This document shows, one piece after another, positions 1 to 64,000 of a stretch of 64,000 bases of DNA (positions are counted from its first letter, which is position 1; each line of letters begins with the position of its first letter). The stretch is from Selenomonadales bacterium. Lineage in GTDB: Bacteria > Bacillota > Negativicutes > Sporomusales > UBA7701. The stretch spans positions 62,001-126,000 of the forward strand of contig JARKPR010000047.1 in assembly GCA_029975165.1 (NCBI GenBank). The letters run 5' to 3'. The notes beneath the pieces were generated by a model. The model saw nothing but the letters and a program-made list of their open reading frames with translations, was not told where the DNA came from and did not search any database. A program made the position numbers and the translations under genes.

Positions 1-327
1 CGGGCCGGCGCGGCCCTGCTTGGCCATCTGGTAGCCGTCGATGCACGTCACCACCGACGCCGCCTCGCCCGGCATGTTGAGGAGGATGGACGTCGTCGAA
101 CCGCCGTACATCGCCCCGTAATAAATGCCCGCCATCATGATGATCGACGTCAGCGGCGAACCCAAGGCATACGTCAGCGGCAGCAGCAGCGAAATCGTCG
201 CCGCCGGGCCGAGCCCCGGCAGCACGCCCACCGCCGTGCCCAGCACGGCGCCGATGAAGCCGAACATCAAATTGTACGGCGTCATCGCGAGCGAGAACCC
301 CTGCAGCAGAGACTGCAGCTCGTTCAT
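1..327 (-). CDS. tctA: Tripartite tricarboxylate transporter large permease, TctA family (partial)
   Basis: This is the N-terminal 109 codons of the large membrane subunit of a TctABC secondary transporter; the rest lies beyond base 1. It opens with ATG at 325-327 behind a GGGAGGGCGG ribosome site. The visible part carries the TctA signature: a first membrane segment, the G-x-LPGLGPAATISLLLPLTY stretch, then GIYYGAMYGGSTTSILLNMPG and a VVTCIDGYQMAK stretch. TctA forms the transport channel and works with TctB and the binding protein TctC. It follows tctB by 13 bases and is the last visible gene of the minus-strand operon that begins with tctC at 4027. The substrate (citrate-like tricarboxylate or another carboxylate) cannot be read from the sequence. 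Confidence 0.93.
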   Translation of the reverse strand, partial: MNELQSLLQGFSLAMTPYNLMFGFIGAVLGTAVGVLPGLGPAATISLLLPLTYALGSPLTSIIMMAGIYYGAMYGGSTTSILLNMPGEAASVVTCIDGYQMAKQGRAGP

Positions 328-340
328 CTTCCGCCCTCCC

Positions 341-784
341 TCAGATGAGCAGTCCGCGCGGCACCGTCAGCTGCAGGAGAACGACGAACAGGACGTAAAA
401 CGAAACCGTACCGATCGCCGCCACCAGCCCCGCTTTCAGCCACCGCTGCTTCTCCACGCCCCGCAGCCAGGCGACGAAGAGGAACAGCGTCGCCGTGCCG
501 AACCCCAGGTATTCCAGGGCCTGCAAAAATACGAACATGATTGCCGCCGCGATCGCCGGACGGCGCAGACGCCAGTACTTCCTCGGCGGGGCCGCCTCGT
601 CCGCACCGCGGTAGGCCGCGTAGTAGACGGCGGCCACCACCGCCAGCAGCACCGCCAGCCAGAAGGGGAAAAACCCCGGCCCGGGGGATTCGAAGCTGCC
701 GAAGCCGATGCCGGCCGCCTTTACCGCGGCGAAGACCGCGACGAGAAAGAATGCCAGCGCGTTGATCCGCTGCCACTTTTTCAT
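341..784 (-). CDS. tctB: Tripartite tricarboxylate transporter small permease, TctB family
   Basis: A 147-residue hydrophobic protein with about four predicted membrane segments (near residues 8-27, 38-58, 76-100 and 118-142) and the G-P-G-F-F-P-F motif after the first segment that marks TctB proteins. It is the small membrane subunit of the TctABC carrier. The gene sits between a Gfo/Idh-type oxidoreductase (16 bases upstream) and tctA (13 bases downstream) on the minus strand, so it is cotranscribed. The family call rests on length, topology, the FFP motif and its place before tctA. The TctB family is very divergent, so the substrate remains open. Confidence 0.88.
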   Translation of the reverse strand: MKKWQRINALAFFLVAVFAAVKAAGIGFGSFESPGPGFFPFWLAVLLAVVAAVYYAAYRGADEAAPPRKYWRLRRPAIAAAIMFVFLQALEYLGFGTATLFLFVAWLRGVEKQRWLKAGLVAAIGTVSFYVLFVVLLQLTVPRGLLI

Positions 785-800
785 AATGCCTCCCGTAAGC

Positions 801-1826
801 TCAAGTCAGCGTTACTCTCTGCCCTGTGCGGGACGACTGGTAGATCGCCAGCACGATCGCCAGCGACTTTATCCCCTCTTCGCCCGTCACCAGTGGTTCC
901 CGGTCCTCCCGCACAGCGGCGACGAAGTCGGCGAACTGCGCCCGGTGGTTCACGTCGGCGATGGCCGGCGAATTAGTCTCCCCGTACGACACCTTGACGG
1001 TATCGAGATAGTCCTCCGGCCGGCAGCCCTCGACCCGCCACTCTGTGACCAGGCCGCCCTGGAGGGTGAGGGAACCCTTAGTGCCGTGGATTTCGATCCG
1101 TTCCTTGTAGCCGGGCGTCACCGCCGTCGACCCCTCGATCACCCCCAGGGCGCCGCTCAGGTACTCGACCGCCGCCACCCCCAGATCCTCGGTCTCGATC
1201 GTGTGGACGAGCGCCCGCGTCAGGCCGGCGACGCTCTTCGCGCCGCCCATGAACCACTGCAGCAGGTCGATGGTATGGATGGCCTGGTTGATCAGCGCCC
1301 CGCCGCCCTCGACGCCCCAGGTGCCCCGCCAGGCCTTGCCGGCGTAATACTCCGGCGAACGGTACCATTTCACGTACACGTCGCCGAGAATCAGGCCGCC
1401 CAGCAGCCCGGCGTCCAGCGCCTTCTTCACCCGCTGGGCGGCCGGCGTGAAACGGTTCTGGAAAATCACCGCCAGCTTCAACCTCGCCGCCCGGTACGCC
1501 GCGATCAGCTCGCCGGCCCTGGCTACGCTTATATCCATCGGTTTCTCCACGATCAGGTGCTTGCCGGCCGCCGCCGCGCGCAGGCCGAACTCGGTATGCA
1601 GGGCCGGCGGCAGGCAGATGCTGATGATGTCGGTGCCCTCATCGGCCAGCGCCTCGTCGTAGGAACCGAATGCCCGCAGGCCGTACTTGGCCGCGAACGC
1701 GGCCGTCGCCGCGGGCTCGCGGCTGTATACGCCGGCGATGCGCGCTCCTTCAACACCCTGGAGCGCGGTGACATGCGTATTCGCCACCATGCCGGCGCCG
1801 ATGATCGCTACACCCAAAGCCGCCAT
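801..1826 (-). CDS. Gfo/Idh/MocA family NAD(P)-dependent oxidoreductase
   Basis: A 341-residue dehydrogenase of the glucose-fructose oxidoreductase family. An N-terminal Rossmann fold starts at residues 8-16 (IIGAGMVAN), the E94-K95-P96 motif holds the family's catalytic lysine, and the C-terminal half has the expected GGGALINQAIHTIDLLQW stretch with H184 and D187. These enzymes usually oxidise or reduce a hydroxyl of a sugar, inositol or related polyol acid. The gene lies inside a tct transporter operon between an M24-fold protein and tctB, which suggests that the imported substrate, or a product of it, is its substrate. No closer specificity can be assigned by eye. Confidence 0.88.
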   Translation of the reverse strand: MAALGVAIIGAGMVANTHVTALQGVEGARIAGVYSREPAATAAFAAKYGLRAFGSYDEALADEGTDIISICLPPALHTEFGLRAAAAGKHLIVEKPMDISVARAGELIAAYRAARLKLAVIFQNRFTPAAQRVKKALDAGLLGGLILGDVYVKWYRSPEYYAGKAWRGTWGVEGGGALINQAIHTIDLLQWFMGGAKSVAGLTRALVHTIETEDLGVAAVEYLSGALGVIEGSTAVTPGYKERIEIHGTKGSLTLQGGLVTEWRVEGCRPEDYLDTVKVSYGETNSPAIADVNHRAQFADFVAAVREDREPLVTGEEGIKSLAIVLAIYQSSRTGQRVTLT

Positions 1827-1838
1827 CTTCCCGCCTCC

Positions 1839-2948
1839 TTAATCGATTACCAGCATGCCGGGCCGGGAGAATTCCACCCCGTCCACCATCGACGCGATGC
1901 GGGGATAGATTACCGGCCCGGTTATCATCAGCGGCCCGCCGGCGGTGGCGATGAACCCGTCCTCGGTCTTCGTGCCGGTAATCGACGGATTCCAGCAGAA
2001 AGCCTGGTTCTCGGCCACGACCTCCCTCGTCGCGGCCGTCACCTTCACATCGCGGGCGTAATAGCCCATCGCCCCGCCCTGATGATGAAGCTGCCACTCG
2101 TGCTCGTAGCCGAACTCCTTGTAGGCGGCCAGGCCGGCGGCGAAGGCCGCCGCCATCGGCGCGCCCGGCTTCGTGGCCGCGATCATCCGGCAGTCGACCT
2201 CGTTGTTCACCTGGAACTGCCTGGCGAGCGCAGCGTCCGGCTTGCCGAAATGCAGCAGGCGGGTGATCGTCGTGATCAGCCCCTTGTAGCGGGCGTTCAC
2301 GCACACCATGGCATACCGCTGCACCAGTCGGTCGGTGGCGACCGGGTGGCGGTAACGGTAAATGCGCTCGTCCGCGGCCACCATTATCGCCGTCGGGTCG
2401 ATCAGGTCCTTCCACAGGTCCGGCCCCACCCGGCCGGCGATCTCGCATTCCTTGTCTCCCGGCCGGATGCCCAGCATCACCTTTTCGACGGCCGCCGACA
2501 GCCTGCCGCCCAGGAACAGGTAGCGTTCCACCTCGCCGGCCGTCAGCGAATAGCGGAGCTTCTTGAGCTCGCCGTCCGCGTTCCGGCAGCCCGCAAACCC
2601 CATATCGGCCGCCACGGCCCCCAGGTCGCCGGCCACCTCGGCCACGAGAGCGGCCTCCCGGTCTTCGTGCCACTCGTGGGTCAACAGCTTGAAGCCCAGG
2701 GCGGCGAGGCCCTCCTCCGCCATCATCCGGTCGGCCTCGATCCGGTTGGCGATGCAGTAGCGGGCCTCGGGAGTGACCAGCAGCGACGTCATCCCCGTCT
2801 CGGTCGCGATGCCCACCATGTTGCGGCCGCCGGCGGTCAGCCAGGAAAAATTCGCCTGCTTCTTCAACAGGACGGCGCGATAGCCCTGCGCCGCCATCAG
2901 CCCGGCGAGCCGTTCATGCTTTACGGTTACTTCCTCTAACCTGTTCAT
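1839..2948 (-). CDS. M24 (creatinase/prolidase-fold) family protein lacking metal ligands
   Basis: A 369-residue protein with the two-domain creatinase/aminopeptidase P layout: an N-terminal domain (about 1-140) and a C-terminal pita-bread domain (about 145-369). Annotation pipelines would call it an Xaa-Pro peptidase. However, the five metal ligands of M24 peptidases are mostly absent. The DxG...D region reads VNARYKGLITTITR (no Asp; T227 where the second Asp belongs), the ligand His is replaced in HHQGGAMGY (G292), and the first ligand Glu is N320; only E329 is kept. Creatinase itself is a metal-free member of this fold, so a creatinase-like hydrolase of a small C-N compound is more likely than a peptidase. 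It sits between tctC and the Gfo/Idh gene, behind a GGAGAGG ribosome site. Confidence 0.8.
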   Translation of the reverse strand: MNRLEEVTVKHERLAGLMAAQGYRAVLLKKQANFSWLTAGGRNMVGIATETGMTSLLVTPEARYCIANRIEADRMMAEEGLAALGFKLLTHEWHEDREAALVAEVAGDLGAVAADMGFAGCRNADGELKKLRYSLTAGEVERYLFLGGRLSAAVEKVMLGIRPGDKECEIAGRVGPDLWKDLIDPTAIMVAADERIYRYRHPVATDRLVQRYAMVCVNARYKGLITTITRLLHFGKPDAALARQFQVNNEVDCRMIAATKPGAPMAAAFAAGLAAYKEFGYEHEWQLHHQGGAMGYYARDVKVTAATREVVAENQAFCWNPSITGTKTEDGFIATAGGPLMITGPVIYPRIASMVDGVEFSRPGMLVID

Positions 2949-2970
2949 AAGCGCCTCTCCTTTCGCAAAA

Positions 2971-2993
2971 GCGGGGGCCCGCAGGGCCCCCGC
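2971..2993 (-). terminator. Intercistronic GC hairpin after tctC
   Basis: A perfect 10-bp GC stem (GCGGGGGCCC with its complement) around a 3-base loop, followed on the minus strand by TTTT. It lies between tctC and the M24-fold gene. It probably ends or attenuates part of the transcripts so that the binding protein is made in excess over the downstream genes, a usual arrangement for solute receptors. The short T run suggests partial read-through. Confidence 0.7.
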
Positions 2994-3031
2994 AGACTAA
3001 CGTCGATCAGATGCCGCGGCGTCAGTTGCCC

Positions 3032-4027
3032 TTATTTGTAGCGGTCGCCCAGCTTCGCCTTCTTGATCAGCTCCATATACTGTTTATCCTCGGCCTGCAG
3101 GAACTTGCCGAAATCCTCGACCCCGAGATATTTCAGGTCGACGCTCAGCTCCGCGGCTCTGGCCTTGAACTCGGCGTCATCCATGCACTTCCTGAAAATA
3201 TCGTGCAGCTGCTTCACCAGTTCGGGGGGCGTATCCTTCGGCGCCAACACGCCGCGCCACATGGTGAACTTGAAATCCACGCCCTGTTCCTTGGCGGTCG
3301 GCACGTTCGGGAATTTTTCCAGGCGCTTTTCGCCCAGGACGCCGAGGATGCGGAGCTGGCCGGCCTGAGCCTGGGTAATGCCCTCCGGCGCCGACACCAT
3401 CACCGCGTCGATATGCTTGCCGAGCACGGCGGTCAGCGAAGGCCCGCCGCCCTGGAAGGGCACATGCCTGAACTTCGCGCCGGCGAAATTCTCGAATGCC
3501 AGCGCCGCCAAATGGGTTCCCCCGCCCGAGCCGCCGTTGCCGATCGTGACCTCGCCCGGACGTTTCTTGGCTTCAGCGAGGAAAGACTGCAAATCCTTGA
3601 AGGGCGAATCGGCGGGAACCATGATATTGCAAGGGTTATCGGCGATCAGGATGACCGGGGCGAACGTATTGACGTCGAACTTGACGGCGCTCATGTGGAT
3701 CTTCGCCACCATCGGCGAAGCGGCCGCCACGATGCCGTAACCGTCGCCCTTGTACTTCGTCGCCTCCATGTAGCCGATGGCCGAACCGCCGCCGGGGACA
3801 TTCTTCACGATCAACTGCTGGTTGTTGGCATACCTCGGAAAGGCGTTGCCCAGCGCGCGGAACAGCACGTCGGTCGCGCCGCCGGCCTCCCAGGAAACAA
3901 TGATTTCCACCGCTTTCGTAGGGTACTTGGGCGCTTCGGCTTTCTGGGCGGGCTGTCCGCCGCAACCGGCCGCCAGGAAAGCCGTCATGGACAAAATAAC
4001 CGCATAGACAACAAGCCTGGTGAACAC
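3032..4027 (-). CDS. tctC: Tripartite tricarboxylate transporter substrate-binding lipoprotein, TctC family
   Basis: A 331-residue extracytoplasmic receptor. The N-terminus is a type II signal peptide with lipobox F-L-A-A-G-C (Cys22), as expected for a Gram-negative-walled Firmicute or any bacterium anchoring the receptor by lipid. The mature part shows TctC family marks: YPTKAVEIIV, the glycine-rich VPGGGSAIGY segment, IGNGGSGGGTHLAAL, and VPFQGGGPSLTAVLGKHID. It binds a carboxylate and delivers it to TctA/TctB. It is the first gene of the minus-strand operon tctC, M24-fold protein, Gfo/Idh oxidoreductase, tctB, tctA, and is separated from the rest by a strong hairpin. The ligand is unknown. 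Confidence 0.93.
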   Translation of the reverse strand: MFTRLVVYAVILSMTAFLAAGCGGQPAQKAEAPKYPTKAVEIIVSWEAGGATDVLFRALGNAFPRYANNQQLIVKNVPGGGSAIGYMEATKYKGDGYGIVAAASPMVAKIHMSAVKFDVNTFAPVILIADNPCNIMVPADSPFKDLQSFLAEAKKRPGEVTIGNGGSGGGTHLAALAFENFAGAKFRHVPFQGGGPSLTAVLGKHIDAVMVSAPEGITQAQAGQLRILGVLGEKRLEKFPNVPTAKEQGVDFKFTMWRGVLAPKDTPPELVKQLHDIFRKCMDDAEFKARAAELSVDLKYLGVEDFGKFLQAEDKQYMELIKKAKLGDRYK

Positions 4028-4330
4028 TTTCGCACCTCCCTAATTTCTCTGCCGGGCGAAGCAGGCCAATATCACTGTACTTCTCACCGCAGTCAGGAAA
4101 ATCCTTCCATAAGACAGCCGTTCCAGAATAATCCGGCGATATTTCCGCCCCCGGCATAGCTAATGTGATAGAAAATACTACAAACGATCCGGAATTGCCT
4201 GCTTAAAATTTCCATAATTTAAAAATTTATCCAAAACGGCAAACCCTACCACCTCCAAGACCGCCCGACCGGCCGCCGCCCGGGAGGAAGCGCCGGCCCG
4301 GTAACGCGCCATCGACCCCCGTCAAAGCGC
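4028..4330 (-). promoter_or_regulatory. AT-rich leader and promoter region upstream of tctC
   Basis: About 300 bases without a gene. The part around 4160-4240 is markedly AT-rich compared with its surroundings and must hold the tctC promoter on the minus strand. I see no perfect -35/-10 pair and no clear palindrome, so I do not place the promoter exactly. No small ORF with a ribosome site was found here. Confidence 0.45.
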
Positions 4331-4360
4331 AAGCCCCACGGCCCAAATGCCGTGGGGCTT
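4331..4360 (-). terminator. Rho-independent terminator of the GT9 gene
   Basis: A 12-bp stem (AAGCCCCACGGC and its exact complement) around a 6-base loop, 20 bases past the stop of the glycosyltransferase gene at 4380. The U tract is weak on the minus strand, but position and stem quality fit a terminator. Confidence 0.7.
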
Positions 4361-4379
4361 GTTCGTGCCGCCTGCTGCT

Positions 4380-5468
4380 TTACCGCAAATCCCGCGCCGC
4401 CCGCTCCCGCTCCGGCAGCCGCTCCCCGGGCCCCCGCCCGGCCACGCGGTACACCTGCCGCACAACCTGCTCGGGCGTCACGGCCCGCAGGCAGGCAATA
4501 TCGCCCTGCGGGCACACCGCCCTGTGGCAGAAAGAGCACGGCTGCCGGCCGACGGCGGCGGCGTTCCGCGCCCCCGGCGGCGCCAGGCTCGCCGGGTCGG
4601 TCGGCCCGAAGATGCCCACCGTCGGCGTCTCCATGGCCGCCGCGATATACAGCGGCCCCGTATCCCCGGCCACCGTCACCGCCGCCCTCGCCATCACCGC
4701 CGCCATCTCCAGCAGGCCCGTCCGCCCGACGAGGTTGATCACCGGTATGCCCGCCGCCGCCTCGATCGCCGCCCCCAGCGGCTCTTCCGCCGCACCGCCG
4801 CACAAAACCGCGGTGAAATCCCAGCCCAGCAGCCGTATGGTGCGGGCGTAGAACGCCGCCGGCCAGTTCTTCGCCGGCCATGTCGTCCCCGGGGCAAAGA
4901 CCGCCAGCCGCCGGCCGGCCGGCCGGCCCGCCGCCAGTAGCAGCCCCTCCGCCGCCCGCTCGGCCGCCGGCGGCACGACCAGCGTCATCCGCCGTTCGGT
5001 CGCCGTTATCCCCAAGGGGCGCAGCACGCCGAGGTACCTCTCCGTCACATGCCGGCCGAGCGGCGGCGCCGTCTCGCTCATGAACAGCCTGTTCAGCTCC
5101 TTGGTATCGCTCATGCCGATGCGCCGGCCGGTATCCGCCAGCCTGGCGATCATCCCGGTGAGGAAAAGGCCGTGCACATCCAGCACGGCGTAAAAACGCC
5201 GCGCCGCCAGGACAGCGCGCAGCTCGCGCCACATCGCCAGCGCCCCGAGGAAATCGCCGTCCCGCAGACGGCGTTCGAACCGTTCCCGCGACCAGACAAT
5301 CGTTTCGTCCACATGAGGATTATAGCGGACGAGATCGGCGGCCACCTCCCCGACCAACCAGGTTATCCGGCAATCCGGCCAGGCCGCCTTTAGCGAGGCG
5401 GCCACCGGCGTGCAATGGATGACGTCGCCGATCGCGCTCAGCCTTATGATCAATATCTCCTTCCCCAT
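4380..5468 (-). CDS. Glycosyltransferase family 9 (heptosyltransferase-like)
   Basis: About 362 residues counting from the ATG at 5468, chosen because it follows a GGTGGCGGGGGG ribosome site and begins directly with the conserved ILIIRLSAIGDVIH segment of GT9 enzymes. The C-terminal donor-binding half has FAPGTTWPAKNWPAAF, then VAGDTGPLYIAAAMETPTVGIFGPTDP, typical of ADP-heptose:LPS heptosyltransferases. Such enzymes add heptose to the inner core of lipopolysaccharide on the cytoplasmic face of the membrane. A heptosyltransferase in an otherwise Firmicute-like region fits Negativicutes, which have an LPS outer membrane. Three late cysteines (CSFCH...C...C) precede the end. The gene stands alone with its own terminator. 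Confidence 0.88.
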   Translation of the reverse strand: MGKEILIIRLSAIGDVIHCTPVAASLKAAWPDCRITWLVGEVAADLVRYNPHVDETIVWSRERFERRLRDGDFLGALAMWRELRAVLAARRFYAVLDVHGLFLTGMIARLADTGRRIGMSDTKELNRLFMSETAPPLGRHVTERYLGVLRPLGITATERRMTLVVPPAAERAAEGLLLAAGRPAGRRLAVFAPGTTWPAKNWPAAFYARTIRLLGWDFTAVLCGGAAEEPLGAAIEAAAGIPVINLVGRTGLLEMAAVMARAAVTVAGDTGPLYIAAAMETPTVGIFGPTDPASLAPPGARNAAAVGRQPCSFCHRAVCPQGDIACLRAVTPEQVVRQVYRVAGRGPGERLPERERAARDLR

Positions 5469-5729
5469 CCCCCCGCCACCTTCGCGCGCCTTATTGCCTG
5501 CCGCTATCATTATTGTGACGGGCTTGCCGGCCGATTATCGCCGCCGGCGCCAGGCAATTGTTGGGCAAAGCGGCTCGCCGCGTACGTCGGCGTATAAAGA
5601 AACGCCACAGGAATTTCTGCAGAAATTATTGCCATATTTGCGGCCGCGGTTGGCCCGCAAAGAGGGACTGGGCGGGAAAGCACGAATACTAATCGGTAAA
5701 ATATAGCGATGAAGAAAGGGATGTTGCAA

Positions 5730-6731
5730 ATGAAATACAGGCCCCTCGGCAAAACAGGCGTATTGGTATCCGAGCTGTGCTTCGGCACGATGACCTTCGG
5801 CGTCGAGGCGGACGAGGCGGAATCCGCCCGCATGTTCGCCAAATGCCGCGACGCCGGCGTCAACTTCTTCGACTGCGCCAACAACTACGGCGGCGGCAAA
5901 TCCGAGGAAATCCTCGGCAAACTCATGCACGGGTGCCGCGACGAAGTCGTCATCACCACCAAGGTCTCGCAGCGCGTCGGCAAGGACGTCAACGCCATCG
6001 GCGGCTCGCGGCGGCACATCATGCAGTCCGTCGAGAAAAGCCTCGCCCGTCTGCAGACCGACCGCATCGACGTCTACATCGTCCACTACTTCGACCCCCT
6101 CGTCGCCATGGACGAGACGCTGCGCGCCCTCGACGACCTCGTCAGCCAGGGCAAGGTGCTCTACCTCGGCGTCAGCAACTGGGCCGCCTGGCAGATCGCG
6201 ACCGCGCTGGGCGTCAGCGCCAGGCACAACTGGCGGCGGTTCGAATGCATCGAGCTGATGTACAATCTCGTGAAACGCCAGGCCGAGGTCGAGCTCCTCC
6301 CCCTGGCGGCGGCCGAAAACCTGGGCGTCATCCCCTACAACCCGCTCGCCGCCGGCCTGCTCAGCGGCAAATACTCCCAGGGCGCCAAGCCCGCCGGCGC
6401 CCGCATCGTCGAAAAGCGCCAGTACGGCATGCGCTACGGCGAATCCAGCTACTACGAAACCGCCGACAAATTCGTCGCTTACGCCCGCGAGCAGGGCATA
6501 AATCCCGTCACGCTCGCCGTCAGCTGGGTCAAGTCCCACCCTGCGGTCACCGCGCCGATCATCGGCGCCCGCAACGCCGACCAACTTACCGCCTCGCTGG
6601 CCGCCGCCGGCCTCGACCTCGACGACGAAGCCCGCGCCGCCGTATCCGCCCTGTCCATAAACCCCGGCAACGCCACCGACCGGCTGGAGGAAGAACTGGA
6701 CGAATCCCAGAAACTCCGCAATAGAAAGTAA
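5730..6731 (+). CDS. Aldo/keto reductase
   Basis: About 333 residues from the ATG at 5730, which has AAAGGG nine bases upstream; the ATGs at 5709 and 5721 are poorly placed relative to that site. The TIM-barrel aldo/keto reductase tetrad is complete: D48 (FFDCANNYGGG), Y53, K78 (VITTKVS) and H119 (DVYIVHYFD). The C-terminal NADPH-binding strand APIIGARNADQL is present. The family reduces aldehydes or ketones with NADPH. The neighbour 28 bases downstream is an alpha/beta hydrolase on the same strand, so the two probably form a small detoxification or catabolic operon. The substrate is unknown. Confidence 0.9.
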   Translation: MKYRPLGKTGVLVSELCFGTMTFGVEADEAESARMFAKCRDAGVNFFDCANNYGGGKSEEILGKLMHGCRDEVVITTKVSQRVGKDVNAIGGSRRHIMQSVEKSLARLQTDRIDVYIVHYFDPLVAMDETLRALDDLVSQGKVLYLGVSNWAAWQIATALGVSARHNWRRFECIELMYNLVKRQAEVELLPLAAAENLGVIPYNPLAAGLLSGKYSQGAKPAGARIVEKRQYGMRYGESSYYETADKFVAYAREQGINPVTLAVSWVKSHPAVTAPIIGARNADQLTASLAAAGLDLDDEARAAVSALSINPGNATDRLEEELDESQKLRNRK

Positions 6732-6759
6732 GCCTGGCGAATACTGGAGGACATATCGC

Positions 6760-7596
6760 ATGGCGGACAACTATTCCCGCAGAAGCCGCACCGTAGCCGG
6801 CGGCGGCGGCACAAGCCTGTACCTCGAGGAGACCGGCCGGGCGGACGGCCGGCCCATCCTGTTCATCCACGGCTTCAGCCAGTGCCGGCTCGCCTGGACG
6901 AAGCAGCTCCGCTCCGACCTGGCGGACGAATTCCGCCTCGTCGCCTTCGACCTCCGCGGCCACGGGCAATCGGCAAAGCCGCACGACGCCTACGGCGACT
7001 CCCGCCTGTGGGCCGACGACGTCGCCGCCGTCATCGCCGCCCTGCGTCTCGTACGTCCCGTCCTTGTCGGCTGGTCCTACGCCGGTATGATCATCTGCGA
7101 TTATCTCCGCCACTACGGCGAGGAAAACGTCGCCGGCGTCAACCTCGTCGGCGCGCGGACCCGGCTCGGCACCCCCGACGCCGTCGCCGAGACCGGCCCC
7201 GACTACCTTCCCCTGCGGCCCCGGCTTTTCTCCGCCGACGTCGGCGAAAGCATCGCCGGCCTGGAGAGCTTCATCACCCTCTGCACCTTCCGGCCCCTGC
7301 CCCCCGAGGAATACTACCTCTTCCTCGGCTTCAACGCCGCCGTCCCTCCCTACGTCCGCCAGGGGCTCATGGGCCGCTCGCTCGACAACGCCGACCTGCT
7401 GCCCGCCCTTACCAGGCCCTTCCTCATCACCCACGGCAACGACGACGCCGTCATCCTCCGCCGCCATGCCGAACACAACGCCGCCCTGCTCGCGGGCGCC
7501 CGCACCTCCTTCTATCCCGAGGCCGGCCACAACACCTTCTGGGAGGACGCCCCCCGCTTCAACCGCGAGCTGCGCGCCTTCGCCCGCTCCCTTTGA
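6760..7596 (+). CDS. Alpha/beta hydrolase
   Basis: A 278-residue alpha/beta-hydrolase-1 protein. It has the oxyanion motif HGFSQ (37-41), the nucleophile elbow GWSYAG with S106, an acid residue in HGNDD (228-229) and the catalytic H257 in AGHNTFWED. No signal peptide is visible, so it is cytoplasmic. The range of substrates for this family is wide (esters, haloalkanes, C-C bonds). It starts with ATG behind ACTGGAGGACATATCGC and is probably cotranscribed with the aldo/keto reductase 28 bases upstream. Confidence 0.87.
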   Translation: MADNYSRRSRTVAGGGGTSLYLEETGRADGRPILFIHGFSQCRLAWTKQLRSDLADEFRLVAFDLRGHGQSAKPHDAYGDSRLWADDVAAVIAALRLVRPVLVGWSYAGMIICDYLRHYGEENVAGVNLVGARTRLGTPDAVAETGPDYLPLRPRLFSADVGESIAGLESFITLCTFRPLPPEEYYLFLGFNAAVPPYVRQGLMGRSLDNADLLPALTRPFLITHGNDDAVILRRHAEHNAALLAGARTSFYPEAGHNTFWEDAPRFNRELRAFARSL

Positions 7597-7633
7597 CCCT
7601 CAGGCTGGCGATAAAGGCCCATCTGCGGCGTTG

Positions 7634-7781
7634 TAAGCGACCGCATCGTCGCTGAAGCGTCGTGCGTCTGACTTATCAGAGCGCTTGCTTGCGTACCTCC
7701 CACAGTACGCGGCGCGGCGCGCTCGCACCCTTTCGGGTATAAGCGATCACATCAACGCTGAAGCGTTGTGTGTCTGCTTAT
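7634..7781. repeat. Two imperfect copies of a palindromic intergenic repeat
   Basis: Copy 1 (7634-7676) and copy 2 (7740-7781) are about 42 bases each and share the layout TAAGCGA...CATC, a GCTGAAGCG core, then GTCTG..CTTAT. Each starts with TAAGC and ends with CTTAT, and the flanks can pair. The differences between copies are mostly transitions that keep pairing (for example CGTCG...CGTCG against CAACG...CGTTG). No coding frame with a ribosome site covers them. They look like REP-type mobile palindromic units lying between convergent genes. Confidence 0.5.
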
Positions 7782-7836
7782 CCGGTGCGCCTTGCATCTG
7801 GACCTTTCTCACCAGTCTGACTTTCCTGGCATGAAT

Positions 7837-7877
7837 AGGCCGCGGCAGGCATATCGCCCGCCGCGGCCTCATTGTTT
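7837..7877 (+). terminator. Terminator after the hydrolase gene
   Basis: A 10-bp stem AGGCCGCGGC with its complement at 7860-7869 and a GTTTTT run after it on the plus strand. It also lies just past the stop of the minus-strand aminotransferase, so it may serve both convergent genes. Confidence 0.75.
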
Positions 7878-7888
7878 TTCCGCTCCCC

Positions 7889-9064
7889 TTACCGTTTCTT
7901 CAGCTTCGCCAGCCGTTCCGCCGCCGCTTCCAGCGTCTTCATCTCCTTGCAGAAGCAGAACCTGATCAGCTTGCGGCCGTCCGGGCTGCCGGCGCAGTAG
8001 AAGCTCGACCCCGGCACGACCGCCACGCCGATCTCCTTCGTGAGATACATCGCGAACGCCACGTCGTCCTCGCCGCCCAGCGGCCGGATGTCGGCCATGA
8101 TGTAATACGCGCCGCCCGGCTTGAAGCACGGAAACCCGGCGTCGGTCAGGGCGCCGTACAGGAAGTCGCGCCGCTGGCGGTAGAACGCGCCCAGCTCGCT
8201 GTAATAGCCGGGCGGGAAGCGCATCGCCTTCGCGGCCGCCACCTGCAAGGGCGCCGCCGCCCCCACGGTCAGGAAATCGTGGACCTTGCGCACCGACGCC
8301 GTGATCTCCGGCGACGCCACCACGTAGCCGATGCGCCAGCCGGTTACGCTGAACGTTTTGGAGATGCTGTTCACGATCAGCGTCCGCTCGGCCATCCCCG
8401 GCAGCTTCCACAGCGGGATGTGCTCGGCGCCGTCGTAAACGATATGCTCATAGATTTCGTCCGTGAACGCCAGCACGTCGTACTTTACGCACAGCTCGGC
8501 GATCAGGGCCAGCTCGTCGCGGGAAAAGACCTTCCCCGAAGGATTGTGGGGCGTGTTGATGATGATCGCCCGCGTGCGGTCGCTGAACGCGGCCGCCAGC
8601 TCGGCGCCGTCGAGACGGAAGTCGGGCGCATGCAGGCGCACGTACCGCGGCGTCGCCCCGCACAGCACGGCGTCCGCGCCGTAGTTCTCGTAAAACGGCT
8701 CGAAAACGATGACCTCGTCGCCCGGGTTTACCGTTGCCAGCAGCGCGGCGATCATCCCCTCGGTCGAACCGCAGCACACCGTTATCTGCCGCTCCGGGTC
8801 GATGGCGATGTCGTAATCCCGCGCCAGCTTCCAGGCGATCCCCTCGCGCAGGTCCTTCGTCCCCCACGTGACCGCGTACTGGTTATGATCGGCGAAGATC
8901 GCCTCCGCCGCCGCCTCCTTGATGGCGGCCGGCGCCGGGAAATCGGGGAAACCCTGGGCGAGGTTGATCGCCCCGTGAGCCAGGGCGACCCGCGTCATAT
9001 CGCGGATGACCGACTCGGTAAACTGGCTGGCTTTCTGCGAGGCATACCCGCTTAATTTGCTCAT
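7889..9064 (-). CDS. PLP-dependent class I aminotransferase under SAM riboswitch control
   Basis: A 391-residue fold-type I aminotransferase. The start is the ATG at 9064, with AAGGAGG seven bases upstream. K236 in NSISKTFSVTGWRIGY binds pyridoxal phosphate; the NPSGKVF motif (174-180) and TDEIYEH (201-207) are the expected cofactor contacts. It resembles the YbdL/kynurenine-glutamine transaminase group, several of which act on methionine or its keto acid. A complete SAM-I riboswitch with terminator directly upstream ties expression to S-adenosylmethionine, so a role in methionine synthesis or salvage (for example amination of 4-methylthio-2-oxobutanoate) is a fair inference. It is monocistronic. 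Confidence 0.9.
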   Translation of the reverse strand: MSKLSGYASQKASQFTESVIRDMTRVALAHGAINLAQGFPDFPAPAAIKEAAAEAIFADHNQYAVTWGTKDLREGIAWKLARDYDIAIDPERQITVCCGSTEGMIAALLATVNPGDEVIVFEPFYENYGADAVLCGATPRYVRLHAPDFRLDGAELAAAFSDRTRAIIINTPHNPSGKVFSRDELALIAELCVKYDVLAFTDEIYEHIVYDGAEHIPLWKLPGMAERTLIVNSISKTFSVTGWRIGYVVASPEITASVRKVHDFLTVGAAAPLQVAAAKAMRFPPGYYSELGAFYRQRRDFLYGALTDAGFPCFKPGGAYYIMADIRPLGGEDDVAFAMYLTKEIGVAVVPGSSFYCAGSPDGRKLIRFCFCKEMKTLEAAAERLAKLKKR

Positions 9065-9121
9065 TGCTGCGCCTCCTTGTAAGTTTCGGCCTTGGTATTT
9101 TCCGGGCGCCCTGCCGGGCCA

Positions 9122-9155
9122 GGGCAAACAAAAACGCCCTTCGAGGAAGGGCGTT
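9122..9155 (-). terminator. Riboswitch expression-platform terminator
   Basis: On the minus strand a 9-bp stem AACGCCCTT with its complement (9133-9141 with 9147-9155) is followed by TTTTGTTT. It stands between the SAM-I aptamer and the aminotransferase start, the classic position for SAM-dependent premature termination. Confidence 0.85.
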
Positions 9156-9172
9156 CACAACAAATGCCGCTC

Positions 9173-9271
9173 CTCTCATCTTTCAGGATTGCTCCTGCTG
9201 GATTTGGCACCACTGCGTTGCCGCCGGTTGCCGGGTGTCATCGGGCCAGTCCCTCGACCTCTCTCGATAAG
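9173..9271 (-). ncRNA. SAM-I (S-box) riboswitch aptamer
   Basis: Read on the minus strand, the element begins CTTATCGAGAGAGG, continues GAGGGACTGGCCCGATGA, ACCCGGCAACC and GGTGCCAAATCCAGCAGG, and closes with CTGAAAGATGAGAG. These are the strictly conserved blocks of the S-box aptamer: the P1 closing strands CTTATC/GATGAGAG, the kink-turn GATGA, the ACCCGGCAACC junction and the GGTGCCAA-TCCAGCA segment. SAM binding favours the downstream terminator and switches off the aminotransferase gene. S-box RNAs are mostly found in Firmicutes, which supports the affiliation of the left half of the window. Confidence 0.96.
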
Positions 9272-9362
9272 AGTTGGTTATTTAGTTATACCTGATGGTA
9301 ACACAAGATCAAGCCTGCTGTCAATGGCCGGCGGCAAAATTATCCGCCGCGGGCCGCCCCGC

Positions 9363-10220
9363 CTACTCCGCCGCCCAACTGGCGATATACTCCGTCTCCC
9401 CGTCCGGCAGCGCGATACCCGGCTCTTCGCGGACCCAGCGGCCGGCCAGGCCCAGTTCGCCGGCCGTCAGGGCGAAGTGGCACAGCGCGATGCCCATGTC
9501 CACCCGCTGCAAGTCGGCCAGCCCCAGCAGCCGGTACACCAGGCTGCCCTTGCCGTAGCCCTTCGTCCGCCGCAGGTAGAAATGCCAGCGGCCGCCCGCC
9601 TCGACCACCCGCCAGGGCTGCTTATTCGACGCCGACGGCGCCAGGCGCACCATTGCCAGCGGCACGGCATACCGGCCGGCATCCTCCGCCGCCAGCGGCC
9701 GGCCGAACCCGCCGGCGAAAAACAGCTCCTCCCACGGCAGCCGGCGGCGCCCGCCGGACGTGCGCCGCAGCCACTCCTGCGGCCCGTCGGCGCCGTAGCC
9801 GACCGCCGTCACCGCCGGCACCGCCTCCTCCTTGCCCGCCGCGATCCTGGCCGCGAAGCTGCTCTTCGTGAAGCTGCCCCCCAGCCAGCACGTCCCAAGG
9901 CCGAGGGCGGTCGCGCACAAGACGGCCTCCTCCATCACGTAGCCGAAATCCTCCATATCCCTCGGCCCCCGCCGGACGGCGCCGATTATAAAGCCGGTAG
10001 CCCCGCGGATGAAGCCGTACGTCCCCAGGCCCTTCAAAGCCCGCCTGTCTTCTTCGGTCGCGGCCGCCAACGCCAGGCGGACCGGCGTGCCGAACGGCCC
10101 GGCAGTCCGCGCCGCCAGGAAATCTTCGAGCGACCGCCGCTTGTCCGCCTCGATCGGCCGCTCGCCGTAGCGCCGGCAGGAAAACCGCCGCCCGATCACC
10201 GCCGTCACCTGCTCATCCAT
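9363..10220 (-). CDS. Nitroreductase family protein (TM1586-like)
   Basis: A 285-residue protein with a nitroreductase-like FMN fold in two half-domains. The N-terminus has the flavin-phosphate binding pattern RRFSCRRYGERPIE (11-24). LGLGTCWLGGSFTKSSF matches the middle of putative TM nitroreductases, and APSASNKQPWRV in the C-terminal half repeats the S-x-x-N-x-Q-PW-R motif. Such proteins reduce nitro or quinone compounds or act as flavin carriers, but the physiological substrate is rarely known. It is monocistronic, transcribed away from the riboswitch region and reads toward the aminotransferase without overlap. I am sure of the family, not of the function. Confidence 0.8.
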   Translation of the reverse strand: MDEQVTAVIGRRFSCRRYGERPIEADKRRSLEDFLAARTAGPFGTPVRLALAAATEEDRRALKGLGTYGFIRGATGFIIGAVRRGPRDMEDFGYVMEEAVLCATALGLGTCWLGGSFTKSSFAARIAAGKEEAVPAVTAVGYGADGPQEWLRRTSGGRRRLPWEELFFAGGFGRPLAAEDAGRYAVPLAMVRLAPSASNKQPWRVVEAGGRWHFYLRRTKGYGKGSLVYRLLGLADLQRVDMGIALCHFALTAGELGLAGRWVREEPGIALPDGETEYIASWAAE

Positions 10221-10306
10221 CCTCGCACCCCTTTGCCGCTTTCAGTCTCATATACCATATTATACCACATTGCCCGTGGCGGCATCAGCGCGCGGTACGC
10301 ATAAAA

Positions 10307-10330
10307 CAGACCCGCGAAATCGCGGGTCTG
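10307..10330 (-). terminator. Terminator of the MatC-like carrier gene
   Basis: A 10-bp stem (CAGACCCGCG and its complement) with a 4-base loop, followed on the minus strand by TTTTATG. It lies 13 bases past the carrier's stop codon. Confidence 0.85.
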
Positions 10331-10342
10331 CCGGTCGGCATT

Positions 10343-11719
10343 CTACAGGCCGAGGAAACCGAAGAAGATGTAGCAGAGGATCGCGCCGACCACGGACATC
10401 GAGAAGCCCCAGATAAGGAGGTTGCGGAACAGCCTGTTCTTGTCCTCCTTCTCGTCCGCGCAGGCGATGCAGATCGCCCCGAACAGCGACAGCGGCGAGG
10501 TGTCCACCATATGCGAGCCGACGTTGATCGACGAAATCATCGACACCGCGCTGCCGCCGTGGAGCTGTTCGATCAGGCCGGGCACCAGCGGCAGGAACAT
10601 CGGCATGACCACGCCCGACGAGCTCGAATAGGCGGAGATGACGCCGGTCACGAACCCCAGCACCCCCGTGACTGTCGTCTGGTTGGACACGGCGGCGATC
10701 ATGCCCACGAGGGCCTTCAGGCCGCCGGCCTTGTCCATCACATCGATCAGGATGCCCATGCCGCCGACCATGATGATGACCGACCACGGCATCGACTTGA
10801 CCGCCGCCTTGCTGTCGCCGGCGTTGGCGATCAGGAGGACGGCCGAAAGCAGGAAGGCCACGGCGCCCACGTTCGTCGCCTTGCCCGTGCCGATCAGATT
10901 CATAATCGTCGGGGAGAACAGGTTCTTCGTCACCGCCAGGCTGGGCAGGATGACGAGCAACACCAGCACGCCGATGCTGACGAGCGTCAGGACCTGCTTG
11001 TTGTCGAACGGCTCCGTCTTCGGCGCGATATCGTCGATGGTCAGGTTGGAATGGCGTTGGTTGCGTACCCAGGCCCAGCCGCCGAGGATGAGGAAGCCGG
11101 CGACGTTGCCGATGATCTGGGCTATTTCCGAATTCAGATGGATCTTCCAGGCCAGCAGGTTCACGTCGCTGATAGGCTGGCCGAGGGCTGCGAGCTGGGG
11201 GGCCATTTTGACGATGAACGAGGTCGAGATGATCCCGGTCGGGGCGATCGGCGAGAAGGCGGCGCCGTTCGCCGCTCCCACGATCAGCAGCGTCATCAGG
11301 AAGGCGCTCATGTTGATGCGGGCGGCGATAGCCATGACCACGGGGGCCATCAGGGCTACGGTGGCGATGTTGCCGGGGCCGATGGTCGTGATAACCGTGA
11401 TCAGCAGGAAGATGATCAGGGGAATCAAGGCCGTGTTCCCTTTCGCCAGGCGGATCGCCTTGCCGGTCAGCTTCTCCATCGTGCCGTTTGTCGTGGCGAT
11501 GCCGAACATGAAGGTGACGCCGGTCAGGATCATGAACAGGTCGAGCGGCCAGGCCGCCATTATCTTGACCGCCGACAGGTCGGTAAAGAGGGCGCCGACG
11601 GCGATGCCGAAAGCGATAGCGAGAATGCCGACATTAAGGTCTTCATTTATCATCGATATGCCAACAACAATAACGACAGCAACAAGCGAGGCGATAGCTG
11701 CGGCCGACATCCCCAGCAT
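10343..11719 (-). CDS. MatC-like dicarboxylate carrier (SLC13/IT superfamily)
   Basis: A 458-residue protein with about 11-12 membrane segments. The N-terminal third (NEDLNVGILAIAFGIAVG, LFMILTGVTFMFGIATTNGT) matches the MatC N-terminal domain of malonate/dicarboxylate carriers. Later it has TTIGPGNIATVALMAPVVMAIA, a second inverted half with SSSGVVMPMFLPL, and DTSPLSLFGAI, the IT-superfamily substrate hairpins. It imports or exchanges C3-C4 dicarboxylates across the inner membrane. The ATG at 11719 follows AAAGGAGAGAG. The gene has its own terminator and a broken small membrane ORF upstream that may have encoded a partner. Nothing nearby fixes the substrate. Confidence 0.85.
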   Translation of the reverse strand: MLGMSAAAIASLVAVVIVVGISMINEDLNVGILAIAFGIAVGALFTDLSAVKIMAAWPLDLFMILTGVTFMFGIATTNGTMEKLTGKAIRLAKGNTALIPLIIFLLITVITTIGPGNIATVALMAPVVMAIAARINMSAFLMTLLIVGAANGAAFSPIAPTGIISTSFIVKMAPQLAALGQPISDVNLLAWKIHLNSEIAQIIGNVAGFLILGGWAWVRNQRHSNLTIDDIAPKTEPFDNKQVLTLVSIGVLVLLVILPSLAVTKNLFSPTIMNLIGTGKATNVGAVAFLLSAVLLIANAGDSKAAVKSMPWSVIIMVGGMGILIDVMDKAGGLKALVGMIAAVSNQTTVTGVLGFVTGVISAYSSSSGVVMPMFLPLVPGLIEQLHGGSAVSMISSINVGSHMVDTSPLSLFGAICIACADEKEDKNRLFRNLLIWGFSMSVVGAILCYIFFGFLGL

Positions 11720-11836
11720 GCACTCTCTCTCCTTTGATATTAAACTCCCTCAGGCCGCCTTGCAGATACGGTTGCCCATCCCCACCAGCTTGACGATTCA
11801 ACAAATCTGCTCTTATTTTCCCTGTGGGGGTTTTTA

Positions 11837-11970
11837 TTATTCTTCGTCCTCGTCGCCCTTCTCGACGGGAGCGGGCAGAGCGCGGTGAGGAGCCTGGCGG
11901 CCACACAGAAGATCGCGATCACGAAAAACATCGTCGGCAGCGCGATCCCACCATCATCTTGAGCAGACAT
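11837..11970 (-). pseudogene. Frameshifted small membrane-protein ORF upstream of the MatC-like carrier
   Basis: From the ATG at 11970 the frame reads MSAQDDGGIALPTMFFVIA and continues IFCVAARLLTALCPLP, a short soluble head plus one membrane helix. It then slips: the acidic tail PVEKGDEDEE with tandem TAA stops lies in another frame. Adding one base near 11860 joins both parts into a 44-residue single-span protein with an acidic C-terminus. Either the gene is broken or the base is a sequencing error. No good ribosome site is visible. A partner subunit of the carrier encoded 118 bases downstream is a guess. Confidence 0.45.
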
Positions 11971-12024
11971 ATATCGGGTATTCGCCAAAACGACGGAACC
12001 AATTCCCCGCCAGGCCGCGCCCGA

Positions 12025-12061
12025 TAAAAAAACACCGCCTTTGCCGACGGCAAAAGCGGTG
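12025..12061 (-). terminator. Terminator after the small Cys-rich protein gene
   Basis: On the minus strand the stem CACCGC-TTTTGCC with its complement (12033-12061, one bulge) is followed by a run of seven T. It ends transcription of the gene at 12088-12351. Confidence 0.85.
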
Positions 12062-12087
12062 CTCGCGACACCCCGGGCGAGACGGCC

Positions 12088-12351
12088 TTACATCACCGCC
12101 GCCTCGAAATAACAGATCCACAACAGCAGGCACACGCCGCCCGTGTTAAGGCAGCGGATGAACTTCCGCAGCTTGCCGCTGCCCAGGTCTTGGACGCAGG
12201 AAAAGGGAGAGGTACTGCGGTTGAGCAACTCTTGCGCTTCCTTCATGACCGCCAGGTGCTTCTTCCGGTGCACGCCGCAGGCGTTGCCCCGGTTCTCCGG
12301 CAGCGGGCCGCAGGGGCCGTGTCCCGTGCTCGGAAAGGCGCCGTCTTTCAT
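12088..12351 (-). CDS. Small cysteine-containing hypothetical protein
   Basis: About 87 residues. The ATG at 12351 follows AAAGGGGTGATCGGTG, and the gene ends before a strong terminator, so it is very probably expressed. The protein has a polar, basic middle (GVHRKKHLAVMKEAQELL), seven cysteines spread along its length (for example GPCGP, NACGVH, FSCVQ, RCLNTGGVC, WICYF) and a hydrophobic C-terminal 20 residues that could insert in a membrane. I do not recognise the family. The neighbours, a DUF2157/GDYXXLXY pair upstream and a carrier downstream, give no clear hint. Confidence 0.6.
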   Translation of the reverse strand: MKDGAFPSTGHGPCGPLPENRGNACGVHRKKHLAVMKEAQELLNRSTSPFSCVQDLGSGKLRKFIRCLNTGGVCLLLWICYFEAAVM

Positions 12352-12469
12352 CACCGATCACCCCTTTCTATTTAATCCCACATTCGTCATGCGAGATTTT
12401 GTCAGTAAAGTCTTACTAATTCTAGTATATGTCAAGTCGGCCGAAAAATAAAATACCGTTTTCGTATCC

Positions 12470-13033
12470 TTACTGCGCGAGCTGCTGTTCGCGCAGGTAC
12501 TCGTCGATCGCCTTGTCGCCGATATACAGCTGCTCGATCACGCCCAGACCGCCCTTGATCCTCACCGTCACAACCGCGTCCTTGCCGGCGGTCCGCTGGT
12601 AGGCCTTCTCCGCCAGCGGCGCCAGGTCCTCGCGCATATAAAAGCGCTTGAAGGGCAGCAGCACCGTCCACAGGCCTGTTGCCGCCGTGTAGTAGCCCGC
12701 CCGCGCCTCCACGTAGTCGCCGCCCGCCGGCTTGGCGGCGCTGACGGCCGTGATGCGGGCGAAGCTGGCGGCGTCGGCGCCGAGCGAAGCGTAGACCGTC
12801 TGCCCGTATTTGAAGTTTTCGCCAGGCGCCGCCGGCCCTCTGGCATCCATGAATTGCAGGTCGATATAGCGCCCGCGCAGCGCGTCGTAGGGATCGACCG
12901 GCGCCGTCCGCCACTTGTAGGAAACCCCCGTCTGCAGGATATCCTCCCACCGCCAGGCCATGTAAAGCGGCGCCGCTATCTGGATGGCGGCCAGCACGGC
13001 GAACAGGCCCACGACAACGCTCTTCTTCGTCAT
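12470..13033 (-). CDS. GDYXXLXY domain protein
   Basis: A 187-residue protein with an N-terminal membrane anchor (about 5-25) and an outside domain. GRYIDLQF (54-61) is the variant of the G-D-Y-x-x-L-x-Y signature that names the family, and YMREDLAPLAEKAY is the second conserved segment. It is encoded with a 4-base overlap behind a DUF2157 multispanning protein; this pair is a recurrent association. The biochemical function of the pair is unknown, and a role in envelope or membrane homeostasis is only inference. The start ATG lies within the last codons of the DUF2157 gene, so translation is coupled. Confidence 0.85.
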   Translation of the reverse strand: MTKKSVVVGLFAVLAAIQIAAPLYMAWRWEDILQTGVSYKWRTAPVDPYDALRGRYIDLQFMDARGPAAPGENFKYGQTVYASLGADAASFARITAVSAAKPAGGDYVEARAGYYTAATGLWTVLLPFKRFYMREDLAPLAEKAYQRTAGKDAVVTVRIKGGLGVIEQLYIGDKAIDEYLREQQLAQ

Positions 13034-14310
13034 TTCGCTCCACCGTCCTTACGGCGGGACATGGCCGCATTCACGACCAGGAAGGCTGCGCCGACGACGA
13101 TGAAGGCCACGCCCCGCGCCACGAAGCTGTAGCTGAAATCGAAGAAGCGCAGCATGATGAGCGCCGCCAGCATCAGCATCCCCGCGTTCAGCAGGCCGAG
13201 CCGGTTCTCCCGCACCCCTTTCCGGATGACGCCCACGCTCACCGCCAACAGGTACAGGCTCATAACCACGGCCGCGTACACGCCGCTTTTATCGGCGGCC
13301 TGCAGCACATACCCCGCGCCGACCGCCACCGGCAGCGCCGCGATCAGCCCCGGCCGCGGCGCCGGCCGCTTCGCCAGCAGCACGCCCAGCCCGGCGGCGA
13401 GGACGATCAGCCCCAGAACGGCTATAACTTCCTCCCGGCTGACGGTCAGCGGCTGGCGCAGCAGCCAGGCGCTTTTGAAGGACAGGCCGAAGGCCAGCGC
13501 CACGGCCCCCGCCGTCCCGACAACCTGGCAAGGCTTCTTCCAGCCTTTGCCCGTACCGGCGAACCACAGCAGCCCGGCGAAATAGGTGGCGCAAAACAGC
13601 AGCGCGTACGAGATCCTCCACAGCTGCTTGTCCCCGGTCAGCGCGAAACAGCCGTAAAAGCACAGCAGCAGCAGCCACGACATCACTACCGCCGGGTTGC
13701 CGTAGCGGTCGGCTTTCAGCAGCCGCGCATAGTAGGGCAGCACGAGCGCCATGAGCCCCCAGGCTGCGTATTTGACCGTTCCCAGCTGCTGCACCGAAGC
13801 AAGCCAGACCACGACGCCAAGCAGGTACATCCCGGCCACGCCTTCGGCTGCCAGCAGATAAACCAGCGGCAGCGACAGCAGCATCCAGACCAGCAGGAAA
13901 TTCTTGAAATCGTCCACCAGATGATAGGTCTGGCCCACGAGGGCGATGCACGCCCCCACCGACAAGGCCAGGAACGCCGCCGTCCCTTCCGTCCATGCCC
14001 GGCTGTCGCGCCTGCGCACCAGGGCGAATGCCGCCGCCGCCTGGGCGATCAACAGCTGGCCGAGCGAGATCAGCAGCCGTGTCACATGGTCCAGCCTGTC
14101 CCAATTATGCCCCAGGATGAGGATGATCCCCAACCCCAGCAGCACGGCGCCGACGAACCCGAACACCGTCAGCAGCGTCCAGCGCCCGAGCCCTTGCGGC
14201 AGCGGCCCGTAATACCCCCTGATCCGTTCCGCGGCTTCCGCCGGCAGTACGCCCCGCGCCACCAGCTCGGGCAACTGTTCGTACAACCAGGCCACCGCCT
14301 TTTTGTTCAT
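13030..14310 (-). CDS. DUF2157 multispanning membrane protein
   Basis: About 426 residues from the ATG at 14310, which has GGAGG seven bases upstream (a TTG two codons earlier is less likely). An N-terminal helical region (about 1-45, with LPELVARGVLPAEAAERIRGYYG, the DUF2157 head) is followed by about 12 membrane helices. Fragments such as LLGLGIILILGHNWDRLDHVTRL are typical of the family. The last codons overlap the GDYXXLXY gene by 4 bases (ATGA), so the two proteins are very likely partners in the inner membrane. The function is not known. Confidence 0.85.
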   Translation of the reverse strand: MNKKAVAWLYEQLPELVARGVLPAEAAERIRGYYGPLPQGLGRWTLLTVFGFVGAVLLGLGIILILGHNWDRLDHVTRLLISLGQLLIAQAAAAFALVRRRDSRAWTEGTAAFLALSVGACIALVGQTYHLVDDFKNFLLVWMLLSLPLVYLLAAEGVAGMYLLGVVVWLASVQQLGTVKYAAWGLMALVLPYYARLLKADRYGNPAVVMSWLLLLCFYGCFALTGDKQLWRISYALLFCATYFAGLLWFAGTGKGWKKPCQVVGTAGAVALAFGLSFKSAWLLRQPLTVSREEVIAVLGLIVLAAGLGVLLAKRPAPRPGLIAALPVAVGAGYVLQAADKSGVYAAVVMSLYLLAVSVGVIRKGVRENRLGLLNAGMLMLAALIMLRFFDFSYSFVARGVAFIVVGAAFLVVNAAMSRRKDGGAK

Positions 14311-14588
14311 AAGCAACCTCCGGCTAAATGCGGCATATGCTGCGGCTACCTTTCATTCCTGGGAATGGCGTTCGCTGTCCGCGCGGCGAATTCCTTCCTA
14401 GTCTTTCCCGGCGGCGGTTTTGCTACCGGCCCGCCCCGCCGCCAAAATCGAAAACCTGCGTCGCCGGACGCAGGCGATTTGCCGCTTGCCCGGCGCGCCC
14501 CGGAAAGATTCGCCGCTAATCTCGACGCGAGGGCATATTTATGGTAAGCTATCATCAAATATTAAATATAAATATAGGAAAACTGTGG

Positions 14589-14609
14589 ATATTTACTTAT
14601 AGTAAATAT
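14589..14609. promoter_or_regulatory. Perfect palindrome, candidate operator of the MarR regulator
   Basis: ATATTTACT and AGTAAATAT form a perfect 9-bp inverted repeat around TAT, 35 bases before the start of the MarR gene. This is the only strongly AT-rich stretch in the area (about 14535-14630), so the promoter must be here as well. Position and symmetry suit autoregulation by a dimeric winged-helix protein. Confidence 0.55.
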
Positions 14610-14643
14610 ATATTCATCATAATAACCTGGGGAGTGACCAGAT

Positions 14644-15081
14644 GTGCGCGACCGCAGCGAAACGGCCGAAGAACTGCTCTTCCTTTCCTTCACGCTGCAC
14701 AAGAAGCTGATAAGGCCGGTGATCCAGCACGCGAAAGCCGACCTCAGCCCCCTCCAGCTCCACGTACTCGACACGCTCGGAGAAAACGACGCCGTCACGA
14801 TGACCATGCTGGCCACCGAGATACGCATGTCCAAGCAGCAGATGACCCGCATCGTCGACACCCTGGTCGCGCAGGGCATCGTCCGCCGCGACTACGACGC
14901 CCTCGACCGGCGGATCATAAAGATCAGCCTCACCGCCGCCGGGCAGGCGATGCTCGCCGCCATAAAAAAAGACGCCTGCGAGACGGTGGCCGCCCATCTG
15001 GCGCTGCTGGACGACGACGCCCTGGCGGAAATCGACGCCGCTGCCGCCCGGCTGTCCGCACTCCTTAGGAAGCTCCCCTGA
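14644..15081 (+). CDS. MarR family transcriptional regulator
   Basis: A 145-residue winged-helix regulator with a GTG start behind CTGGGGAGTGACCAGAT. It has the MarR core: SPLQLHVLDTLGENDAVTM, the recognition helix region EIRMSKQQMTRIVDTL (58-73), and the wing RRDYDALDRRIIKISLT with the D-x-R-R-x-x-x-x-x-L-T motif. MarR proteins bind small phenolic or oxidising ligands and repress local genes. The gene stands alone; the nearest downstream gene (gamma-glutamyltransferase) is convergent. A perfect palindrome upstream suggests it represses itself. Targets elsewhere are not visible. Confidence 0.9.
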   Translation: MRDRSETAEELLFLSFTLHKKLIRPVIQHAKADLSPLQLHVLDTLGENDAVTMTMLATEIRMSKQQMTRIVDTLVAQGIVRRDYDALDRRIIKISLTAAGQAMLAAIKKDACETVAAHLALLDDDALAEIDAAAARLSALLRKLP

Positions 15082-15104
15082 CTTGCCGGCCACCCGCAAA
15101 ACGA

Positions 15105-15138
15105 AGGCCCGCGACATTTTGTCGCGGGCCTGTGCTTT
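15105..15138. terminator. Bidirectional terminator between marR and ggt
   Basis: An 11-bp stem AGGCCCGCGAC/GTCGCGGGCCT with a 5-base loop; T runs follow on both strands (TGTGCTTTT on plus, TTCGTTTTGC on minus). It serves the convergent MarR and gamma-glutamyltransferase genes. Confidence 0.85.
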
Positions 15139-15141
15139 TCC

Positions 15142-16845
15142 TCAGAATTCGTTGCGCGGGTCGCCGGCGCCGTACATCGTCCCGTTCGCCTGGTCGACCA
15201 TGATGGCGTTGACGTCGCCCATGCTCCCCCTGACGACCACCGTGTAGCCCATGGCCGCCAGCCTGTCGGCCGCGTCCTTCACCAGCCCGTTCTTCTCGAT
15301 CCGTAGCTCGTCCGGCAGCCACTGCATATGCACCCGCGGGGCGTCCACCGCCTCGCGGATGTTCATCCCGTGGTCGATCACGTTCACGATAACCTGCAGC
15401 ACGGTGGTGATGATCCGCGCCCCGCCCGGGCTGCCGACCACCATGAATAGCTTGCCGTCCTTGAGGACGAGCGTCGGCGACATCGAGCTCAGCGGCCGCT
15501 TGTACGGCCCGACGGCGTTGGCGTCGCCGCCCACCAGTCCGTAGATGTTCGGCACACCCGGCTTGACCGAGAAATCGTCCATCTCGTTGTTCAGCAGGAA
15601 GCCGGCCCCGTTCACCGCCGCCCCGCAGCCGTAGTAGTCGTTAATTGTGTACGTTATCGCCACCGCGTTGCCCCATCTGTCCACAATCGAATAATGGGTC
15701 GTGTTCGTCCCCTCGTGCAGCGCCGGCGCTCCCGGGCGCACCTCGCTGCTCGGCGTCGCCTTGTCCGGGTCGATCCTGGCGCGGATGGCGGCCGCATAAT
15801 CCTTGGACGTCAGGCCCTTAACCGGCACCGACACGAAATCCGGGTCCCCCATGAACTCGGACCGGTCGGCGTAGGCGTAGCGCATCGCCTCGGCCAGTAC
15901 GTGCACGGCCTGCGAGGAACCGAAGCCCATCGCCTTCAGGTCGTAGCCCTCCAGCACGTTGAGGATCTGGACGATGTGCGTGCCGCCCGAACTCGGCGGC
16001 CCCATCGATACGATGTCGTAGCCGCGGTAGGTCCCCTTGACCGGCGCCCGCCAGGCCGGCTTGTAATTCGCCAGGTCGGCCATGGTGATTATGCCGCCGT
16101 TGGCTGCCATGTCCTTGGCGATCAGCGCGGCGATCGCGCCCTTATAGAAGGCGTCCGGCCCCTCGCCGGCAATGAGGCGCAGCGTCTTCGCCAGGTCCTT
16201 CTGCACCAGCACCTCGCCCTCCTTATAGGTCGAGCCGTCGGCCTTGAGGAAATACTTCTTCGACGACGCGAACTTGCCCAGGCGCGGCGCGTACTCCCTG
16301 AAGGTCTCCGCCTGCCGGGCCGTCACGGTGAAGCCGTCCTCGGCGTACCTGATGGCCGGCCGCATCAGCTCCGCCAGGCTCTTCGTGCCGTACTTGTCCA
16401 GCAGCGCGCTCAAGCCGGCCACCGTTCCGGGGACGCCGGCCGCCAGGTACCCCTCCACGCTCGCCTGGGGGATGACGTTGCCGGCCTTGTCGAGGTACAT
16501 ATCCCGCGTCGCCTTGCCGGGAGCGATCTCGCGGAAATCGAGCGTCGCGTCCTCGCCGGCCGCCGTGCGGATAACGGCGAACCCGCCGCCGCCCAAGTTG
16601 CCGGCCACCGGATGGACGACCGCCAGCGCGTAGCCCACGGCCACCGCCGCGTCGAAGGCGTTGCCCCCGTCCTTCAGCACCGCCATCCCGACCTCGCTCG
16701 CGAGCTTCTGCGTGGTCATGACCATGCCCGCGCTGCTCTTGTCGGGCCGGGCCGACGCCGCCTGCGCCGCCGTGAAGGGAGCCGCCAGGGAAACCAGCAG
16801 GGCGAATACGCAGATAACGGCTATCGATTTAGGCATGAAACGCAT
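15142..16845 (-). CDS. ggt: Gamma-glutamyltransferase proenzyme
   Basis: A 567-residue secreted N-terminal nucleophile hydrolase. A signal peptide (about 1-29, ending AAQAA) is followed by the large subunit with GMVMTTQKLASEVG and NAFDAAVAVGYAL. The self-processing site is T382 in GTNTTHYSIVD, after which the small subunit begins; its NEMDDFS and GGARIITTVLQV blocks are present. It cleaves the gamma-glutamyl bond of glutathione and transfers the glutamyl group or hydrolyses it in the periplasm. The ATG at 16845 lies behind AAAGGGGGTTTGGGTTC. It is a single gene between two terminators. Confidence 0.93.
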   Translation of the reverse strand: MRFMPKSIAVICVFALLVSLAAPFTAAQAASARPDKSSAGMVMTTQKLASEVGMAVLKDGGNAFDAAVAVGYALAVVHPVAGNLGGGGFAVIRTAAGEDATLDFREIAPGKATRDMYLDKAGNVIPQASVEGYLAAGVPGTVAGLSALLDKYGTKSLAELMRPAIRYAEDGFTVTARQAETFREYAPRLGKFASSKKYFLKADGSTYKEGEVLVQKDLAKTLRLIAGEGPDAFYKGAIAALIAKDMAANGGIITMADLANYKPAWRAPVKGTYRGYDIVSMGPPSSGGTHIVQILNVLEGYDLKAMGFGSSQAVHVLAEAMRYAYADRSEFMGDPDFVSVPVKGLTSKDYAAAIRARIDPDKATPSSEVRPGAPALHEGTNTTHYSIVDRWGNAVAITYTINDYYGCGAAVNGAGFLLNNEMDDFSVKPGVPNIYGLVGGDANAVGPYKRPLSSMSPTLVLKDGKLFMVVGSPGGARIITTVLQVIVNVIDHGMNIREAVDAPRVHMQWLPDELRIEKNGLVKDAADRLAAMGYTVVVRGSMGDVNAIMVDQANGTMYGAGDPRNEF

Positions 16846-16934
16846 GAACCCAAACCCCCTTTCATTTCCATTTTATGGATGTATGGTTTAATTCGCCGTT
16901 GTCTTGTTTAATCCTCTTTGCATCGCAGGCAGCA

Positions 16935-16962
16935 AAAAATCCGCGACCATTTTACATCGCGG
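16935..16962 (-). terminator. Terminator after the possible lipoprotein gene
   Basis: On the minus strand CCCGCGATG...GTCGCGG forms a stem with a loop of about 10 bases, followed by ATTTTTTGC. It follows the stop codon at 17021 and lies upstream of ggt. Confidence 0.75.
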
Positions 16963-17020
16963 GTTTTCTTAAACCGACGGCAGCCTTGGGTTGCCGGCGT
17001 CATCCTATGCCGACCACGCA

Positions 17021-17770
17021 CTATTTCTTATAATCGGTTATTTTCCTGAACTGCTCCATCGCCCGCTTGAAGATGCGCTCCGTCATTTCCAGCGGCACCT
17101 TCCCGTTGCCGTCGCGCACATCCACCAGGATCCAGATTTTTTGCCGCTCGCTGCCGGCGACAAGTGAGAACTCCGCCCCCGCATGGCCGATACTGTCATA
17201 ATGAGCCGGTGTCATTCCCGTATTCTGGACCGGCGTCTGAATCGTCTGGGTAACATATGTCACCCCGCCGCCGGGAAGGAACACCGGCGTCTGGATGTAG
17301 CTCGTCTGGTAAGTCGTATAATAATATACACTCGCCGGCACAAAAACCTGCGTCGTCCCCAGGGCCTTTATGCTGACGGTGAGGGTGCCGTCCGCCGCCA
17401 ACGGCGTATACTCCTTGATAGCCTCGTTATACTTGGCGTTATCCTCAAGCGCCAGCAGCCGCATGTCCTTGCCGACGATTTTGCCGATCCTATTTTCGAG
17501 CTCATCGTTGGCGATGAGAACAACGCGCTGGTTTTCGGCTTTGATTACCTGCTTTTCGAACATCTCTTCCAGCTTTTTCTGCTCGACCTCGCTCAGCACG
17601 ACATCGCTGTTCACCGTGAGCTGAACGACGAGCGTCCTGATATTTTTAAAATCGAACGCTTTCTCCTGCCATTCCTCTTTCCTTTCTTCCGCCCAGCAGC
17701 TTGCGAAAACTAACAGCGACAGGCAAACCGCCCAAAATGCGCTCTTGCGGAACGAACTCACCCTCCCCAT
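17021..17770 (-). CDS. Exported protein of unknown function (possible lipoprotein, DUF4136-like)
   Basis: About 249 residues from the ATG at 17770, chosen for GAAGGGGAAGTGGCG upstream; earlier in-frame ATGs exist. A hydrophobic signal (AVCLSLLVFASC) ends in a cysteine with an imperfect lipobox (VFAS-C). The mature part has IRTLVVQLTVNSDVVLSEVE, IANDELENRIGK, a tyrosine/threonine-rich segment (VYYYTTYQTSYIQTPV) and a beta-rich C-terminus with IWILVDVRDGNGKVPLE. The layout recalls DUF4136-type outer-membrane-associated lipoproteins, but I cannot prove this by eye. It is monocistronic with its own terminator. Confidence 0.7.
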   Translation of the reverse strand: MGRVSSFRKSAFWAVCLSLLVFASCWAEERKEEWQEKAFDFKNIRTLVVQLTVNSDVVLSEVEQKKLEEMFEKQVIKAENQRVVLIANDELENRIGKIVGKDMRLLALEDNAKYNEAIKEYTPLAADGTLTVSIKALGTTQVFVPASVYYYTTYQTSYIQTPVFLPGGGVTYVTQTIQTPVQNTGMTPAHYDSIGHAGAEFSLVAGSERQKIWILVDVRDGNGKVPLEMTERIFKRAMEQFRKITDYKK

Positions 17771-17868
17771 CGCCACTTCCCCTTCATTTCTCATTTTCCG
17801 ATGCAAATACTAAGTTCTCGCCGTCTTTAATAATACCTTGCGAAATTTCGCCATCTGTAAAATATAAA

Positions 17869-17889
17869 ACCCGCGCCTGCGGCACGGGT
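17869..17889 (-). terminator. Terminator of the racemase-family gene
   Basis: A 9-bp stem with one mismatch (ACCCGCGCC against GGCACGGGT) and a TGC loop, followed on the minus strand by TTTTATATTTTA. It lies 38 bases past the stop at 17927. Confidence 0.75.
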
Positions 17890-17926
17890 CTCACAATGTC
17901 CGCCTCACTGCGGGGCCGGCAACCGG

Positions 17927-18652
17927 CTACATGAAGCCGCGGAACTCCTCGCGCACCGAAGTGGAATACGCGTATTTTATCAGCGTCACGACGTCGAAGA
18001 CAGGCAGCCCGACTGCAAGCTGTACATTCCGCGAATACGGAGCCATATTGGTGCATTCCAGGACAAGCGCGCCGATGTCCGGGTGTTCGCTCACCAGCTT
18101 CGCGGCCGCGCGAACCACTTCCCCGTTGACCTGCTCCGCATCAAGAAAAGGCTTGCCCTCGAGGAAGGTTTCCGTAAAAGCCGGCGCGCCCTCCATCCCC
18201 GCTATCACCACGGGGATATGCTGGATGCCGGCCCCTGCCAAATGCCTGTCCGTCAGCGACTGGGCCCGCGCGGTCATGATGCCGACGACCCTGTTTTTAT
18301 TCAAGGCCGCATGAGCGGTGTATACCTGCAGCAAGCTTGAGCTGTACACGGGGATATCGACCGCGTCGGCCAGCTCCCGCTGAAAAACGGCGAGAAAACC
18401 GCAGCTTGTCGCAATCGCCTTCACGCCGTCCCGTTCCAGTCTTCTCGCGGCGGCGATGAACGGTTGCAGCAATGTTGGGTCGACCTCTTTCACCACCCGC
18501 TGCGGCGAGGCCCCCTCGACCGTCAGATAGCGGACCGGGAAAGGAAAGGTGCTGGCGTTACCGACATCGCCGGGAATTCGCGGGAAAACCGTATCAAGCA
18601 TGATGATCCCGACCGCCTCGCCGTAGTTCGTTCGCCCGCCGTTAACCTTCAT
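17927..18652 (-). CDS. Aspartate/glutamate racemase family protein
   Basis: A 241-residue cofactor-independent racemase-fold protein. The two cysteines that act as acid and base are both present: TSCGF in the first domain and LECTNM in the second. GIMTARAQSLTDRHL in the middle matches the Asp/Glu/hydantoin racemase superfamily. The N-terminus (GRTNYGEAVGIIMLDTVFPRIPGD) resembles the branch often annotated simply as aspartate/glutamate racemase family, whose substrates are mostly unknown. It is transcribed alone, upstream of its own terminator. Hydantoin or maleate-type substrates are also possible. Confidence 0.85.
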   Translation of the reverse strand: MKVNGGRTNYGEAVGIIMLDTVFPRIPGDVGNASTFPFPVRYLTVEGASPQRVVKEVDPTLLQPFIAAARRLERDGVKAIATSCGFLAVFQRELADAVDIPVYSSSLLQVYTAHAALNKNRVVGIMTARAQSLTDRHLAGAGIQHIPVVIAGMEGAPAFTETFLEGKPFLDAEQVNGEVVRAAAKLVSEHPDIGALVLECTNMAPYSRNVQLAVGLPVFDVVTLIKYAYSTSVREEFRGFM

Positions 18653-18703
18653 CAGCCTTCCCTCCAGCCCTGTTCGGCCAAGGCCGTCCTGCGCCCGCGG
18701 AAC

Positions 18704-18769
18704 CTAAATGCAGAGGAAGGCCCTGCCGATGATAAGGAAGTATATGCACATAACCACGGAATAGACCAT
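18704..18769 (-). CDS. Possible 21-residue membrane peptide
   Basis: An ATG at 18769 opens a 21-codon frame, MVYSVVMCIYFLIIGRAFLCI, which is almost entirely one hydrophobic helix and ends in TAG 51 bases before the racemase-family gene. Small single-helix peptides like this are common in this kind of genome. No convincing ribosome site is present, so the call is weak; it could be a chance frame in an intergenic region. Confidence 0.25.
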   Translation of the reverse strand: MVYSVVMCIYFLIIGRAFLCI

Positions 18770-18842
18770 CAAGCGGCCGTAATCATCGCCGCAACACCGG
18801 AGATTGCCGGCCTGCACAATCCCGTTCCACCCCGCAAACGAC

Positions 18843-18868
18843 AAAAAGCCGCTAATTCGCGGCTTTTT
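18843..18868. terminator. Terminator after the FadH-type flavoprotein gene
   Basis: AAAAAGCCGC and GCGGCTTTTT form a 10-bp stem with a 6-base loop, giving a T run on either strand. It lies 34 bases past the stop of the gene at 18903. Confidence 0.85.
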
Positions 18869-18902
18869 GTCTCTCCCTGAATTCTACATAATAATTTTAC
18901 GT

Positions 18903-20852
18903 TCAAATATCGAGGGCGGCGTGATACCCCTGGTAGATCGCCGTCGTTATGTTGGCCGCGCGCACACAGTCGCCGATCCGGGCCACGTAGGGCGCGCAGT
19001 CGCGCAGCTCCTCCGCCTCCTGCCGCCGCGCTTTCTGCCCCAGCGCGCAGATCACCGTGGTACCGGGGACGAGGTGCTCTTCCCCGGCGCAGTCGGCGCA
19101 TACCACCCCGTCCGCCGTCACGCGCAGCCCCTTGTAGCCGGTGTGGACGGCGATCTTCTGTTTGGCGATCTCCGCCAGCAGGATGGGGCGGTGGCGCACA
19201 TTGGCGTCCGGCGCCAGTTCTTCCCGCATCTCCACCAGGTGCACGGTCTTGCCCTCCCGCGCCAGGTGGACGGCCGCCTCGCAGCCTGCCAGGCCGCCGC
19301 CGAGGACGACTACGCTCCCGCCCACCTTATCCTTCGCCAGGTAATAGTCGTTGACGACGATCACGTTGTCGCCCGCCAGGCCGGGAATGGGCGGCACGAA
19401 CGGCGCGGAGCCGATGGCGATTATGAGCGCGTCGGCGTTTTCCTGTTCGGCGTACTCCTTTGTGACCGGCGTGTCCAGGCGGATATCCACGCCGGCGTCG
19501 GCCGCCAGCTTGGCCAGCGTCTCGCCCAGCTCGTACATCTCGTACTTGAACGGGATGGCCTGTTCGCCGTGGAGGATGCCGCCGAGCCGGCCGGTCTTCT
19601 CGCACAGGATGACCCTGTGGCCGCGCCTGGCGGCGGTGACGGCCGCCTCCAGGCCGCCCGGCCCGCCGCCGGCCACCAGCACCTTGCGCGGCCGCGGCGC
19701 AAGGGCAATCTCCGTCCCGTCAAGCTCGCGACCGATGAGCGGGTTGACGGCGCAGCGCCGCGTCGCCGTGACGGCCCGCTCCGCCATGCAGACGAAGCAG
19801 CGCAGGCATTTCACGATGTCGGCGTCGCGGCCGGTCATCACCTTCCAGGGCAGCTCGTGGTCGGCCAGCAGCGCCCTGGCCATCTCGACCACATCCGCCT
19901 GGCCGCCGGCGATGATCTCCTCCATCATCGCCGGGTCGTTCAGTCCGCCCAGCGTCGCCACCGGCACGCTGACATGCTTCTTGATTTCCGCCGCCAGGTA
20001 CACGTTGCGGCCGTGGGCTTCGAACATCGAAGGATGGGTAACGCTGAAGCCCCGCTGGTACGTCCCCGCCGAAATGTGGAGCAGGTCGACCCGCGACTCC
20101 AGCAGCTTGGCGATCGCTACGCCCTCCGCCAGGTCGTACCCGCCGTCGAACAGCTCCGACCCGCTCATGCGGAACTCGATCGGGAAGCCGGGACCGACGG
20201 CCTTGCGGACGCTGTCGAGCACCTCCTGCGCGAACCGCGCCCTGTTCGCCAGCGGCCCGCCGTACTCGTCCGTCCGGTGGTTGAAGTACGGGGACAGGAA
20301 CTGGTTTATCAGCCAGCCGTGGCCGCCGTGGACCATGACCATCTCGAAGCCCGCCCGTTTCGCCAGGCCGGCGACGGTGCCGTACGCCGACGCGATGTCG
20401 GCGATCATCGCCTTGGTGAGTTCCCCGACCTCCAGGCCGTCCGGGCGGATGCCGGCGCTCGGCCCCCACTGGGCGAGGCCCTTTTTCTTGTCCTTGTCCG
20501 TCAGGTACGTGCCGGCGTACTGCCCGGAATGGGACAGTTCCAGGCTGGCGATCGCCCCGTGGCGGCGGATGGCGTCGGCCGTGTAGGTGAAGCTCGCCAG
20601 CGAGCCCGGCGTGTGCAGGTCGAGGTGGAAGGCGTGGGAGCCGTCCGTCTCCGGGTGGACCATGCATTCGCTGACCGTCACTGCCGCGGCGCCGCCTTTG
20701 GCCCGCAGCTCGTAAAACGCGGTGGACGCGCGGCCGATCGTACAGTCGGCGGTGATGTCCGTCCCGCCCATCGGCGCGGAAAACATCCGGTGGCGGAACG
20801 TCACGTCGCCGACCTTGATCGGTTTACATAAATTTGGATATTTCCGTTGCAT
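18903..20852 (-). CDS. FAD/FMN/4Fe-4S oxidoreductase of the 2,4-dienoyl-CoA reductase (FadH)/old yellow enzyme family
   Basis: A 649-residue three-domain flavoprotein. The N-terminal TIM barrel (about 1-340) binds FMN and has HSGQYAG, MVHGGHGWLINQFLSPYFNHR and RMSGSELFDGG. A linker cysteine cluster CLRCFVC...RRCAVNP (about 350-370) holds the 4Fe-4S centre. The C-terminal part has two nucleotide-binding motifs, VAGGGPGGLEAA for FAD and VLGGGLAGCEAA for NAD(P)H. Such enzymes pass hydride from NAD(P)H through FAD, Fe-S and FMN to an activated C=C bond (enoate or dienoyl-CoA). It lies 140 bases downstream of the ECF transporter S gene on the same strand; whether it is cotranscribed is uncertain. 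Confidence 0.9.
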   Translation of the reverse strand: MQRKYPNLCKPIKVGDVTFRHRMFSAPMGGTDITADCTIGRASTAFYELRAKGGAAAVTVSECMVHPETDGSHAFHLDLHTPGSLASFTYTADAIRRHGAIASLELSHSGQYAGTYLTDKDKKKGLAQWGPSAGIRPDGLEVGELTKAMIADIASAYGTVAGLAKRAGFEMVMVHGGHGWLINQFLSPYFNHRTDEYGGPLANRARFAQEVLDSVRKAVGPGFPIEFRMSGSELFDGGYDLAEGVAIAKLLESRVDLLHISAGTYQRGFSVTHPSMFEAHGRNVYLAAEIKKHVSVPVATLGGLNDPAMMEEIIAGGQADVVEMARALLADHELPWKVMTGRDADIVKCLRCFVCMAERAVTATRRCAVNPLIGRELDGTEIALAPRPRKVLVAGGGPGGLEAAVTAARRGHRVILCEKTGRLGGILHGEQAIPFKYEMYELGETLAKLAADAGVDIRLDTPVTKEYAEQENADALIIAIGSAPFVPPIPGLAGDNVIVVNDYYLAKDKVGGSVVVLGGGLAGCEAAVHLAREGKTVHLVEMREELAPDANVRHRPILLAEIAKQKIAVHTGYKGLRVTADGVVCADCAGEEHLVPGTTVICALGQKARRQEAEELRDCAPYVARIGDCVRAANITTAIYQGYHAALDI

Positions 20853-20991
20853 GCTATCCTCTCCCCTCCCCCGCCCGTCGCCTACGGCCGGAGTTCACTA
20901 CCGTGCCGCCAGATGCCCATCGCCACGCCCAACGTCTGGCAAAAGCCGCAGTCCATCCCGGCCCTCTTTCCCCACATTATTCCTATAAAGG

Positions 20992-21801
20992 CTATTTCCG
21001 GATGAAGCCGCCGATAACGACGAGCGCCACGCCGGCGCCGGCGAACAGCGTCACCCCGGCGTTACCCGCGTGTCCCTGCAGGAAACCGGCGGCGAACACC
21101 GCCTGCCCGCCCGGGCCGAGGGCGGCGGCCAGCCCGGCCGCCAACCCCCCCACGGTGCCGACGACCATGAGGGCCGCACCTGCCCTCGACGCCGCGGACT
21201 TTTCGAGAATATACTCTTCGCCGACAATATCGGTCCACAGCAGGTCCCATTTCTTGACCCGCGGGTACAGGACCAGCAGCAGCGGGATGCCCAGGATGGC
21301 CGACGGCAGCGAATTGTTCACGCTGATGATCGTGGCCAGCGCGGCGAACGGCACCAGCCTCAGCGCATCGCAGCCCCAGGCGACGATGAGGGCGCAGATC
21401 ATCGCGCTCAGCACCGCGATCACGACGAAATTGACGAGCTTCTTCGTGCTGTTGAGCAGCAGCGGGTCCTCGTCCCCGTCGTCGACCAGTCCCAGCCGGC
21501 CCCACAGCTTGTAGGCGATGTAAGCGGCGTAAAAATTGCCTGCGAAGCCGAAAATACTGCCGGCGCTCAGCGTCCCGAAGAAGTCGCCGATCAGGTTGCC
21601 GATCGCCGCCCCCCAGGCTCCGGCCGGCCCGAACAGCAACCCGAGCACGACCGGCAGCGCGTTGGCCGGGCGGATCTCCGTGAACCCCGGGACAAGCACC
21701 AGCGCCTTGAACGGGATGAGCAGCGCGGCGAAGACCGCGGCGCTCAGCGCGGTCAGCACCACCATCTTCGTGTACTTCCACATGCCGAATACTTCGTTCA
21801 T
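20992..21801 (-). CDS. ECF transporter S component (substrate-binding membrane protein)
   Basis: About 269 residues from the ATG at 21801, which has GGGGGAGGACATT upstream. The first 190 residues form a membrane S-component core with about six helices: LTALSAAVFAALLIPF, then FTEIRPANALPVVLGLLFGPAGAWGAAIGNLIGD. The P-A-N and G-P-x-G-A-x-x-x-x-x-G-N-x-I-G-D pattern recalls QueT-type and related S proteins. A C-terminal extension of two more hydrophobic segments follows. It confers specificity for a vitamin or similar micronutrient in a complex with the T and A proteins encoded upstream. The ligand is not identifiable by eye. Confidence 0.82.
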   Translation of the reverse strand: MNEVFGMWKYTKMVVLTALSAAVFAALLIPFKALVLVPGFTEIRPANALPVVLGLLFGPAGAWGAAIGNLIGDFFGTLSAGSIFGFAGNFYAAYIAYKLWGRLGLVDDGDEDPLLLNSTKKLVNFVVIAVLSAMICALIVAWGCDALRLVPFAALATIISVNNSLPSAILGIPLLLVLYPRVKKWDLLWTDIVGEEYILEKSAASRAGAALMVVGTVGGLAAGLAAALGPGGQAVFAAGFLQGHAGNAGVTLFAGAGVALVVIGGFIRK

Positions 21802-21818
21802 AATGTCCTCCCCTTCCG

Positions 21819-22574
21819 CTACCAGCCGGCCGCCTTGGCCCACGCGCCCGCCAGCAGCGCCGCCGCGGCCGCGGCCAGCACCGCGGCGTCCGCCGCCTTG
21901 AAGGCGACTTCCAGGTAGCTGCTCCGCGCGTCGCTGTACCCGAAGCCTTTCGATTCAAGCGCCATCGCGAACACGGTCGTCCCGCGGAGGACCGACACCA
22001 GCACCGGTATGAGCAGCGGGACGTACTTCCTTATCCGCGCCGCCGGGCCGCCGGAATCGAGGTCCAGCCCCCGCGACCGCTGGGCCTGGACGATGGTGCG
22101 GGTCGTGCCCACGATCGTCGGCACCAGGCGGATGGCGGTCGAGAAGGCGAACGCCGCCCGGTACGGCACCCGCAGCTTCTGCAGCCCCAGCGCGATCTCC
22201 TCGATCTTCGTGGCGCTGAGGAATATCATGCCGGCGACCATCATCACGGTTATCCTCAGCCCGGCCGCCACTCCCTGCGCCACGCCTTCCAGCGTCACCG
22301 GCCCGATGAGCTTCGTCGTCCCCTGGCCCATCACCGCCCATATGACCACCGACAGCAGGCCGATCATCAGCAGGACGGCCCGTATCCGCCGCAGGCTGCC
22401 AAGCACCCTCCCCGTCCAGCCGTAGACGGCGACCGCCACGGCTGTCCCCGCAAGCGCGGTTAGCGAATCGGCCATCAGCGCCAAAGCGAAGGTAGCGACC
22501 ATGACGAACAGCTTAGTGCGCGGGTCGAGGCGGTGCAGATACGTATCTTTCGGCTGGTACAGAAACATCTCCAT
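21819..22574 (-). CDS. ecfT: ECF transporter transmembrane component EcfT
   Basis: A 251-residue integral membrane protein with four to five helices and the two coupling-helix signatures of T components, the first in AQRSRGLDLD and the second in ALESKGFGYSDARS (variants of the A-x-x-x-R-G motif). DPRTKL near the N-terminus is also typical. It links the ATPase subunit to the S component. It starts 3 bases after the ATPase gene and ends 17 bases before the S gene, so all three are one operon. Confidence 0.92.
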   Translation of the reverse strand: MEMFLYQPKDTYLHRLDPRTKLFVMVATFALALMADSLTALAGTAVAVAVYGWTGRVLGSLRRIRAVLLMIGLLSVVIWAVMGQGTTKLIGPVTLEGVAQGVAAGLRITVMMVAGMIFLSATKIEEIALGLQKLRVPYRAAFAFSTAIRLVPTIVGTTRTIVQAQRSRGLDLDSGGPAARIRKYVPLLIPVLVSVLRGTTVFAMALESKGFGYSDARSSYLEVAFKAADAAVLAAAAAALLAGAWAKAAGW

Positions 22575-22577
22575 ATG

Positions 22578-24314
22578 TCATCCGCCCGCCTTCCGCGTGC
22601 AGGCCGCCAGCTCGTCCACCGACAACAGCGTCCGCCCCAGGCGGTTGGCCAGGCTGACGACCGGCGGCACCCGCAAAGAGCTCGCGGCCAGCGCCGCCTC
22701 GTCGCCCAGGACGTCGCGCGTCCGGCCGTACTTCGCCAGCCGGCCGTCCCGCATCACAGCCACCCGGTGCGCGTATTCGGCCACCACCCACATCGTATGC
22801 GTAACCATTATTATCGTATGCCCGGCGTCGTTCAGCCGTTTTATCAGCTCCATCATCCGGCGCTGTTCCTTGTGGTCGAGGCCGGTCGTCGGCTCGTCGA
22901 GGACGATGACTCTCGGCCGCGCGGACAGCACCGAGGCGACGGCCACCCGCTGCCGCTCGCCCTTTGTCAGCGAGAACGGGTCCGCGGCCTCGTAGCCCTC
23001 CAGATCCACCGCCCTCAGCGCCTCCTTCACCGCCCGGTCGGCGTCCGCCGCGGCAAACCCGCGCATTCGCGGGCTGAAAGCGACCTCATCATACACCGTG
23101 TCGGCGAATATCTGGTGGTCGGGATTCTGGAAGACATAGCCTACCTCGCGGCCGATCTCGAAAACGCTGCTGCCGGCGGTGTCCCGGCCGCCCACCGTCA
23201 CCGTCCCGGCCGTCGGCGTCAGCAGGCCGTTGAAATGCTTGACAAGCGTCGTCTTGCCGCAGCCGTTCGCCCCGACCACGGCGAGGAACTCGCCCGCCCG
23301 TATCGCCAGGTCGACGCCCCTCAGCGCCGGCTCCCCCGTCCCGTAGCGGTATTCGAGCCCCCGGACGTCGATTACCGGGTCGCCGTACCGGTCTTCACGG
23401 ACGTCATCCGCCGCCAGCAGCGCCGCGTGCCGCTCCCCGTCGAGCGCAAACCCGCCGGCGCCGAAAGCGGCCACGCCGTCCTCTGGCGTAAGGGGCAACG
23501 CCTCCCCGGCCACCCCCAGCCGGCTGAAGTACTCCGGTACCTGCAGCGGCCTGAGGCCCAGGGACGCGAAAAAGTCCACCGCCCGCAATATGTCGGCCGG
23601 CCTGCCGTCCGCCGCGACGCGGCCCTTGTCCAGGACGACGACGCGGTCGGCCGCCAGCGCTTCCTCTGTCTCGTGCTCGATTATCAGCACGGTCAGCCCC
23701 TTGTCGTGCAGCCGCCCGGCGATGGCGAACACCGCCTGCTTCCCGGCCGGGTCCAGGTCGGTCGTCGGCTCGTCCATGCAAATGATCCGCGGGTTTATCG
23801 CCAGCACCGACCCGATGGCCAGCCGCTGCTTCTCCCCGCCGGACAGCGTGGACGGCTCGCGGTCCTCCAGCCCCGCTAGGCTCACGGTCCGCACCGTAGC
23901 GGCGATGATGCCGTCCATCTCCTCCCGGGCGACGTTGAAGTTCTCCGGCCCGAAGACGATCTCCAGCCTGCTGTTGGTCGAAAATAGCTGGGCCTCGAAA
24001 TCCTGGAACACCAGGCCGATGTCCCTGGCCATCGCGCCTACCCTCTCCTTTGCCGGGTCGCGGCCGCAGATGCCGATGCGTCCGCCGTACTCGCCCTTGA
24101 TGAAGTTGGGGATCAGGCCGTTCAGGCAGGCGGCGAACGTGGACTTGCCGGCGCCGCTCGGCCCCATCACGACGACGAACTGCCCGGCCGCCACGTCGAG
24201 GCTGACGCCGTCCAGCGCCTTCTCCTTCTGGGCCTTGTACCGGAACGCCAGCTCGCGGACGGTGATGGCGGCGGGCGCATCCTGCGGCGCCGGGCCGGTC
24301 TGCCGTGTCGTCAC
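22578..24314 (-). CDS. ecfA: ECF transporter ATPase with two fused nucleotide-binding domains
   Basis: About 578 residues with a GTG start at 24314 behind AGGGAGGAACATGAG. Two complete ABC domains are fused in one chain. The first has Walker A GPSGAGKST, the signature LSGGEKQRLAIGS and Walker B RIICMDEPTTDLD. The second has Walker A GANGCGKTT, a weakened signature LTKGERQRVAVAS and Walker B RVIVLDEPTTGLD. In most ECF systems EcfA1 and EcfA2 are separate; fusion forces a heterodimer. The energising subunit is followed at once by ecfT and the S component, so this is a group I ECF importer with a dedicated ATPase. Confidence 0.92.
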   Translation of the reverse strand: MTTRQTGPAPQDAPAAITVRELAFRYKAQKEKALDGVSLDVAAGQFVVVMGPSGAGKSTFAACLNGLIPNFIKGEYGGRIGICGRDPAKERVGAMARDIGLVFQDFEAQLFSTNSRLEIVFGPENFNVAREEMDGIIAATVRTVSLAGLEDREPSTLSGGEKQRLAIGSVLAINPRIICMDEPTTDLDPAGKQAVFAIAGRLHDKGLTVLIIEHETEEALAADRVVVLDKGRVAADGRPADILRAVDFFASLGLRPLQVPEYFSRLGVAGEALPLTPEDGVAAFGAGGFALDGERHAALLAADDVREDRYGDPVIDVRGLEYRYGTGEPALRGVDLAIRAGEFLAVVGANGCGKTTLVKHFNGLLTPTAGTVTVGGRDTAGSSVFEIGREVGYVFQNPDHQIFADTVYDEVAFSPRMRGFAAADADRAVKEALRAVDLEGYEAADPFSLTKGERQRVAVASVLSARPRVIVLDEPTTGLDHKEQRRMMELIKRLNDAGHTIIMVTHTMWVVAEYAHRVAVMRDGRLAKYGRTRDVLGDEAALAASSLRVPPVVSLANRLGRTLLSVDELAACTRKAGG

Positions 24315-24396
24315 CTCATGTTCCTCCCTGCGGAAAATGCCGTTTCGTACCAAATTCGGCCTCGGCGCGGCAAAATCCTACTTCCCCGCCGGCAGC

Positions 24397-24420
24397 AAAA
24401 AAGCCACGGCGCCGTGGCTT
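24397..24420 (-). terminator. Terminator after the YihY gene
   Basis: AAGCCACGGC/GCCGTGGCTT is a perfect 20-base palindrome followed on the minus strand by TTTTTTGC. It separates the YihY gene from the ECF operon, so the ECF promoter must lie in the roughly 80 bases between this hairpin and the GTG at 24314. Confidence 0.85.
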
Positions 24421-24433
24421 GCGACTTCCCGCT

Positions 24434-25294
24434 TCATTCGTCTTTTCCGGCGTTTTCCCTGGCGGCGAGACTGCTGCTGATGGCGTTGAGCTCGCCACCG
24501 AGGAGGAAGATCAGCGTGCTGATGTACAGCCAGATTATCAGGGCGAAGATGCTCCCCAGGCTGCCGTAGACTTTCTCATAGAAGGCGAAGTAATTGACAT
24601 AAAACGAAAACAGCAGCGAGGCGGCCACCCAGCCGAACGTCGCAAACGTCGTGCCGACCAGGACGTTTTTGAATTTCAGCTTCCTGTTCGGCAGATAAGT
24701 GTAGATCAGGTAAAACGTGACGAACATCAACGTCAGGGAGATGCCGTAGCGCACGAACGACCAGATGCTGTAGAACAGGGTCTTGCCGCCCAGCAGCCCG
24801 AAGACGTACGCGCCGGCGGTCCTGCCGAGCACGATCGTGGAGAACGAGAGCATTATCATGACCGTCAGCCCCACGGTCGACGCGAGGTCGATGAACACCA
24901 CCCGCAGGTAGCTGCGGCTTTCCTTCACGCCGTACGATTTGTTCAGGCCGCGGATGATGGCCGCCATCCCCCGCGACGCCGCCCAGAGGCTGGCGAGCAT
25001 GCCGAGGACCAGCAACGCGCCGCTCTTGGCCGCCACGGTCTGCACAATGATGCTTTTCACCAAAGCCGCCGTGTCGCTGGGCAGGATGGCGTCGAAATTG
25101 GCGATCAGCAGCCGGTTCGGCAGCGGCGTGAAGCTCAGCAGGTTTATCAGGAAAAACAGGAACGGAAAAAACGCCAGGATAAGGTAATAGGTGATCTGCG
25201 CGCTCATCGCCGCCAGGTCGGCCTCCCGGTAGCGGACGATCAGCCGCCGTATATACTTGTAGACCAGCGAACTTCCCAGTCCGGCGGCCATCAT
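24434..25294 (-). CDS. YihY/BrkB family inner-membrane protein
   Basis: A 286-residue protein with six predicted membrane helices and the family patterns: SAQITYYLILAFFPFLFF near the start, SRGMAAIIRGLNKSYG in the middle, and YGSLGSIFALIIWLYIST followed by LGGELNA at the end. The family was once called ribonuclease BN or BrkB; its true function is unresolved (transport or envelope maintenance are proposals). Two in-frame ATGs (25294 and 25291) follow GGAGGGAAT; the second has the better spacing. It stands alone with a strong terminator. Confidence 0.88.
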   Translation of the reverse strand: MMAAGLGSSLVYKYIRRLIVRYREADLAAMSAQITYYLILAFFPFLFFLINLLSFTPLPNRLLIANFDAILPSDTAALVKSIIVQTVAAKSGALLVLGMLASLWAASRGMAAIIRGLNKSYGVKESRSYLRVVFIDLASTVGLTVMIMLSFSTIVLGRTAGAYVFGLLGGKTLFYSIWSFVRYGISLTLMFVTFYLIYTYLPNRKLKFKNVLVGTTFATFGWVAASLLFSFYVNYFAFYEKVYGSLGSIFALIIWLYISTLIFLLGGELNAISSSLAARENAGKDE

Positions 25295-25353
25295 ATTCCC
25301 TCCGACCCCTTCCTATCGTAGCCGTCTTGCCATGCCGCCCGCCGCGGAGCCGT

Positions 25354-26766
25354 TCACCGCCCCAGCTCGGCCTCCACCGTGTGGAGGAAATATGTCGCGG
25401 CCAGCAGGTCGGCCGCCCCGCCGGGGCTGATGTTGCGCCTGATGAAGTCCCGGTCGAGCTCCGCCGCGGCCAGGAGGCCCGCCGCCGTCCTCACGCCGCC
25501 GGCGGCCAGGACGGCGGCCGCTTCCCGCCTCACCGCCGCCAGGGCGGCCGGCCCGTGCCTGTTCACGACCGTAGTATCCTCGGCGACCGTCATCAAGGCG
25601 AGCAAGGCCTGCGCGAGGGCGTCGTTGAGCGGCAGCCCGTCGGCCAGGGCCGCGCGGAAAACCGGCAACCCCGTCTCCGTCACCGCCGGCAGGCCGGCCG
25701 CCATTTCGCCCCGTATGCCCGTTATCCCGTGCTCCAGGTACAGCCTTTCCCCGGCCGTCGGCTTTCCGGCCGCCGCCTTTTCCTTGAGCGCCGCCAGCTC
25801 CCGTTCCACTATCCCCTCGCATACGGCGCCGGCCAGGGCGGCGATGGCGGCGGCCGCAGGCTTTGGCGTCGAGCGCGCCGCCAGCGCGGCGGCGGCCGCC
25901 AGCACTCCGAGGATGAACAGCAGTCCCTTCTGGGTGTTCACTCCGCCGGTGGCGGCGAACATCGCCTGCTCCCCCTCGCCGCCGATCGCCCGCAGCACCG
26001 GCAGCAGCTCGGCCGGCCGGCCCGCATGCCCGGCCCCGGCCGCCGCGCAGCGGAGCAGGTACGGCGCCAGCGCCGCGCTGCTTTTCAGGAACGTGAAGAA
26101 ATCCATGTCGCCGTGGGCGCCGCTGTTGGCCCTGTCCACCAGCCCCGGCGCCGGCGTGCAGGCGATCTCCATCAGCATCGCCGCCAGCGCGGCCGTCGCC
26201 GCCGTCTCGGCGACCGGCGGCCAGCGCCGCGTCGCCCCGGCGCGGTGGCATAAAACAAGCCGCCGCATCGCCGCCAGCACCGCTTCTTGGTCGTGGGCCG
26301 CCGACCGCACGCACACGGCGGCCGGCCCGCCGCACAGCAGGCACGCGCGGGGCGGCAGGCCGAGGTCGGCCCGGCCGAGCTGCCGGCCGGCGGCGTCGAA
26401 AACGTCGATATCGAGCAGGCGGCCGCCGGCGAGCTCCTCCTCGAGGTCGATCCCCAACCTTTTCAAGGCGGCAGGGTCGCCGGCCACGGCCAGAATGGCC
26501 GAAGGACCGCCGGCGGCGTGGAGCAGCCGCTCCTCCCGCGGCGCGAAGCCCGCGTCCCGCAGCCGGCCGCGGAGGACGGCCAGCGCATCGTAAAGCAGGT
26601 TTACGGTATCGTCGTTGTACTTCTCCGCCCCGGCCATGTTGGCGGTCATGCTGACCACGGGCAGGCCGTGGCGTTGCCTGAGCTCGGCCCGGGCCGCCGC
26701 CCGCTCGTCTCTGGCGGCTAGAACGTCCGCCAGGCCGGCCGGCCGGTTGGTCGTTTCGTCCATCAT
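25354..26766 (-). CDS. citXG: Fused CitX/CitG: citrate lyase prosthetic-group transferase and precursor synthase
   Basis: A 470-residue two-domain protein. Residues about 15-180 match CitX (apo-citrate lyase phosphoribosyl-dephospho-CoA transferase), with GRLLDIDVFDAAGRQLGRAD and LPPRACLLCGG. Residues about 190-470 match CitG (triphosphoribosyl-dephospho-CoA synthase), with PGLVDRANSGAHGDMDFFTF, GGVNTQKGLLF and GITGIRGEM. Together they make 2'-(5''-triphosphoribosyl)-3'-dephospho-CoA and attach it to the CitD serine. CitX and CitG are separate in Klebsiella, while fused forms are known in other bacteria. It is the last gene of the cit operon, 13 bases after citC. Confidence 0.9.
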   Translation of the reverse strand: MMDETTNRPAGLADVLAARDERAAARAELRQRHGLPVVSMTANMAGAEKYNDDTVNLLYDALAVLRGRLRDAGFAPREERLLHAAGGPSAILAVAGDPAALKRLGIDLEEELAGGRLLDIDVFDAAGRQLGRADLGLPPRACLLCGGPAAVCVRSAAHDQEAVLAAMRRLVLCHRAGATRRWPPVAETAATAALAAMLMEIACTPAPGLVDRANSGAHGDMDFFTFLKSSAALAPYLLRCAAAGAGHAGRPAELLPVLRAIGGEGEQAMFAATGGVNTQKGLLFILGVLAAAAALAARSTPKPAAAAIAALAGAVCEGIVERELAALKEKAAAGKPTAGERLYLEHGITGIRGEMAAGLPAVTETGLPVFRAALADGLPLNDALAQALLALMTVAEDTTVVNRHGPAALAAVRREAAAVLAAGGVRTAAGLLAAAELDRDFIRRNISPGGAADLLAATYFLHTVEAELGR

Positions 26767-26779
26767 GCACTCCTGACGC

Positions 26780-27829
26780 CTAGTGGCGCGCTTCGCTTTT
26801 CCTTATCCCGGCCAGCACCGGCCCGGCCGCCGCCGACCGCAGGTAGGCGTAGGTGGTCTCGGGCACCATCGCCTTTATCCCCGCCCAGTCCTCCCGCCTG
26901 ATCATCGCCCGCACCGCGGACGCGCTGATAATCTCGCCGCCGGTCATCGCCCGCGCCACCACCTTCACAGCCACGCCATGGCGGGGCAATATCTCGCCCA
27001 GGGCTCGGTTGTAGGCCGCCGTCACAGTGCAGTAGGGTTCCTCGCCCACATAGCGGGCCGTTATCCCCAGCGGCGGGGCGAGCCGCGCGGCGAACAGCGT
27101 GGCGTCGAGCCGCGTCTGGGCTGTTACCGCCTCCTCGCCGCGCGTGAAGTAGGCCGGGAAGGTCGCGGCCGAAATGATGTAATCGCCGCCGGAAACCACG
27201 GCGACATTGGCCAGATGGGCCGTGCCCTCGCGTACGAGGCGGCGGCGGACGGCGAACGGGAACAGCGACCGGTCCTCGCTGACCACGAAGACGATGACGC
27301 TGTCGTTTTCCGCCGCCGCCCGGGCGATGAGCGCCTCATGCCCGAGGGTGAATGGGTTGCAGTTGACCACCAGCGCGGCCCGCCGGCCGGCCGGCAGGCG
27401 GGCGATCTCCTGCTGCACGCCCCGGCAGAAATCGTCCACCGAGCCCAGCCCGCCTTCGAGCAGGGCCACGTACGGCTCGGCCCTCGCGATCTCCCGGAAG
27501 GCCAGCCCGGCGAACTTGGCGGCGCTGCCCGGCCGCGTGTAAAGGAAATAATGGTAAATGCCCCGCCGCCCCGCCTCGCCGACCAGGTTGCTGACGACGG
27601 CCGCCGTAAGCCCTTCGCCCTGGATGTCCGCGGCGACGGCGATGTTGCGCAGCACCTTGCCGGCCAGCGAGCCGGTGGCCACGATTTGCTCGCCCTGGTA
27701 AAAGGCCACGGTGTAGTCGAGCGGCGCCTCGTACGCCAGCCCGAACTGCGCCAGGAAGGCCGCGACCGCCGCCGTCTCCTTGCGATTGTCCTGGTCGATG
27801 ACCCGTTCGTCGAAGCTGTCCCAGAGCAT
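26780..27829 (-). CDS. citC: [Citrate (pro-3S)-lyase] ligase
   Basis: A 349-residue protein that acetylates the prosthetic-group thiol of citrate lyase using ATP and acetate, switching the enzyme on. An N-terminal GNAT-like domain (about 1-125) precedes a nucleotidylyl-transferase domain with the HIGH-type motif CNPFTLGHEAL and the C-terminal ISASAVR motif. The start follows GAGGTAGGC, and the gene begins 2 bases after citF, so coupling is tight. It is encoded within the operon citD-citE-citF-citC-citXG. Confidence 0.93.
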   Translation of the reverse strand: MLWDSFDERVIDQDNRKETAAVAAFLAQFGLAYEAPLDYTVAFYQGEQIVATGSLAGKVLRNIAVAADIQGEGLTAAVVSNLVGEAGRRGIYHYFLYTRPGSAAKFAGLAFREIARAEPYVALLEGGLGSVDDFCRGVQQEIARLPAGRRAALVVNCNPFTLGHEALIARAAAENDSVIVFVVSEDRSLFPFAVRRRLVREGTAHLANVAVVSGGDYIISAATFPAYFTRGEEAVTAQTRLDATLFAARLAPPLGITARYVGEEPYCTVTAAYNRALGEILPRHGVAVKVVARAMTGGEIISASAVRAMIRREDWAGIKAMVPETTYAYLRSAAAGPVLAGIRKSEARH

Positions 27830-27831
27830 GC

Positions 27832-29373
27832 CTACCTCACTACCTGCCTTACGGCATCGATCACCGTGCCGTCGCGGTACTCGACGAGCGCCACCGTCCG
27901 GTCGCCCAGCTTCACGGGCTGCGGCACGCCGGCGATGGCCTCCGCCAGCCTTTTGAGCTCGCCGATCTCCTTCAGCGGCAGCCCGGCGGCGGCCAGCTTC
28001 TCCTTCAGGTCGCCGCGGCGCGGGTTGACGGCCACGCCGCGTTCGGTCACCAGCACATCCACCGTCTCGCCCGGCGTCGTGGCCGTAAGCACCTTATCCA
28101 TGATGATCGGCAGCCTGCCCCGCAGCAGGTTGGCCACGACGACGGTCAGCTTAGCGCCGGCGGCCGCGTCGCTGTGGCCGCCCGAACCGCCCATTATCAT
28201 GCCGTCCGACCCGGTCACCACGTTGACGTTGAAAGCGGTGTCGATCTCGGTGGCGCCGAGGATGACGCAATCGAGCATGTTCACGACGCAGCCGCTGTTG
28301 AAGGGGTTGGCGTAAAAGCCCGCGCCCACCTCGACATGGTTGGGGTTGGCGGCCAGCGACCGCACCGCTTCGAGGTCGAAGCCCTGCACGTCGATGATCT
28401 TCTCGAACAGCCCCTCCTCCAGCATCGCCACCAGATAGCCGGTGATGCCGCCGAGGGCGAAGCTGCCGGTGATGCCGCCCGCCACCATCATCTGGCGGAC
28501 GAAGTGGGCCACGGCCAGCGAGGCGCCGCCGGCGCCCGTCTGGAACGAGAACCCGTTTTTGAGCAGGCCGGACGCCTGCACGACCTTGGCCGCCGTGTCG
28601 GCGATCTTAAGCTGCACCGGGTCCTTCGTTATCCGTGTCGTGCCGGAGACGATCCCCTTGGGGTCGCCGATCTTGTCGACCTTCACCACGTAGTCTACCC
28701 GCGTCTGCGGGATGGAAACCGGCGTGAGCGGGTACGCCGCCAGGTTGTCGGTCACGGCCACGACCTTGTCGGCGTACTCGGCGTCGGGGTACGCGTAGCC
28801 CAGCGACCCGCAGGCTGTGGGACCGGCGATGCCGTTGACGTTGCCGTATTCGTCGGCCGACGGCGCGGCGATGAACGCCACGTCGATCTTCAATTGCCCG
28901 CATTCGATGGCCCTGGCCCGGCCGCCGTGGGTGCGCAGGATTACGGGCTTGGCCAGCGCCCCCCGCGACACGGCCTCGGCCACCGGCCCCGACATGTAGT
29001 TGGTGTCGAGAGCGGTCACCACCCCTGCCTTGAAATGTTCCACAAGGGGGGCGTGGACCGGGAATATCGAGCTTGCCGCCACCTTCAGGTCCTTGAGGCC
29101 GAGCTTCGCCGCCGTGGCCAGCACCAGGTTCACCACGCCGTCGCCATTGCGGAAGTGGTGGTGGAAGGACAGCGTCATGCCGTCCCGCACCGGGATGGCC
29201 CGGAACACCTCTTCCAGGCCGGTCGCCAGCTTGGCCGCGCCCGGTCGCGCCCATTTCACCGCCGGGGCGCGGCGCGGCATATCCGGCTCGGTGGCGAAAG
29301 CCCCGGCGAACGGGGTCACCTTGCCGTAGCCTTCTACATGGGCGGGAATCTCCCGCCCGATCGCGTTGATCAT
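27832..29373 (-). CDS. citF: Citrate lyase alpha subunit (citrate:acetyl-ACP CoA-transferase)
   Basis: A 513-residue alpha subunit. The start is the ATG at 29373, overlapping the citE stop (ATGA); the frame stays open further upstream, but that is citE in another frame. Marks of the family include DGMTLSFHHHFRNGDGVVN near the start, SSIFPVHAPLVEH, ALDTNYMSGPVA, and VTGSDGMIMGGSGGHSD, which together form the CoA-transferase-like site. It exchanges the acetyl group on the acyl carrier CitD for citrate; CitE then cleaves citryl-ACP. This allows anaerobic citrate fermentation to acetate and oxaloacetate. Confidence 0.95.
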   Translation of the reverse strand: MINAIGREIPAHVEGYGKVTPFAGAFATEPDMPRRAPAVKWARPGAAKLATGLEEVFRAIPVRDGMTLSFHHHFRNGDGVVNLVLATAAKLGLKDLKVAASSIFPVHAPLVEHFKAGVVTALDTNYMSGPVAEAVSRGALAKPVILRTHGGRARAIECGQLKIDVAFIAAPSADEYGNVNGIAGPTACGSLGYAYPDAEYADKVVAVTDNLAAYPLTPVSIPQTRVDYVVKVDKIGDPKGIVSGTTRITKDPVQLKIADTAAKVVQASGLLKNGFSFQTGAGGASLAVAHFVRQMMVAGGITGSFALGGITGYLVAMLEEGLFEKIIDVQGFDLEAVRSLAANPNHVEVGAGFYANPFNSGCVVNMLDCVILGATEIDTAFNVNVVTGSDGMIMGGSGGHSDAAAGAKLTVVVANLLRGRLPIIMDKVLTATTPGETVDVLVTERGVAVNPRRGDLKEKLAAAGLPLKEIGELKRLAEAIAGVPQPVKLGDRTVALVEYRDGTVIDAVRQVVR

Positions 29374-30257
29374 CGCCCTGCCTCCTCCCGCAGCCCGAGC
29401 AGGGCCGCCAACTGCAGAATCCGCTCCGCGCGGCTCACGATCGGCGCGTCCACCATCTTGCCGTCCACGGCCACAACGCCCGAACCCTGTTCCTCGGCCC
29501 GGCGGATGGCGCGCACCACCCGTTCGGCCCAGCCGATCTCGGCGGCCGACGGGTCGAAGACCGCGTGGACGGCGTCGACCTGGCGGGGGTTGATGCACAG
29601 CTTGCCCCTGAACCCCAGCTGCTTGGCCAGAGTGGTATCCCGGGTCAGTCCTTCCTCGTCGTTCGTATCGGTGAACGGCGTATCGATGGCGTCCACGCCG
29701 GCCGCCGCCGCGGCGTTCACCAGCAGCGACCTGGCGGCGAGGATCTCCGTGCCTTCCTTCGTGCGGATCGCGCCCAGGCCGGCCGTATAGTCCTCGGCGC
29801 CGAAAGCCAGCGCCGTCAGCCGCTCGTCGGCCGCGGCGACGGCATACGCCTCCGCCAGGCCCCGCGGCGTCTCGATCAGCGCCATCAGCTTCACCGGCTT
29901 CTGCCCCGGCCGCTCGGCCGCCGCCACGAGCGCCGCCGCCGCCTCCACGTCCTTCGCGCCCTGCACCTTGGGCAGCAGCAGCGCGTCGGGCCCGCAGGGC
30001 ACGATCGCCCGGATGTCGTCGGCCGCCATGGCCGTATCGAGCGGGTTGATGCGGACCACCTTTTCGCTGCCGCCGTAGTCCACGCTGGCGAGCGCCGCCG
30101 CCACCAGCAGGCGGGCGGCGTCCTTCTCCAGCGGCGCCACCGCGTCCTCCAGGTCCAAAATCACGGCATCGGCGCAAAAAACGCCGCCGTTCTGCAGCAT
30201 CCCGGGGTTGTTGCCGGGGATGAACAGCATGCTCCGCCTGATCGTCACCGTCCGCAC
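29370..30257 (-). CDS. citE: Citrate lyase beta subunit (citryl-ACP lyase)
   Basis: A 295-residue TIM-barrel lyase of the HpcH/HpaI/CitE superfamily. RRSMLFIPGNNPGML and DAVILDLEDAVAP near the N-terminus bind the metal and substrate. ALIETPRGL and AFGAEDYTAGLG carry the Mg ligands (Glu and Asp), and CINPRQV follows. It splits citryl-ACP into oxaloacetate and acetyl-ACP. It overlaps citD by 13 bases at its start and citF by 4 bases at its end, in the canonical citDEF order. Confidence 0.95.
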   Translation of the reverse strand: MRTVTIRRSMLFIPGNNPGMLQNGGVFCADAVILDLEDAVAPLEKDAARLLVAAALASVDYGGSEKVVRINPLDTAMAADDIRAIVPCGPDALLLPKVQGAKDVEAAAALVAAAERPGQKPVKLMALIETPRGLAEAYAVAAADERLTALAFGAEDYTAGLGAIRTKEGTEILAARSLLVNAAAAAGVDAIDTPFTDTNDEEGLTRDTTLAKQLGFRGKLCINPRQVDAVHAVFDPSAAEIGWAERVVRAIRRAEEQGSGVVAVDGKMVDAPIVSRAERILQLAALLGLREEAGR

Positions 30258-30538
30258 CCCCCTTGTCTCGCGGCCCCGGCCCGGGCCAGCGCCGCCGCCA
30301 CCCGCGCCCGGATGGTGCAGTCCAGCGCCCCCCGGTCGACGGCCCTGACGGCCGCGTCGGCCACACCGTAGGCAACGAGCGTCTCGGTTATCACCCGCCG
30401 GATGGCGTCGCCGTACTGGGCCAGGACATTGCTCTCCAGCTCGATGGCGATGCCGCTCCCCGGCGGCACGGGCGCCACCGTTACCATGATATCGCTCGAT
30501 TCGAGCGTCCCCGCTTGCGCAGGCTTATCCAGACTCAT
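30245..30538 (-). CDS. citD: Citrate lyase acyl carrier protein (gamma subunit)
   Basis: A 97-residue acyl carrier. The ATG at 30538 lies behind AAGGGAGTTGACGCTG and yields the canonical start with GTLESSD; S14 is the serine that carries the phosphoribosyl-dephospho-CoA arm in the Klebsiella enzyme. The IELESNVLAQYGDAIRR segment also fits the family. It shuttles the acetyl/citryl group between CitF and CitE. The gene begins 30 bases after the stop of a molybdopterin oxidoreductase, making that enzyme the apparent first gene of the operon. Confidence 0.93.
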   Translation of the reverse strand: MSLDKPAQAGTLESSDIMVTVAPVPPGSGIAIELESNVLAQYGDAIRRVITETLVAYGVADAAVRAVDRGALDCTIRARVAAALARAGAARQGGCGR

Positions 30539-30568
30539 CAGCGTCAACTCCCTTCTTGTCCGCAAAAC

Positions 30569-32704
30569 TTACTCCCTTGCCCCGGCTTTTTCCACCTGGC
30601 AGAGCAACGCCTTCAGCACCGGGAAGCCCGAGATGGGGTCGCGGTTGTCCATAGCGGTGAGCAAATTAGTGTTGGCCTCGCGCCACCCCTCGCCCTGGAT
30701 GGGCGAGCCGCCGCCCACGTTGGCCTCCACCACCCCCAGCCGGACGTCGTCCGTCACCCTGGCCCTGAAGTTGACCCGGCCGCGGACCGTGCTCACCGTC
30801 ACCTCGTCGCCGTCGGCAATGACCCGCGCCGCCGCGTCGTCCGGATGGACGAGCACCTGGGCCGCGGGCTGCAGGCGCAGCAGGCCCGGTATGTTCAGAT
30901 GCTGCGACCGGAAGGTCGAATGGATGCGGGCCCCGGTGTTCAGGATGAGCGGGAAGCGGCGCTGCAAGTCCGGGCTGGCCAGCGGCCCCTCGGCCGGCTC
31001 GGCGTAAACCGGCAGGGCGTCGTAGCCGCACTCCGCCAGCAGCGCCGAGGCTATCTCCAGCTTGCCGGACGGCGTGTTGAACCCGGGCCGGCCGTCGCGC
31101 CGCAGCAGCCCGCTCTCGTACTTGCGGAACTGGCCGGCGGCGGACGGCAACGCGACGCCCGCAGGGCTGGCCGCCAGCCGGTCCGCCAGGCCGGGCTGGC
31201 GGGCGAAGGCCCTGGCCAGCAGCTCGCGCTCGTTCTGCGGGAACAACTCGCCGTAGCCCAAGCGGGCGGCGAGCTCCGCGATGATGAACAGGTCGTTGCG
31301 GGCCTGGCCGACAGGCGGGACCACCCGTTCCCGCAGGCGGACAAAGCCGTGATAACGCTGGTACGAAGCTATCTCGAAATAAGTCGTCGCCGGCAGCACC
31401 ACGTCCGCGAACATAGCATCCCTGGTCATGAACCGGTCGATCACCGCCATGAACTCCAGGCGGCGGAAAGCCTCCTCCCACAGCGGCGGCTGCGGGTACG
31501 ACGTCAGCATCGACGCCCCGTTGCTGAGCAGCGCCTTTATCGGGTACGGTTTGCCTGCCAGCACCGCCTTCGGGAACTCCATGAACTGGGCGCAGCCCGT
31601 CAGCCTGTAAAACACCGGATGCTCAGCCGCCCCGATCGGCGGCGGCCCGTCGGGACGCGGCACGGCCGTCTTTTGGAAGCCGGACGCGCCGGCTTTCAGC
31701 AGCAGGCCGCCCGGCACGTCGAGGTTGCCGGTGAGCGCCCAGAGAATATACACCGCCCGGATGCTCTGCACGCCGCAGTTCGAATATTCCAGCCCCGTAT
31801 ACAGCCTGAGGGTCGCGTGCTTCGCGGCGGCCAGCTCCCTGGCCAGCGCCTCGACCACGGCCGCTTCGACGCCGGTGATCGCCGCGACCCGCGCCGGCGT
31901 GAACTGCTGCACATAGGCGGCCAGCTCCGCGAACCCCGCCGTCCATTTTTCCACGAACTCACGGTCGTACAGCCGCTCGTTTATTATCACCCGCAGCAGG
32001 CCCAGCGCCAGCGCCCCGTCCGTCCCCGGCCGGGGCGCGATCCACTGGTCGGCCCTGGCGGCGATGTCGCTGCGCATATGGTCGATGGCGATAAGCCGGG
32101 CCCCTTTCTGCTGGGCCCTTATGACCCGCTCGTGGAAGAACGGCGGGGAATCGGTGGCCGGATTGGCGCCCCAGACCACGAGCAAGCTGCTGTTATCCAC
32201 GTCGGGCAGCAGCGACATGCCGTAGACCCCGTAAGTCGTCATCGGGGCCAGGATGCCGTACGAAACGAAGCAAACCGAACTCACGCTGCCGATATTCGGC
32301 GAGCCGAAAGGCCACAGCAGGCGCGACGCGACGCCATCGCCGCCGTTCACGAAATCGTTCATCGCCTGCTCGAACGCGCCCCGCCCCGAATGGCTGGCGA
32401 CCGCCTGCGGGCCGTATGCCCCCTTGATGCGCTGCAGGTTGGCCACGACGGTATCGAGCGCCTCGTCCCAGCCGGCCGCGCGAAACTTGCCCTCGCCCCG
32501 TTCGCCGCAGCGGATGAGCGGCGTCTTCAGCCGGTCCGGGGAATACAGCACCTCGGCCGCATGCCGGCCGCGCACGCACAGTCCGCCGAAAGGCACATCC
32601 GGCCGCCTGGCGATATCGGTCAGCCTGCCGTCCTCCAGGGTCACATCCACCGCGCAGCCCCCCGGACAAACGCCGCAGATGGCCGCCTTTTTCTCCTTCG
32701 CCAT
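30569..32704 (-). CDS. Molybdopterin-dependent oxidoreductase (DMSO reductase superfamily), 4Fe-4S
   Basis: A 711-residue catalytic subunit. The N-terminal 4Fe-4S site is C10-x2-C13-x3-C17 plus C43; C145 (SSVCF) is the likely Mo/W ligand. Molybdopterin contacts include WGANPATDSPPF, ARLIAIDHMRSDIAARAD and RPGTDGALALGLL. The C-terminal domain has NTPSGKLEI and LNTGARIHSTFRSQHLN, as in formate dehydrogenase- or polysulfide reductase-like relatives. There is no Tat signal, so it is cytoplasmic, and no partner electron-transfer subunit is encoded beside it. It lies 30 bases upstream of citD on the same strand. The substrate is unknown. Members of this superfamily include enzymes as different as formate dehydrogenase and acetylene hydratase. 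Confidence 0.9.
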   Translation of the reverse strand: MAKEKKAAICGVCPGGCAVDVTLEDGRLTDIARRPDVPFGGLCVRGRHAAEVLYSPDRLKTPLIRCGERGEGKFRAAGWDEALDTVVANLQRIKGAYGPQAVASHSGRGAFEQAMNDFVNGGDGVASRLLWPFGSPNIGSVSSVCFVSYGILAPMTTYGVYGMSLLPDVDNSSLLVVWGANPATDSPPFFHERVIRAQQKGARLIAIDHMRSDIAARADQWIAPRPGTDGALALGLLRVIINERLYDREFVEKWTAGFAELAAYVQQFTPARVAAITGVEAAVVEALARELAAAKHATLRLYTGLEYSNCGVQSIRAVYILWALTGNLDVPGGLLLKAGASGFQKTAVPRPDGPPPIGAAEHPVFYRLTGCAQFMEFPKAVLAGKPYPIKALLSNGASMLTSYPQPPLWEEAFRRLEFMAVIDRFMTRDAMFADVVLPATTYFEIASYQRYHGFVRLRERVVPPVGQARNDLFIIAELAARLGYGELFPQNERELLARAFARQPGLADRLAASPAGVALPSAAGQFRKYESGLLRRDGRPGFNTPSGKLEIASALLAECGYDALPVYAEPAEGPLASPDLQRRFPLILNTGARIHSTFRSQHLNIPGLLRLQPAAQVLVHPDDAAARVIADGDEVTVSTVRGRVNFRARVTDDVRLGVVEANVGGGSPIQGEGWREANTNLLTAMDNRDPISGFPVLKALLCQVEKAGARE

Positions 32705-32783
32705 TTGCCTGTATCACCTTCTGCCGCGCACTCTCACGATATACCTTCGGCAGGGCGCCGCGATTTCCTCCGCCCACGGAAAA

Positions 32784-32804
32784 ACCCGCGACATCATCGC
32801 GGGT
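32784..32804 (-). terminator. Terminator of yedF
   Basis: ACCCGCGA and TCGCGGGT pair around CATCA, followed on the minus strand by TTTTTCC. It stands 19 bases past the yedF stop and before the molybdopterin oxidoreductase gene. Confidence 0.8.
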
Positions 32805-32822
32805 TCGGATTTGCCTCGCCTG

Positions 32823-33410
32823 TTACAGCGTTATCGCCTTGCCGGCGTTCAGCTCGCTGAGGATAGTGTACATATTCGTGACGCCGCCGGTCGCCAGGCT
32901 GTCCTTGAGCCGGAAGTAATCGAGGCAGGTGCCGCAGGACAATACCTTGACGCCGTTTTCGGCGAACGACGCGAGGTACTGGACGACGGGGGAGCCTTCG
33001 ACCGCCAGCTTGACGCCGCTGTTGATCAGCAGGATGGCCCTGGGCAGCGGCTCGACCTCTCCGAGGGTATACAGGAACGACTTCATGAGGATGGCGCCCA
33101 GCTCGTCACTGCCGTGGCCGAGTGTGTCCCGCGTTATCAGGTAGACCGCGTCGCCCGTTTTGCCGGCCGGTTTATCGTCGCCTCCGGCCAGCGGCGCCCC
33201 CTTGGTGATGCGGATGCGGTAAACGCCGTCCTGCTCTTCGACGCTCACGCCGCAGCCGTTGGCGGCGGCGAACTTGGCCACGTTCTCCCTGGCGGCGGCG
33301 TTGTCGACAATAGCGGTTATTACACCCTCGCCGATGGCGTCGAGGGCCTTCTTGGTGGCGATGACCGGCTGGGGACAAGTCAGCCCCCTTGCATCAACTT
33401 CATTGGACAT
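32823..33410 (-). CDS. yedF: YedF-like sulfurtransferase-fold protein (selenium metabolism associated)
   Basis: A 195-residue protein with an N-terminal TusA/SirA-like domain (DARGLTCPQPVIATKKAL, catalytic-type Cys12) and a C-terminal DsrE-like domain with CGTCLDYF near its end. This two-domain form is the YedF protein frequently encoded with selenium utilisation genes in anaerobes. Its exact reaction is unknown; persulfide or perselenide carriage is inferred from the cysteines. It starts with ATG behind AGGAGATGAGCTTCC and has its own terminator. No selD or selA is visible nearby. Confidence 0.9.
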   Translation of the reverse strand: MSNEVDARGLTCPQPVIATKKALDAIGEGVITAIVDNAAARENVAKFAAANGCGVSVEEQDGVYRIRITKGAPLAGGDDKPAGKTGDAVYLITRDTLGHGSDELGAILMKSFLYTLGEVEPLPRAILLINSGVKLAVEGSPVVQYLASFAENGVKVLSCGTCLDYFRLKDSLATGGVTNMYTILSELNAGKAITL

Positions 33411-33446
33411 GGAAGCTCATCTCCTCTTGCCTCGCGCTCTTGCAGC

Positions 33447-33467
33447 ATTATAGAATATCCCGATATT
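33447..33467 (-). promoter_or_regulatory. yedF promoter -10 with adjacent dyad
   Basis: A perfect TATAAT (33447-33452, minus strand) lies 37 bases before the yedF ATG. Directly upstream of it, AATATC-CC-GATATT (33454-33467) is a perfect 6-bp dyad in the spacer between -10 and -35, where a repressor would act. No clear -35 hexamer is visible. Confidence 0.4.
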
Positions 33468-33522
33468 ATGATATACATTTTCTATACAATATTGCATATT
33501 CCTGCTTTGTAGCCGACTCTGG

Positions 33523-33528
33523 TATACT
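33523..33528 (+). promoter_or_regulatory. Extended -10 element of the AlkA-like gene
   Basis: TATACT preceded by CTGG (extended TGn type) lies about 48 bases before the ATG at 33576. A weak TTCCTG sits 18 bases upstream as a possible -35. The region is shared with the divergent yedF promoter. Confidence 0.35.
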
Positions 33529-33575
33529 TGTCTTATGACCGGCAAAAAAAATCGGCGAACGGAAAGGAACGGCCC

Positions 33576-34184
33576 ATGACCTACTTTCAATACGGCCCGC
33601 AAGAGATCGAACATCTTAAGAAAAAAGACAAGAAACTGGGGGCGGCGATCGACCGCATCGGCTTCATCGAGCGCAAAACCCAACCGGAAATATTCCTCGC
33701 CATGGTCGACAGCATCATCAGCCAGCAGATCTCCGGCAAGGCGGCCGACACCATCCTCGCCAGGCTTTGCGGCCTGCTCGGCGACGTCACCGCCGCCAAC
33801 ATCGCCGCCACCGGGCCGGAGCGCATCCAGCAATGCGGCATGTCGATGAAGAAGGCCGGCTATATCAAAAACCTCGCCGCCCTGGTCCATACCGGCGCGC
33901 TCGACCTGGACGGGCTGCGCGCCCTCCCCGACGACGAGGTGATCCGCAAGCTGGTGAAGATCGACGGCATCGGCGTCTGGACGGCCGAGATGCTGCTGCT
34001 CTTCTCCCTTGGCCGCCCCGACGTCGTCAGCTACGGCGACCTCGCCATCCGCCGCGGGATGATGAACCTGTACGGCCTGAAGGAGCTGCCGAAAGCCAAA
34101 TTCGACCGCTACCGCCGGCGCTACTCCCCCTACGGCTCGGTCGCCTCGCTCTACCTCTGGCGCCTGTCCGTGCCGGAAGCGTAG
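33576..34184 (+). CDS. DNA-3-methyladenine glycosylase II-like (AlkA/HhH-GPD)
   Basis: A 202-residue base-excision glycosylase. The ATG at 33576 lies behind GGAAAGGAACGGCCC; an earlier in-frame start at 33528 has no ribosome site. IISQQISGKAADTI (47-60), the helix-hairpin-helix LVKIDGIGVWTAEML (126-140) and the catalytic Asp D155 in VVSYGDLAIRRG are all present. It excises alkylated purines. At about 200 residues it lacks the N-terminal domain of E. coli AlkA, like many Firmicute enzymes. It faces away from yedF and converges with the NRAMP gene. Confidence 0.92.
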   Translation: MTYFQYGPQEIEHLKKKDKKLGAAIDRIGFIERKTQPEIFLAMVDSIISQQISGKAADTILARLCGLLGDVTAANIAATGPERIQQCGMSMKKAGYIKNLAALVHTGALDLDGLRALPDDEVIRKLVKIDGIGVWTAEMLLLFSLGRPDVVSYGDLAIRRGMMNLYGLKELPKAKFDRYRRRYSPYGSVASLYLWRLSVPEA

Positions 34185-34198
34185 CGCCCCCCGGCCTG

Positions 34199-35461
34199 TC
34201 AGGACGCCAGTTCAGCCAGAAGCAGGAGATTGAGTACCGTCACCGTCAAACCTATGAGGAGCAAGGCCGCCTTCTGCAGCCGGGAATTGGCGTATTTCCC
34301 CATCACTTTCGGCGAGGACGTGAGATATATCTGCAGGAATATCGTCCACGGCAGTTGGATGCTCAGGGCGACCTGCGAGTAAATCAGCCCCTGGAAGGTA
34401 TCGTCGATAAACAGCAGCACGGCCAGCCCCAACCCATACGTGAGCGCCACCCCCACCCACGAATGCTTGTCTTTGATGTCGTACGGCTCCTTGAATATGC
34501 CGGCGAAAATGCTGCCGCCGGCCATGCCGGCCGTCGTCGTCGAGGCGAGCCCCGCAAACAGCAGCGCCACGGCGAACATCAGCGCCGCGTCCTGCCCCAG
34601 CAGCGGCCGGAGCAGCTCCTCCGCCTGCTGGAGCTCGCTGACCTGCACCTGATTGGCGAAGAACACGGCCGCAGCGACGAGGATCATCGCGCTGTTGATC
34701 GCCCAGCCGATCCCCATCGACAGCAGGGTATCGAGAAACTCGTACCGCAGCTGCCGTTTGATCGTCCGGTCGTCTTCCAGGTTCCACTGGCGGCTCTGGA
34801 TGACCTCGGAGTGGAGGAACAGGTTGTGGGGCATGACCACCGCCCCCAACACCCCCATCACCACGGCGATCGAGCCCGGCGGGATGGCCGGCGTCACCCA
34901 GCCGGCGGCCGCCTGCGGCCAGTCGATGCTGACAAGGCTCAATTCATAGAGGAACGACAGACCGATCAGCGATACGAAGCCGATGATCATCTTTTCGAGC
35001 TTCTGATAGGAATTCGACCACAGCAGCCAGCCGCAAACGCCGGCCGTAATGGCGGCCGCCGCCTTCAGCGGGATATGGAACAGCATATTGAGCGCGATGG
35101 CCCCGCCCAGGATCTCCGCCATGGCGGTGGCGACCGCCGCAGCCACCGCCGACAGCAGAACCGTCCGCGACAGCCAGGGCCGCAGGTACACGCTGGCCGC
35201 CTCCGCCAGGCACAGGCCGGTGGCGATCCCCAGATGGGCCGCGTTATGCTGGAGGATTATCAGCATGACCGTCGCCAGGGTCACCATCCACAGCAACACG
35301 TAGCCGTAGCCCGCGCCGGCGGCCAGATTGGTCGCCCAGTTGCCGGGATCGATGAAGCCTACGGTGACGAGGATGCCGGGGCCGATGTAGCGCAGAATGC
35401 GCCGCGCCTGGGTATTTATTTCGTGCCGTTTTTGCAGGAACTCCCTGATTGCCGCTATCAC
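34199..35461 (-). CDS. NRAMP family divalent metal transporter
   Basis: A 420-residue protein with a GTG start at 35461 behind GGGGGAGAAGCGACA. About 11 membrane helices are predicted. The two metal-binding NRAMP motifs are intact: DPGNWAT in helix 1 and MPHNLFLHS in helix 6. The family imports Mn(II) or Fe(II) with protons. YIGPGILVTVGFIDPGNW at the N-terminus matches MntH-type proteins. The gene is convergent with the AlkA-like gene (14 bases between stops). No MntR or Fur box could be recognised upstream. Confidence 0.92.
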   Translation of the reverse strand: MIAAIREFLQKRHEINTQARRILRYIGPGILVTVGFIDPGNWATNLAAGAGYGYVLLWMVTLATVMLIILQHNAAHLGIATGLCLAEAASVYLRPWLSRTVLLSAVAAAVATAMAEILGGAIALNMLFHIPLKAAAAITAGVCGWLLWSNSYQKLEKMIIGFVSLIGLSFLYELSLVSIDWPQAAAGWVTPAIPPGSIAVVMGVLGAVVMPHNLFLHSEVIQSRQWNLEDDRTIKRQLRYEFLDTLLSMGIGWAINSAMILVAAAVFFANQVQVSELQQAEELLRPLLGQDAALMFAVALLFAGLASTTTAGMAGGSIFAGIFKEPYDIKDKHSWVGVALTYGLGLAVLLFIDDTFQGLIYSQVALSIQLPWTIFLQIYLTSSPKVMGKYANSRLQKAALLLIGLTVTVLNLLLLAELAS

Positions 35462-35574
35462 TGTCGCTTCTCCCCCGTGCAAATTATATCTTATAACTAT
35501 TCTTGCCAAAACATGCTTGTCCCTTTTGCCCGCCACCGCCGCGGGCGTGATTTTTTTACGGCCGGTAATGAAAA

Positions 35575-35597
35575 AGGAGGACACTTGTTGTGTCCCC
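35575..35597 (-). terminator. Terminator of the LarA-like gene
   Basis: Minus-strand stem GGGGGACAC/GTGTCCTCC (one mismatch) with an AACAA loop, followed by TTTTTCATT. It begins 20 bases past the stop of the gene at 35617. Confidence 0.75.
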
Positions 35598-35616
35598 CCA
35601 TCGTGCCTCGGCAACA

Positions 35617-36930
35617 TTATCCGATCTGCGGCTTGCCCGCCAGCAGCGGCAGAGTATTCGCTCCCTGGGGCATGACGATGAACCGCGGCTTGCTCAGCCC
35701 GCACTTCTCCTGCGCGATGGCCAGCGCCTCGTCCAGCGTAGCGGCCGGTATCATGCCCGTCTTCTTCACCAGCGCGAAGTTCTCCGGCCGCGTCACCATG
35801 ACGAACGTCGCGACGTCGCTGCACTCCATCTCCTTCAAGGCCACCATCCCCGGCAGCGAAAAATCGGCCCGCAGCGCTTTTTCCACCGCCAGCTTGTCGC
35901 CGAGCTCGAACCAGTCCGCGAAGCCCTGCGGCTCGTGAATATCCGGGCACTCGCTGAGCACAATCACCACGCCGCCCTTTTTCACGGCGTAGCAGGCGTT
36001 GTCCATCGTTTTCCCCGTCTGGTACAGGTTGATGTCCTTCGGATAGCCCCCCGCCGTCGTGACCACGATATCCGCCTTGGCGGGTATGGCCACGCCGTAT
36101 AGCTCGGCCGCCAGCTCCGTGCCCGCGAGCCAGGCCGAAACCCAGTTGCCTGCGAACACGCCGGCCACCCCGCCGCAGGCCGTGGGCACGATATTGAGAA
36201 TGAAATCCGGCTTGACGAACGCGGCGATCTCCATCATGTCCTCATGGGCCGCGTTGCCCTTGAGCTTCCCCGACATGCAGTTCGGGTCCGAGCCGTCGCC
36301 GAGGTTCGGGCCCAGCAGCAGCAGGTGATTCCGCTGGATCGTCCCCACCGCGCTGCACCCCGGCAGGATGCTCTTCCGGCCGCCGCCGAACCCGGCGTTG
36401 TAGTGATATATTATCCCGCCGGTGAGGATAACCCGGTCGGCCTCGGCCACCAGCCTGTTAATCCGCACCGCGGTGCCGCGGCTCGTTTTCCCGCGGTAGA
36501 CCATGTTGGCGTCGTCCCAGGCGTCATGGTTCAGCACCCGCACCCGCCGGCAGACGCCTGCGCCGCACAGGTCGCCGATTTCGCCCTCGCTGTTCTGGCG
36601 GTGGGCGCCGACGACGATCAAGATGGTGATATCCCCGTCGGCAACGCCGGCCGCGTTCAGCTCATCCAGCATAACCGGCAGAATCAGGTCCATCCGTTGC
36701 CAGCTCCGGGTGATGTCGCTCACCGTGATGACGACCTTTTCCCCGGGGCGGGCAAGCTCCCGGAGCGGCGGCGCGTCGATGGGGCGGGCCAGCGCCTCGC
36801 GGACGGCCTTTTGCAGGTCCGGGAGCGGGGGCACCTCCTTGCCGACGATCTCGCAGACCAGCTGCTCTTCGGGAATACGCAGCGGCAATGCCGTTTTTCC
36901 GTATTTCAGACTAAATTGATGGTCGCCCAT
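35617..36930 (-). CDS. LarA-like nickel-pincer enzyme (lactate racemase family)
   Basis: A 437-residue protein of the LarA/DUF2088 family. The residues that hold the nickel-pincer cofactor in Lactobacillus LarA (H108, H174, K184, H200) all appear here with a constant offset of two: H110 (VVGAHRQ), H176 (GIIYHYNAG), K186 (GGGRKSILPG) and H202 (QRNHLLLL). The lysine forms the thioamide link to the cofactor. LarA interconverts D- and L-lactate; paralogues act on other 2-hydroxyacids. No larB, larC or larE maturation genes lie in this window. A PanB-like gene is 28 bases upstream on the same strand, so the two are cotranscribed. Confidence 0.88.
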   Translation of the reverse strand: MGDHQFSLKYGKTALPLRIPEEQLVCEIVGKEVPPLPDLQKAVREALARPIDAPPLRELARPGEKVVITVSDITRSWQRMDLILPVMLDELNAAGVADGDITILIVVGAHRQNSEGEIGDLCGAGVCRRVRVLNHDAWDDANMVYRGKTSRGTAVRINRLVAEADRVILTGGIIYHYNAGFGGGRKSILPGCSAVGTIQRNHLLLLGPNLGDGSDPNCMSGKLKGNAAHEDMMEIAAFVKPDFILNIVPTACGGVAGVFAGNWVSAWLAGTELAAELYGVAIPAKADIVVTTAGGYPKDINLYQTGKTMDNACYAVKKGGVVIVLSECPDIHEPQGFADWFELGDKLAVEKALRADFSLPGMVALKEMECSDVATFVMVTRPENFALVKKTGMIPAATLDEALAIAQEKCGLSKPRFIVMPQGANTLPLLAGKPQIG

Positions 36931-36958
36931 AAATCTTCACCGTCCTAGGTATATTGCG

Positions 36959-37801
36959 CTATCCTTCCCCGTAAAGCCCTTTTAGGTCCTCTTCGTTCAT
37001 CGTGAAGCAGTGCTTGGCCTCCGGGTAGATCCCTGCGTCGATTTCCCGGCCCCAATTGTTGAAGGCTTCCAGCATCTGCCCGCCCAGCTGGCCGTACTGC
37101 TTCACAAACTTGGGGACGAACTTGTCGAAGATGCCCAGTACGTCGTATGCGTTGAGGTTTTGCGCCGTGGCATGCGGGCCGGCGCCGCAGCTGATCGTGC
37201 AGATCGACAGCCGCTCGTCGATAAGCTTGGCCAGCGCCGCCGGGATGCACTCCAGGACGATGGCGAACGCCCCTGCCTTTTCCATGGCGAGAGCCTGCTG
37301 CAGCAGGCTTTCGGCCGCCGCGGCCGATTTTCCCTGCACCTTGAAGCCGCCGAACATCGCCGCCGTCTGGGGCGTGAGGCCGATATGGGCGATGACGGGG
37401 ACACCGGCGCCCACCACGGCCGCCACCTTGTCGACCACCCTCATGTCGCCCTCCATCTTGACGCAGTCGGCGCCGGCCTTCAGCAGCCGGCCGGCGTTGC
37501 GGATAGCCTCCTTCCGGCCCACCTGGTACGACATGAACGGCATGTCGCCGACGACGAAGGTATTGGGCGCCCCACGCCGGACGGCCTTCACATGATAGAG
37601 CATATCCTCCATCTCTACCGGAATGGTGCCGTCGTGGCCCTGGATGACCATGCCGAGGGAATCGCCCACCAGAATGAGTTCCAGAGCGGAGCTGTCGACA
37701 ATCCGGGCGAAGGGATAGTCGTAGACGGTTATCATTTTAAACTTTCTACCCGTCTTTTTCATTTCCTGCAGCTCGGGGATGGTCACTTTCTTTTTGCTCA
37801 T
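36959..37801 (-). CDS. PanB-like ketopantoate hydroxymethyltransferase family protein (divergent)
   Basis: A 280-residue TIM-barrel protein of the PanB family. It has VGDSLGMVIQGHD, GDMPFMSYQ, AHIGLTPQ and the catalytic-Glu segment VLECIP. Two usually constant PanB blocks are altered: the substrate segment KLEGG reads KMEGD, and IPTIGIGAG is replaced by CTISCGAG. So it may not make ketopantoate but catalyse a related aldol or retro-aldol reaction on a keto acid. It starts with ATG behind GAGGAGGGCTT and is followed closely by the LarA-like gene, with no panC or panD nearby, which supports a non-pantothenate role. True PanB remains possible. Confidence 0.8.
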   Translation of the reverse strand: MSKKKVTIPELQEMKKTGRKFKMITVYDYPFARIVDSSALELILVGDSLGMVIQGHDGTIPVEMEDMLYHVKAVRRGAPNTFVVGDMPFMSYQVGRKEAIRNAGRLLKAGADCVKMEGDMRVVDKVAAVVGAGVPVIAHIGLTPQTAAMFGGFKVQGKSAAAAESLLQQALAMEKAGAFAIVLECIPAALAKLIDERLSICTISCGAGPHATAQNLNAYDVLGIFDKFVPKFVKQYGQLGGQMLEAFNNWGREIDAGIYPEAKHCFTMNEEDLKGLYGEG

Positions 37802-37902
37802 AAGCCCTCCTCTTTCGCTTGCGCATTTCTACCCTATTTTATGCCCGCCATCGGCAAATTCGGCAGCGACATCACGCCTGCTTCATTTGCCCTTCGATGA
37901 TA

Positions 37903-37950
37903 GCAATAAGCCGCTTCCGATCTAGTATTGCCATCGGAAACGGCTATTGC
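37903..37950 (-). terminator. Stem-loop after the dctP-like gene
   Basis: GCAATA-AGCCGCTTCCGAT and ATCGGAAACGGC-TATTGC pair along about 17 bases with one bulge and one wobble; the loop is about 11 bases. It begins 9 bases past the dctP stop on the minus strand. The following minus-strand bases are only moderately T-rich. In TRAP operons a stem-loop often follows dctP and precedes dctQM; here panB follows instead. Confidence 0.6.
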
Positions 37951-37958
37951 CGGGGGGA

Positions 37959-38933
37959 CTATTTGGTGTTTATGATGGCGTCGATCTTATCCTTGCCGAA
38001 CTCTTTGGCGAATTCGTCGAAAGCCGGCTGCATGGCCTTCTGCCAGGCCGCCTTGTCGACGTCGCGGGTGACCGTGAAGCCCTTGGCTTCCATCTCCTTG
38101 ATCTTGGCCTCTTCGGCGTCGCGGTTGATCTTGCGCTGGAACTGGGCCACTTCGAGGGCGGTCTTGCGGAAGATTTCCTGGTCTTCCTTGGGCATCTGGT
38201 CCCATCTCTTCTTGCTGACGATGATCGGCGCCGGCGAATAGACGTGGCCGGTCAGCGCCAGGTACTTCTGGACTTCGTAGAGCTTCGAGGAGTGGATGAC
38301 CGCGATCGGGTTCTCCTGGCCGTCGATTACCTTCTGCTGCAGAGCGGCGTACACTTCGCCCCAGGCCATCGGCGTCGGGTTCAGGCCGGCGGTTTTGAAG
38401 GCCAGCAGATGGACCTTGTTCTCCATAACGCGGATCTTCAAGCCCTTGGCGTCCTCAGGCGTTTTGGTCGCGCTGCGGGAGTTGGTCAGGTGGCGGAAGC
38501 CGTTTTCCCAGAAAGCCAGGCCGACCAGTCCCTTTGCCTCCATGCCTTTCAACAGCTTCGCGCCTGCGGGGCCATCGAGCACCTTGTCCACTTGGGCGTC
38601 GTTGATGAAGATGTACGGTGTTTCCAGCACGTAGTAAATCGGGTTCTGCTGTCCAAGTGGCCCGGTCGTCGTCATCAGCATATCGGTCATTCCGGTCTGC
38701 AGTTGGCCGATGATCTCGCCTTCCGAACCGAGAGCCCCGCCCGGGAATACCTGGACGTCGAGACGGCTGTTGGCCCCCTCCAGCCGTTTCTTGAGTTCCA
38801 GCGCTCCTTCATGGATCGGTCCGCCGGCTGTTCCGTAACCAACCTTGATGACGATCTTGTCGGCCGTTTGCGCCAATGCCGATGTGGTTCCAACCAGCAC
38901 CAATGATGCAGCTAATACCAACTTCTTGAACAT
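37959..38933 (-). CDS. TRAP transporter solute-binding protein, DctP family (orphan)
   Basis: A 324-residue periplasmic receptor. The ATG at 38933 lies behind CAGGAGGTAGTC. The signal peptide ends at an AxA site (TSALA-QT), so the protein is soluble, not a lipoprotein. VGYGTAGGPIHEGALELKKRLE, VFPGGALGSEGEIIGQLQTG and LKIRVMENKVHL match DctP proteins, whose conserved Arg pairs with the ligand carboxylate. The membrane partners dctQ and dctM are absent on both sides, which is unusual. The gene lies exactly where the window changes character, and its glycine codons change from mixed GGA/GGG/GGC in codons 1-135 to only GGC afterwards. The substrate is probably a carboxylate. Confidence 0.88.
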   Translation of the reverse strand: MFKKLVLAASLVLVGTTSALAQTADKIVIKVGYGTAGGPIHEGALELKKRLEGANSRLDVQVFPGGALGSEGEIIGQLQTGMTDMLMTTTGPLGQQNPIYYVLETPYIFINDAQVDKVLDGPAGAKLLKGMEAKGLVGLAFWENGFRHLTNSRSATKTPEDAKGLKIRVMENKVHLLAFKTAGLNPTPMAWGEVYAALQQKVIDGQENPIAVIHSSKLYEVQKYLALTGHVYSPAPIIVSKKRWDQMPKEDQEIFRKTALEVAQFQRKINRDAEEAKIKEMEAKGFTVTRDVDKAAWQKAMQPAFDEFAKEFGKDKIDAIINTK

Positions 38934-39010
38934 GACTACCTCCTGAGTTGTATCTGAGGAACATCGAATCACCCGTTCATCCGGGAATGGATAACTGCCT
39001 GCCTTGAGTG

Positions 39011-39076
39011 GTGTCGTAAAACTACATGTATTTCGGTGTATGCGTGTAATACTACTACAGAAATTGTGTGTGTCAA
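39011..39076 (-). promoter_or_regulatory. Promoter of the dctP-like gene with a 30-bp-spaced direct repeat
   Basis: On the minus strand TTGACA (39071-39076) and TAGTAT (39049-39054) are spaced by 16 bases, a good sigma-70 promoter. Plus-strand GTAAAACTAC (39016-39025) and GTAATACTAC (39046-39055) form a direct repeat exactly 30 bp apart; one copy covers the -10 and the other lies just downstream of the start site. Tandem binding by a repressor is likely. Confidence 0.55.
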
Positions 39077-39210
39077 CTACTTCTGGTACGAGTTTTCTGC
39101 GTCGGGTGATTCGGGTATGTATCGGCGAGCGTTGTCGGAAGGCAATCGCTGGATCAACGGTCAGCGCATCGAAGCGTCGGGGGGCATGTTCTTCTGGAAC
39201 AGCGCTTTCA
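39077..39210. other. Unexplained junction-side intergenic stretch
   Basis: No gene with a ribosome site is visible between the dctP promoter and the argG terminator. On the minus strand a frame ends ...LFQKNMPPDASMR before a TGA near 39165, but its upstream part runs into the argG terminator, so at most it is a gene remnant. Confidence 0.3.
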
Positions 39211-39215
39211 GGCGT

Positions 39216-39242
39216 AAAAAAAGCCCGCCGGGCGGCGGGCTT
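39216..39242 (-). terminator. Terminator of argG
   Basis: GCCCGCC (39223-39229) pairs with GGCGGGC (39234-39240), followed on the minus strand by TTTTTTTAC. It is the expected rho-independent end 20 bases after argG. Confidence 0.9.
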
Positions 39243-39262
39243 TGCGCCACATAGGAATACTC

Positions 39263-41888
<2,626 letters not shown>

Positions 41889-41984
41889 GGGCGTCTCGGC
41901 CGGGGGAGGGGCCAGGCGTGGAGCGATTCCGGGCAGCACGTCGAAAGGATTGTGGTTGGGGGCGCAGTCGGCAACTTTTCCGGG

Positions 41985-42170
41985 TCAACGACCCGTCCGC
42001 ATCGAGCGGCGAAGTCCGGGGGCGGCTTTTCGGCGCCAGCAGGCCGGAGTCTGGAATGCGGCAGCGTCGAACAACGGCCTGCGAAAAAGGGATTCAGCCA
42101 GGCGCTGACGATCGTACGTCTCCGAAGCTACGCCGACCAACTTGTCAAACCATTCCTGAAACTGATTCAT
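41985..42170 (-). CDS. Small SOS-controlled protein of unknown function, upstream of dinB
   Basis: A 61-residue protein starting at the ATG at 42170, preceded by AGAGGAGAAGACTC, a strong ribosome site. The first 40 residues (MNQFQEWFDKLVGVASE then TYDRQRLAESLFRRPLFDA) look like two amphipathic helices; the tail is basic (CWRRKAAPGLRRSMRTGR). I do not recognise the family. It is the first gene behind a consensus LexA box and sigma-70 promoter and lies about 100 bases before dinB on the same strand, so it is part of the SOS response. A role as a polymerase IV accessory factor or damage-induced regulator is only inference. Confidence 0.72.
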   Translation of the reverse strand: MNQFQEWFDKLVGVASETYDRQRLAESLFRRPLFDAAAFQTPACWRRKAAPGLRRSMRTGR

Positions 42171-42220
42171 GAGTCTTCTCCTCTGTCGCATCTCGCCGAC
42201 AGGTGGCGAGGTCGACGAGG

Positions 42221-42258
42221 AGAATAACCGACTACAAGGTAACTGTAAATATATACAG
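42221..42258 (-). promoter_or_regulatory. LexA box overlapping a sigma-70 promoter
   Basis: CTGTAAATATATACAG (42243-42258) fits the E. coli-type LexA consensus CTGT-N8-ACAG with an AT-only centre. On the minus strand the -35 TTTACA (42244-42249) lies inside the box, 17 bases from the -10 TATTCT (42221-42226). LexA binding would therefore block RNA polymerase. It controls the 61-residue gene and dinB. On the other side lies the end of the MFS transporter gene. Confidence 0.9.
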
Positions 42259-42278
42259 TATGTCTGCGTGAGAGGGGA

Positions 42279-43637
42279 CTACCTTTTCTCGAAACGTTCG
42301 TTGCTGAGCAGGAAAGTGGCGAGGAAGCCAATCGAAACGAAGGCCGTACCGGCAAGGAAGCTATAGTAGCTGGCGTCTTTCGGCCACTTGTCGGTGATGA
42401 AGCCGAGCATCTGCGGCCCGACGATTCCCCCGGCCGACCAGGCGGTAAGGATCATGCCGTAGACGACCGGCATCAACTTGGCGCCGAACACGTCGAGGAT
42501 ATAACTCGGCATGGTGCCAAAGCCGCCGCCATAGCACAGCAGGATGTAGCAGAACAACGCGGCGAAAAGTAGCGGACTGGCGGTGTGCGCGAGTACGGCA
42601 AAGACGAGAATCTGGCTGCCGAGCATGATCGAGAACGTTCTGGTGCGCCCGATCTTGTCCGATATCCACCCCCAGAAGAAGCGTCCGATTCCGTTGAACA
42701 GCGAGGTCACGGCGATCAGCGTTGCGCCGTAGGCGGCGAGGGTCTTGATATCGAGGGAACTGTCGAGCTTGCGCCACAGATCCTGAAATAGCGGCGATTG
42801 GAAACCGATGATGGCGATCCCGGCCGTAATATTGCAGAAGAACACCAGCCACATCAGAAGAAAACGGCCGGACAGGATGCAGTCCGCGGCGCGCAGTCGC
42901 GTGATGGCAAGAGCTTTGGGGTCCGCATGCGAAGACGCGGGCTTCCATCCGGCGGGAACGTAGCCCTCGGGTGGGTTGCGCAGGAACCAGCCCAACGGCA
43001 CCGTAAGGATCAGGAAGATGACGCCGAGCGCGGCGAACAGCTTGGTCAGGATCGCCTGGAGCGCTTCGGGATTCTGGAGTGCTGCTTTTCCATCCGCTGT
43101 GACGTAGATGAGTTCGACTCCGGACTTGAAGTAGTCGTAGAGCAGGGGCGCGAAAAGCTTGGACATCGCCAGAGCGCCAAGGCCAAAGCCCATGATCACC
43201 AGGCCGGTGGACAAGCCTTTCTTGTCCGGAAACCATTTGGCAACAGTGGCCACGGGGGTGACGTAACAGAGACCCAGCCCGCAGCCGCCGATCACGCCGT
43301 AGCCGATGAACAGCATGGCAGGCGATTTCATCGACAGAGCCAGCGCGCCGAGCAGGTAGCCCAGTCCAAACAGCACGCCACCGGACATGGACAGTTTGGT
43401 CGGTCCGACGCTGGCCAGTTTGGTGCCACCCCAGGCGGCAGCGATGCCGAGAAAGCAGATCGCCAGAGAGAAGGCCCAGGCAGTCATGCTGTTGGACCAG
43501 CCGAACGCGTCGCCCAGCGGCTTCTGAAAATAGGACCACGCGTAGGCGGTGCCCAGGCAAATCTGCAGGGCGATACCCAGCAGGCAAATGATCCAGCGGT
43601 TGGGAATGTTCTTCGGGGAGCTATTGGCGTAAGTCAT
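42279..43637 (-). CDS. OFA family major facilitator (oxalate/formate antiporter-like)
   Basis: A 452-residue protein with 12 predicted helices. The start is placed at ATG 43637 (M-T-Y-A-N-S-S-P-K) because it begins just before the first helix region; longer frames upstream carry no helix. FQKPLGDAFGWSNSMTAWAFSLA, GGCGLGLCYVTPVATVAKWFPDKKG and RFFWGWISDKIGRTRTF are typical of the OFA family (OxlT relatives), which exchange mono- and dicarboxylates. A MarR gene and a 46-residue membrane protein precede it on the same strand, but about 265 bases with no visible gene separate it from the latter, so it may have its own promoter. Confidence 0.85.
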   Translation of the reverse strand: MTYANSSPKNIPNRWIICLLGIALQICLGTAYAWSYFQKPLGDAFGWSNSMTAWAFSLAICFLGIAAAWGGTKLASVGPTKLSMSGGVLFGLGYLLGALALSMKSPAMLFIGYGVIGGCGLGLCYVTPVATVAKWFPDKKGLSTGLVIMGFGLGALAMSKLFAPLLYDYFKSGVELIYVTADGKAALQNPEALQAILTKLFAALGVIFLILTVPLGWFLRNPPEGYVPAGWKPASSHADPKALAITRLRAADCILSGRFLLMWLVFFCNITAGIAIIGFQSPLFQDLWRKLDSSLDIKTLAAYGATLIAVTSLFNGIGRFFWGWISDKIGRTRTFSIMLGSQILVFAVLAHTASPLLFAALFCYILLCYGGGFGTMPSYILDVFGAKLMPVVYGMILTAWSAGGIVGPQMLGFITDKWPKDASYYSFLAGTAFVSIGFLATFLLSNERFEKR

Positions 43638-43902
43638 TGAGTACTTTGTGGCCTGGCTTTCCAGCGAGGCCGCAGCATGGAGTGGATTGAACGGAGGTGT
43701 TAGCAGAAACGGGAGCATGCGGTCAGCGGCGTATTGACGTATCAATGCGCGCCGATCGGGTGCCCCCGTCAGGGGCGCCATTCTACCTTGATCCTGTAGT
43801 CGATGGCTTGCGGTGCCACGTCCATCGCCGGGGTTCCGAGAGGGCGTTTGAGTTCCGGATTAACAAGGTCATTGGCGACCCCGGAGTGTATGGGGCGGAT
43901 TT
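43638..43902. other. Gap without a recognised gene upstream of the OFA transporter
   Basis: About 265 bases between the small membrane protein gene and the transporter start. Open frames here lack ribosome sites and helix-like composition. It probably holds the transporter's leader or promoter. No strong hairpin was found. Confidence 0.3.
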
Positions 43903-44043
43903 TTACTTCTTTTCTGTTTGCTTTCGGTTTACATCGACGTGACGTTCTTTCCGAATCCGTATTCCGGCTGCGATCCACAGAAGGGCGAAGATCATTACCA
44001 GGATTACGGCTACCCACGGAGCTGCAAGGATGCTCTGAATCAT
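43903..44043 (-). CDS. 46-residue single-span membrane protein next to the OFA transporter
   Basis: The ATG at 44043 opens a 46-codon frame: a membrane helix (residues about 8-28, APWVAVILVMIFALLWIAAG) followed by a basic, lysine-rich tail (RIRKERHVDVNRKQTEKK). The upstream GGATAACAAT is a weak ribosome site. It starts 36 bases after the stop of the MarR gene on the same strand. OFA-type transporters are sometimes accompanied by tiny membrane proteins annotated as MFS transporter small subunits. This protein could be such a partner, although the transporter gene is not immediately adjacent. Confidence 0.6.
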   Translation of the reverse strand: MIQSILAAPWVAVILVMIFALLWIAAGIRIRKERHVDVNRKQTEKK

Positions 44044-44079
44044 ATTGTTATCCGATCGATCGGCCGGCTGTGCAACGAG

Positions 44080-44589
44080 TCACTCTCCGGTGTCGGAATT
44101 GCGCATGATGTCTGCAAGTGGTTTTGATGCAAACGCGTCATTCTTGTGAGACAGATGCACGGTCAGTTCATGTAAATTGATTTGCAAAGTTTTTAAGGCG
44201 ACTTCTGGTAATCCGGACAATGCTGCCGGCAGTATGCCCTCCGCCGGTCCTGGCAGCCGCGACAACGCCTCGAGAGCGGGGGGGCAAAGTTGCAGTCCGA
44301 TCCTTCTGCGGTCGCTCTTGCCGCGGACTTTGGATACGTGGCCGCTTTCAACCAGTTTTTCGACGATCAGGCTGCATGTCGATTGGTGGATTCCCATCCG
44401 CGCAGCCAGTTCCGTTATACCGATGCCTTGTTCCTGCTGCACTTCCTGCAATACCCACATCTGCGATCCGGGGAGGCCGCATCGATTTTCGACGTCTCGG
44501 AAATGCTGCCGCATCGAGCCGTAGATAACACGAAACTGCTGTAGGACATCCAGCGCGAGTTGTGCGCGAATTGGGTCGTGTTTCTTCAT
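44080..44589 (-). CDS. MarR family transcriptional regulator
   Basis: A 169-residue winged-helix protein. GLPGSQMWVLQEVQQEQGIGITELAARMG, the recognition helix IHQSTCSLIVEKLVESG, and the wing VSKVRGKSDRRRIGLQL follow the MarR pattern with the D-R-R motif. A C-terminal extension of about 40 residues is unusual. It lies head to head with a cation:proton antiporter, with a perfect 10-bp inverted repeat between them, and ahead of the small membrane protein and OFA transporter genes. It probably controls both directions. Confidence 0.9.
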   Translation of the reverse strand: MKKHDPIRAQLALDVLQQFRVIYGSMRQHFRDVENRCGLPGSQMWVLQEVQQEQGIGITELAARMGIHQSTCSLIVEKLVESGHVSKVRGKSDRRRIGLQLCPPALEALSRLPGPAEGILPAALSGLPEVALKTLQINLHELTVHLSHKNDAFASKPLADIMRNSDTGE

Positions 44590-44623
44590 ATGGCAGGTGA
44601 AGGGTTGTGCGTTCTTGGAGTCT

Positions 44624-44650
44624 AATATACATTTCTTTCCAATGTATATT
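44624..44650. promoter_or_regulatory. Perfect inverted repeat between marR and the antiporter gene
   Basis: AATATACATT (44624-44633) and AATGTATATT (44641-44650) are perfect complements separated by 7 bases, centred in the 107-base space between two divergent genes. Length and symmetry fit a MarR-type operator controlling both. Confidence 0.7.
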
Positions 44651-44696
44651 TTCGGTGGTCGTTTTTTTAGGCTCCGCTCATGTCTGCGAGAACGAA

Positions 44697-45911
44697 TTGC
44701 TATTGAACTCGGTTCAGTTGTTCGGGATTGTACTGCTCGGTGGGCTTTGCGCAGGCGAGGTCTCTCGTCGCGTGCTAGCGCTTCCGCGGACGACTGGTTA
44801 TGTCGTGTTCGGGCTGTTGCTTGGGCAAAGCGGCCTGAAGTGGATCACCCGCGGGCATATCGAATCCGCGCAGTTGTTCATCGATCTGGCGCTGGGACTG
44901 ATTCTGTTCGAACTCGGTTACATGGTTCCGCGTACCTCCGCGTCTACGAGTTGGAATCGCCTCAAAGTCGGAGGCGCAATTTCGCTGGTCAGTGCGACCG
45001 CCATTGCCGTCACTTTGGCGGCATGGGGGTTTCCGCTCAAGACCTCAATTTTTGCGGCGGCATTGTGTCTGGCAACCTCTCCGGCAATCACCATTGCCAC
45101 TACAAGCGATGTTGGAGCCAAGGGCGACAACACGGGTCTGCTCCTGACCTTGGTTGCCATCAACGGATCTTTGGCTTTTGCAGGGGTTACTTGGGCCACC
45201 TCGACACTCGCGCTGTCCCAGGGATACTTCAGCGGCGATGTCCTTGCCGGGGCAATGCAGAAGATCCTCCGTTCCGTCGCACTTGGGGCTGGGTGTGCCG
45301 CCGTGGTGCTGCGTGGGGCAAAGCGTCTCGGACGACAGTCTGATCACCAGCACTTGCTCATCATCGGAACGATCGTGTTCGGGGTCGGCATGGCCTTGTC
45401 TCTCGACCTGTCGGTCTTCTTTCCGATGTTGGTCTTTGGCTACCTGACGAAAATTCTGGATCGCAAGAATTCTGTCGTCGCCATCCGCATTGCCAGCGAC
45501 GCGCGAATATTCCTGGTCATCACGTTTGTTCTGGCCGGGGCCGCTCTGGACATCGGTCTGGTGCCTCGCTATTGGCCGATTGCCGTTTCAATCGTGGTGG
45601 CGCGCTTCGCCGCCCAATTTCTGGCCTTACGCACCTGCCGGAACGCGCTCGGAATGACTCCGCGTGTCGCCGGCTTCGCCGCCATCGGATTGCAGCCGAT
45701 GTCGAGTGTCGCGCTGGTGCTTCTGTCGAGTACTCAATCGCTCTATGGGACTCTGGAGGCCGATCTCGCCGGATCATTGATGGCGACGATACTGCTGCTG
45801 CAACTCATCGGGCCGCTGGCGACCCAGACAGCCATTCTGGGATTTGGCGAAGCCACGCATTTGAATCGCCACCGGTTCCGACAGGATTCGTCCACACCGG
45901 AATCCGCGTAG
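44697..45911 (+). CDS. Cation:proton antiporter (CPA2/Kef-type membrane domain)
   Basis: About 404 residues if it starts at the TTG at 44697; in-frame GTGs at 44655 and 44607 exist, but the latter lies before the operator palindrome and is unlikely. About 12 helices are predicted. The first is QLFGIVLLGGLCAGEVS, and VFGLLLGQSGL with FIDLALGLILFELGY matches the Na+/H+ exchanger family. There is no visible cytoplasmic nucleotide-binding domain, only a short hydrophilic tail. It probably exchanges Na+ or K+ for protons. It is divergent from a MarR gene, which may link its expression to a small-molecule signal. Confidence 0.82.
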   Translation: MLLNSVQLFGIVLLGGLCAGEVSRRVLALPRTTGYVVFGLLLGQSGLKWITRGHIESAQLFIDLALGLILFELGYMVPRTSASTSWNRLKVGGAISLVSATAIAVTLAAWGFPLKTSIFAAALCLATSPAITIATTSDVGAKGDNTGLLLTLVAINGSLAFAGVTWATSTLALSQGYFSGDVLAGAMQKILRSVALGAGCAAVVLRGAKRLGRQSDHQHLLIIGTIVFGVGMALSLDLSVFFPMLVFGYLTKILDRKNSVVAIRIASDARIFLVITFVLAGAALDIGLVPRYWPIAVSIVVARFAAQFLALRTCRNALGMTPRVAGFAAIGLQPMSSVALVLLSSTQSLYGTLEADLAGSLMATILLLQLIGPLATQTAILGFGEATHLNRHRFRQDSSTPESA

Positions 45912-46129
45912 CAGACAAGACAAACGGATCAGCTCGGTTCCGGTCTTGGCGTGCAGGACAAAACAATAAGGTGCTCCTTTGAGAGATGCACCGAGGGCAG
46001 GCCGCTGCGCACAAATCGGGCAAAGACCCGGGGGCGGACGGTCGGTAGTGTGGAGCGCGCAGGACCGCGTGCCATGACAAAAAGGTTGCATTCAGAGCCT
46101 GCGCTCGTGAAGGCGCCAAGGAGGGGAAC
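45912..46129. other. Intergenic region upstream of the Tgl-like gene
   Basis: Some 218 bases with no supported gene on either strand. It must hold the promoter of the downstream trio. I did not find a convincing sigma-70 pair or operator. Confidence 0.3.
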
Positions 46130-47251
46130 TTGGATCGATCAAGTGAATGTATCGGTACGGAGACATTAGGGGTATTCATCCGCGGAGAATACGGCTGCGT
46201 CTCCGATGGAATTTTCCGGGCACTCGGCGACGGGCGGGTTGAACCGCTTGTCGTGATAACCGCGTGCAACGGCGGTTGCCGACTAACGTTGCGAGGGGAA
46301 GTGCTGGAGAAATGGGGGCCGAACCGCGATACGGCAAGAATTGCGGAGCTCCTGAATATCCAGCCTCGCTGCCACGAAGGAGAACTGGAACTCGAAATCA
46401 TGATTGCCATGTTCGGCAGTCCCGAAGAGTTTCTTTATCAAAGCTTCGATGAGTTCCTCTGCGCAGTCCGCGTGAGGCGGAACATTGTGCGCGAAGCGTG
46501 GCGTACCCAACTGGCGTTCAGCGCCAAAGAGGCGGAACGCCCGAAAGACTATTGGGATTATTCCGAGGAACGCGGGTTTGTCGTCAAGGCCGGGAAACCG
46601 ATCATCCGGGCGCTTCGGGAAGCGACGCAACCGTGCGTGTCGGGGATGTCCTACTCCTTCTCGTGTTATCGGGCGACCGAATACGTGACGCTGCTGGCTC
46701 TGGCACTGGAACTGGAGCAGACAGACAGCTTCCTGCTCGCCCGACTGCAGGAACAAATGGAAACCGAGGCCATCAAGTCGAGAAGGTTTCACGATGTGTT
46801 TCTCCGCGAGTATGGCTCGATGGAAAAACCGTTGCCGAAACGATTCTATGTGCCAGGCGACCGAGTCTGGTTCCGCAATCCCGACCCTCTATCCTCTGAC
46901 GTTGGCGGGTACGAAGGTTCCTGGGTTTTCTATCTGGGAAGCGGATACTTCTCCAACTTCTGGAAGCGTTCTCAACCGTATACTCTGGATACCAAATGCA
47001 TTGAAATCTTTCACTGGCGCCACGGGCTGTACGTCGACGCGGACGGCGTGCCGCAAATAGACGAAGCGGAAGTGGATAGGAATGTGCTGACGACGCTGAG
47101 TGATCCGTTAATGACCGAGATTATTCTCGACAGAATGCTGCGCTATCGGGACAACTCCGGCGAGTATCTGGATGGCGGATGCATTGATACGACGCGAGAG
47201 TGCGTGCGCTACATCGGTCGCAAAAGCGGCAATTTCCTGGAGGCGGCATGA
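46130..47251 (+). CDS. Transglutaminase-like protein related to Bacillus Tgl
   Basis: A 373-residue protein with a TTG start behind AAGGAGGGGAAC. From about residue 105 it can be aligned by eye with the spore-coat protein-glutamine gamma-glutamyltransferase Tgl of Bacillus: RxNIV (117-120), a YW pair (141-142), K-PIIRALRE (156-164), the catalytic Cys region SYSFSC (C179, where Tgl has FYAFEC), PGDRVWFRNPD (242-252; Tgl GDCLYFKNPE) and SWVFYLGSGYF (264-274). The Glu next to the Tgl cysteine is Ser here, and an NPE Glu is Asp. The first about 100 residues have no Tgl counterpart. It may crosslink or amidate protein glutamines. It is translationally coupled to a membrane peptide and an acyltransferase. 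Confidence 0.62.
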   Translation: MDRSSECIGTETLGVFIRGEYGCVSDGIFRALGDGRVEPLVVITACNGGCRLTLRGEVLEKWGPNRDTARIAELLNIQPRCHEGELELEIMIAMFGSPEEFLYQSFDEFLCAVRVRRNIVREAWRTQLAFSAKEAERPKDYWDYSEERGFVVKAGKPIIRALREATQPCVSGMSYSFSCYRATEYVTLLALALELEQTDSFLLARLQEQMETEAIKSRRFHDVFLREYGSMEKPLPKRFYVPGDRVWFRNPDPLSSDVGGYEGSWVFYLGSGYFSNFWKRSQPYTLDTKCIEIFHWRHGLYVDADGVPQIDEAEVDRNVLTTLSDPLMTEIILDRMLRYRDNSGEYLDGGCIDTTRECVRYIGRKSGNFLEAA

Positions 47252-47358
47252 TCATTCCGGCACTGTTGGCAACCGGATTGTTGGCGATGTTCGCCGGGTT
47301 TTGTGTTCAGTGGATTGAGATGGAGCAGGGGTGTTCTTGCCCCTCAGCCCGGCGATGA
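47248..47358 (+). CDS. 36-residue membrane peptide coupled to its neighbours
   Basis: The ATG at 47248 overlaps the stop of the Tgl-like gene (ATGA) and has GGAGG five bases upstream, inside that gene's last codons. The peptide is one membrane helix (IIPALLATGLLAMFAGFCV) followed by QWIEMEQGCSCPSARR with a C-x-C pair. Its own stop again overlaps the next gene's ATG as ATGA. Two such overlaps plus a strong ribosome site make it a real gene. The function is unknown; a linker between the two neighbouring proteins at the membrane is a guess. Confidence 0.68.
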   Translation: MIIPALLATGLLAMFAGFCVQWIEMEQGCSCPSARR

Positions 47359-48434
47359 GACCTGTCCCGAACTCGCTATCGATAATTGACGTCATCAAGG
47401 CGGTGGCTTCGCAGTTGATCGTCTGGCATCACTTCATCTCCTATGGCCCGATGGCCCGGACGGTCTACCCCCATGCGGCAAGCCTGTTCGACTGGCTTTA
47501 CAACGACGGGCGACTGGCTGTTCAGGCATTTCTGGTGCTTGGAGGCTTTCTTGCGGCGCGCTCTTTGGCGCCACAACCGCACCAGCTTTCATTCGATTCG
47601 TCGGGGGCGGAATTGGCCCGACTGGCCTGGCGCCGATACGTCCGGCTGGTTCGCCCCTATGTGGTGGCGCTCGCACTGGCCATTGTGTTGTCGGCGTTTG
47701 CACGCTTACTGATGTCCGATCCGGACACCCCGGCAGCCCCTTCGCTCAAGCAGGTGCTGTTTCATGTCTTGCTCATTCATGACATTGCCGGGGTGGATGC
47801 GTTGACGACGGGAGTTTGGTACGTGGCCATCGACTTGCAGTTGTACTGCATGCTGCTCTTGCTGCTGTGGGCCGCTCAGCGCCTCGCACAGGTGCTGAGG
47901 ATGGATGCCCAGACCCTGGGTTTGTCGTTCATCGTCGGGTTGGCTACGTTGTCATTGCTCTGGTTCAACCGCGACGACACCCTTGAATCATGGGGAGTCT
48001 TCTTCTTCGGAACCTATGCGCTTGGGGTCATGATGCAATGGGCTACAGCGGGAAGATCGAAGCAACCATGGATGATCGTCATGCTGTTGATTTTTGTGCT
48101 GGCGTTGGCGCTTGACTGGCGCAAGCCGCTGATCGCCGCGATGCTGGCCGCAGCCTTTCTTGGCCTTGGGCTGCACTCAAGGTGCCGGACGGACAACGGC
48201 CTCGCTCGATTCGTCGGCTGGCTCAGCCGTATCTCTTACTCGGTGTTCCTGATTCACTACCCGATTGTTCTGATTGTGGGAACGATCGTCGCCCGGTTAT
48301 GGCCGGAGAGTGTTTCCATGGCTGTCATCGGATTCTTGACCGCCTGGCTGGTGACCTTGTGGGTGGCAGACGCAATTCACGGTCGTGTGGAGGTGGCGTG
48401 GGCGGGGCGGCGTCCATTCGGCAGTTCGGTTTGA
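47355..48434 (+). CDS. Acyltransferase-3 family membrane protein
   Basis: About 359 residues from the ATG at 47355, which overlaps the stop of the preceding peptide gene (an in-frame GTG at 47331 is the alternative). About 10 membrane helices are predicted. SIIDVIKAVASQLIVWHHF near the start contains the family's paired histidine/aromatic region. GRLAVQAFLVLGGFLAARSL and VAIDLQLYCMLLLLLWAAQ fit the O-acyltransferase fold. At the C-terminus SYSVFLIHYPIVL is the usual OafA-like end. The family moves acetyl or other acyl groups to surface glycans or lipids. It is the third gene of the coupled unit with the Tgl-like protein. Confidence 0.85.
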   Translation: MRPVPNSLSIIDVIKAVASQLIVWHHFISYGPMARTVYPHAASLFDWLYNDGRLAVQAFLVLGGFLAARSLAPQPHQLSFDSSGAELARLAWRRYVRLVRPYVVALALAIVLSAFARLLMSDPDTPAAPSLKQVLFHVLLIHDIAGVDALTTGVWYVAIDLQLYCMLLLLLWAAQRLAQVLRMDAQTLGLSFIVGLATLSLLWFNRDDTLESWGVFFFGTYALGVMMQWATAGRSKQPWMIVMLLIFVLALALDWRKPLIAAMLAAAFLGLGLHSRCRTDNGLARFVGWLSRISYSVFLIHYPIVLIVGTIVARLWPESVSMAVIGFLTAWLVTLWVADAIHGRVEVAWAGRRPFGSSV

Positions 48435-48783
48435 AGCCGAAGCGGTCGAGACCCCAAGCCGCCTCGAGCGATTTTGGCAAAAAAAATCCCGAGCCGGTGT
48501 GGCTCGGGATATCAATCCCATCTTTGCGATGGGTCAGGGAGGGTCAAACATTGTCAGCGGGGGACGCTGAAGCAATGGGTGCATCTTAGGGGGCGCCCGG
48601 TGTTCTGTCTGTACGTGTTATCACCGATCGCGTAACGGTTTGTAATGTCCGTCGCCGGGCATCGGATTTCTCGGTTGCCTGTTTTTCGGGCAGCGACACA
48701 TTTCCCTTCTTCGTGAAGACCCTACGGCACTTATCCAGTTCTTCTCCACAGGCTTGTCCAAGCGTTCTGTGCATCGAAGCTGT
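48435..48783. other. Intergenic region between the acyltransferase and GGDEF-EAL genes
   Basis: About 350 bases between convergent genes. It holds one clear hairpin (48486-48510). A minus-strand frame of 62 codons (48586-48774) has no ribosome site and an ordinary basic composition, so I do not call it. Confidence 0.35.
48479..48510 (-). terminator. Terminator downstream of the GGDEF-EAL gene
   Basis: ATCCCGAGCC/GGCTCGGGAT is a perfect 10-bp stem with a GGTGT loop, followed on the minus strand by eight T. It is some 270 bases after the stop at 48784, with no gene between, and also faces the end of the acyltransferase gene. Confidence 0.8.
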
Positions 48784-51700
48784 CTACGTGGTTCCAGAAA
48801 ACGGAAACCCGTTGGAAACAGTTTGTTCCCACTCTTTGGGCCTTTTCCATCGGGCTACCCACTCCGGCAGGTTTTCGGGCGCCATCGGCCGGGCAATGCC
48901 GTACCCTTGCGCGCTGTCACAACCGCAGCGAATGAGCAGCACACCATGTTCGGCTGTCTCCACGCCCTCGGCGACGACTTGCCGTCCCAGGGTATGGGCC
49001 ATGCCGACAATATTCTCAACGAGCGACCGATCGTCCGGGTTATCAAGAATGTCGCGCACGAACGAGCGATCGATCTTGACCAAGCCGACCGGCAGTTGCC
49101 GCAGGTAGGTCAGCGATGAATAGCCCGTTCCGAAGTCGTCGAGCGCGAAGCCTACGCCGAGCTCCATGCAGCCCTGGATGCGTGCCGTAACCTCTTCCAG
49201 GTTCTCCAGGGCTGTTGTTTCGACCACTTCCAGTTCGAGAGTACGGGGATCGACGTCGGGGTGTTCGCGCAAGATGGCGTCGAGGCGTTCGACGAAATCC
49301 GCGCGTTGCAGATGGAGGCCGAAGATGTTGACACTCACGTTGATCGACAGCCCTTGAGTCTGCCAGCACCGTTGCTGGCGCAGCGCTTCGTGCAGAATCC
49401 ACTCGCCCAGGGGGAGCGTCAATTCGGAGGTTTCGATGGCCGGCAGGAATTCCATTGGCGGTAGCAGGCCGCGCTCCGGGTGCTGCCAGCGCAGCAAAGC
49501 CTCCACGCCGGTGACGGAACCGCTGCGCAGGCAGACCTTGGGCTGATAGTGGAGCCGGAACTCCCCTTGCGCCAGTGCCTGGACGAGCCGATCGTGGAAC
49601 GCCTGATGTTCACGCTGGTCCCGTTCGCTTTCCGCATCGAAGAAGCACATGCGGTTCTTTCCGTGCCGTTTGGCGTCGTACATGGCCTGATCGGCTTGGC
49701 GCAGGAGGACATCCGGCTCTTCGGTGTCGGTTGCGGGATACAGGGCTACGCCGATGCTCAGGGTGATTTCCGCGTGGAACCCGTCCAGTGTGTACGCTTC
49801 CTCCGACGTCGCCAGAAGGCGGGTAACGGCTTCGGTCGCATCGCTCTGGTCCTTCAGTGTACAGAAGAGCACGACAAATTCGTCGCCACCGAGGCGGGCA
49901 ACTGTGTCGCCGGCACCTGTGCCGCGGCTCAGGCGTTGGGCAACCTCCACAAGAAACCGATCGCCGATATGGTGCCCCAGACGCTCGTTGATGTCCCTGA
50001 ATCCGTCAAGGTCGATGCAGCAAACTGCCAATAGCCGGCCAGTATGTCTATGGCATTCAATCATGGCCTGGTGCATCCGCTCGGCGAGCAGAGTTCTGTT
50101 CGGCAGGCCGGTCAGGGCATCGAAGTAGGCCAGATGTTCAAGACGCTGCTGGTTTTCCTTGAATCGGGTGATATCTGAAATCACAGCGGCGAAGCGTACG
50201 ATGTTGCCATGGGCATCGTAGATCGAGAAAATGCGTGTGTGCTGGATGTAGGTCACTCCGCCCTTGCGGAGGTTGATGAGCTCGCCATCCCAGCGCCCGG
50301 TCGTGAGAAGGACTCTCCACAGCGTAACGTAGAATGCCGCGTCCTGAGCGCCGGACTTGAGAATGCGCGGATTCTGGCCCTTGGCTTCTTCGGCCGAATA
50401 CCCGGTAATCCGCGTGAATGCCGGATTGGTTTCGAGAATGGTGCCTTGTTTGTCGGTGATCAGGACCCCTTCCGTCGTGTTCAGGAATACTTCCTGAGCC
50501 AGATGCAAGCGATCATCGGTAGCGCGCCGGGCACTCACGTCCTGAATGGTTCCGCTCATGCGCACCGGCTGACCCGCAAGGTCGAAATCCAGCCGCCCCA
50601 GACCATGAACCCAAACCGTTCGTCCGTCGCATGGGCGGACAATGCGATACTCCTGATCGAAAGCACCGCGCTTTTCAACAACCTCGGTGGAAAAGTGCCG
50701 GACCATCCTGTCGCGGTCGTCGGGGTGCATCAACTGTTCCCATCCCTCGACGGTGTGCGGGAAACCCGCATCGATACCGAAAATGCTGTCCATCTGCTCG
50801 GAGCACGCCCATATCCCCGTGGCAATATCCAGTGAATACGTCCCCAGCAGCCCCGCTTGCTGAGCGGCCAGCAGGGCGTCGTCACGCTCGCGCAAGTGCT
50901 GCAATGACGTTTCGAGGCGGGCGTTGCCTTCGCGCAAGGCAAGCGCAGTTTGCTGCTGCAAGCGCAATTGCCGATAGAACAACACGACCGCCGCGTTGCA
51001 CGCGACCAGGAGAAGGAGCACGACACTGGAGACTTGCCACGCGGTATTCCGCCATTCTTCGAGAAAATCCTCTTTCGATATTCCTGCCAGCACATGGATC
51101 GGAGCATTGCTGAGCTTACGGAAGCTGAATACCCGCTCGAGATTATCGAACGGCGCAACGGCACGGTAGGTTCCCTGGGTCTGACCGGCCGCCAGCCGGT
51201 CCAGTAAGGTCCGGGAGACGCGAGTATCACCAATCGCCGCCTGATAGTTGCCCTCACGCTCCGGAAAGCGGGTTATCAATCCCATATCGGCGTCGCGCAG
51301 GTTAATGACGCCACGCTTTCCCAGCTCAAAGCCTTGCAGCATCCGGTTGAGACTTTTCACCGGCAACGGCACGACGACGATCCCGTCAAATCGGCCCTCC
51401 GAGTCTCTGAAGGCACGCGCGAGTATGACCACCCAGTTTCCGGTCAGTCGACTCTTGAGCGGCCTGGAAACGGCCAGTCCCGTTATCCGCCCGGATTTTA
51501 GGTCGAGAAAATAATCGCGATCGGCCGCAGTGAAAGAGGGTCTTGTTCCGCTTCCTTCATGAAAGAGGATTGTTCCCTCAGCGTCGGTGATGCTCCACGC
51601 TTCGGCTTCCGGCAGTGCGGCTTTCTGCCGCGCAATCAATGCTCTTACGAGTTGCTCGTGCTCGGTCCTGTCTTTCCTGAGATGGTAGTCAAGTTCGGCC

Positions 51701-51909
51701 GCCACGGTTTGCAGCGAAAGATCGATCTTGCTGATTTCATTGCTTAACTGCAGATCCACCGCCAAGGCGATGTTCTGGCTGCGAATCTCGGCCTCGCGGT
51801 TGGTTCGTTCATAAAGCTGACCGAGTCCGAAAACGACGAGAGTGATGACTGCGATATTAGCGGTGACGAGAGCGGCCAGTTGCCACGTTCGCCCTTCGGG
51901 AAGTCTCAT
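48784..51909 (-). CDS. Membrane sensor with Cache, PAS, GGDEF and EAL domains
   Basis: A 1041-residue cyclic-di-GMP enzyme. Two membrane helices (about 8-33 and 288-312) flank an outside double-Cache domain of about 250 residues. A PAS domain (about 350-465), a second PAS (about 470-590, with TNPAFTRITGYSAEEAKG), GGDEF (about 600-765, intact LGGDEFVVLF) and EAL (about 785-1030) follow. The EAL catalytic residues look complete: GVEALLRW, NVSVNIF, ALDDFGTGYSS, KIDRSFV and AEGVET. So both synthesis and breakdown of c-di-GMP are possible; the balance may depend on the Cache ligand. It starts 3 bases after the hybrid kinase gene and is cotranscribed with it. Confidence 0.92.
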   Translation of the reverse strand: MRLPEGRTWQLAALVTANIAVITLVVFGLGQLYERTNREAEIRSQNIALAVDLQLSNEISKIDLSLQTVAAELDYHLRKDRTEHEQLVRALIARQKAALPEAEAWSITDAEGTILFHEGSGTRPSFTAADRDYFLDLKSGRITGLAVSRPLKSRLTGNWVVILARAFRDSEGRFDGIVVVPLPVKSLNRMLQGFELGKRGVINLRDADMGLITRFPEREGNYQAAIGDTRVSRTLLDRLAAGQTQGTYRAVAPFDNLERVFSFRKLSNAPIHVLAGISKEDFLEEWRNTAWQVSSVVLLLLVACNAAVVLFYRQLRLQQQTALALREGNARLETSLQHLRERDDALLAAQQAGLLGTYSLDIATGIWACSEQMDSIFGIDAGFPHTVEGWEQLMHPDDRDRMVRHFSTEVVEKRGAFDQEYRIVRPCDGRTVWVHGLGRLDFDLAGQPVRMSGTIQDVSARRATDDRLHLAQEVFLNTTEGVLITDKQGTILETNPAFTRITGYSAEEAKGQNPRILKSGAQDAAFYVTLWRVLLTTGRWDGELINLRKGGVTYIQHTRIFSIYDAHGNIVRFAAVISDITRFKENQQRLEHLAYFDALTGLPNRTLLAERMHQAMIECHRHTGRLLAVCCIDLDGFRDINERLGHHIGDRFLVEVAQRLSRGTGAGDTVARLGGDEFVVLFCTLKDQSDATEAVTRLLATSEEAYTLDGFHAEITLSIGVALYPATDTEEPDVLLRQADQAMYDAKRHGKNRMCFFDAESERDQREHQAFHDRLVQALAQGEFRLHYQPKVCLRSGSVTGVEALLRWQHPERGLLPPMEFLPAIETSELTLPLGEWILHEALRQQRCWQTQGLSINVSVNIFGLHLQRADFVERLDAILREHPDVDPRTLELEVVETTALENLEEVTARIQGCMELGVGFALDDFGTGYSSLTYLRQLPVGLVKIDRSFVRDILDNPDDRSLVENIVGMAHTLGRQVVAEGVETAEHGVLLIRCGCDSAQGYGIARPMAPENLPEWVARWKRPKEWEQTVSNGFPFSGTT

Positions 51910-51912
51910 TTT

Positions 51913-55143
<3,231 letters not shown>

Positions 55144-55485
55144 GTCTGGCCACCTGAAGCCGTTTCGGGCACGCAATCTTGTCTTGAAGTGATCCGAGCC
55201 TTGCTCTCTCTTCTGTTGCGCTGCAACACGTGCCATGAAGCACAGGAGGCCCGGAAGGCTTTCTTTTTACGACGACAACTTACCACAAATGAATGTAAAG
55301 AATTGTCAGCGAGAAGCGATGTGAAATGTTTTGCGAACCGTCTGTGTCTATCGCGCCAAAAATACGTGATGAGACTCGGTTTTTCGACCCGGACGATTGA
55401 GCGCTGGCCGAATTGTGGTCGGCCGGGCAAGCGCGGGTATCTGTCCAATCGCTACTCAAGTCGCGGACGATAACCAAAACCACGC
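55144..55485. other. Region between the hybrid kinase and the ars promoter
   Basis: About 340 bases between divergent genes. The kinase promoter should lie near 55240-55330, the most AT-rich part. I see no ORF with a ribosome site and no obvious operator besides the ArsR-type dyad further right. Confidence 0.3.
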
Positions 55486-55519
55486 TTGCTGAACACGAGA
55501 CATTTCCATAATATTGGAA
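55486..55519 (+). promoter_or_regulatory. Promoter and ArsR-type operator of the arsenic operon
   Basis: TTGCTG (55486-55491) and TAATAT (55509-55514) are 17 bases apart. The dyad TTCCA-N6-TGGAA (55504-55519) sits directly on the -10, where ArsR binding would block transcription. The ATG at 55522 lies only 7 bases after the -10, so the first transcript is almost or fully leaderless. Confidence 0.75.
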
Positions 55520-55521
55520 CT

Positions 55522-55821
55522 ATGGAAAACAAAGATGCTGTAAATGCCTTCGCCGCTCTGGCCCAGGAGAGTCGCCTCACCGTCTTGCGCCTGCTGGTGC
55601 AGAACGGCCCGGACGGGCTGACGCCGGGGGTGATTTGCGAGACGCTGGAAATGCCGGCGCCGACGCTGTCCTTCCATCTCAAGACGCTGGCGCAGGCCGG
55701 GTTGATCGTTGCCACGCAGGAGGGGCGCTTCGTGCGCTACCGCGCGGCGATGCCGGCCATCCGGGCGCTGGCGTCCTTTCTGACCGAAGACTGCTGCAAG
55801 GGGCAGCTGTCCCGCTGTTGA
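55522..55821 (+). CDS. arsR: Arsenic-responsive ArsR family repressor
   Basis: A 99-residue winged-helix repressor. The helix-turn-helix is ETLEMPAPTLSFHLKTLAQAGL, the wing ATQEGRFVRYR. The ELCVCDL metal site of the E. coli plasmid ArsR is missing. Instead the C-terminus has EDCCKGQLSRC, a vicinal Cys pair plus a third Cys, like the C-terminal site of the Acidithiobacillus-type ArsR. As(III) binding there should release the operator on its own promoter. It is the first gene of an operon of nine genes running to 61482. Confidence 0.93.
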   Translation: MENKDAVNAFAALAQESRLTVLRLLVQNGPDGLTPGVICETLEMPAPTLSFHLKTLAQAGLIVATQEGRFVRYRAAMPAIRALASFLTEDCCKGQLSRC

Positions 55822-55838
55822 ATCGACGAGGAGAACCT

Positions 55839-56354
55839 GTGACTGCGAAACGACCCTTCAACGTGCTGGTGCTGTGCACCGGCAATTCGGCCCGCTCGAT
55901 TCTCGGCGAGGCGTTGTTCAACCACCTCGGCCGCGGGCGCGTGAAGGCGTTCTCGGCGGGCAGCAAGCCGTCGGGGCAGGTCAATCCGGTGGCGCTGGAG
56001 ACTCTGGAAAAGCACGGCGTGCCGCTGCCGGCGGACGCGCGCAGCAAGTCGTGGGACGAGTTCGCGGCGCCGGGCGCGCCGCACATCGACTACATCTTCA
56101 CCGTCTGCGCCAGCGCGGCCGGCGAGGCGTGCCCGATCTGGCCGGGGCATCCGACGACGGCGCACTGGGGCATCGCCGATCCGGCGCACGTCGAGCCGAT
56201 GGAGGCACGCCGCGCGGCGTTCGAGCAGGCGTACCGCTCGCTGGAAAAGCGCATCGCGGCCTTCCTCGCGCTCGACCTGGAGTTGATGTCGGCGAAGGAC
56301 GTGGCGACGGCGGCGCGGTTGATCCATGAGGCGGTGGCGGAAGGAGAGAAGTGA
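55839..56354 (+). CDS. arsC: Arsenate reductase, low-molecular-weight phosphatase type
   Basis: A 171-residue enzyme with a GTG start behind GAGGAGAACCT. The phosphatase loop LCTGNSARS (catalytic C13, R19) fits the thioredoxin- or mycothiol-linked LMW-PTP class of arsenate reductases. AGSKPSGQVNPVALETL and HIDYIFTVCASAAGEACPIWPG contribute the second and third cysteines that pass the disulfide on. It turns arsenate into arsenite for export by ACR3. Its stop codon overlaps the ATG of acr3. Confidence 0.93.
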   Translation: MTAKRPFNVLVLCTGNSARSILGEALFNHLGRGRVKAFSAGSKPSGQVNPVALETLEKHGVPLPADARSKSWDEFAAPGAPHIDYIFTVCASAAGEACPIWPGHPTTAHWGIADPAHVEPMEARRAAFEQAYRSLEKRIAAFLALDLELMSAKDVATAARLIHEAVAEGEK

Positions 56355-57427
56355 TGAGCGCGCAATGCGAGGTGGCGATCAAGCAATCGTCGGGCGCGCC
56401 GATGAGCGTCTTCGAGCGCTACCTGACGGTGTGGGTGTTCCTGTGCATCGTCGCCGGCGTGGTGCTCGGGCAGGCGCTGCCGGGCGTGTTCCAGGCGATC
56501 GGGCGCATCGAGTATGCGCAGGTCAACCTGCCGGTCGGGCTGCTGATCTGGGTGATGATCATCCCGATGCTGGTCAAGGTCGATTTCGGCGCGCTGCACG
56601 AGGTGCGCCAGCACGTGCGCGGCATCGGCGTGACGCTGTTCATCAACTGGCTGGTCAAGCCGTTCTCGATGGCATTCCTCGGCTGGTTGTTCGTGCGCCA
56701 GATTTTCGCACCCTACCTGCCGGCCGGCCAGCTCGACAGCTACATCGCCGGGCTGATCCTGCTCGCCGCGGCGCCATGCACGGCGATGGTCTTCGTGTGG
56801 AGCCGGTTGTCGAACGGCGACCCGCTGTTCACCCTGTCGCAGGTGGCGCTGAACGACACCATCATGATCTTCGCCTTCGCGCCGCTGGTCGGCTTCCTGC
56901 TCGGCATTTCGGCGATCACCGTGCCGTGGGCGACGCTGTTTACGTCGGTGGTGCTGTACATCGTCATTCCGCTAATCCTCGCCCAGCTCTGGCGCAAGTC
57001 GCTGTTGAAGGGCGGGCAGGCGGCGTTCGACGCGGCGATGGAGCGGATCGGGCCGTGGTCGATCACCGCGCTGCTCGCCACGCTGGTGCTGCTCTTCGCC
57101 TTCCAGGGCAAGGCCATCATCGAGCAGCCGCTGACCATCGCGCTGCTGGCGGTGCCGATCCTGATCCAGGTGTTCTTCAACTCATCGCTGGCCTACTGGC
57201 TGAACCGGAAAGTTGGCGAGAAGCATTCGGTGGCCTGCCCGTCGGCGCTGATCGGCGCGTCGAATTTCTTCGAGTTGGCCGTTGCGGCGGCGATCAGCCT
57301 GTTCGGCTTCGAGTCCGGCGCAGCGCTGGCCACCGTCGTCGGTGTGCTGATCGAGGTGCCGGTGATGCTGTTGGTGGTCAAGGTGGTCAACGCCAGCAAG
57401 GATTGGTATGAGCGCGAACCTGCCTGA
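56354..57427 (+). CDS. acr3: ACR3-type arsenite efflux permease
   Basis: A 357-residue protein with 10 predicted helices. PCTAMVFVWSRLSNGDP contains the conserved cysteine of ACR3 transporters, and FNSSLAYWLNRKVGEKHSVACPSALIGASNFFELAVAAAI is present in pieces typical of the family. It exports As(OH)3, energised by the proton gradient, or possibly by ArsA, which is encoded in the same operon. It is translationally coupled to arsC (4-base overlap style) and overlaps arsN2 by 20 bases. Confidence 0.94.
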   Translation: MSAQCEVAIKQSSGAPMSVFERYLTVWVFLCIVAGVVLGQALPGVFQAIGRIEYAQVNLPVGLLIWVMIIPMLVKVDFGALHEVRQHVRGIGVTLFINWLVKPFSMAFLGWLFVRQIFAPYLPAGQLDSYIAGLILLAAAPCTAMVFVWSRLSNGDPLFTLSQVALNDTIMIFAFAPLVGFLLGISAITVPWATLFTSVVLYIVIPLILAQLWRKSLLKGGQAAFDAAMERIGPWSITALLATLVLLFAFQGKAIIEQPLTIALLAVPILIQVFFNSSLAYWLNRKVGEKHSVACPSALIGASNFFELAVAAAISLFGFESGAALATVVGVLIEVPVMLLVVKVVNASKDWYEREPA

Positions 57428-57854
57428 ACTGCGTCCGGCGCGGGCGGCGGATTTGCCGGCGGTCGTCGCGCTGCTCGAAAGCTGCGGGCTGCCGACGGGC
57501 GACGTGACGGAGGCTATGCTGGCTTCCTTCTGCATCGCCGAGGTGGATGGGCGCGTGGTTGGCACCGCCGGGGTGGAAACATTCGGCACCGATGCGCTGC
57601 TGCGTTCGCTGGCCGTTGCGGAGGCTTCGCGCGGCGCCGGCCTGGCCGCGCGGCTGGTCGACTGGTGCGAAGCCGAAGCACGCCGGCAGTGCGTGGCGAC
57701 GGCCTATCTGCTGACCACCACGGCGGCGGATTACTTCAGGAAGCGCGGCTACGCGGACGTGGCCCGCGACGCAGTTCCCGCCGCCGTTGCCGGGCACGCG
57801 CAATTCCGCAGCCTCTGCCCGGCCAGCGCCAAGTGCCTGGGAAGGCGCCTGTGA
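57408..57854 (+). CDS. arsN2: Arsenic-resistance GNAT N-acetyltransferase ArsN2
   Basis: A 148-residue GNAT protein. The acetyl-CoA loop region is SLAVAEASRGAGLAARLVDWCEAEARR, followed by AYLLTTTAADYFRKRGYADVARDAVP, which matches the ArsN2 subfamily found in ars operons. ArsN proteins acetylate organoarsenic amines in some cases; the ArsN2 substrate is less certain. It overlaps acr3 at its start and the following sigma factor gene at its end (ATGA). Confidence 0.85.
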   Translation: MSANLPELRPARAADLPAVVALLESCGLPTGDVTEAMLASFCIAEVDGRVVGTAGVETFGTDALLRSLAVAEASRGAGLAARLVDWCEAEARRQCVATAYLLTTTAADYFRKRGYADVARDAVPAAVAGHAQFRSLCPASAKCLGRRL

Positions 57855-58408
57855 TGGATCGCGACGAACTGCTGCGCGTTTTCCCCACGCATCGCGGCCG
57901 CCTGGTGGCGAGTCTTTCGCGCTTGGTTGGCACCGCCGACGCCGAGGATCTGGCGGCGGAAACCCTGTTGCGCGCGCTGGATGCGGTGGATGGCTTTCGC
58001 GGCGAGGCGGCGTTGGGTACCTGGCTGCACCGCATTGGCGTGAATCTCGCCTACGACCTGCTGCGGCGGCGCGAGCGAAACCCTATCCTTTCGGTGGAAC
58101 CTGGAGACGACATGCAGGAGGCAGTGTCGGAGGCTGCCAATGCCGGGCCGCTCGAGCGAGAGCAGATGAGCCAATGCGTCCAGACCCTGCTGGCGAAACT
58201 GCCGCCGCAGCAGCGCCATGTGCTGGCGCAGGCAGACATGCTCGATCAGACGGCGATGGAGATTGCGGGGGATTCCGGGATCACCACCGGGAACGTCAAG
58301 ATCCGTTTGCATCGTGCCAGGCGGGCCATGCAGGCGGTCCTGGAAATGCACTGCGACTTCGATCGGGAGTCCGGCGTGCTGTGCTGCGTGCCCAAATCGG
58401 AATGCTGA
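57854..58408 (+). CDS. ECF sigma factor with cysteine-rich tail, in the ars operon
   Basis: A 184-residue sigma-70-family protein. Region 2 spans about 10-80 (ADAEDLAAETLLRALDAVDGFRG, LHRIGVNLAYDLLRRR) and region 4 about 115-165 (LPPQQRHVLAQADMLDQTAMEIA, GNVKIRLHRARRAM). The tail is LEMHCDFDRESGVLCCVPKSEC, four cysteines after the sigma domains. It resembles the SigZ-like group. Encoded within an arsenic operon and with no visible anti-sigma gene, it may sense As(III) or redox state directly through the tail. A second sigma with a similar tail ends the operon. Confidence 0.85.
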   Translation: MDRDELLRVFPTHRGRLVASLSRLVGTADAEDLAAETLLRALDAVDGFRGEAALGTWLHRIGVNLAYDLLRRRERNPILSVEPGDDMQEAVSEAANAGPLEREQMSQCVQTLLAKLPPQQRHVLAQADMLDQTAMEIAGDSGITTGNVKIRLHRARRAMQAVLEMHCDFDRESGVLCCVPKSEC

Positions 58409-58486
58409 TTCCAGACTCTGTATCCTTTTTCCCGAGTATTACGTCAAAGGGGCGTACCAATCCGGTACTTCACTCGGAGCCATGCC

Positions 58487-58735
58487 ATGTTTGATGAAAA
58501 GACCAAGGAACTGATTGCCATCGGTGCATCGATTACCGCCAACTGCCATCCATGCCTCGACTACCACGTCACCAAGGCGCGCGAGCTTGGGATCGGAAAC
58601 GACGAGATTTCGCAGGCCATCGAGGTCGGCAAGCAGGTCCGCCGCGGCGCATCGGCCAAGACGGACCGTCTGGCAGCCGAGCACGTGGGAGGCCAGACGG
58701 CACCGACCTCACCCGCTGGTTGCGGGTGTCGCTAA
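58487..58735 (+). CDS. Carboxymuconolactone decarboxylase/AhpD-like protein
   Basis: An 82-residue alpha-helical protein with the AhpD-like C-x-x-C motif: ANCHPCLDYHVTKARELG, with the adjacent His typical of the redox family. The C-terminus adds GCGCR, a C-x-C pair. It is common in arsenic and metal clusters, where it probably reduces a disulfide or peroxide. It lies 78 bases after the sigma gene and 51 before arsD, in the same direction. The first residues fit a start ATG behind GGAGCC. Confidence 0.82.
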   Translation: MFDEKTKELIAIGASITANCHPCLDYHVTKARELGIGNDEISQAIEVGKQVRRGASAKTDRLAAEHVGGQTAPTSPAGCGCR

Positions 58736-58786
58736 CCACCGGATGAGCCGCGACAAACACCACGATTCTTAGTACAAGTAAATGAC

Positions 58787-59158
58787 ATGAAAACACTTGA
58801 AGTCTTCGATCCCGCCATGTGCTGCTCGACCGGCGTCTGCGGCGTCGAAGTCGATCCGGCGCTCGTGCAGTTTGCCGCCGATCTCAAATGGGCGGCGGAG
58901 CAGGGTGTCGATGTCAAACGCCACAACCTCGCGCAGGAACCGCAGGCGTTTGCCGCCAACCCGGCGGTCTTGAAGGAGATGGAAGCGGGCATGGATCGCC
59001 TGCCGATCATCGTCGTCGACGGCAAAATAGTCGCCACCGGCGCCTACCTGTCGCGCGCGCAACTGGCGCAAAAGCTCGGCATTGCGCTGGCCCGCGAGGA
59101 CAAGCCGCACATCAGGATCGGCAGCGCGTGTTGCAATCCGAAGTCCGGGTGCTGCTGA
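58787..59158 (+). CDS. arsD: Arsenite metallochaperone ArsD
   Basis: A 123-residue thioredoxin-fold chaperone. The As(III)-binding triad C12-C13-C18 is exactly as in the E. coli plasmid protein, and the C-terminus carries two vicinal pairs, ACC and GCC. It hands As(III) to ArsA and raises its ATPase activity. Its stop overlaps the ATG of arsA (59158), giving the classic arsDA coupling. Confidence 0.95.
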   Translation: MKTLEVFDPAMCCSTGVCGVEVDPALVQFAADLKWAAEQGVDVKRHNLAQEPQAFAANPAVLKEMEAGMDRLPIIVVDGKIVATGAYLSRAQLAQKLGIALAREDKPHIRIGSACCNPKSGCC

Positions 59159-60909
59159 TGGCGTTGCCCGACGTAAGTACCCGCTATATCTTCTTCACCG
59201 GCAAGGGCGGCGTCGGCAAGACGTCGCTGTCCTGCGCCACGGGCCTCTCGCTGGCCGAGGCGGGGAAGCGGGTGCTGATCGTCAGTACCGACCCGGCGTC
59301 GAACCTCGACGAGGTGCTGGGTGTCGCGTTGGGCCAGTCGCCGACACCGGTGCCGGGCGCGGCCGGACTCTTTGCACTCAATATCGACCCGGAAGCCGCC
59401 GCCCGCGACTACCGCGAGCGCATGGTTGCACCGTATCGCGGCATCCTGCCGCCCGCGGCGATCGCCAGCATGGAGGAACAGTTCTCCGGCGCCTGCACGG
59501 TGGAAATCGCCGCTTTCGACGAGTTCTCCAAGCTGCTCGGGCACCCCGAGAGCACGGCGGAATTCGACCACGTCATCTTCGATACGGCGCCGACCGGCCA
59601 TACCTTGCGCCTGCTGACGCTGCCGTCGGCGTGGAGCGAGTTCATCGCCGACTCGACGGGCGGCGCGTCCTGCCTCGGTCCACTGGCCGGGCTGGAAAAG
59701 CAGAAGGCGTTGTACGCGGCGACCGTACAGCGTTTGTCCGATCCGGCGCAGACCGCTGTCGTATTGGTCAGCTGTCCCGATACCGCCGCCTTGCGCGAGG
59801 CCGAGCGCACGCGCATCGAACTCGCCGAACTCGGCGTCTCCAATTTGCGCCTGGCGCTGAACGGCGTGTTCAAAAATGACGGGTCGTCCGACCCGATCGC
59901 CTGCGCCATGCGCGAGCGCGGCGCGCGAGCGCTGGCCGAAATGCCGGCCGGACTGGCGGAGCTGCCGGGCAGCGTAACGCCTTTCCTACCGCTTGGCACC
60001 GTCGGTCTCGATGCGTTGCGCCAGATGGTAGCGGAGAACACGCCGGTGAGTGCCGGGACTGCGATGTCGAGCCCGGTAACGGAATTGCCTGGTTCCTTCC
60101 GGACGCTGATCGACGAACTCGCGCAGGGCGGACACGGCGTCATCATGACCATGGGCAAGGGCGGCGTCGGCAAGACGACCGTCGCCGCAGCGATCGCTGT
60201 CGAACTCGCGGCACGCGGCTATCCGGTGACGCTGTCGACCACCGACCCGGCGGCGCACGTCGCGCACGCCGTCGGCGAAACGCCGTCGAATCTTTCGCTC
60301 ACCCGCATCGATCCGGAAGCCGAAGTCGCGCATTACCGGCAGGAGGTGCTGGCCAAGGCATCACCAAGACTCGACCCGAACGCGCGCGCCATGCTCGAAG
60401 AGGACCTGCGTTCGCCCTGTACCGAGGAAATCGCCGTCTTCCGCGCCTTCGCGCGCGCTGTGGACGGCGGCAAGGATGCCTTTGTCGTGCTCGACACGGC
60501 GCCGACCGGCCACACGATCCTGCTGCTCGATGCCGCCGAGGCCTACCACCGCGAGGTGTCGCGCACGCAGGGCGAAATGCCGGAAACCGTGACGCAACTT
60601 CTGCCGCGCCTGCGAGATCCGAAATTTACCCAGGTGCTGGTGGTGACGCTGCCCGAGGCCACGCCGGTCAGCGAAGCCGAGCGCCTGCAGCAGGATCTCG
60701 TTCGCGCCGGGATCGAGCCGTTCGCCTGGGTCATCAACCAGAGCCTGTTGGTCTCCGGCACGGAGCATCCGGTACTGGCGCAACGCGGACAGTACGAGCA
60801 AGGCTATATCCATCGCGTGAGCAATCAACTGGCCCGGCGCTGCGCTATCGTTCCCTGGCTGGAGGAAACGCCCGCGGGTGTCGAGGGCTTGCGCCAACTG
60901 GTGGGATAG
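59158..60909 (+). CDS. arsA: Arsenical pump-driving ATPase ArsA
   Basis: A 583-residue ATPase with two homologous halves. Each has a deviant Walker A (GKGGVGKTS at 15-23; GKGGVGKTT in the second half) and the DTAPTGHT signature. The three As(III) ligands of E. coli ArsA are present: C113 (SGACTVE), C172 (GASCLGP) and the one in RSPCTEEIAVF near 422. It energises arsenite export, here presumably by ACR3, since no arsB is present. It is coupled to arsD and ends 3 bases before the second sigma gene. Confidence 0.95.
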   Translation: MALPDVSTRYIFFTGKGGVGKTSLSCATGLSLAEAGKRVLIVSTDPASNLDEVLGVALGQSPTPVPGAAGLFALNIDPEAAARDYRERMVAPYRGILPPAAIASMEEQFSGACTVEIAAFDEFSKLLGHPESTAEFDHVIFDTAPTGHTLRLLTLPSAWSEFIADSTGGASCLGPLAGLEKQKALYAATVQRLSDPAQTAVVLVSCPDTAALREAERTRIELAELGVSNLRLALNGVFKNDGSSDPIACAMRERGARALAEMPAGLAELPGSVTPFLPLGTVGLDALRQMVAENTPVSAGTAMSSPVTELPGSFRTLIDELAQGGHGVIMTMGKGGVGKTTVAAAIAVELAARGYPVTLSTTDPAAHVAHAVGETPSNLSLTRIDPEAEVAHYRQEVLAKASPRLDPNARAMLEEDLRSPCTEEIAVFRAFARAVDGGKDAFVVLDTAPTGHTILLLDAAEAYHREVSRTQGEMPETVTQLLPRLRDPKFTQVLVVTLPEATPVSEAERLQQDLVRAGIEPFAWVINQSLLVSGTEHPVLAQRGQYEQGYIHRVSNQLARRCAIVPWLEETPAGVEGLRQLVG

Positions 60910-60912
60910 AAA

Positions 60913-61482
60913 ATGCCTTCATCGTCCTCGTTCCAATGCCACAACAAGGCGTGGCGCCAGCATCACGCGGAGATCCGCGCTTTCCTGAAGAACCGCGCCG
61001 GCAGCGCCGACGAGGCGGACGACCTGCTGCAGGAGGTCTTTCTCAAGGCGCTGCATCAGGGCAAGGAATTCTGCTCGATCGAAAACGCGCGTGCCTGGCT
61101 GTTCCAGGTGGCGCGCAACCTGCTGGTGGACCGGTTGCGCGTGTCGAAAGAGCAAGTTCCGTTGCCTGATGATCTGCTCGCCGAATCGCCGCCGGAAACC
61201 GATCCGGTCGACCTCCTGAGCCACTGCCTTCCGCGGGTACTCTCGGAACTGTCGGCGGAAGACCGCGAAGCCATCACGCTGTGCGACATCCAGGGCATGA
61301 CGCAGAAAGCCTTTGCCGGGCACCTGGGACTCTCATTACCCGCCGCCAAGTCACGTGTGCAGCGGGCGCGGCTGCGCTTGCGTACGCACCTGGCCGAAGC
61401 GTGCCGACTGACCTTCGACGAAGAAGGGAAGGTCTGCTGCTTCGTTCCGCGTCCGCCGTTGGAGTCGGTGAATCCTGATTGA
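60913..61482 (+). CDS. SigZ-like ECF sigma factor at the end of the ars operon
   Basis: A 189-residue sigma-70-family protein. Region 2 is about 20-85 (ADEADDLLQEVFLKALHQG, AWLFQVARNLLVDRLR) and region 4 about 115-165 (EDREAITLCDIQGMTQKAFAGHLG, AAKSRVQRARLRLR). The C-terminal CRLTFDEEGKVCCFVPR parallels the tail of the other operon sigma (C...D..G.-VCC.VP), a pattern of the SigZ group. No anti-sigma factor gene is adjacent. It starts 3 bases after arsA. The gene is convergent with a thioredoxin-like gene 11 bases away. Confidence 0.87.
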   Translation: MPSSSSFQCHNKAWRQHHAEIRAFLKNRAGSADEADDLLQEVFLKALHQGKEFCSIENARAWLFQVARNLLVDRLRVSKEQVPLPDDLLAESPPETDPVDLLSHCLPRVLSELSAEDREAITLCDIQGMTQKAFAGHLGLSLPAAKSRVQRARLRLRTHLAEACRLTFDEEGKVCCFVPRPPLESVNPD

Positions 61483-61493
61483 CAGGTTCCGTC

Positions 61494-61736
61494 TCATGCG
61501 TGGTGCTTGGCGATCTCCTGTTTCAGCGTCTCTACGGTCGGCACGCGGCCGGAAACGACGACCTTGCCGTCGATGAGCGCGGCCGGAGTCATCATTACGC
61601 CCATTGGCCCAAACACGCGCGGATCGGTCAGGTGCTCGATTTCGGCGTCGATGCCCAGTTCGGCGCATGCTTCCCGAACGTTCTTTTCGGTCGCTTGGCA
61701 TTTCGGGCAGCCGGGGCCGGCGATCTGGATTTTCAT
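61494..61736 (-). CDS. Redox-active thioredoxin-fold protein (small, CPKC)
   Basis: An 80-residue protein starting at the ATG at 61736 behind GCGAGGAGAAAGGTC. It has the GPGCPKCQATEKNV active site (C10-x-x-C13), and MMTPAALIDGKVVVSGRVPT is typical of the MTH895-type glutaredoxin-like family. It is encoded 14 bases after an ArsP/DUF318-type permease, a frequent pairing in arsenic and metal regions, and may reduce or deliver the permease's substrate. Confidence 0.88.
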   Translation of the reverse strand: MKIQIAGPGCPKCQATEKNVREACAELGIDAEIEHLTDPRVFGPMGVMMTPAALIDGKVVVSGRVPTVETLKQEIAKHHA

Positions 61737-61750
61737 GACCTTTCTCCTCG

Positions 61751-62803
61751 CTAAAGAATGAAATTGCCGAACAGCCAGCCGATCAGCGTTCCCAGCACGA
61801 TGATGGTTGGCACATAAACAAACGCCTGGCGAACCCCGAATACGCGGGCGATGGCCAGCCAGTTCGGCAGGCTGAGTCCCGGCCCTGTTAGCAGAAGTGT
61901 CAGGGCCGGGCCCTTGCCCATGCCGAGCCCCATCAGCGTGTCGACGAACGGAGCCTCGGTCATTGTGGCGAAATAGCTGACGGCGCCGATCACGGTGGCC
62001 AGAAAGTTGGCGGACAGGCTGTTTCCGCCGAGCCATTCGCGGATCCAAGCTTCCGGCAGGAGGTAGCCGATGACGCCGACGAGAAACACGCCGCCCAGCA
62101 GCAGCGGGAAGATGATACGCACGAACCACCAGCTTTCCTGCATCCATTGCCTGAGCTCTTCGCGGCCGATGGTCTGCCAGGCGTAGGCGGCGGTCAGCAG
62201 CGTCAGGCCGCCCCACACGGCGACTTTCACCCAGTACGGCCCGCTCTGCACGAGGTAGTTGGGCAGCAGCAGGGTGAGGACGAGTAGCACGATCAGGATC
62301 AGGCTCTTGCGTTCGATGAACGACGTGCCTTCCGTCGAAGTGCCGGGCGTTACGGTTCGTTGCGGGTGCGGCCGATTGCGGAAGGCGACGGTTATGACCA
62401 TGCCGACGGCGAAGGCCATCAGCAGCGCGGCGATGATCCGGGCGACGACCATTTCGGCGCCGAGGATGGTGCCGGTGTAAGTTAGCGCCAGCACGTTGGC
62501 GGCCGGCGCGACCCAGAGAATGATGAAGGCGGCGCCGATCCCCGCGCCGGCGTAGTACAGGCCGCTGGCCACCGGGATGACCGTGCACGAACACGCGGCG
62601 ATGAGGAAGCTCGCGCCGCAGGCCAGGGGAAATGACTTGCCTTTATTGACCTGTTCGCCGAGCAACGCCAGGATCGCCTCCCGACGGATAAAGGTAACCA
62701 TCGCCCCGGCCAGCAGGAAGGCCGGCACAAGGCAGGTCAGGACGTGGGTGGCGATGTAATCGTTCAGGGCGGTCAATCCGGCGCTCAGGATTCCGGTCAG
62801 CAT
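61751..62803 (-). CDS. ArsP/DUF318-type permease
   Basis: A 350-residue membrane protein with about 8-10 helices. The first half has LAGAMVTFIRREAILALLG and ACGASFLIAACSCTVIPVASG with the conserved S-C-T-x-x-P core. The second half repeats it as TVIGAVSYFATMTEAPFVDTLMGLGMGKGPALTLLLTGP. The family includes ArsP, which exports trivalent methylarsenicals. The paired thioredoxin-like protein and the neighbouring ars operon support an arsenic role; other oxyanions are possible. Confidence 0.86.
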   Translation of the reverse strand: MLTGILSAGLTALNDYIATHVLTCLVPAFLLAGAMVTFIRREAILALLGEQVNKGKSFPLACGASFLIAACSCTVIPVASGLYYAGAGIGAAFIILWVAPAANVLALTYTGTILGAEMVVARIIAALLMAFAVGMVITVAFRNRPHPQRTVTPGTSTEGTSFIERKSLILIVLLVLTLLLPNYLVQSGPYWVKVAVWGGLTLLTAAYAWQTIGREELRQWMQESWWFVRIIFPLLLGGVFLVGVIGYLLPEAWIREWLGGNSLSANFLATVIGAVSYFATMTEAPFVDTLMGLGMGKGPALTLLLTGPGLSLPNWLAIARVFGVRQAFVYVPTIIVLGTLIGWLFGNFIL

Positions 62804-63055
62804 GATGGACTCGTCTCTTCGAATCGTCGAAGGCGCTCACCGCTCGATTTCCGCTGTCGTCATCTGGCGGCCTGCTTGGCCAAGAATTGGGTGAGCGCTC
62901 AATCCAAATATAGACTGGTCAACCGGGCTTTTCCGTGGCAGACGTTCGATGGGGTCCAAACGACTCGACCGACATGCGGGACTTGCAGATCAGATCCGAA
63001 ACGAGATCATGGCGTTTAGCGGTAGACTTCGTGGTTTTCGGAAATAGCGAACCCA
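62804..63055. other. Divergent promoter region between the permease and tag
   Basis: About 250 bases. GCGCTCACC (about 62832) and GGTGAGCGC (about 62889) are inverted copies some 48 bases apart and could pair or bind a dimeric regulator. The tag promoter must lie between about 62900 and 63050. I see no ArsR-type dyad like that at 55504. Confidence 0.35.
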
Positions 63056-63628
63056 ATGGAACGTTGTCCCTGGTGTGAAGGCTTTGACCTCTATCGTCAA
63101 TATCACGACGAAGAGTGGGGCGTGCCGCTCCATAACGACAGGGCTCTGTTCGAGCTTCTGATTCTGGAAGGTGCGCAGGCGGGGCTGTCCTGGGCCACGA
63201 TCCTCAAGAAACGCGATCGCTATCGCCAGGTCTTCGACGGATTCCAGCCACATCTGATTGCGCACTACGACGAAGCCAAGGTAGCAGCGTTATTGGCGGA
63301 TCCGGGGATCGTCCGGAATCGGGCCAAGGTGGCCGCGACCATTCAGAACGCCAGGGCATTCCTCGAGCTGACTGCGAACGGGCGGGCCTTCAGCGACTTC
63401 CTCTGGCAATTCGTGGATGGCAAGCCGGTCCAGAATGACTGGAACTCGCTGGCCGAAGTGCCCGCCAGAACGCCTCAATCGGATGCGATGAGCAAGGCGA
63501 TGGGGCGCGCCGGATTCAAGTTTGTCGGGTCGACCCTCTGTTACGCGTTCATGCAGGCGGCAGGCATGGTCAATGACCATCTGAAGACGTGTTTCCGCCA
63601 TGAACAGGTCAAAACCGGGTTACGTTGA
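63056..63628 (+). CDS. tag: DNA-3-methyladenine glycosylase I
   Basis: A 190-residue zinc-containing glycosylase. All four zinc ligands of E. coli Tag are at the same positions: C4, H17, H175 and C179. YHDEEWGVPLHNDRALFELLILEGAQAGLSWATILKKR is the family core and can be seen in pieces; the catalytic Glu is in LEGAQAGLSW. It removes 3-methyladenine from DNA. The ATG lies at 63056 in ACCCAATGGAACG. The window thus carries two unrelated 3-methyladenine glycosylases, one in each half. Confidence 0.95.
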   Translation: MERCPWCEGFDLYRQYHDEEWGVPLHNDRALFELLILEGAQAGLSWATILKKRDRYRQVFDGFQPHLIAHYDEAKVAALLADPGIVRNRAKVAATIQNARAFLELTANGRAFSDFLWQFVDGKPVQNDWNSLAEVPARTPQSDAMSKAMGRAGFKFVGSTLCYAFMQAAGMVNDHLKTCFRHEQVKTGLR

Positions 63629-63668
63629 AGGCGCACTGACGAGCGCAACGCTGCCAGGATTCAGGTCC

Positions 63669-64000
63669 ATGAACATCACGCCATTCACCGCACTTGCCTG
63701 CCCACTGGACGGGCGACCATTGCGCAGCAACGGGACCGCATGGCGCTGTGCGGACGGCCACAGTTTTGACATCGCCAGCCAGGGCTACACCCATTTGCTG
63801 CCGGTCCAGAACAAACGCTCGCGCGACCCCGGCGACAGCAAGGAGATGGTTGCCGCCCGGCGGCGCTTCCTCGATGCTGGCCATTACCGGCCGATCGCCG
63901 AGGCGGCAACGCGTGCCGTCCTGGCGGATGCAGCCCCCGGCGCAACGATTCGCTGTCTCGATGCCGGTTGCGGCGAAGGCTACTATCTGCGCCAGCTTGC
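63669..64000 (+). CDS. RlmA-type 23S rRNA guanine methyltransferase (partial)
   Basis: The N-terminal 110 residues; the rest lies beyond the window. ALACPLDGRPLR...WRCADGHSFD is the small zinc-finger head, GYTHLLPVQNKRSRDPGDSKEMVAARRRFLDAGHYRPI is the diagnostic RlmA block (seen in pieces), and IRCLDAGCGEGYYLRQL opens the SAM-binding methyltransferase fold. RlmA methylates G745/G748 of 23S rRNA. The second zinc Cys of E. coli RlmA (CPLC) is Asp here (CPLD). The gene starts about 40 bases after tag. Confidence 0.85.
   Translation, partial: MNITPFTALACPLDGRPLRSNGTAWRCADGHSFDIASQGYTHLLPVQNKRSRDPGDSKEMVAARRRFLDAGHYRPIAEAATRAVLADAAPGATIRCLDAGCGEGYYLRQL

Follow-up and report, generated by a model that had tools for sequence, protein, structure and literature searches.

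A TGL-domain protein subfamily of non-sporulating Betaproteobacteria that keeps the Tgl cysteine and has serine at both catalytic glutamate positions

The gene and its host

The window (the whole stretch of DNA analyzed, 64,000 nucleotides long and deposited as part of a Selenomonadales bin) contains at 46130..47251 (+) an open reading frame that starts with TTG and encodes a TGL-domain protein of 373 AA. A strong ribosome-binding site precedes this start, the Shine-Dalgarno AGGAGG being read from the sequence at 46119..46124 (+), five bases 5' of the TTG codon. The gene is flanked upstream, at a distance of 218 bp, by a Na+/H+ exchanger family protein (44607..45911, +; Pfam PF00999) and downstream, after 79 bp, by an acyltransferase-3 membrane protein (47331..48434, +; Pfam PF01757). 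It is intact in L005/L006, and an Accumulibacter MAG contains a copy with 94% identity; comparison with this copy gave dN/dS values of 0.17 for the whole gene and 0.11 for the core, so selection on the gene is purifying. The open reading frame is a real, conserved gene, and a paralogue with 49% identity lies on the same contig at C4:195026-195976.

The contig itself is chimeric. A junction, recognized by the switch of identity between its two sides, is located at 38491 inside a dctP (TRAP transporter) gene: to the left the sequence shares ~84% identity with G001, which belongs to the genus of the bin, while from 38,491 rightward, as compared up to 53,248, it shows 100% identity to a contig of a Propionivibrio MAG. 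That two genomes were wrongly joined during assembly, at a conserved gene, is much more probable than that everything right of the junction was truly transferred. Being chimeric, the window carries in its left 38 kb no information on the host of the TGL gene, and the junction makes any inference based on the bin unsafe for features to the right of it. Two genes of the left part are worth recording: a nickel-pincer-dependent LarA-type 2-hydroxyacid racemase (LarAH10; 35617-36930, -), which adjoins a TRAP transporter, and a citrate lyase ligase (26780-27829).

The bin, which is Bacillota-like and which we infer to be Negativicutes-like, might suggest that the gene comes from a spore former and encodes a spore-coat enzyme after all, as Spo0A is present in the bin (G000) and in a sister genome, and the bin groups with genomes of the phylum having Bacillus-type Tgl. 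This origin is extremely improbable in view of the sharp junction with its fully identical Propionivibrio sequence on the right, a 13-kb syntenic stretch (93% identity) that carries the TGL gene in the Accumulibacter MAG, the lack of TGL in every other genome among the 380 of the bin's class, and the lack of Spo0A in both betaproteobacterial MAGs nearest the gene. A further 8 genomes of their order that carry TGL were likewise free of Spo0A. The host of the TGL gene is a non-sporulating Rhodocyclales-type bacterium; an earlier note, made from the sequence alone, had placed the gene in a non-sporulating proteobacterial background, and the Burkholderiales-type MAG relatives, together with the 10 genomes free of Spo0A, bear this out.

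Domain layout and predicted fold

Tgl is a protein-glutamine gamma-glutamyltransferase that cross-links the Bacillus spore coat. The sole Pfam match of the window protein is TGL (PF20085; residues 81-282, E = 2.2e-30), and a score of 106.2 bits against a curated cut-off of 23.7 places it in this domain family, which was also matched by 10/10 aligned relatives. It does not belong to the NCBIfam equivalog NF002869, representing Tgl proper, where its 33 bits fall short of the cut-off at 307. A profile built from the ten relatives matched the solved Tgl structures of Geobacillus (E 1e-9) and Bacillus (E 8e-4). The motif blocks from which the earlier note had recognized a Tgl-like protein are all present, namely RRNIV at residue 116, YW at 141, FSC at 177-179, PGDRVWFRNP at 242 and WVFYLGSGYF at 265; the fourth of them, a strand motif encoded at 46853..46882 (+), includes the PGD(x4)F/N/D pattern also conserved in Bacillus-type proteins.

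Three parts can be distinguished. An N-terminal extension (residues 1-80; 46130..46369, +) precedes the TGL core; the extra domain had been put at about 100 residues, and while the extension itself stands, its length comes to ~80, as the Pfam match begins at residue 81. It is predicted to be beta-alpha-beta-beta-alpha (pLDDT 78 in a model of residues 1-104), and when compared on its own with the PDB it yielded no Foldseek match at E<=0.001, the best VIA Z being 2.7; by profile alignment it corresponds, from residue 10, to the N-terminus of an exported sister subfamily described below. The TGL core (residues 81-282; 46370..46975, +) is followed by a C-terminal region (residues 283-373; 46976..47248, +) in which K289, E292, H295, W296, R297 and the GGC-D-RE block (349-357) are invariant in the 35 members of the clade to which the protein belongs, and C290 is found in 34 of them.

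An AF2 model computed from ten sequences reached a pLDDT of 69 and a pTM of 0.77, a moderate overall confidence which is low beyond residue 340 and falls below pLDDT 50 in parts of the active-site region. Its only strong structural matches were the two solved Tgl structures, 4p8i (Z 15.6, rmsd 3.6 Å, 227 residues aligned; Foldseek E 4e-6) and 7c9j (Z 13.0), and no viral fold was matched at E <= 0.001. Based on this model the protein is predicted to have the Tgl (papain-like) fold, the outcome that the earlier note had proposed to check by structure prediction.

In summary of these likenesses, the window protein and Bacillus Tgl (PDB 4p8i, 7c9j; NF002869) have in common the TGL core, the predicted papain-like fold, the position of the nucleophilic Cys, and the PGD-x4-F-x-NPD and YLG strands. 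They differ in the N-terminal extension, an insertion, the C-terminal part and the non-sporulating host, as well as in the catalytic residues dealt with in the next section. NlpC/P60-type papain-like enzymes also place a Cys at the N-terminus of a helix, after which come a strand with PGD and one with x-V-x-YLG (in part after PMC10318531), but the position of their catalytic His, which is that of Glu187 in Tgl, is occupied by Ser in the window protein.

Active site, location and possible chemistry

Cys179 (46664..46666, +) takes the position of the catalytic Cys116 of B. subtilis Tgl; it is invariant in the clade (35/35), as the earlier note's reading had required, and Cys occupies this position in every other TGL group examined. 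Ser178 (46661..46663, +) stands at the position of Glu115, a residue present in 10/10 Bacillus-type proteins and replaced by Ser in 35/35 clade members. This change of the Glu before the Cys had been noticed earlier but its extent was understated, given that Glu187 (E in 10/10 Bacillus-type) is likewise replaced, by Ser264 (46919..46921, +), throughout the clade. Trp265 lies at the Asn188 position in all 35 members, versus N in 10/10 Bacillus-type proteins. The HMM comparison with Bacillus-type Tgl, a profile-profile alignment by hhalign with a probability of 98.7%, is ungapped at the Glu115, Glu187 and Asn188 positions; the His200 position reads as Phe277 when the stretch after YLG is taken without gaps, an assignment that is less certain because the automatic alignment is gapped there.

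In B. subtilis Tgl the C116A, E115A and H200A mutants are inactive and E187A retains ~60% of activity (PMC6490927). Since both catalytic glutamates are Ser in 35/35 members while the Cys is kept, the Tgl dyad is absent, and the mutant data imply that the loss of both should abolish the Tgl mechanism unless this has been replaced; with neither glutamate present, the cysteine would have to be activated by other residues. The suggestion that the chemistry may differ is strengthened accordingly. Distant proteobacterial TGL proteins display Asp-Cys with Trp at the 187 position, Asp-Cys with Glu, Glu-Cys with Leu or Glu-Cys with Glu, and among the groups examined an acid is lacking at both sites only in the 35-member clade and the exported sister subfamily. 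Polar residues invariant or nearly so in the clade are Ser178, Ser264, His221, His295, Glu184, Asn276 (34/35), E262 and E292; in the exported sister subfamily Trp and Gln stand at the positions of His221 and His295.

Regarding location, no clear N-terminal hydrophobic segment was detected in the window protein or its 34 clade relatives, whereas the sister subfamily has one. The acyltransferase-3 and Na+/H+ exchanger neighbors are not conserved at other loci, and across the 35 loci no conserved operon partner was found, recurrences being confined to sub-lineages and the commonest Pfam families occurring in <=3/75 neighbor proteins. The neighborhood of the gene gives no pointer to the envelope and contains no candidate substrate gene. 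The proposal of an envelope-modifying enzyme thus loses its support, in the absence of both a signal peptide and fixed neighbors and with the exported proteins forming a separate subfamily.

Taken together, we consider that there is about an even chance that the protein is a cytosolic, stand-alone, Cys-dependent acyl-transfer enzyme of the Tgl fold with a rebuilt active site, probably performing a related but changed chemistry on an intracellular target. The glutamine side chain of a target protein would acylate Cys179, and the resulting thioester would pass to an amine, giving a cross-link, or to water, giving deamidation; the cysteine would be activated by a residue set other than the Tgl glutamates, for which Ser178, Ser264, His221, His295, Glu184 and Asn276 are the best candidates, E262 and E292 being further residues that might fill this role. 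The activity, the alternative base and the class of substrate are what we infer from the conserved residues and the predicted fold. A more specific version, that of a widespread intracellular subfamily of non-sporulating Betaproteobacteria carrying out protein glutamine transfer or deamidation with a Cys whose activation involves no Glu, Asp or His at any of the known sites, is put forward only tentatively.

Losing both glutamates together with the His200 position would be just as compatible with another kind of reaction, or with a protein that only binds and whose Cys is structural, and three alternatives have to be weighed. A true cross-linking transglutaminase like Tgl, using other helper residues to weld a cytosolic assembly in Burkholderiales, would agree with the preserved TGL core and fold and with the fact that Tgl is produced active without processing, its tunnel architecture being the hallmark of the family (PMC6490927); nevertheless, the positions of both Glu, of N188 (W265) and of H200 are changed in all members, E115A or H200A alone inactivates the B. 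subtilis enzyme, and a substrate gene is missing nearby, leaving this reading rather unlikely. The same changes at N188 and H200, which mean that the substrate-guiding tunnel residues of Tgl are not kept, would fit a hydrolase on the Tgl scaffold (a glutamine deamidase, or an amidase/isopeptidase) instead of a transferase, as papain-like folds span proteases, transglutaminases, deubiquitinases and amidases (PMC10318531); the signature of a deamidase family is absent, TGL being the only domain recognized, and we regard a hydrolase as possible but doubtful.

Pseudo-enzymes usually lose their nucleophile. A binding or scaffold protein that has kept the fold and lost the chemistry would account for the disappearance of both known catalytic partners, but Cys179 is invariant throughout the 35 members, diverse as they are, the sister subfamily and all the distant proteobacterial TGL proteins examined have it too, and the YRA-EY residues flanking it are also conserved in the clade, which makes such a protein improbable. 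Returning to the acyl-transfer enzyme with a rebuilt active site, if it is active, it would separate the enzyme family from spore biology and offer a test of the ways in which a cysteine of the Tgl type is activated, and it might serve as a small cytosolic tool for conjugating proteins; should the activation really dispense with Glu, Asp and His at the known sites, the Tgl fold would have a novel active-site design, and protein cross-linking or deamidation would be carried out by a system that has nothing to do with spores.

Distribution and related subfamilies

Some TGL protein was detected in 40 of the 399 sampled genomes of the host's order (10%) and in 7/369 genomes of the host's class. 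A proportion of about one in ten in a non-sporulating order goes against the published view, expressed in a review, that Tgl-like genes are not found in non-spore formers (PMC3533761); our literature search found no paper describing non-sporulating Tgl homologues or the TGL clade. The TGL domain is already recognized by Pfam, and what is new is the clade in which the Cys is kept and both helper glutamates are lost. In the phylogenetic tree its 35 members group together (98/95), separate from the Bacillus-type set and from the exported sister subfamily, the named relatives include Glaciimonas, Limnohabitans, Comamonadaceae, Azohydromonas and Rubrivivax MAGs, and the clade is a Burkholderiales-wide subfamily. 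No copies of the gene were found in phages, plasmids or viral contigs, nor did the protein match any defence family or PHROG.

The exported sister subfamily of Burkholderiales (L105, L121-L126), for which no name was found, comprises proteins of ~420 aa that have the N-terminal domain in common with the 35-member clade and also share with it the Ser at the Glu187 position, a YEGS motif and the K..E...WR block; its profile alignment with the window protein covers residues 10-305 (99.7%). Besides the Trp and Gln mentioned above, it differs in a signal-peptide-like N-terminus and in a Gly at the Glu115 position. One member is located at L105:17233-18498, and in genome G1312 the exported copy and a member of the window clade are ~9 kb apart. 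Another TGL subfamily (L132, L133 and L135) displays Asp before the Cys, Trp at the Glu187 position and low-complexity N-termini; the L133 copies form a tandem pair, and synteny is common to L132 and L133. Finally, at L134:6341-8437 (-) a protein of 699 aa was observed to have an N-terminal TGL-like domain and, in its later part, a P-loop-like GMPGIGKTH motif.
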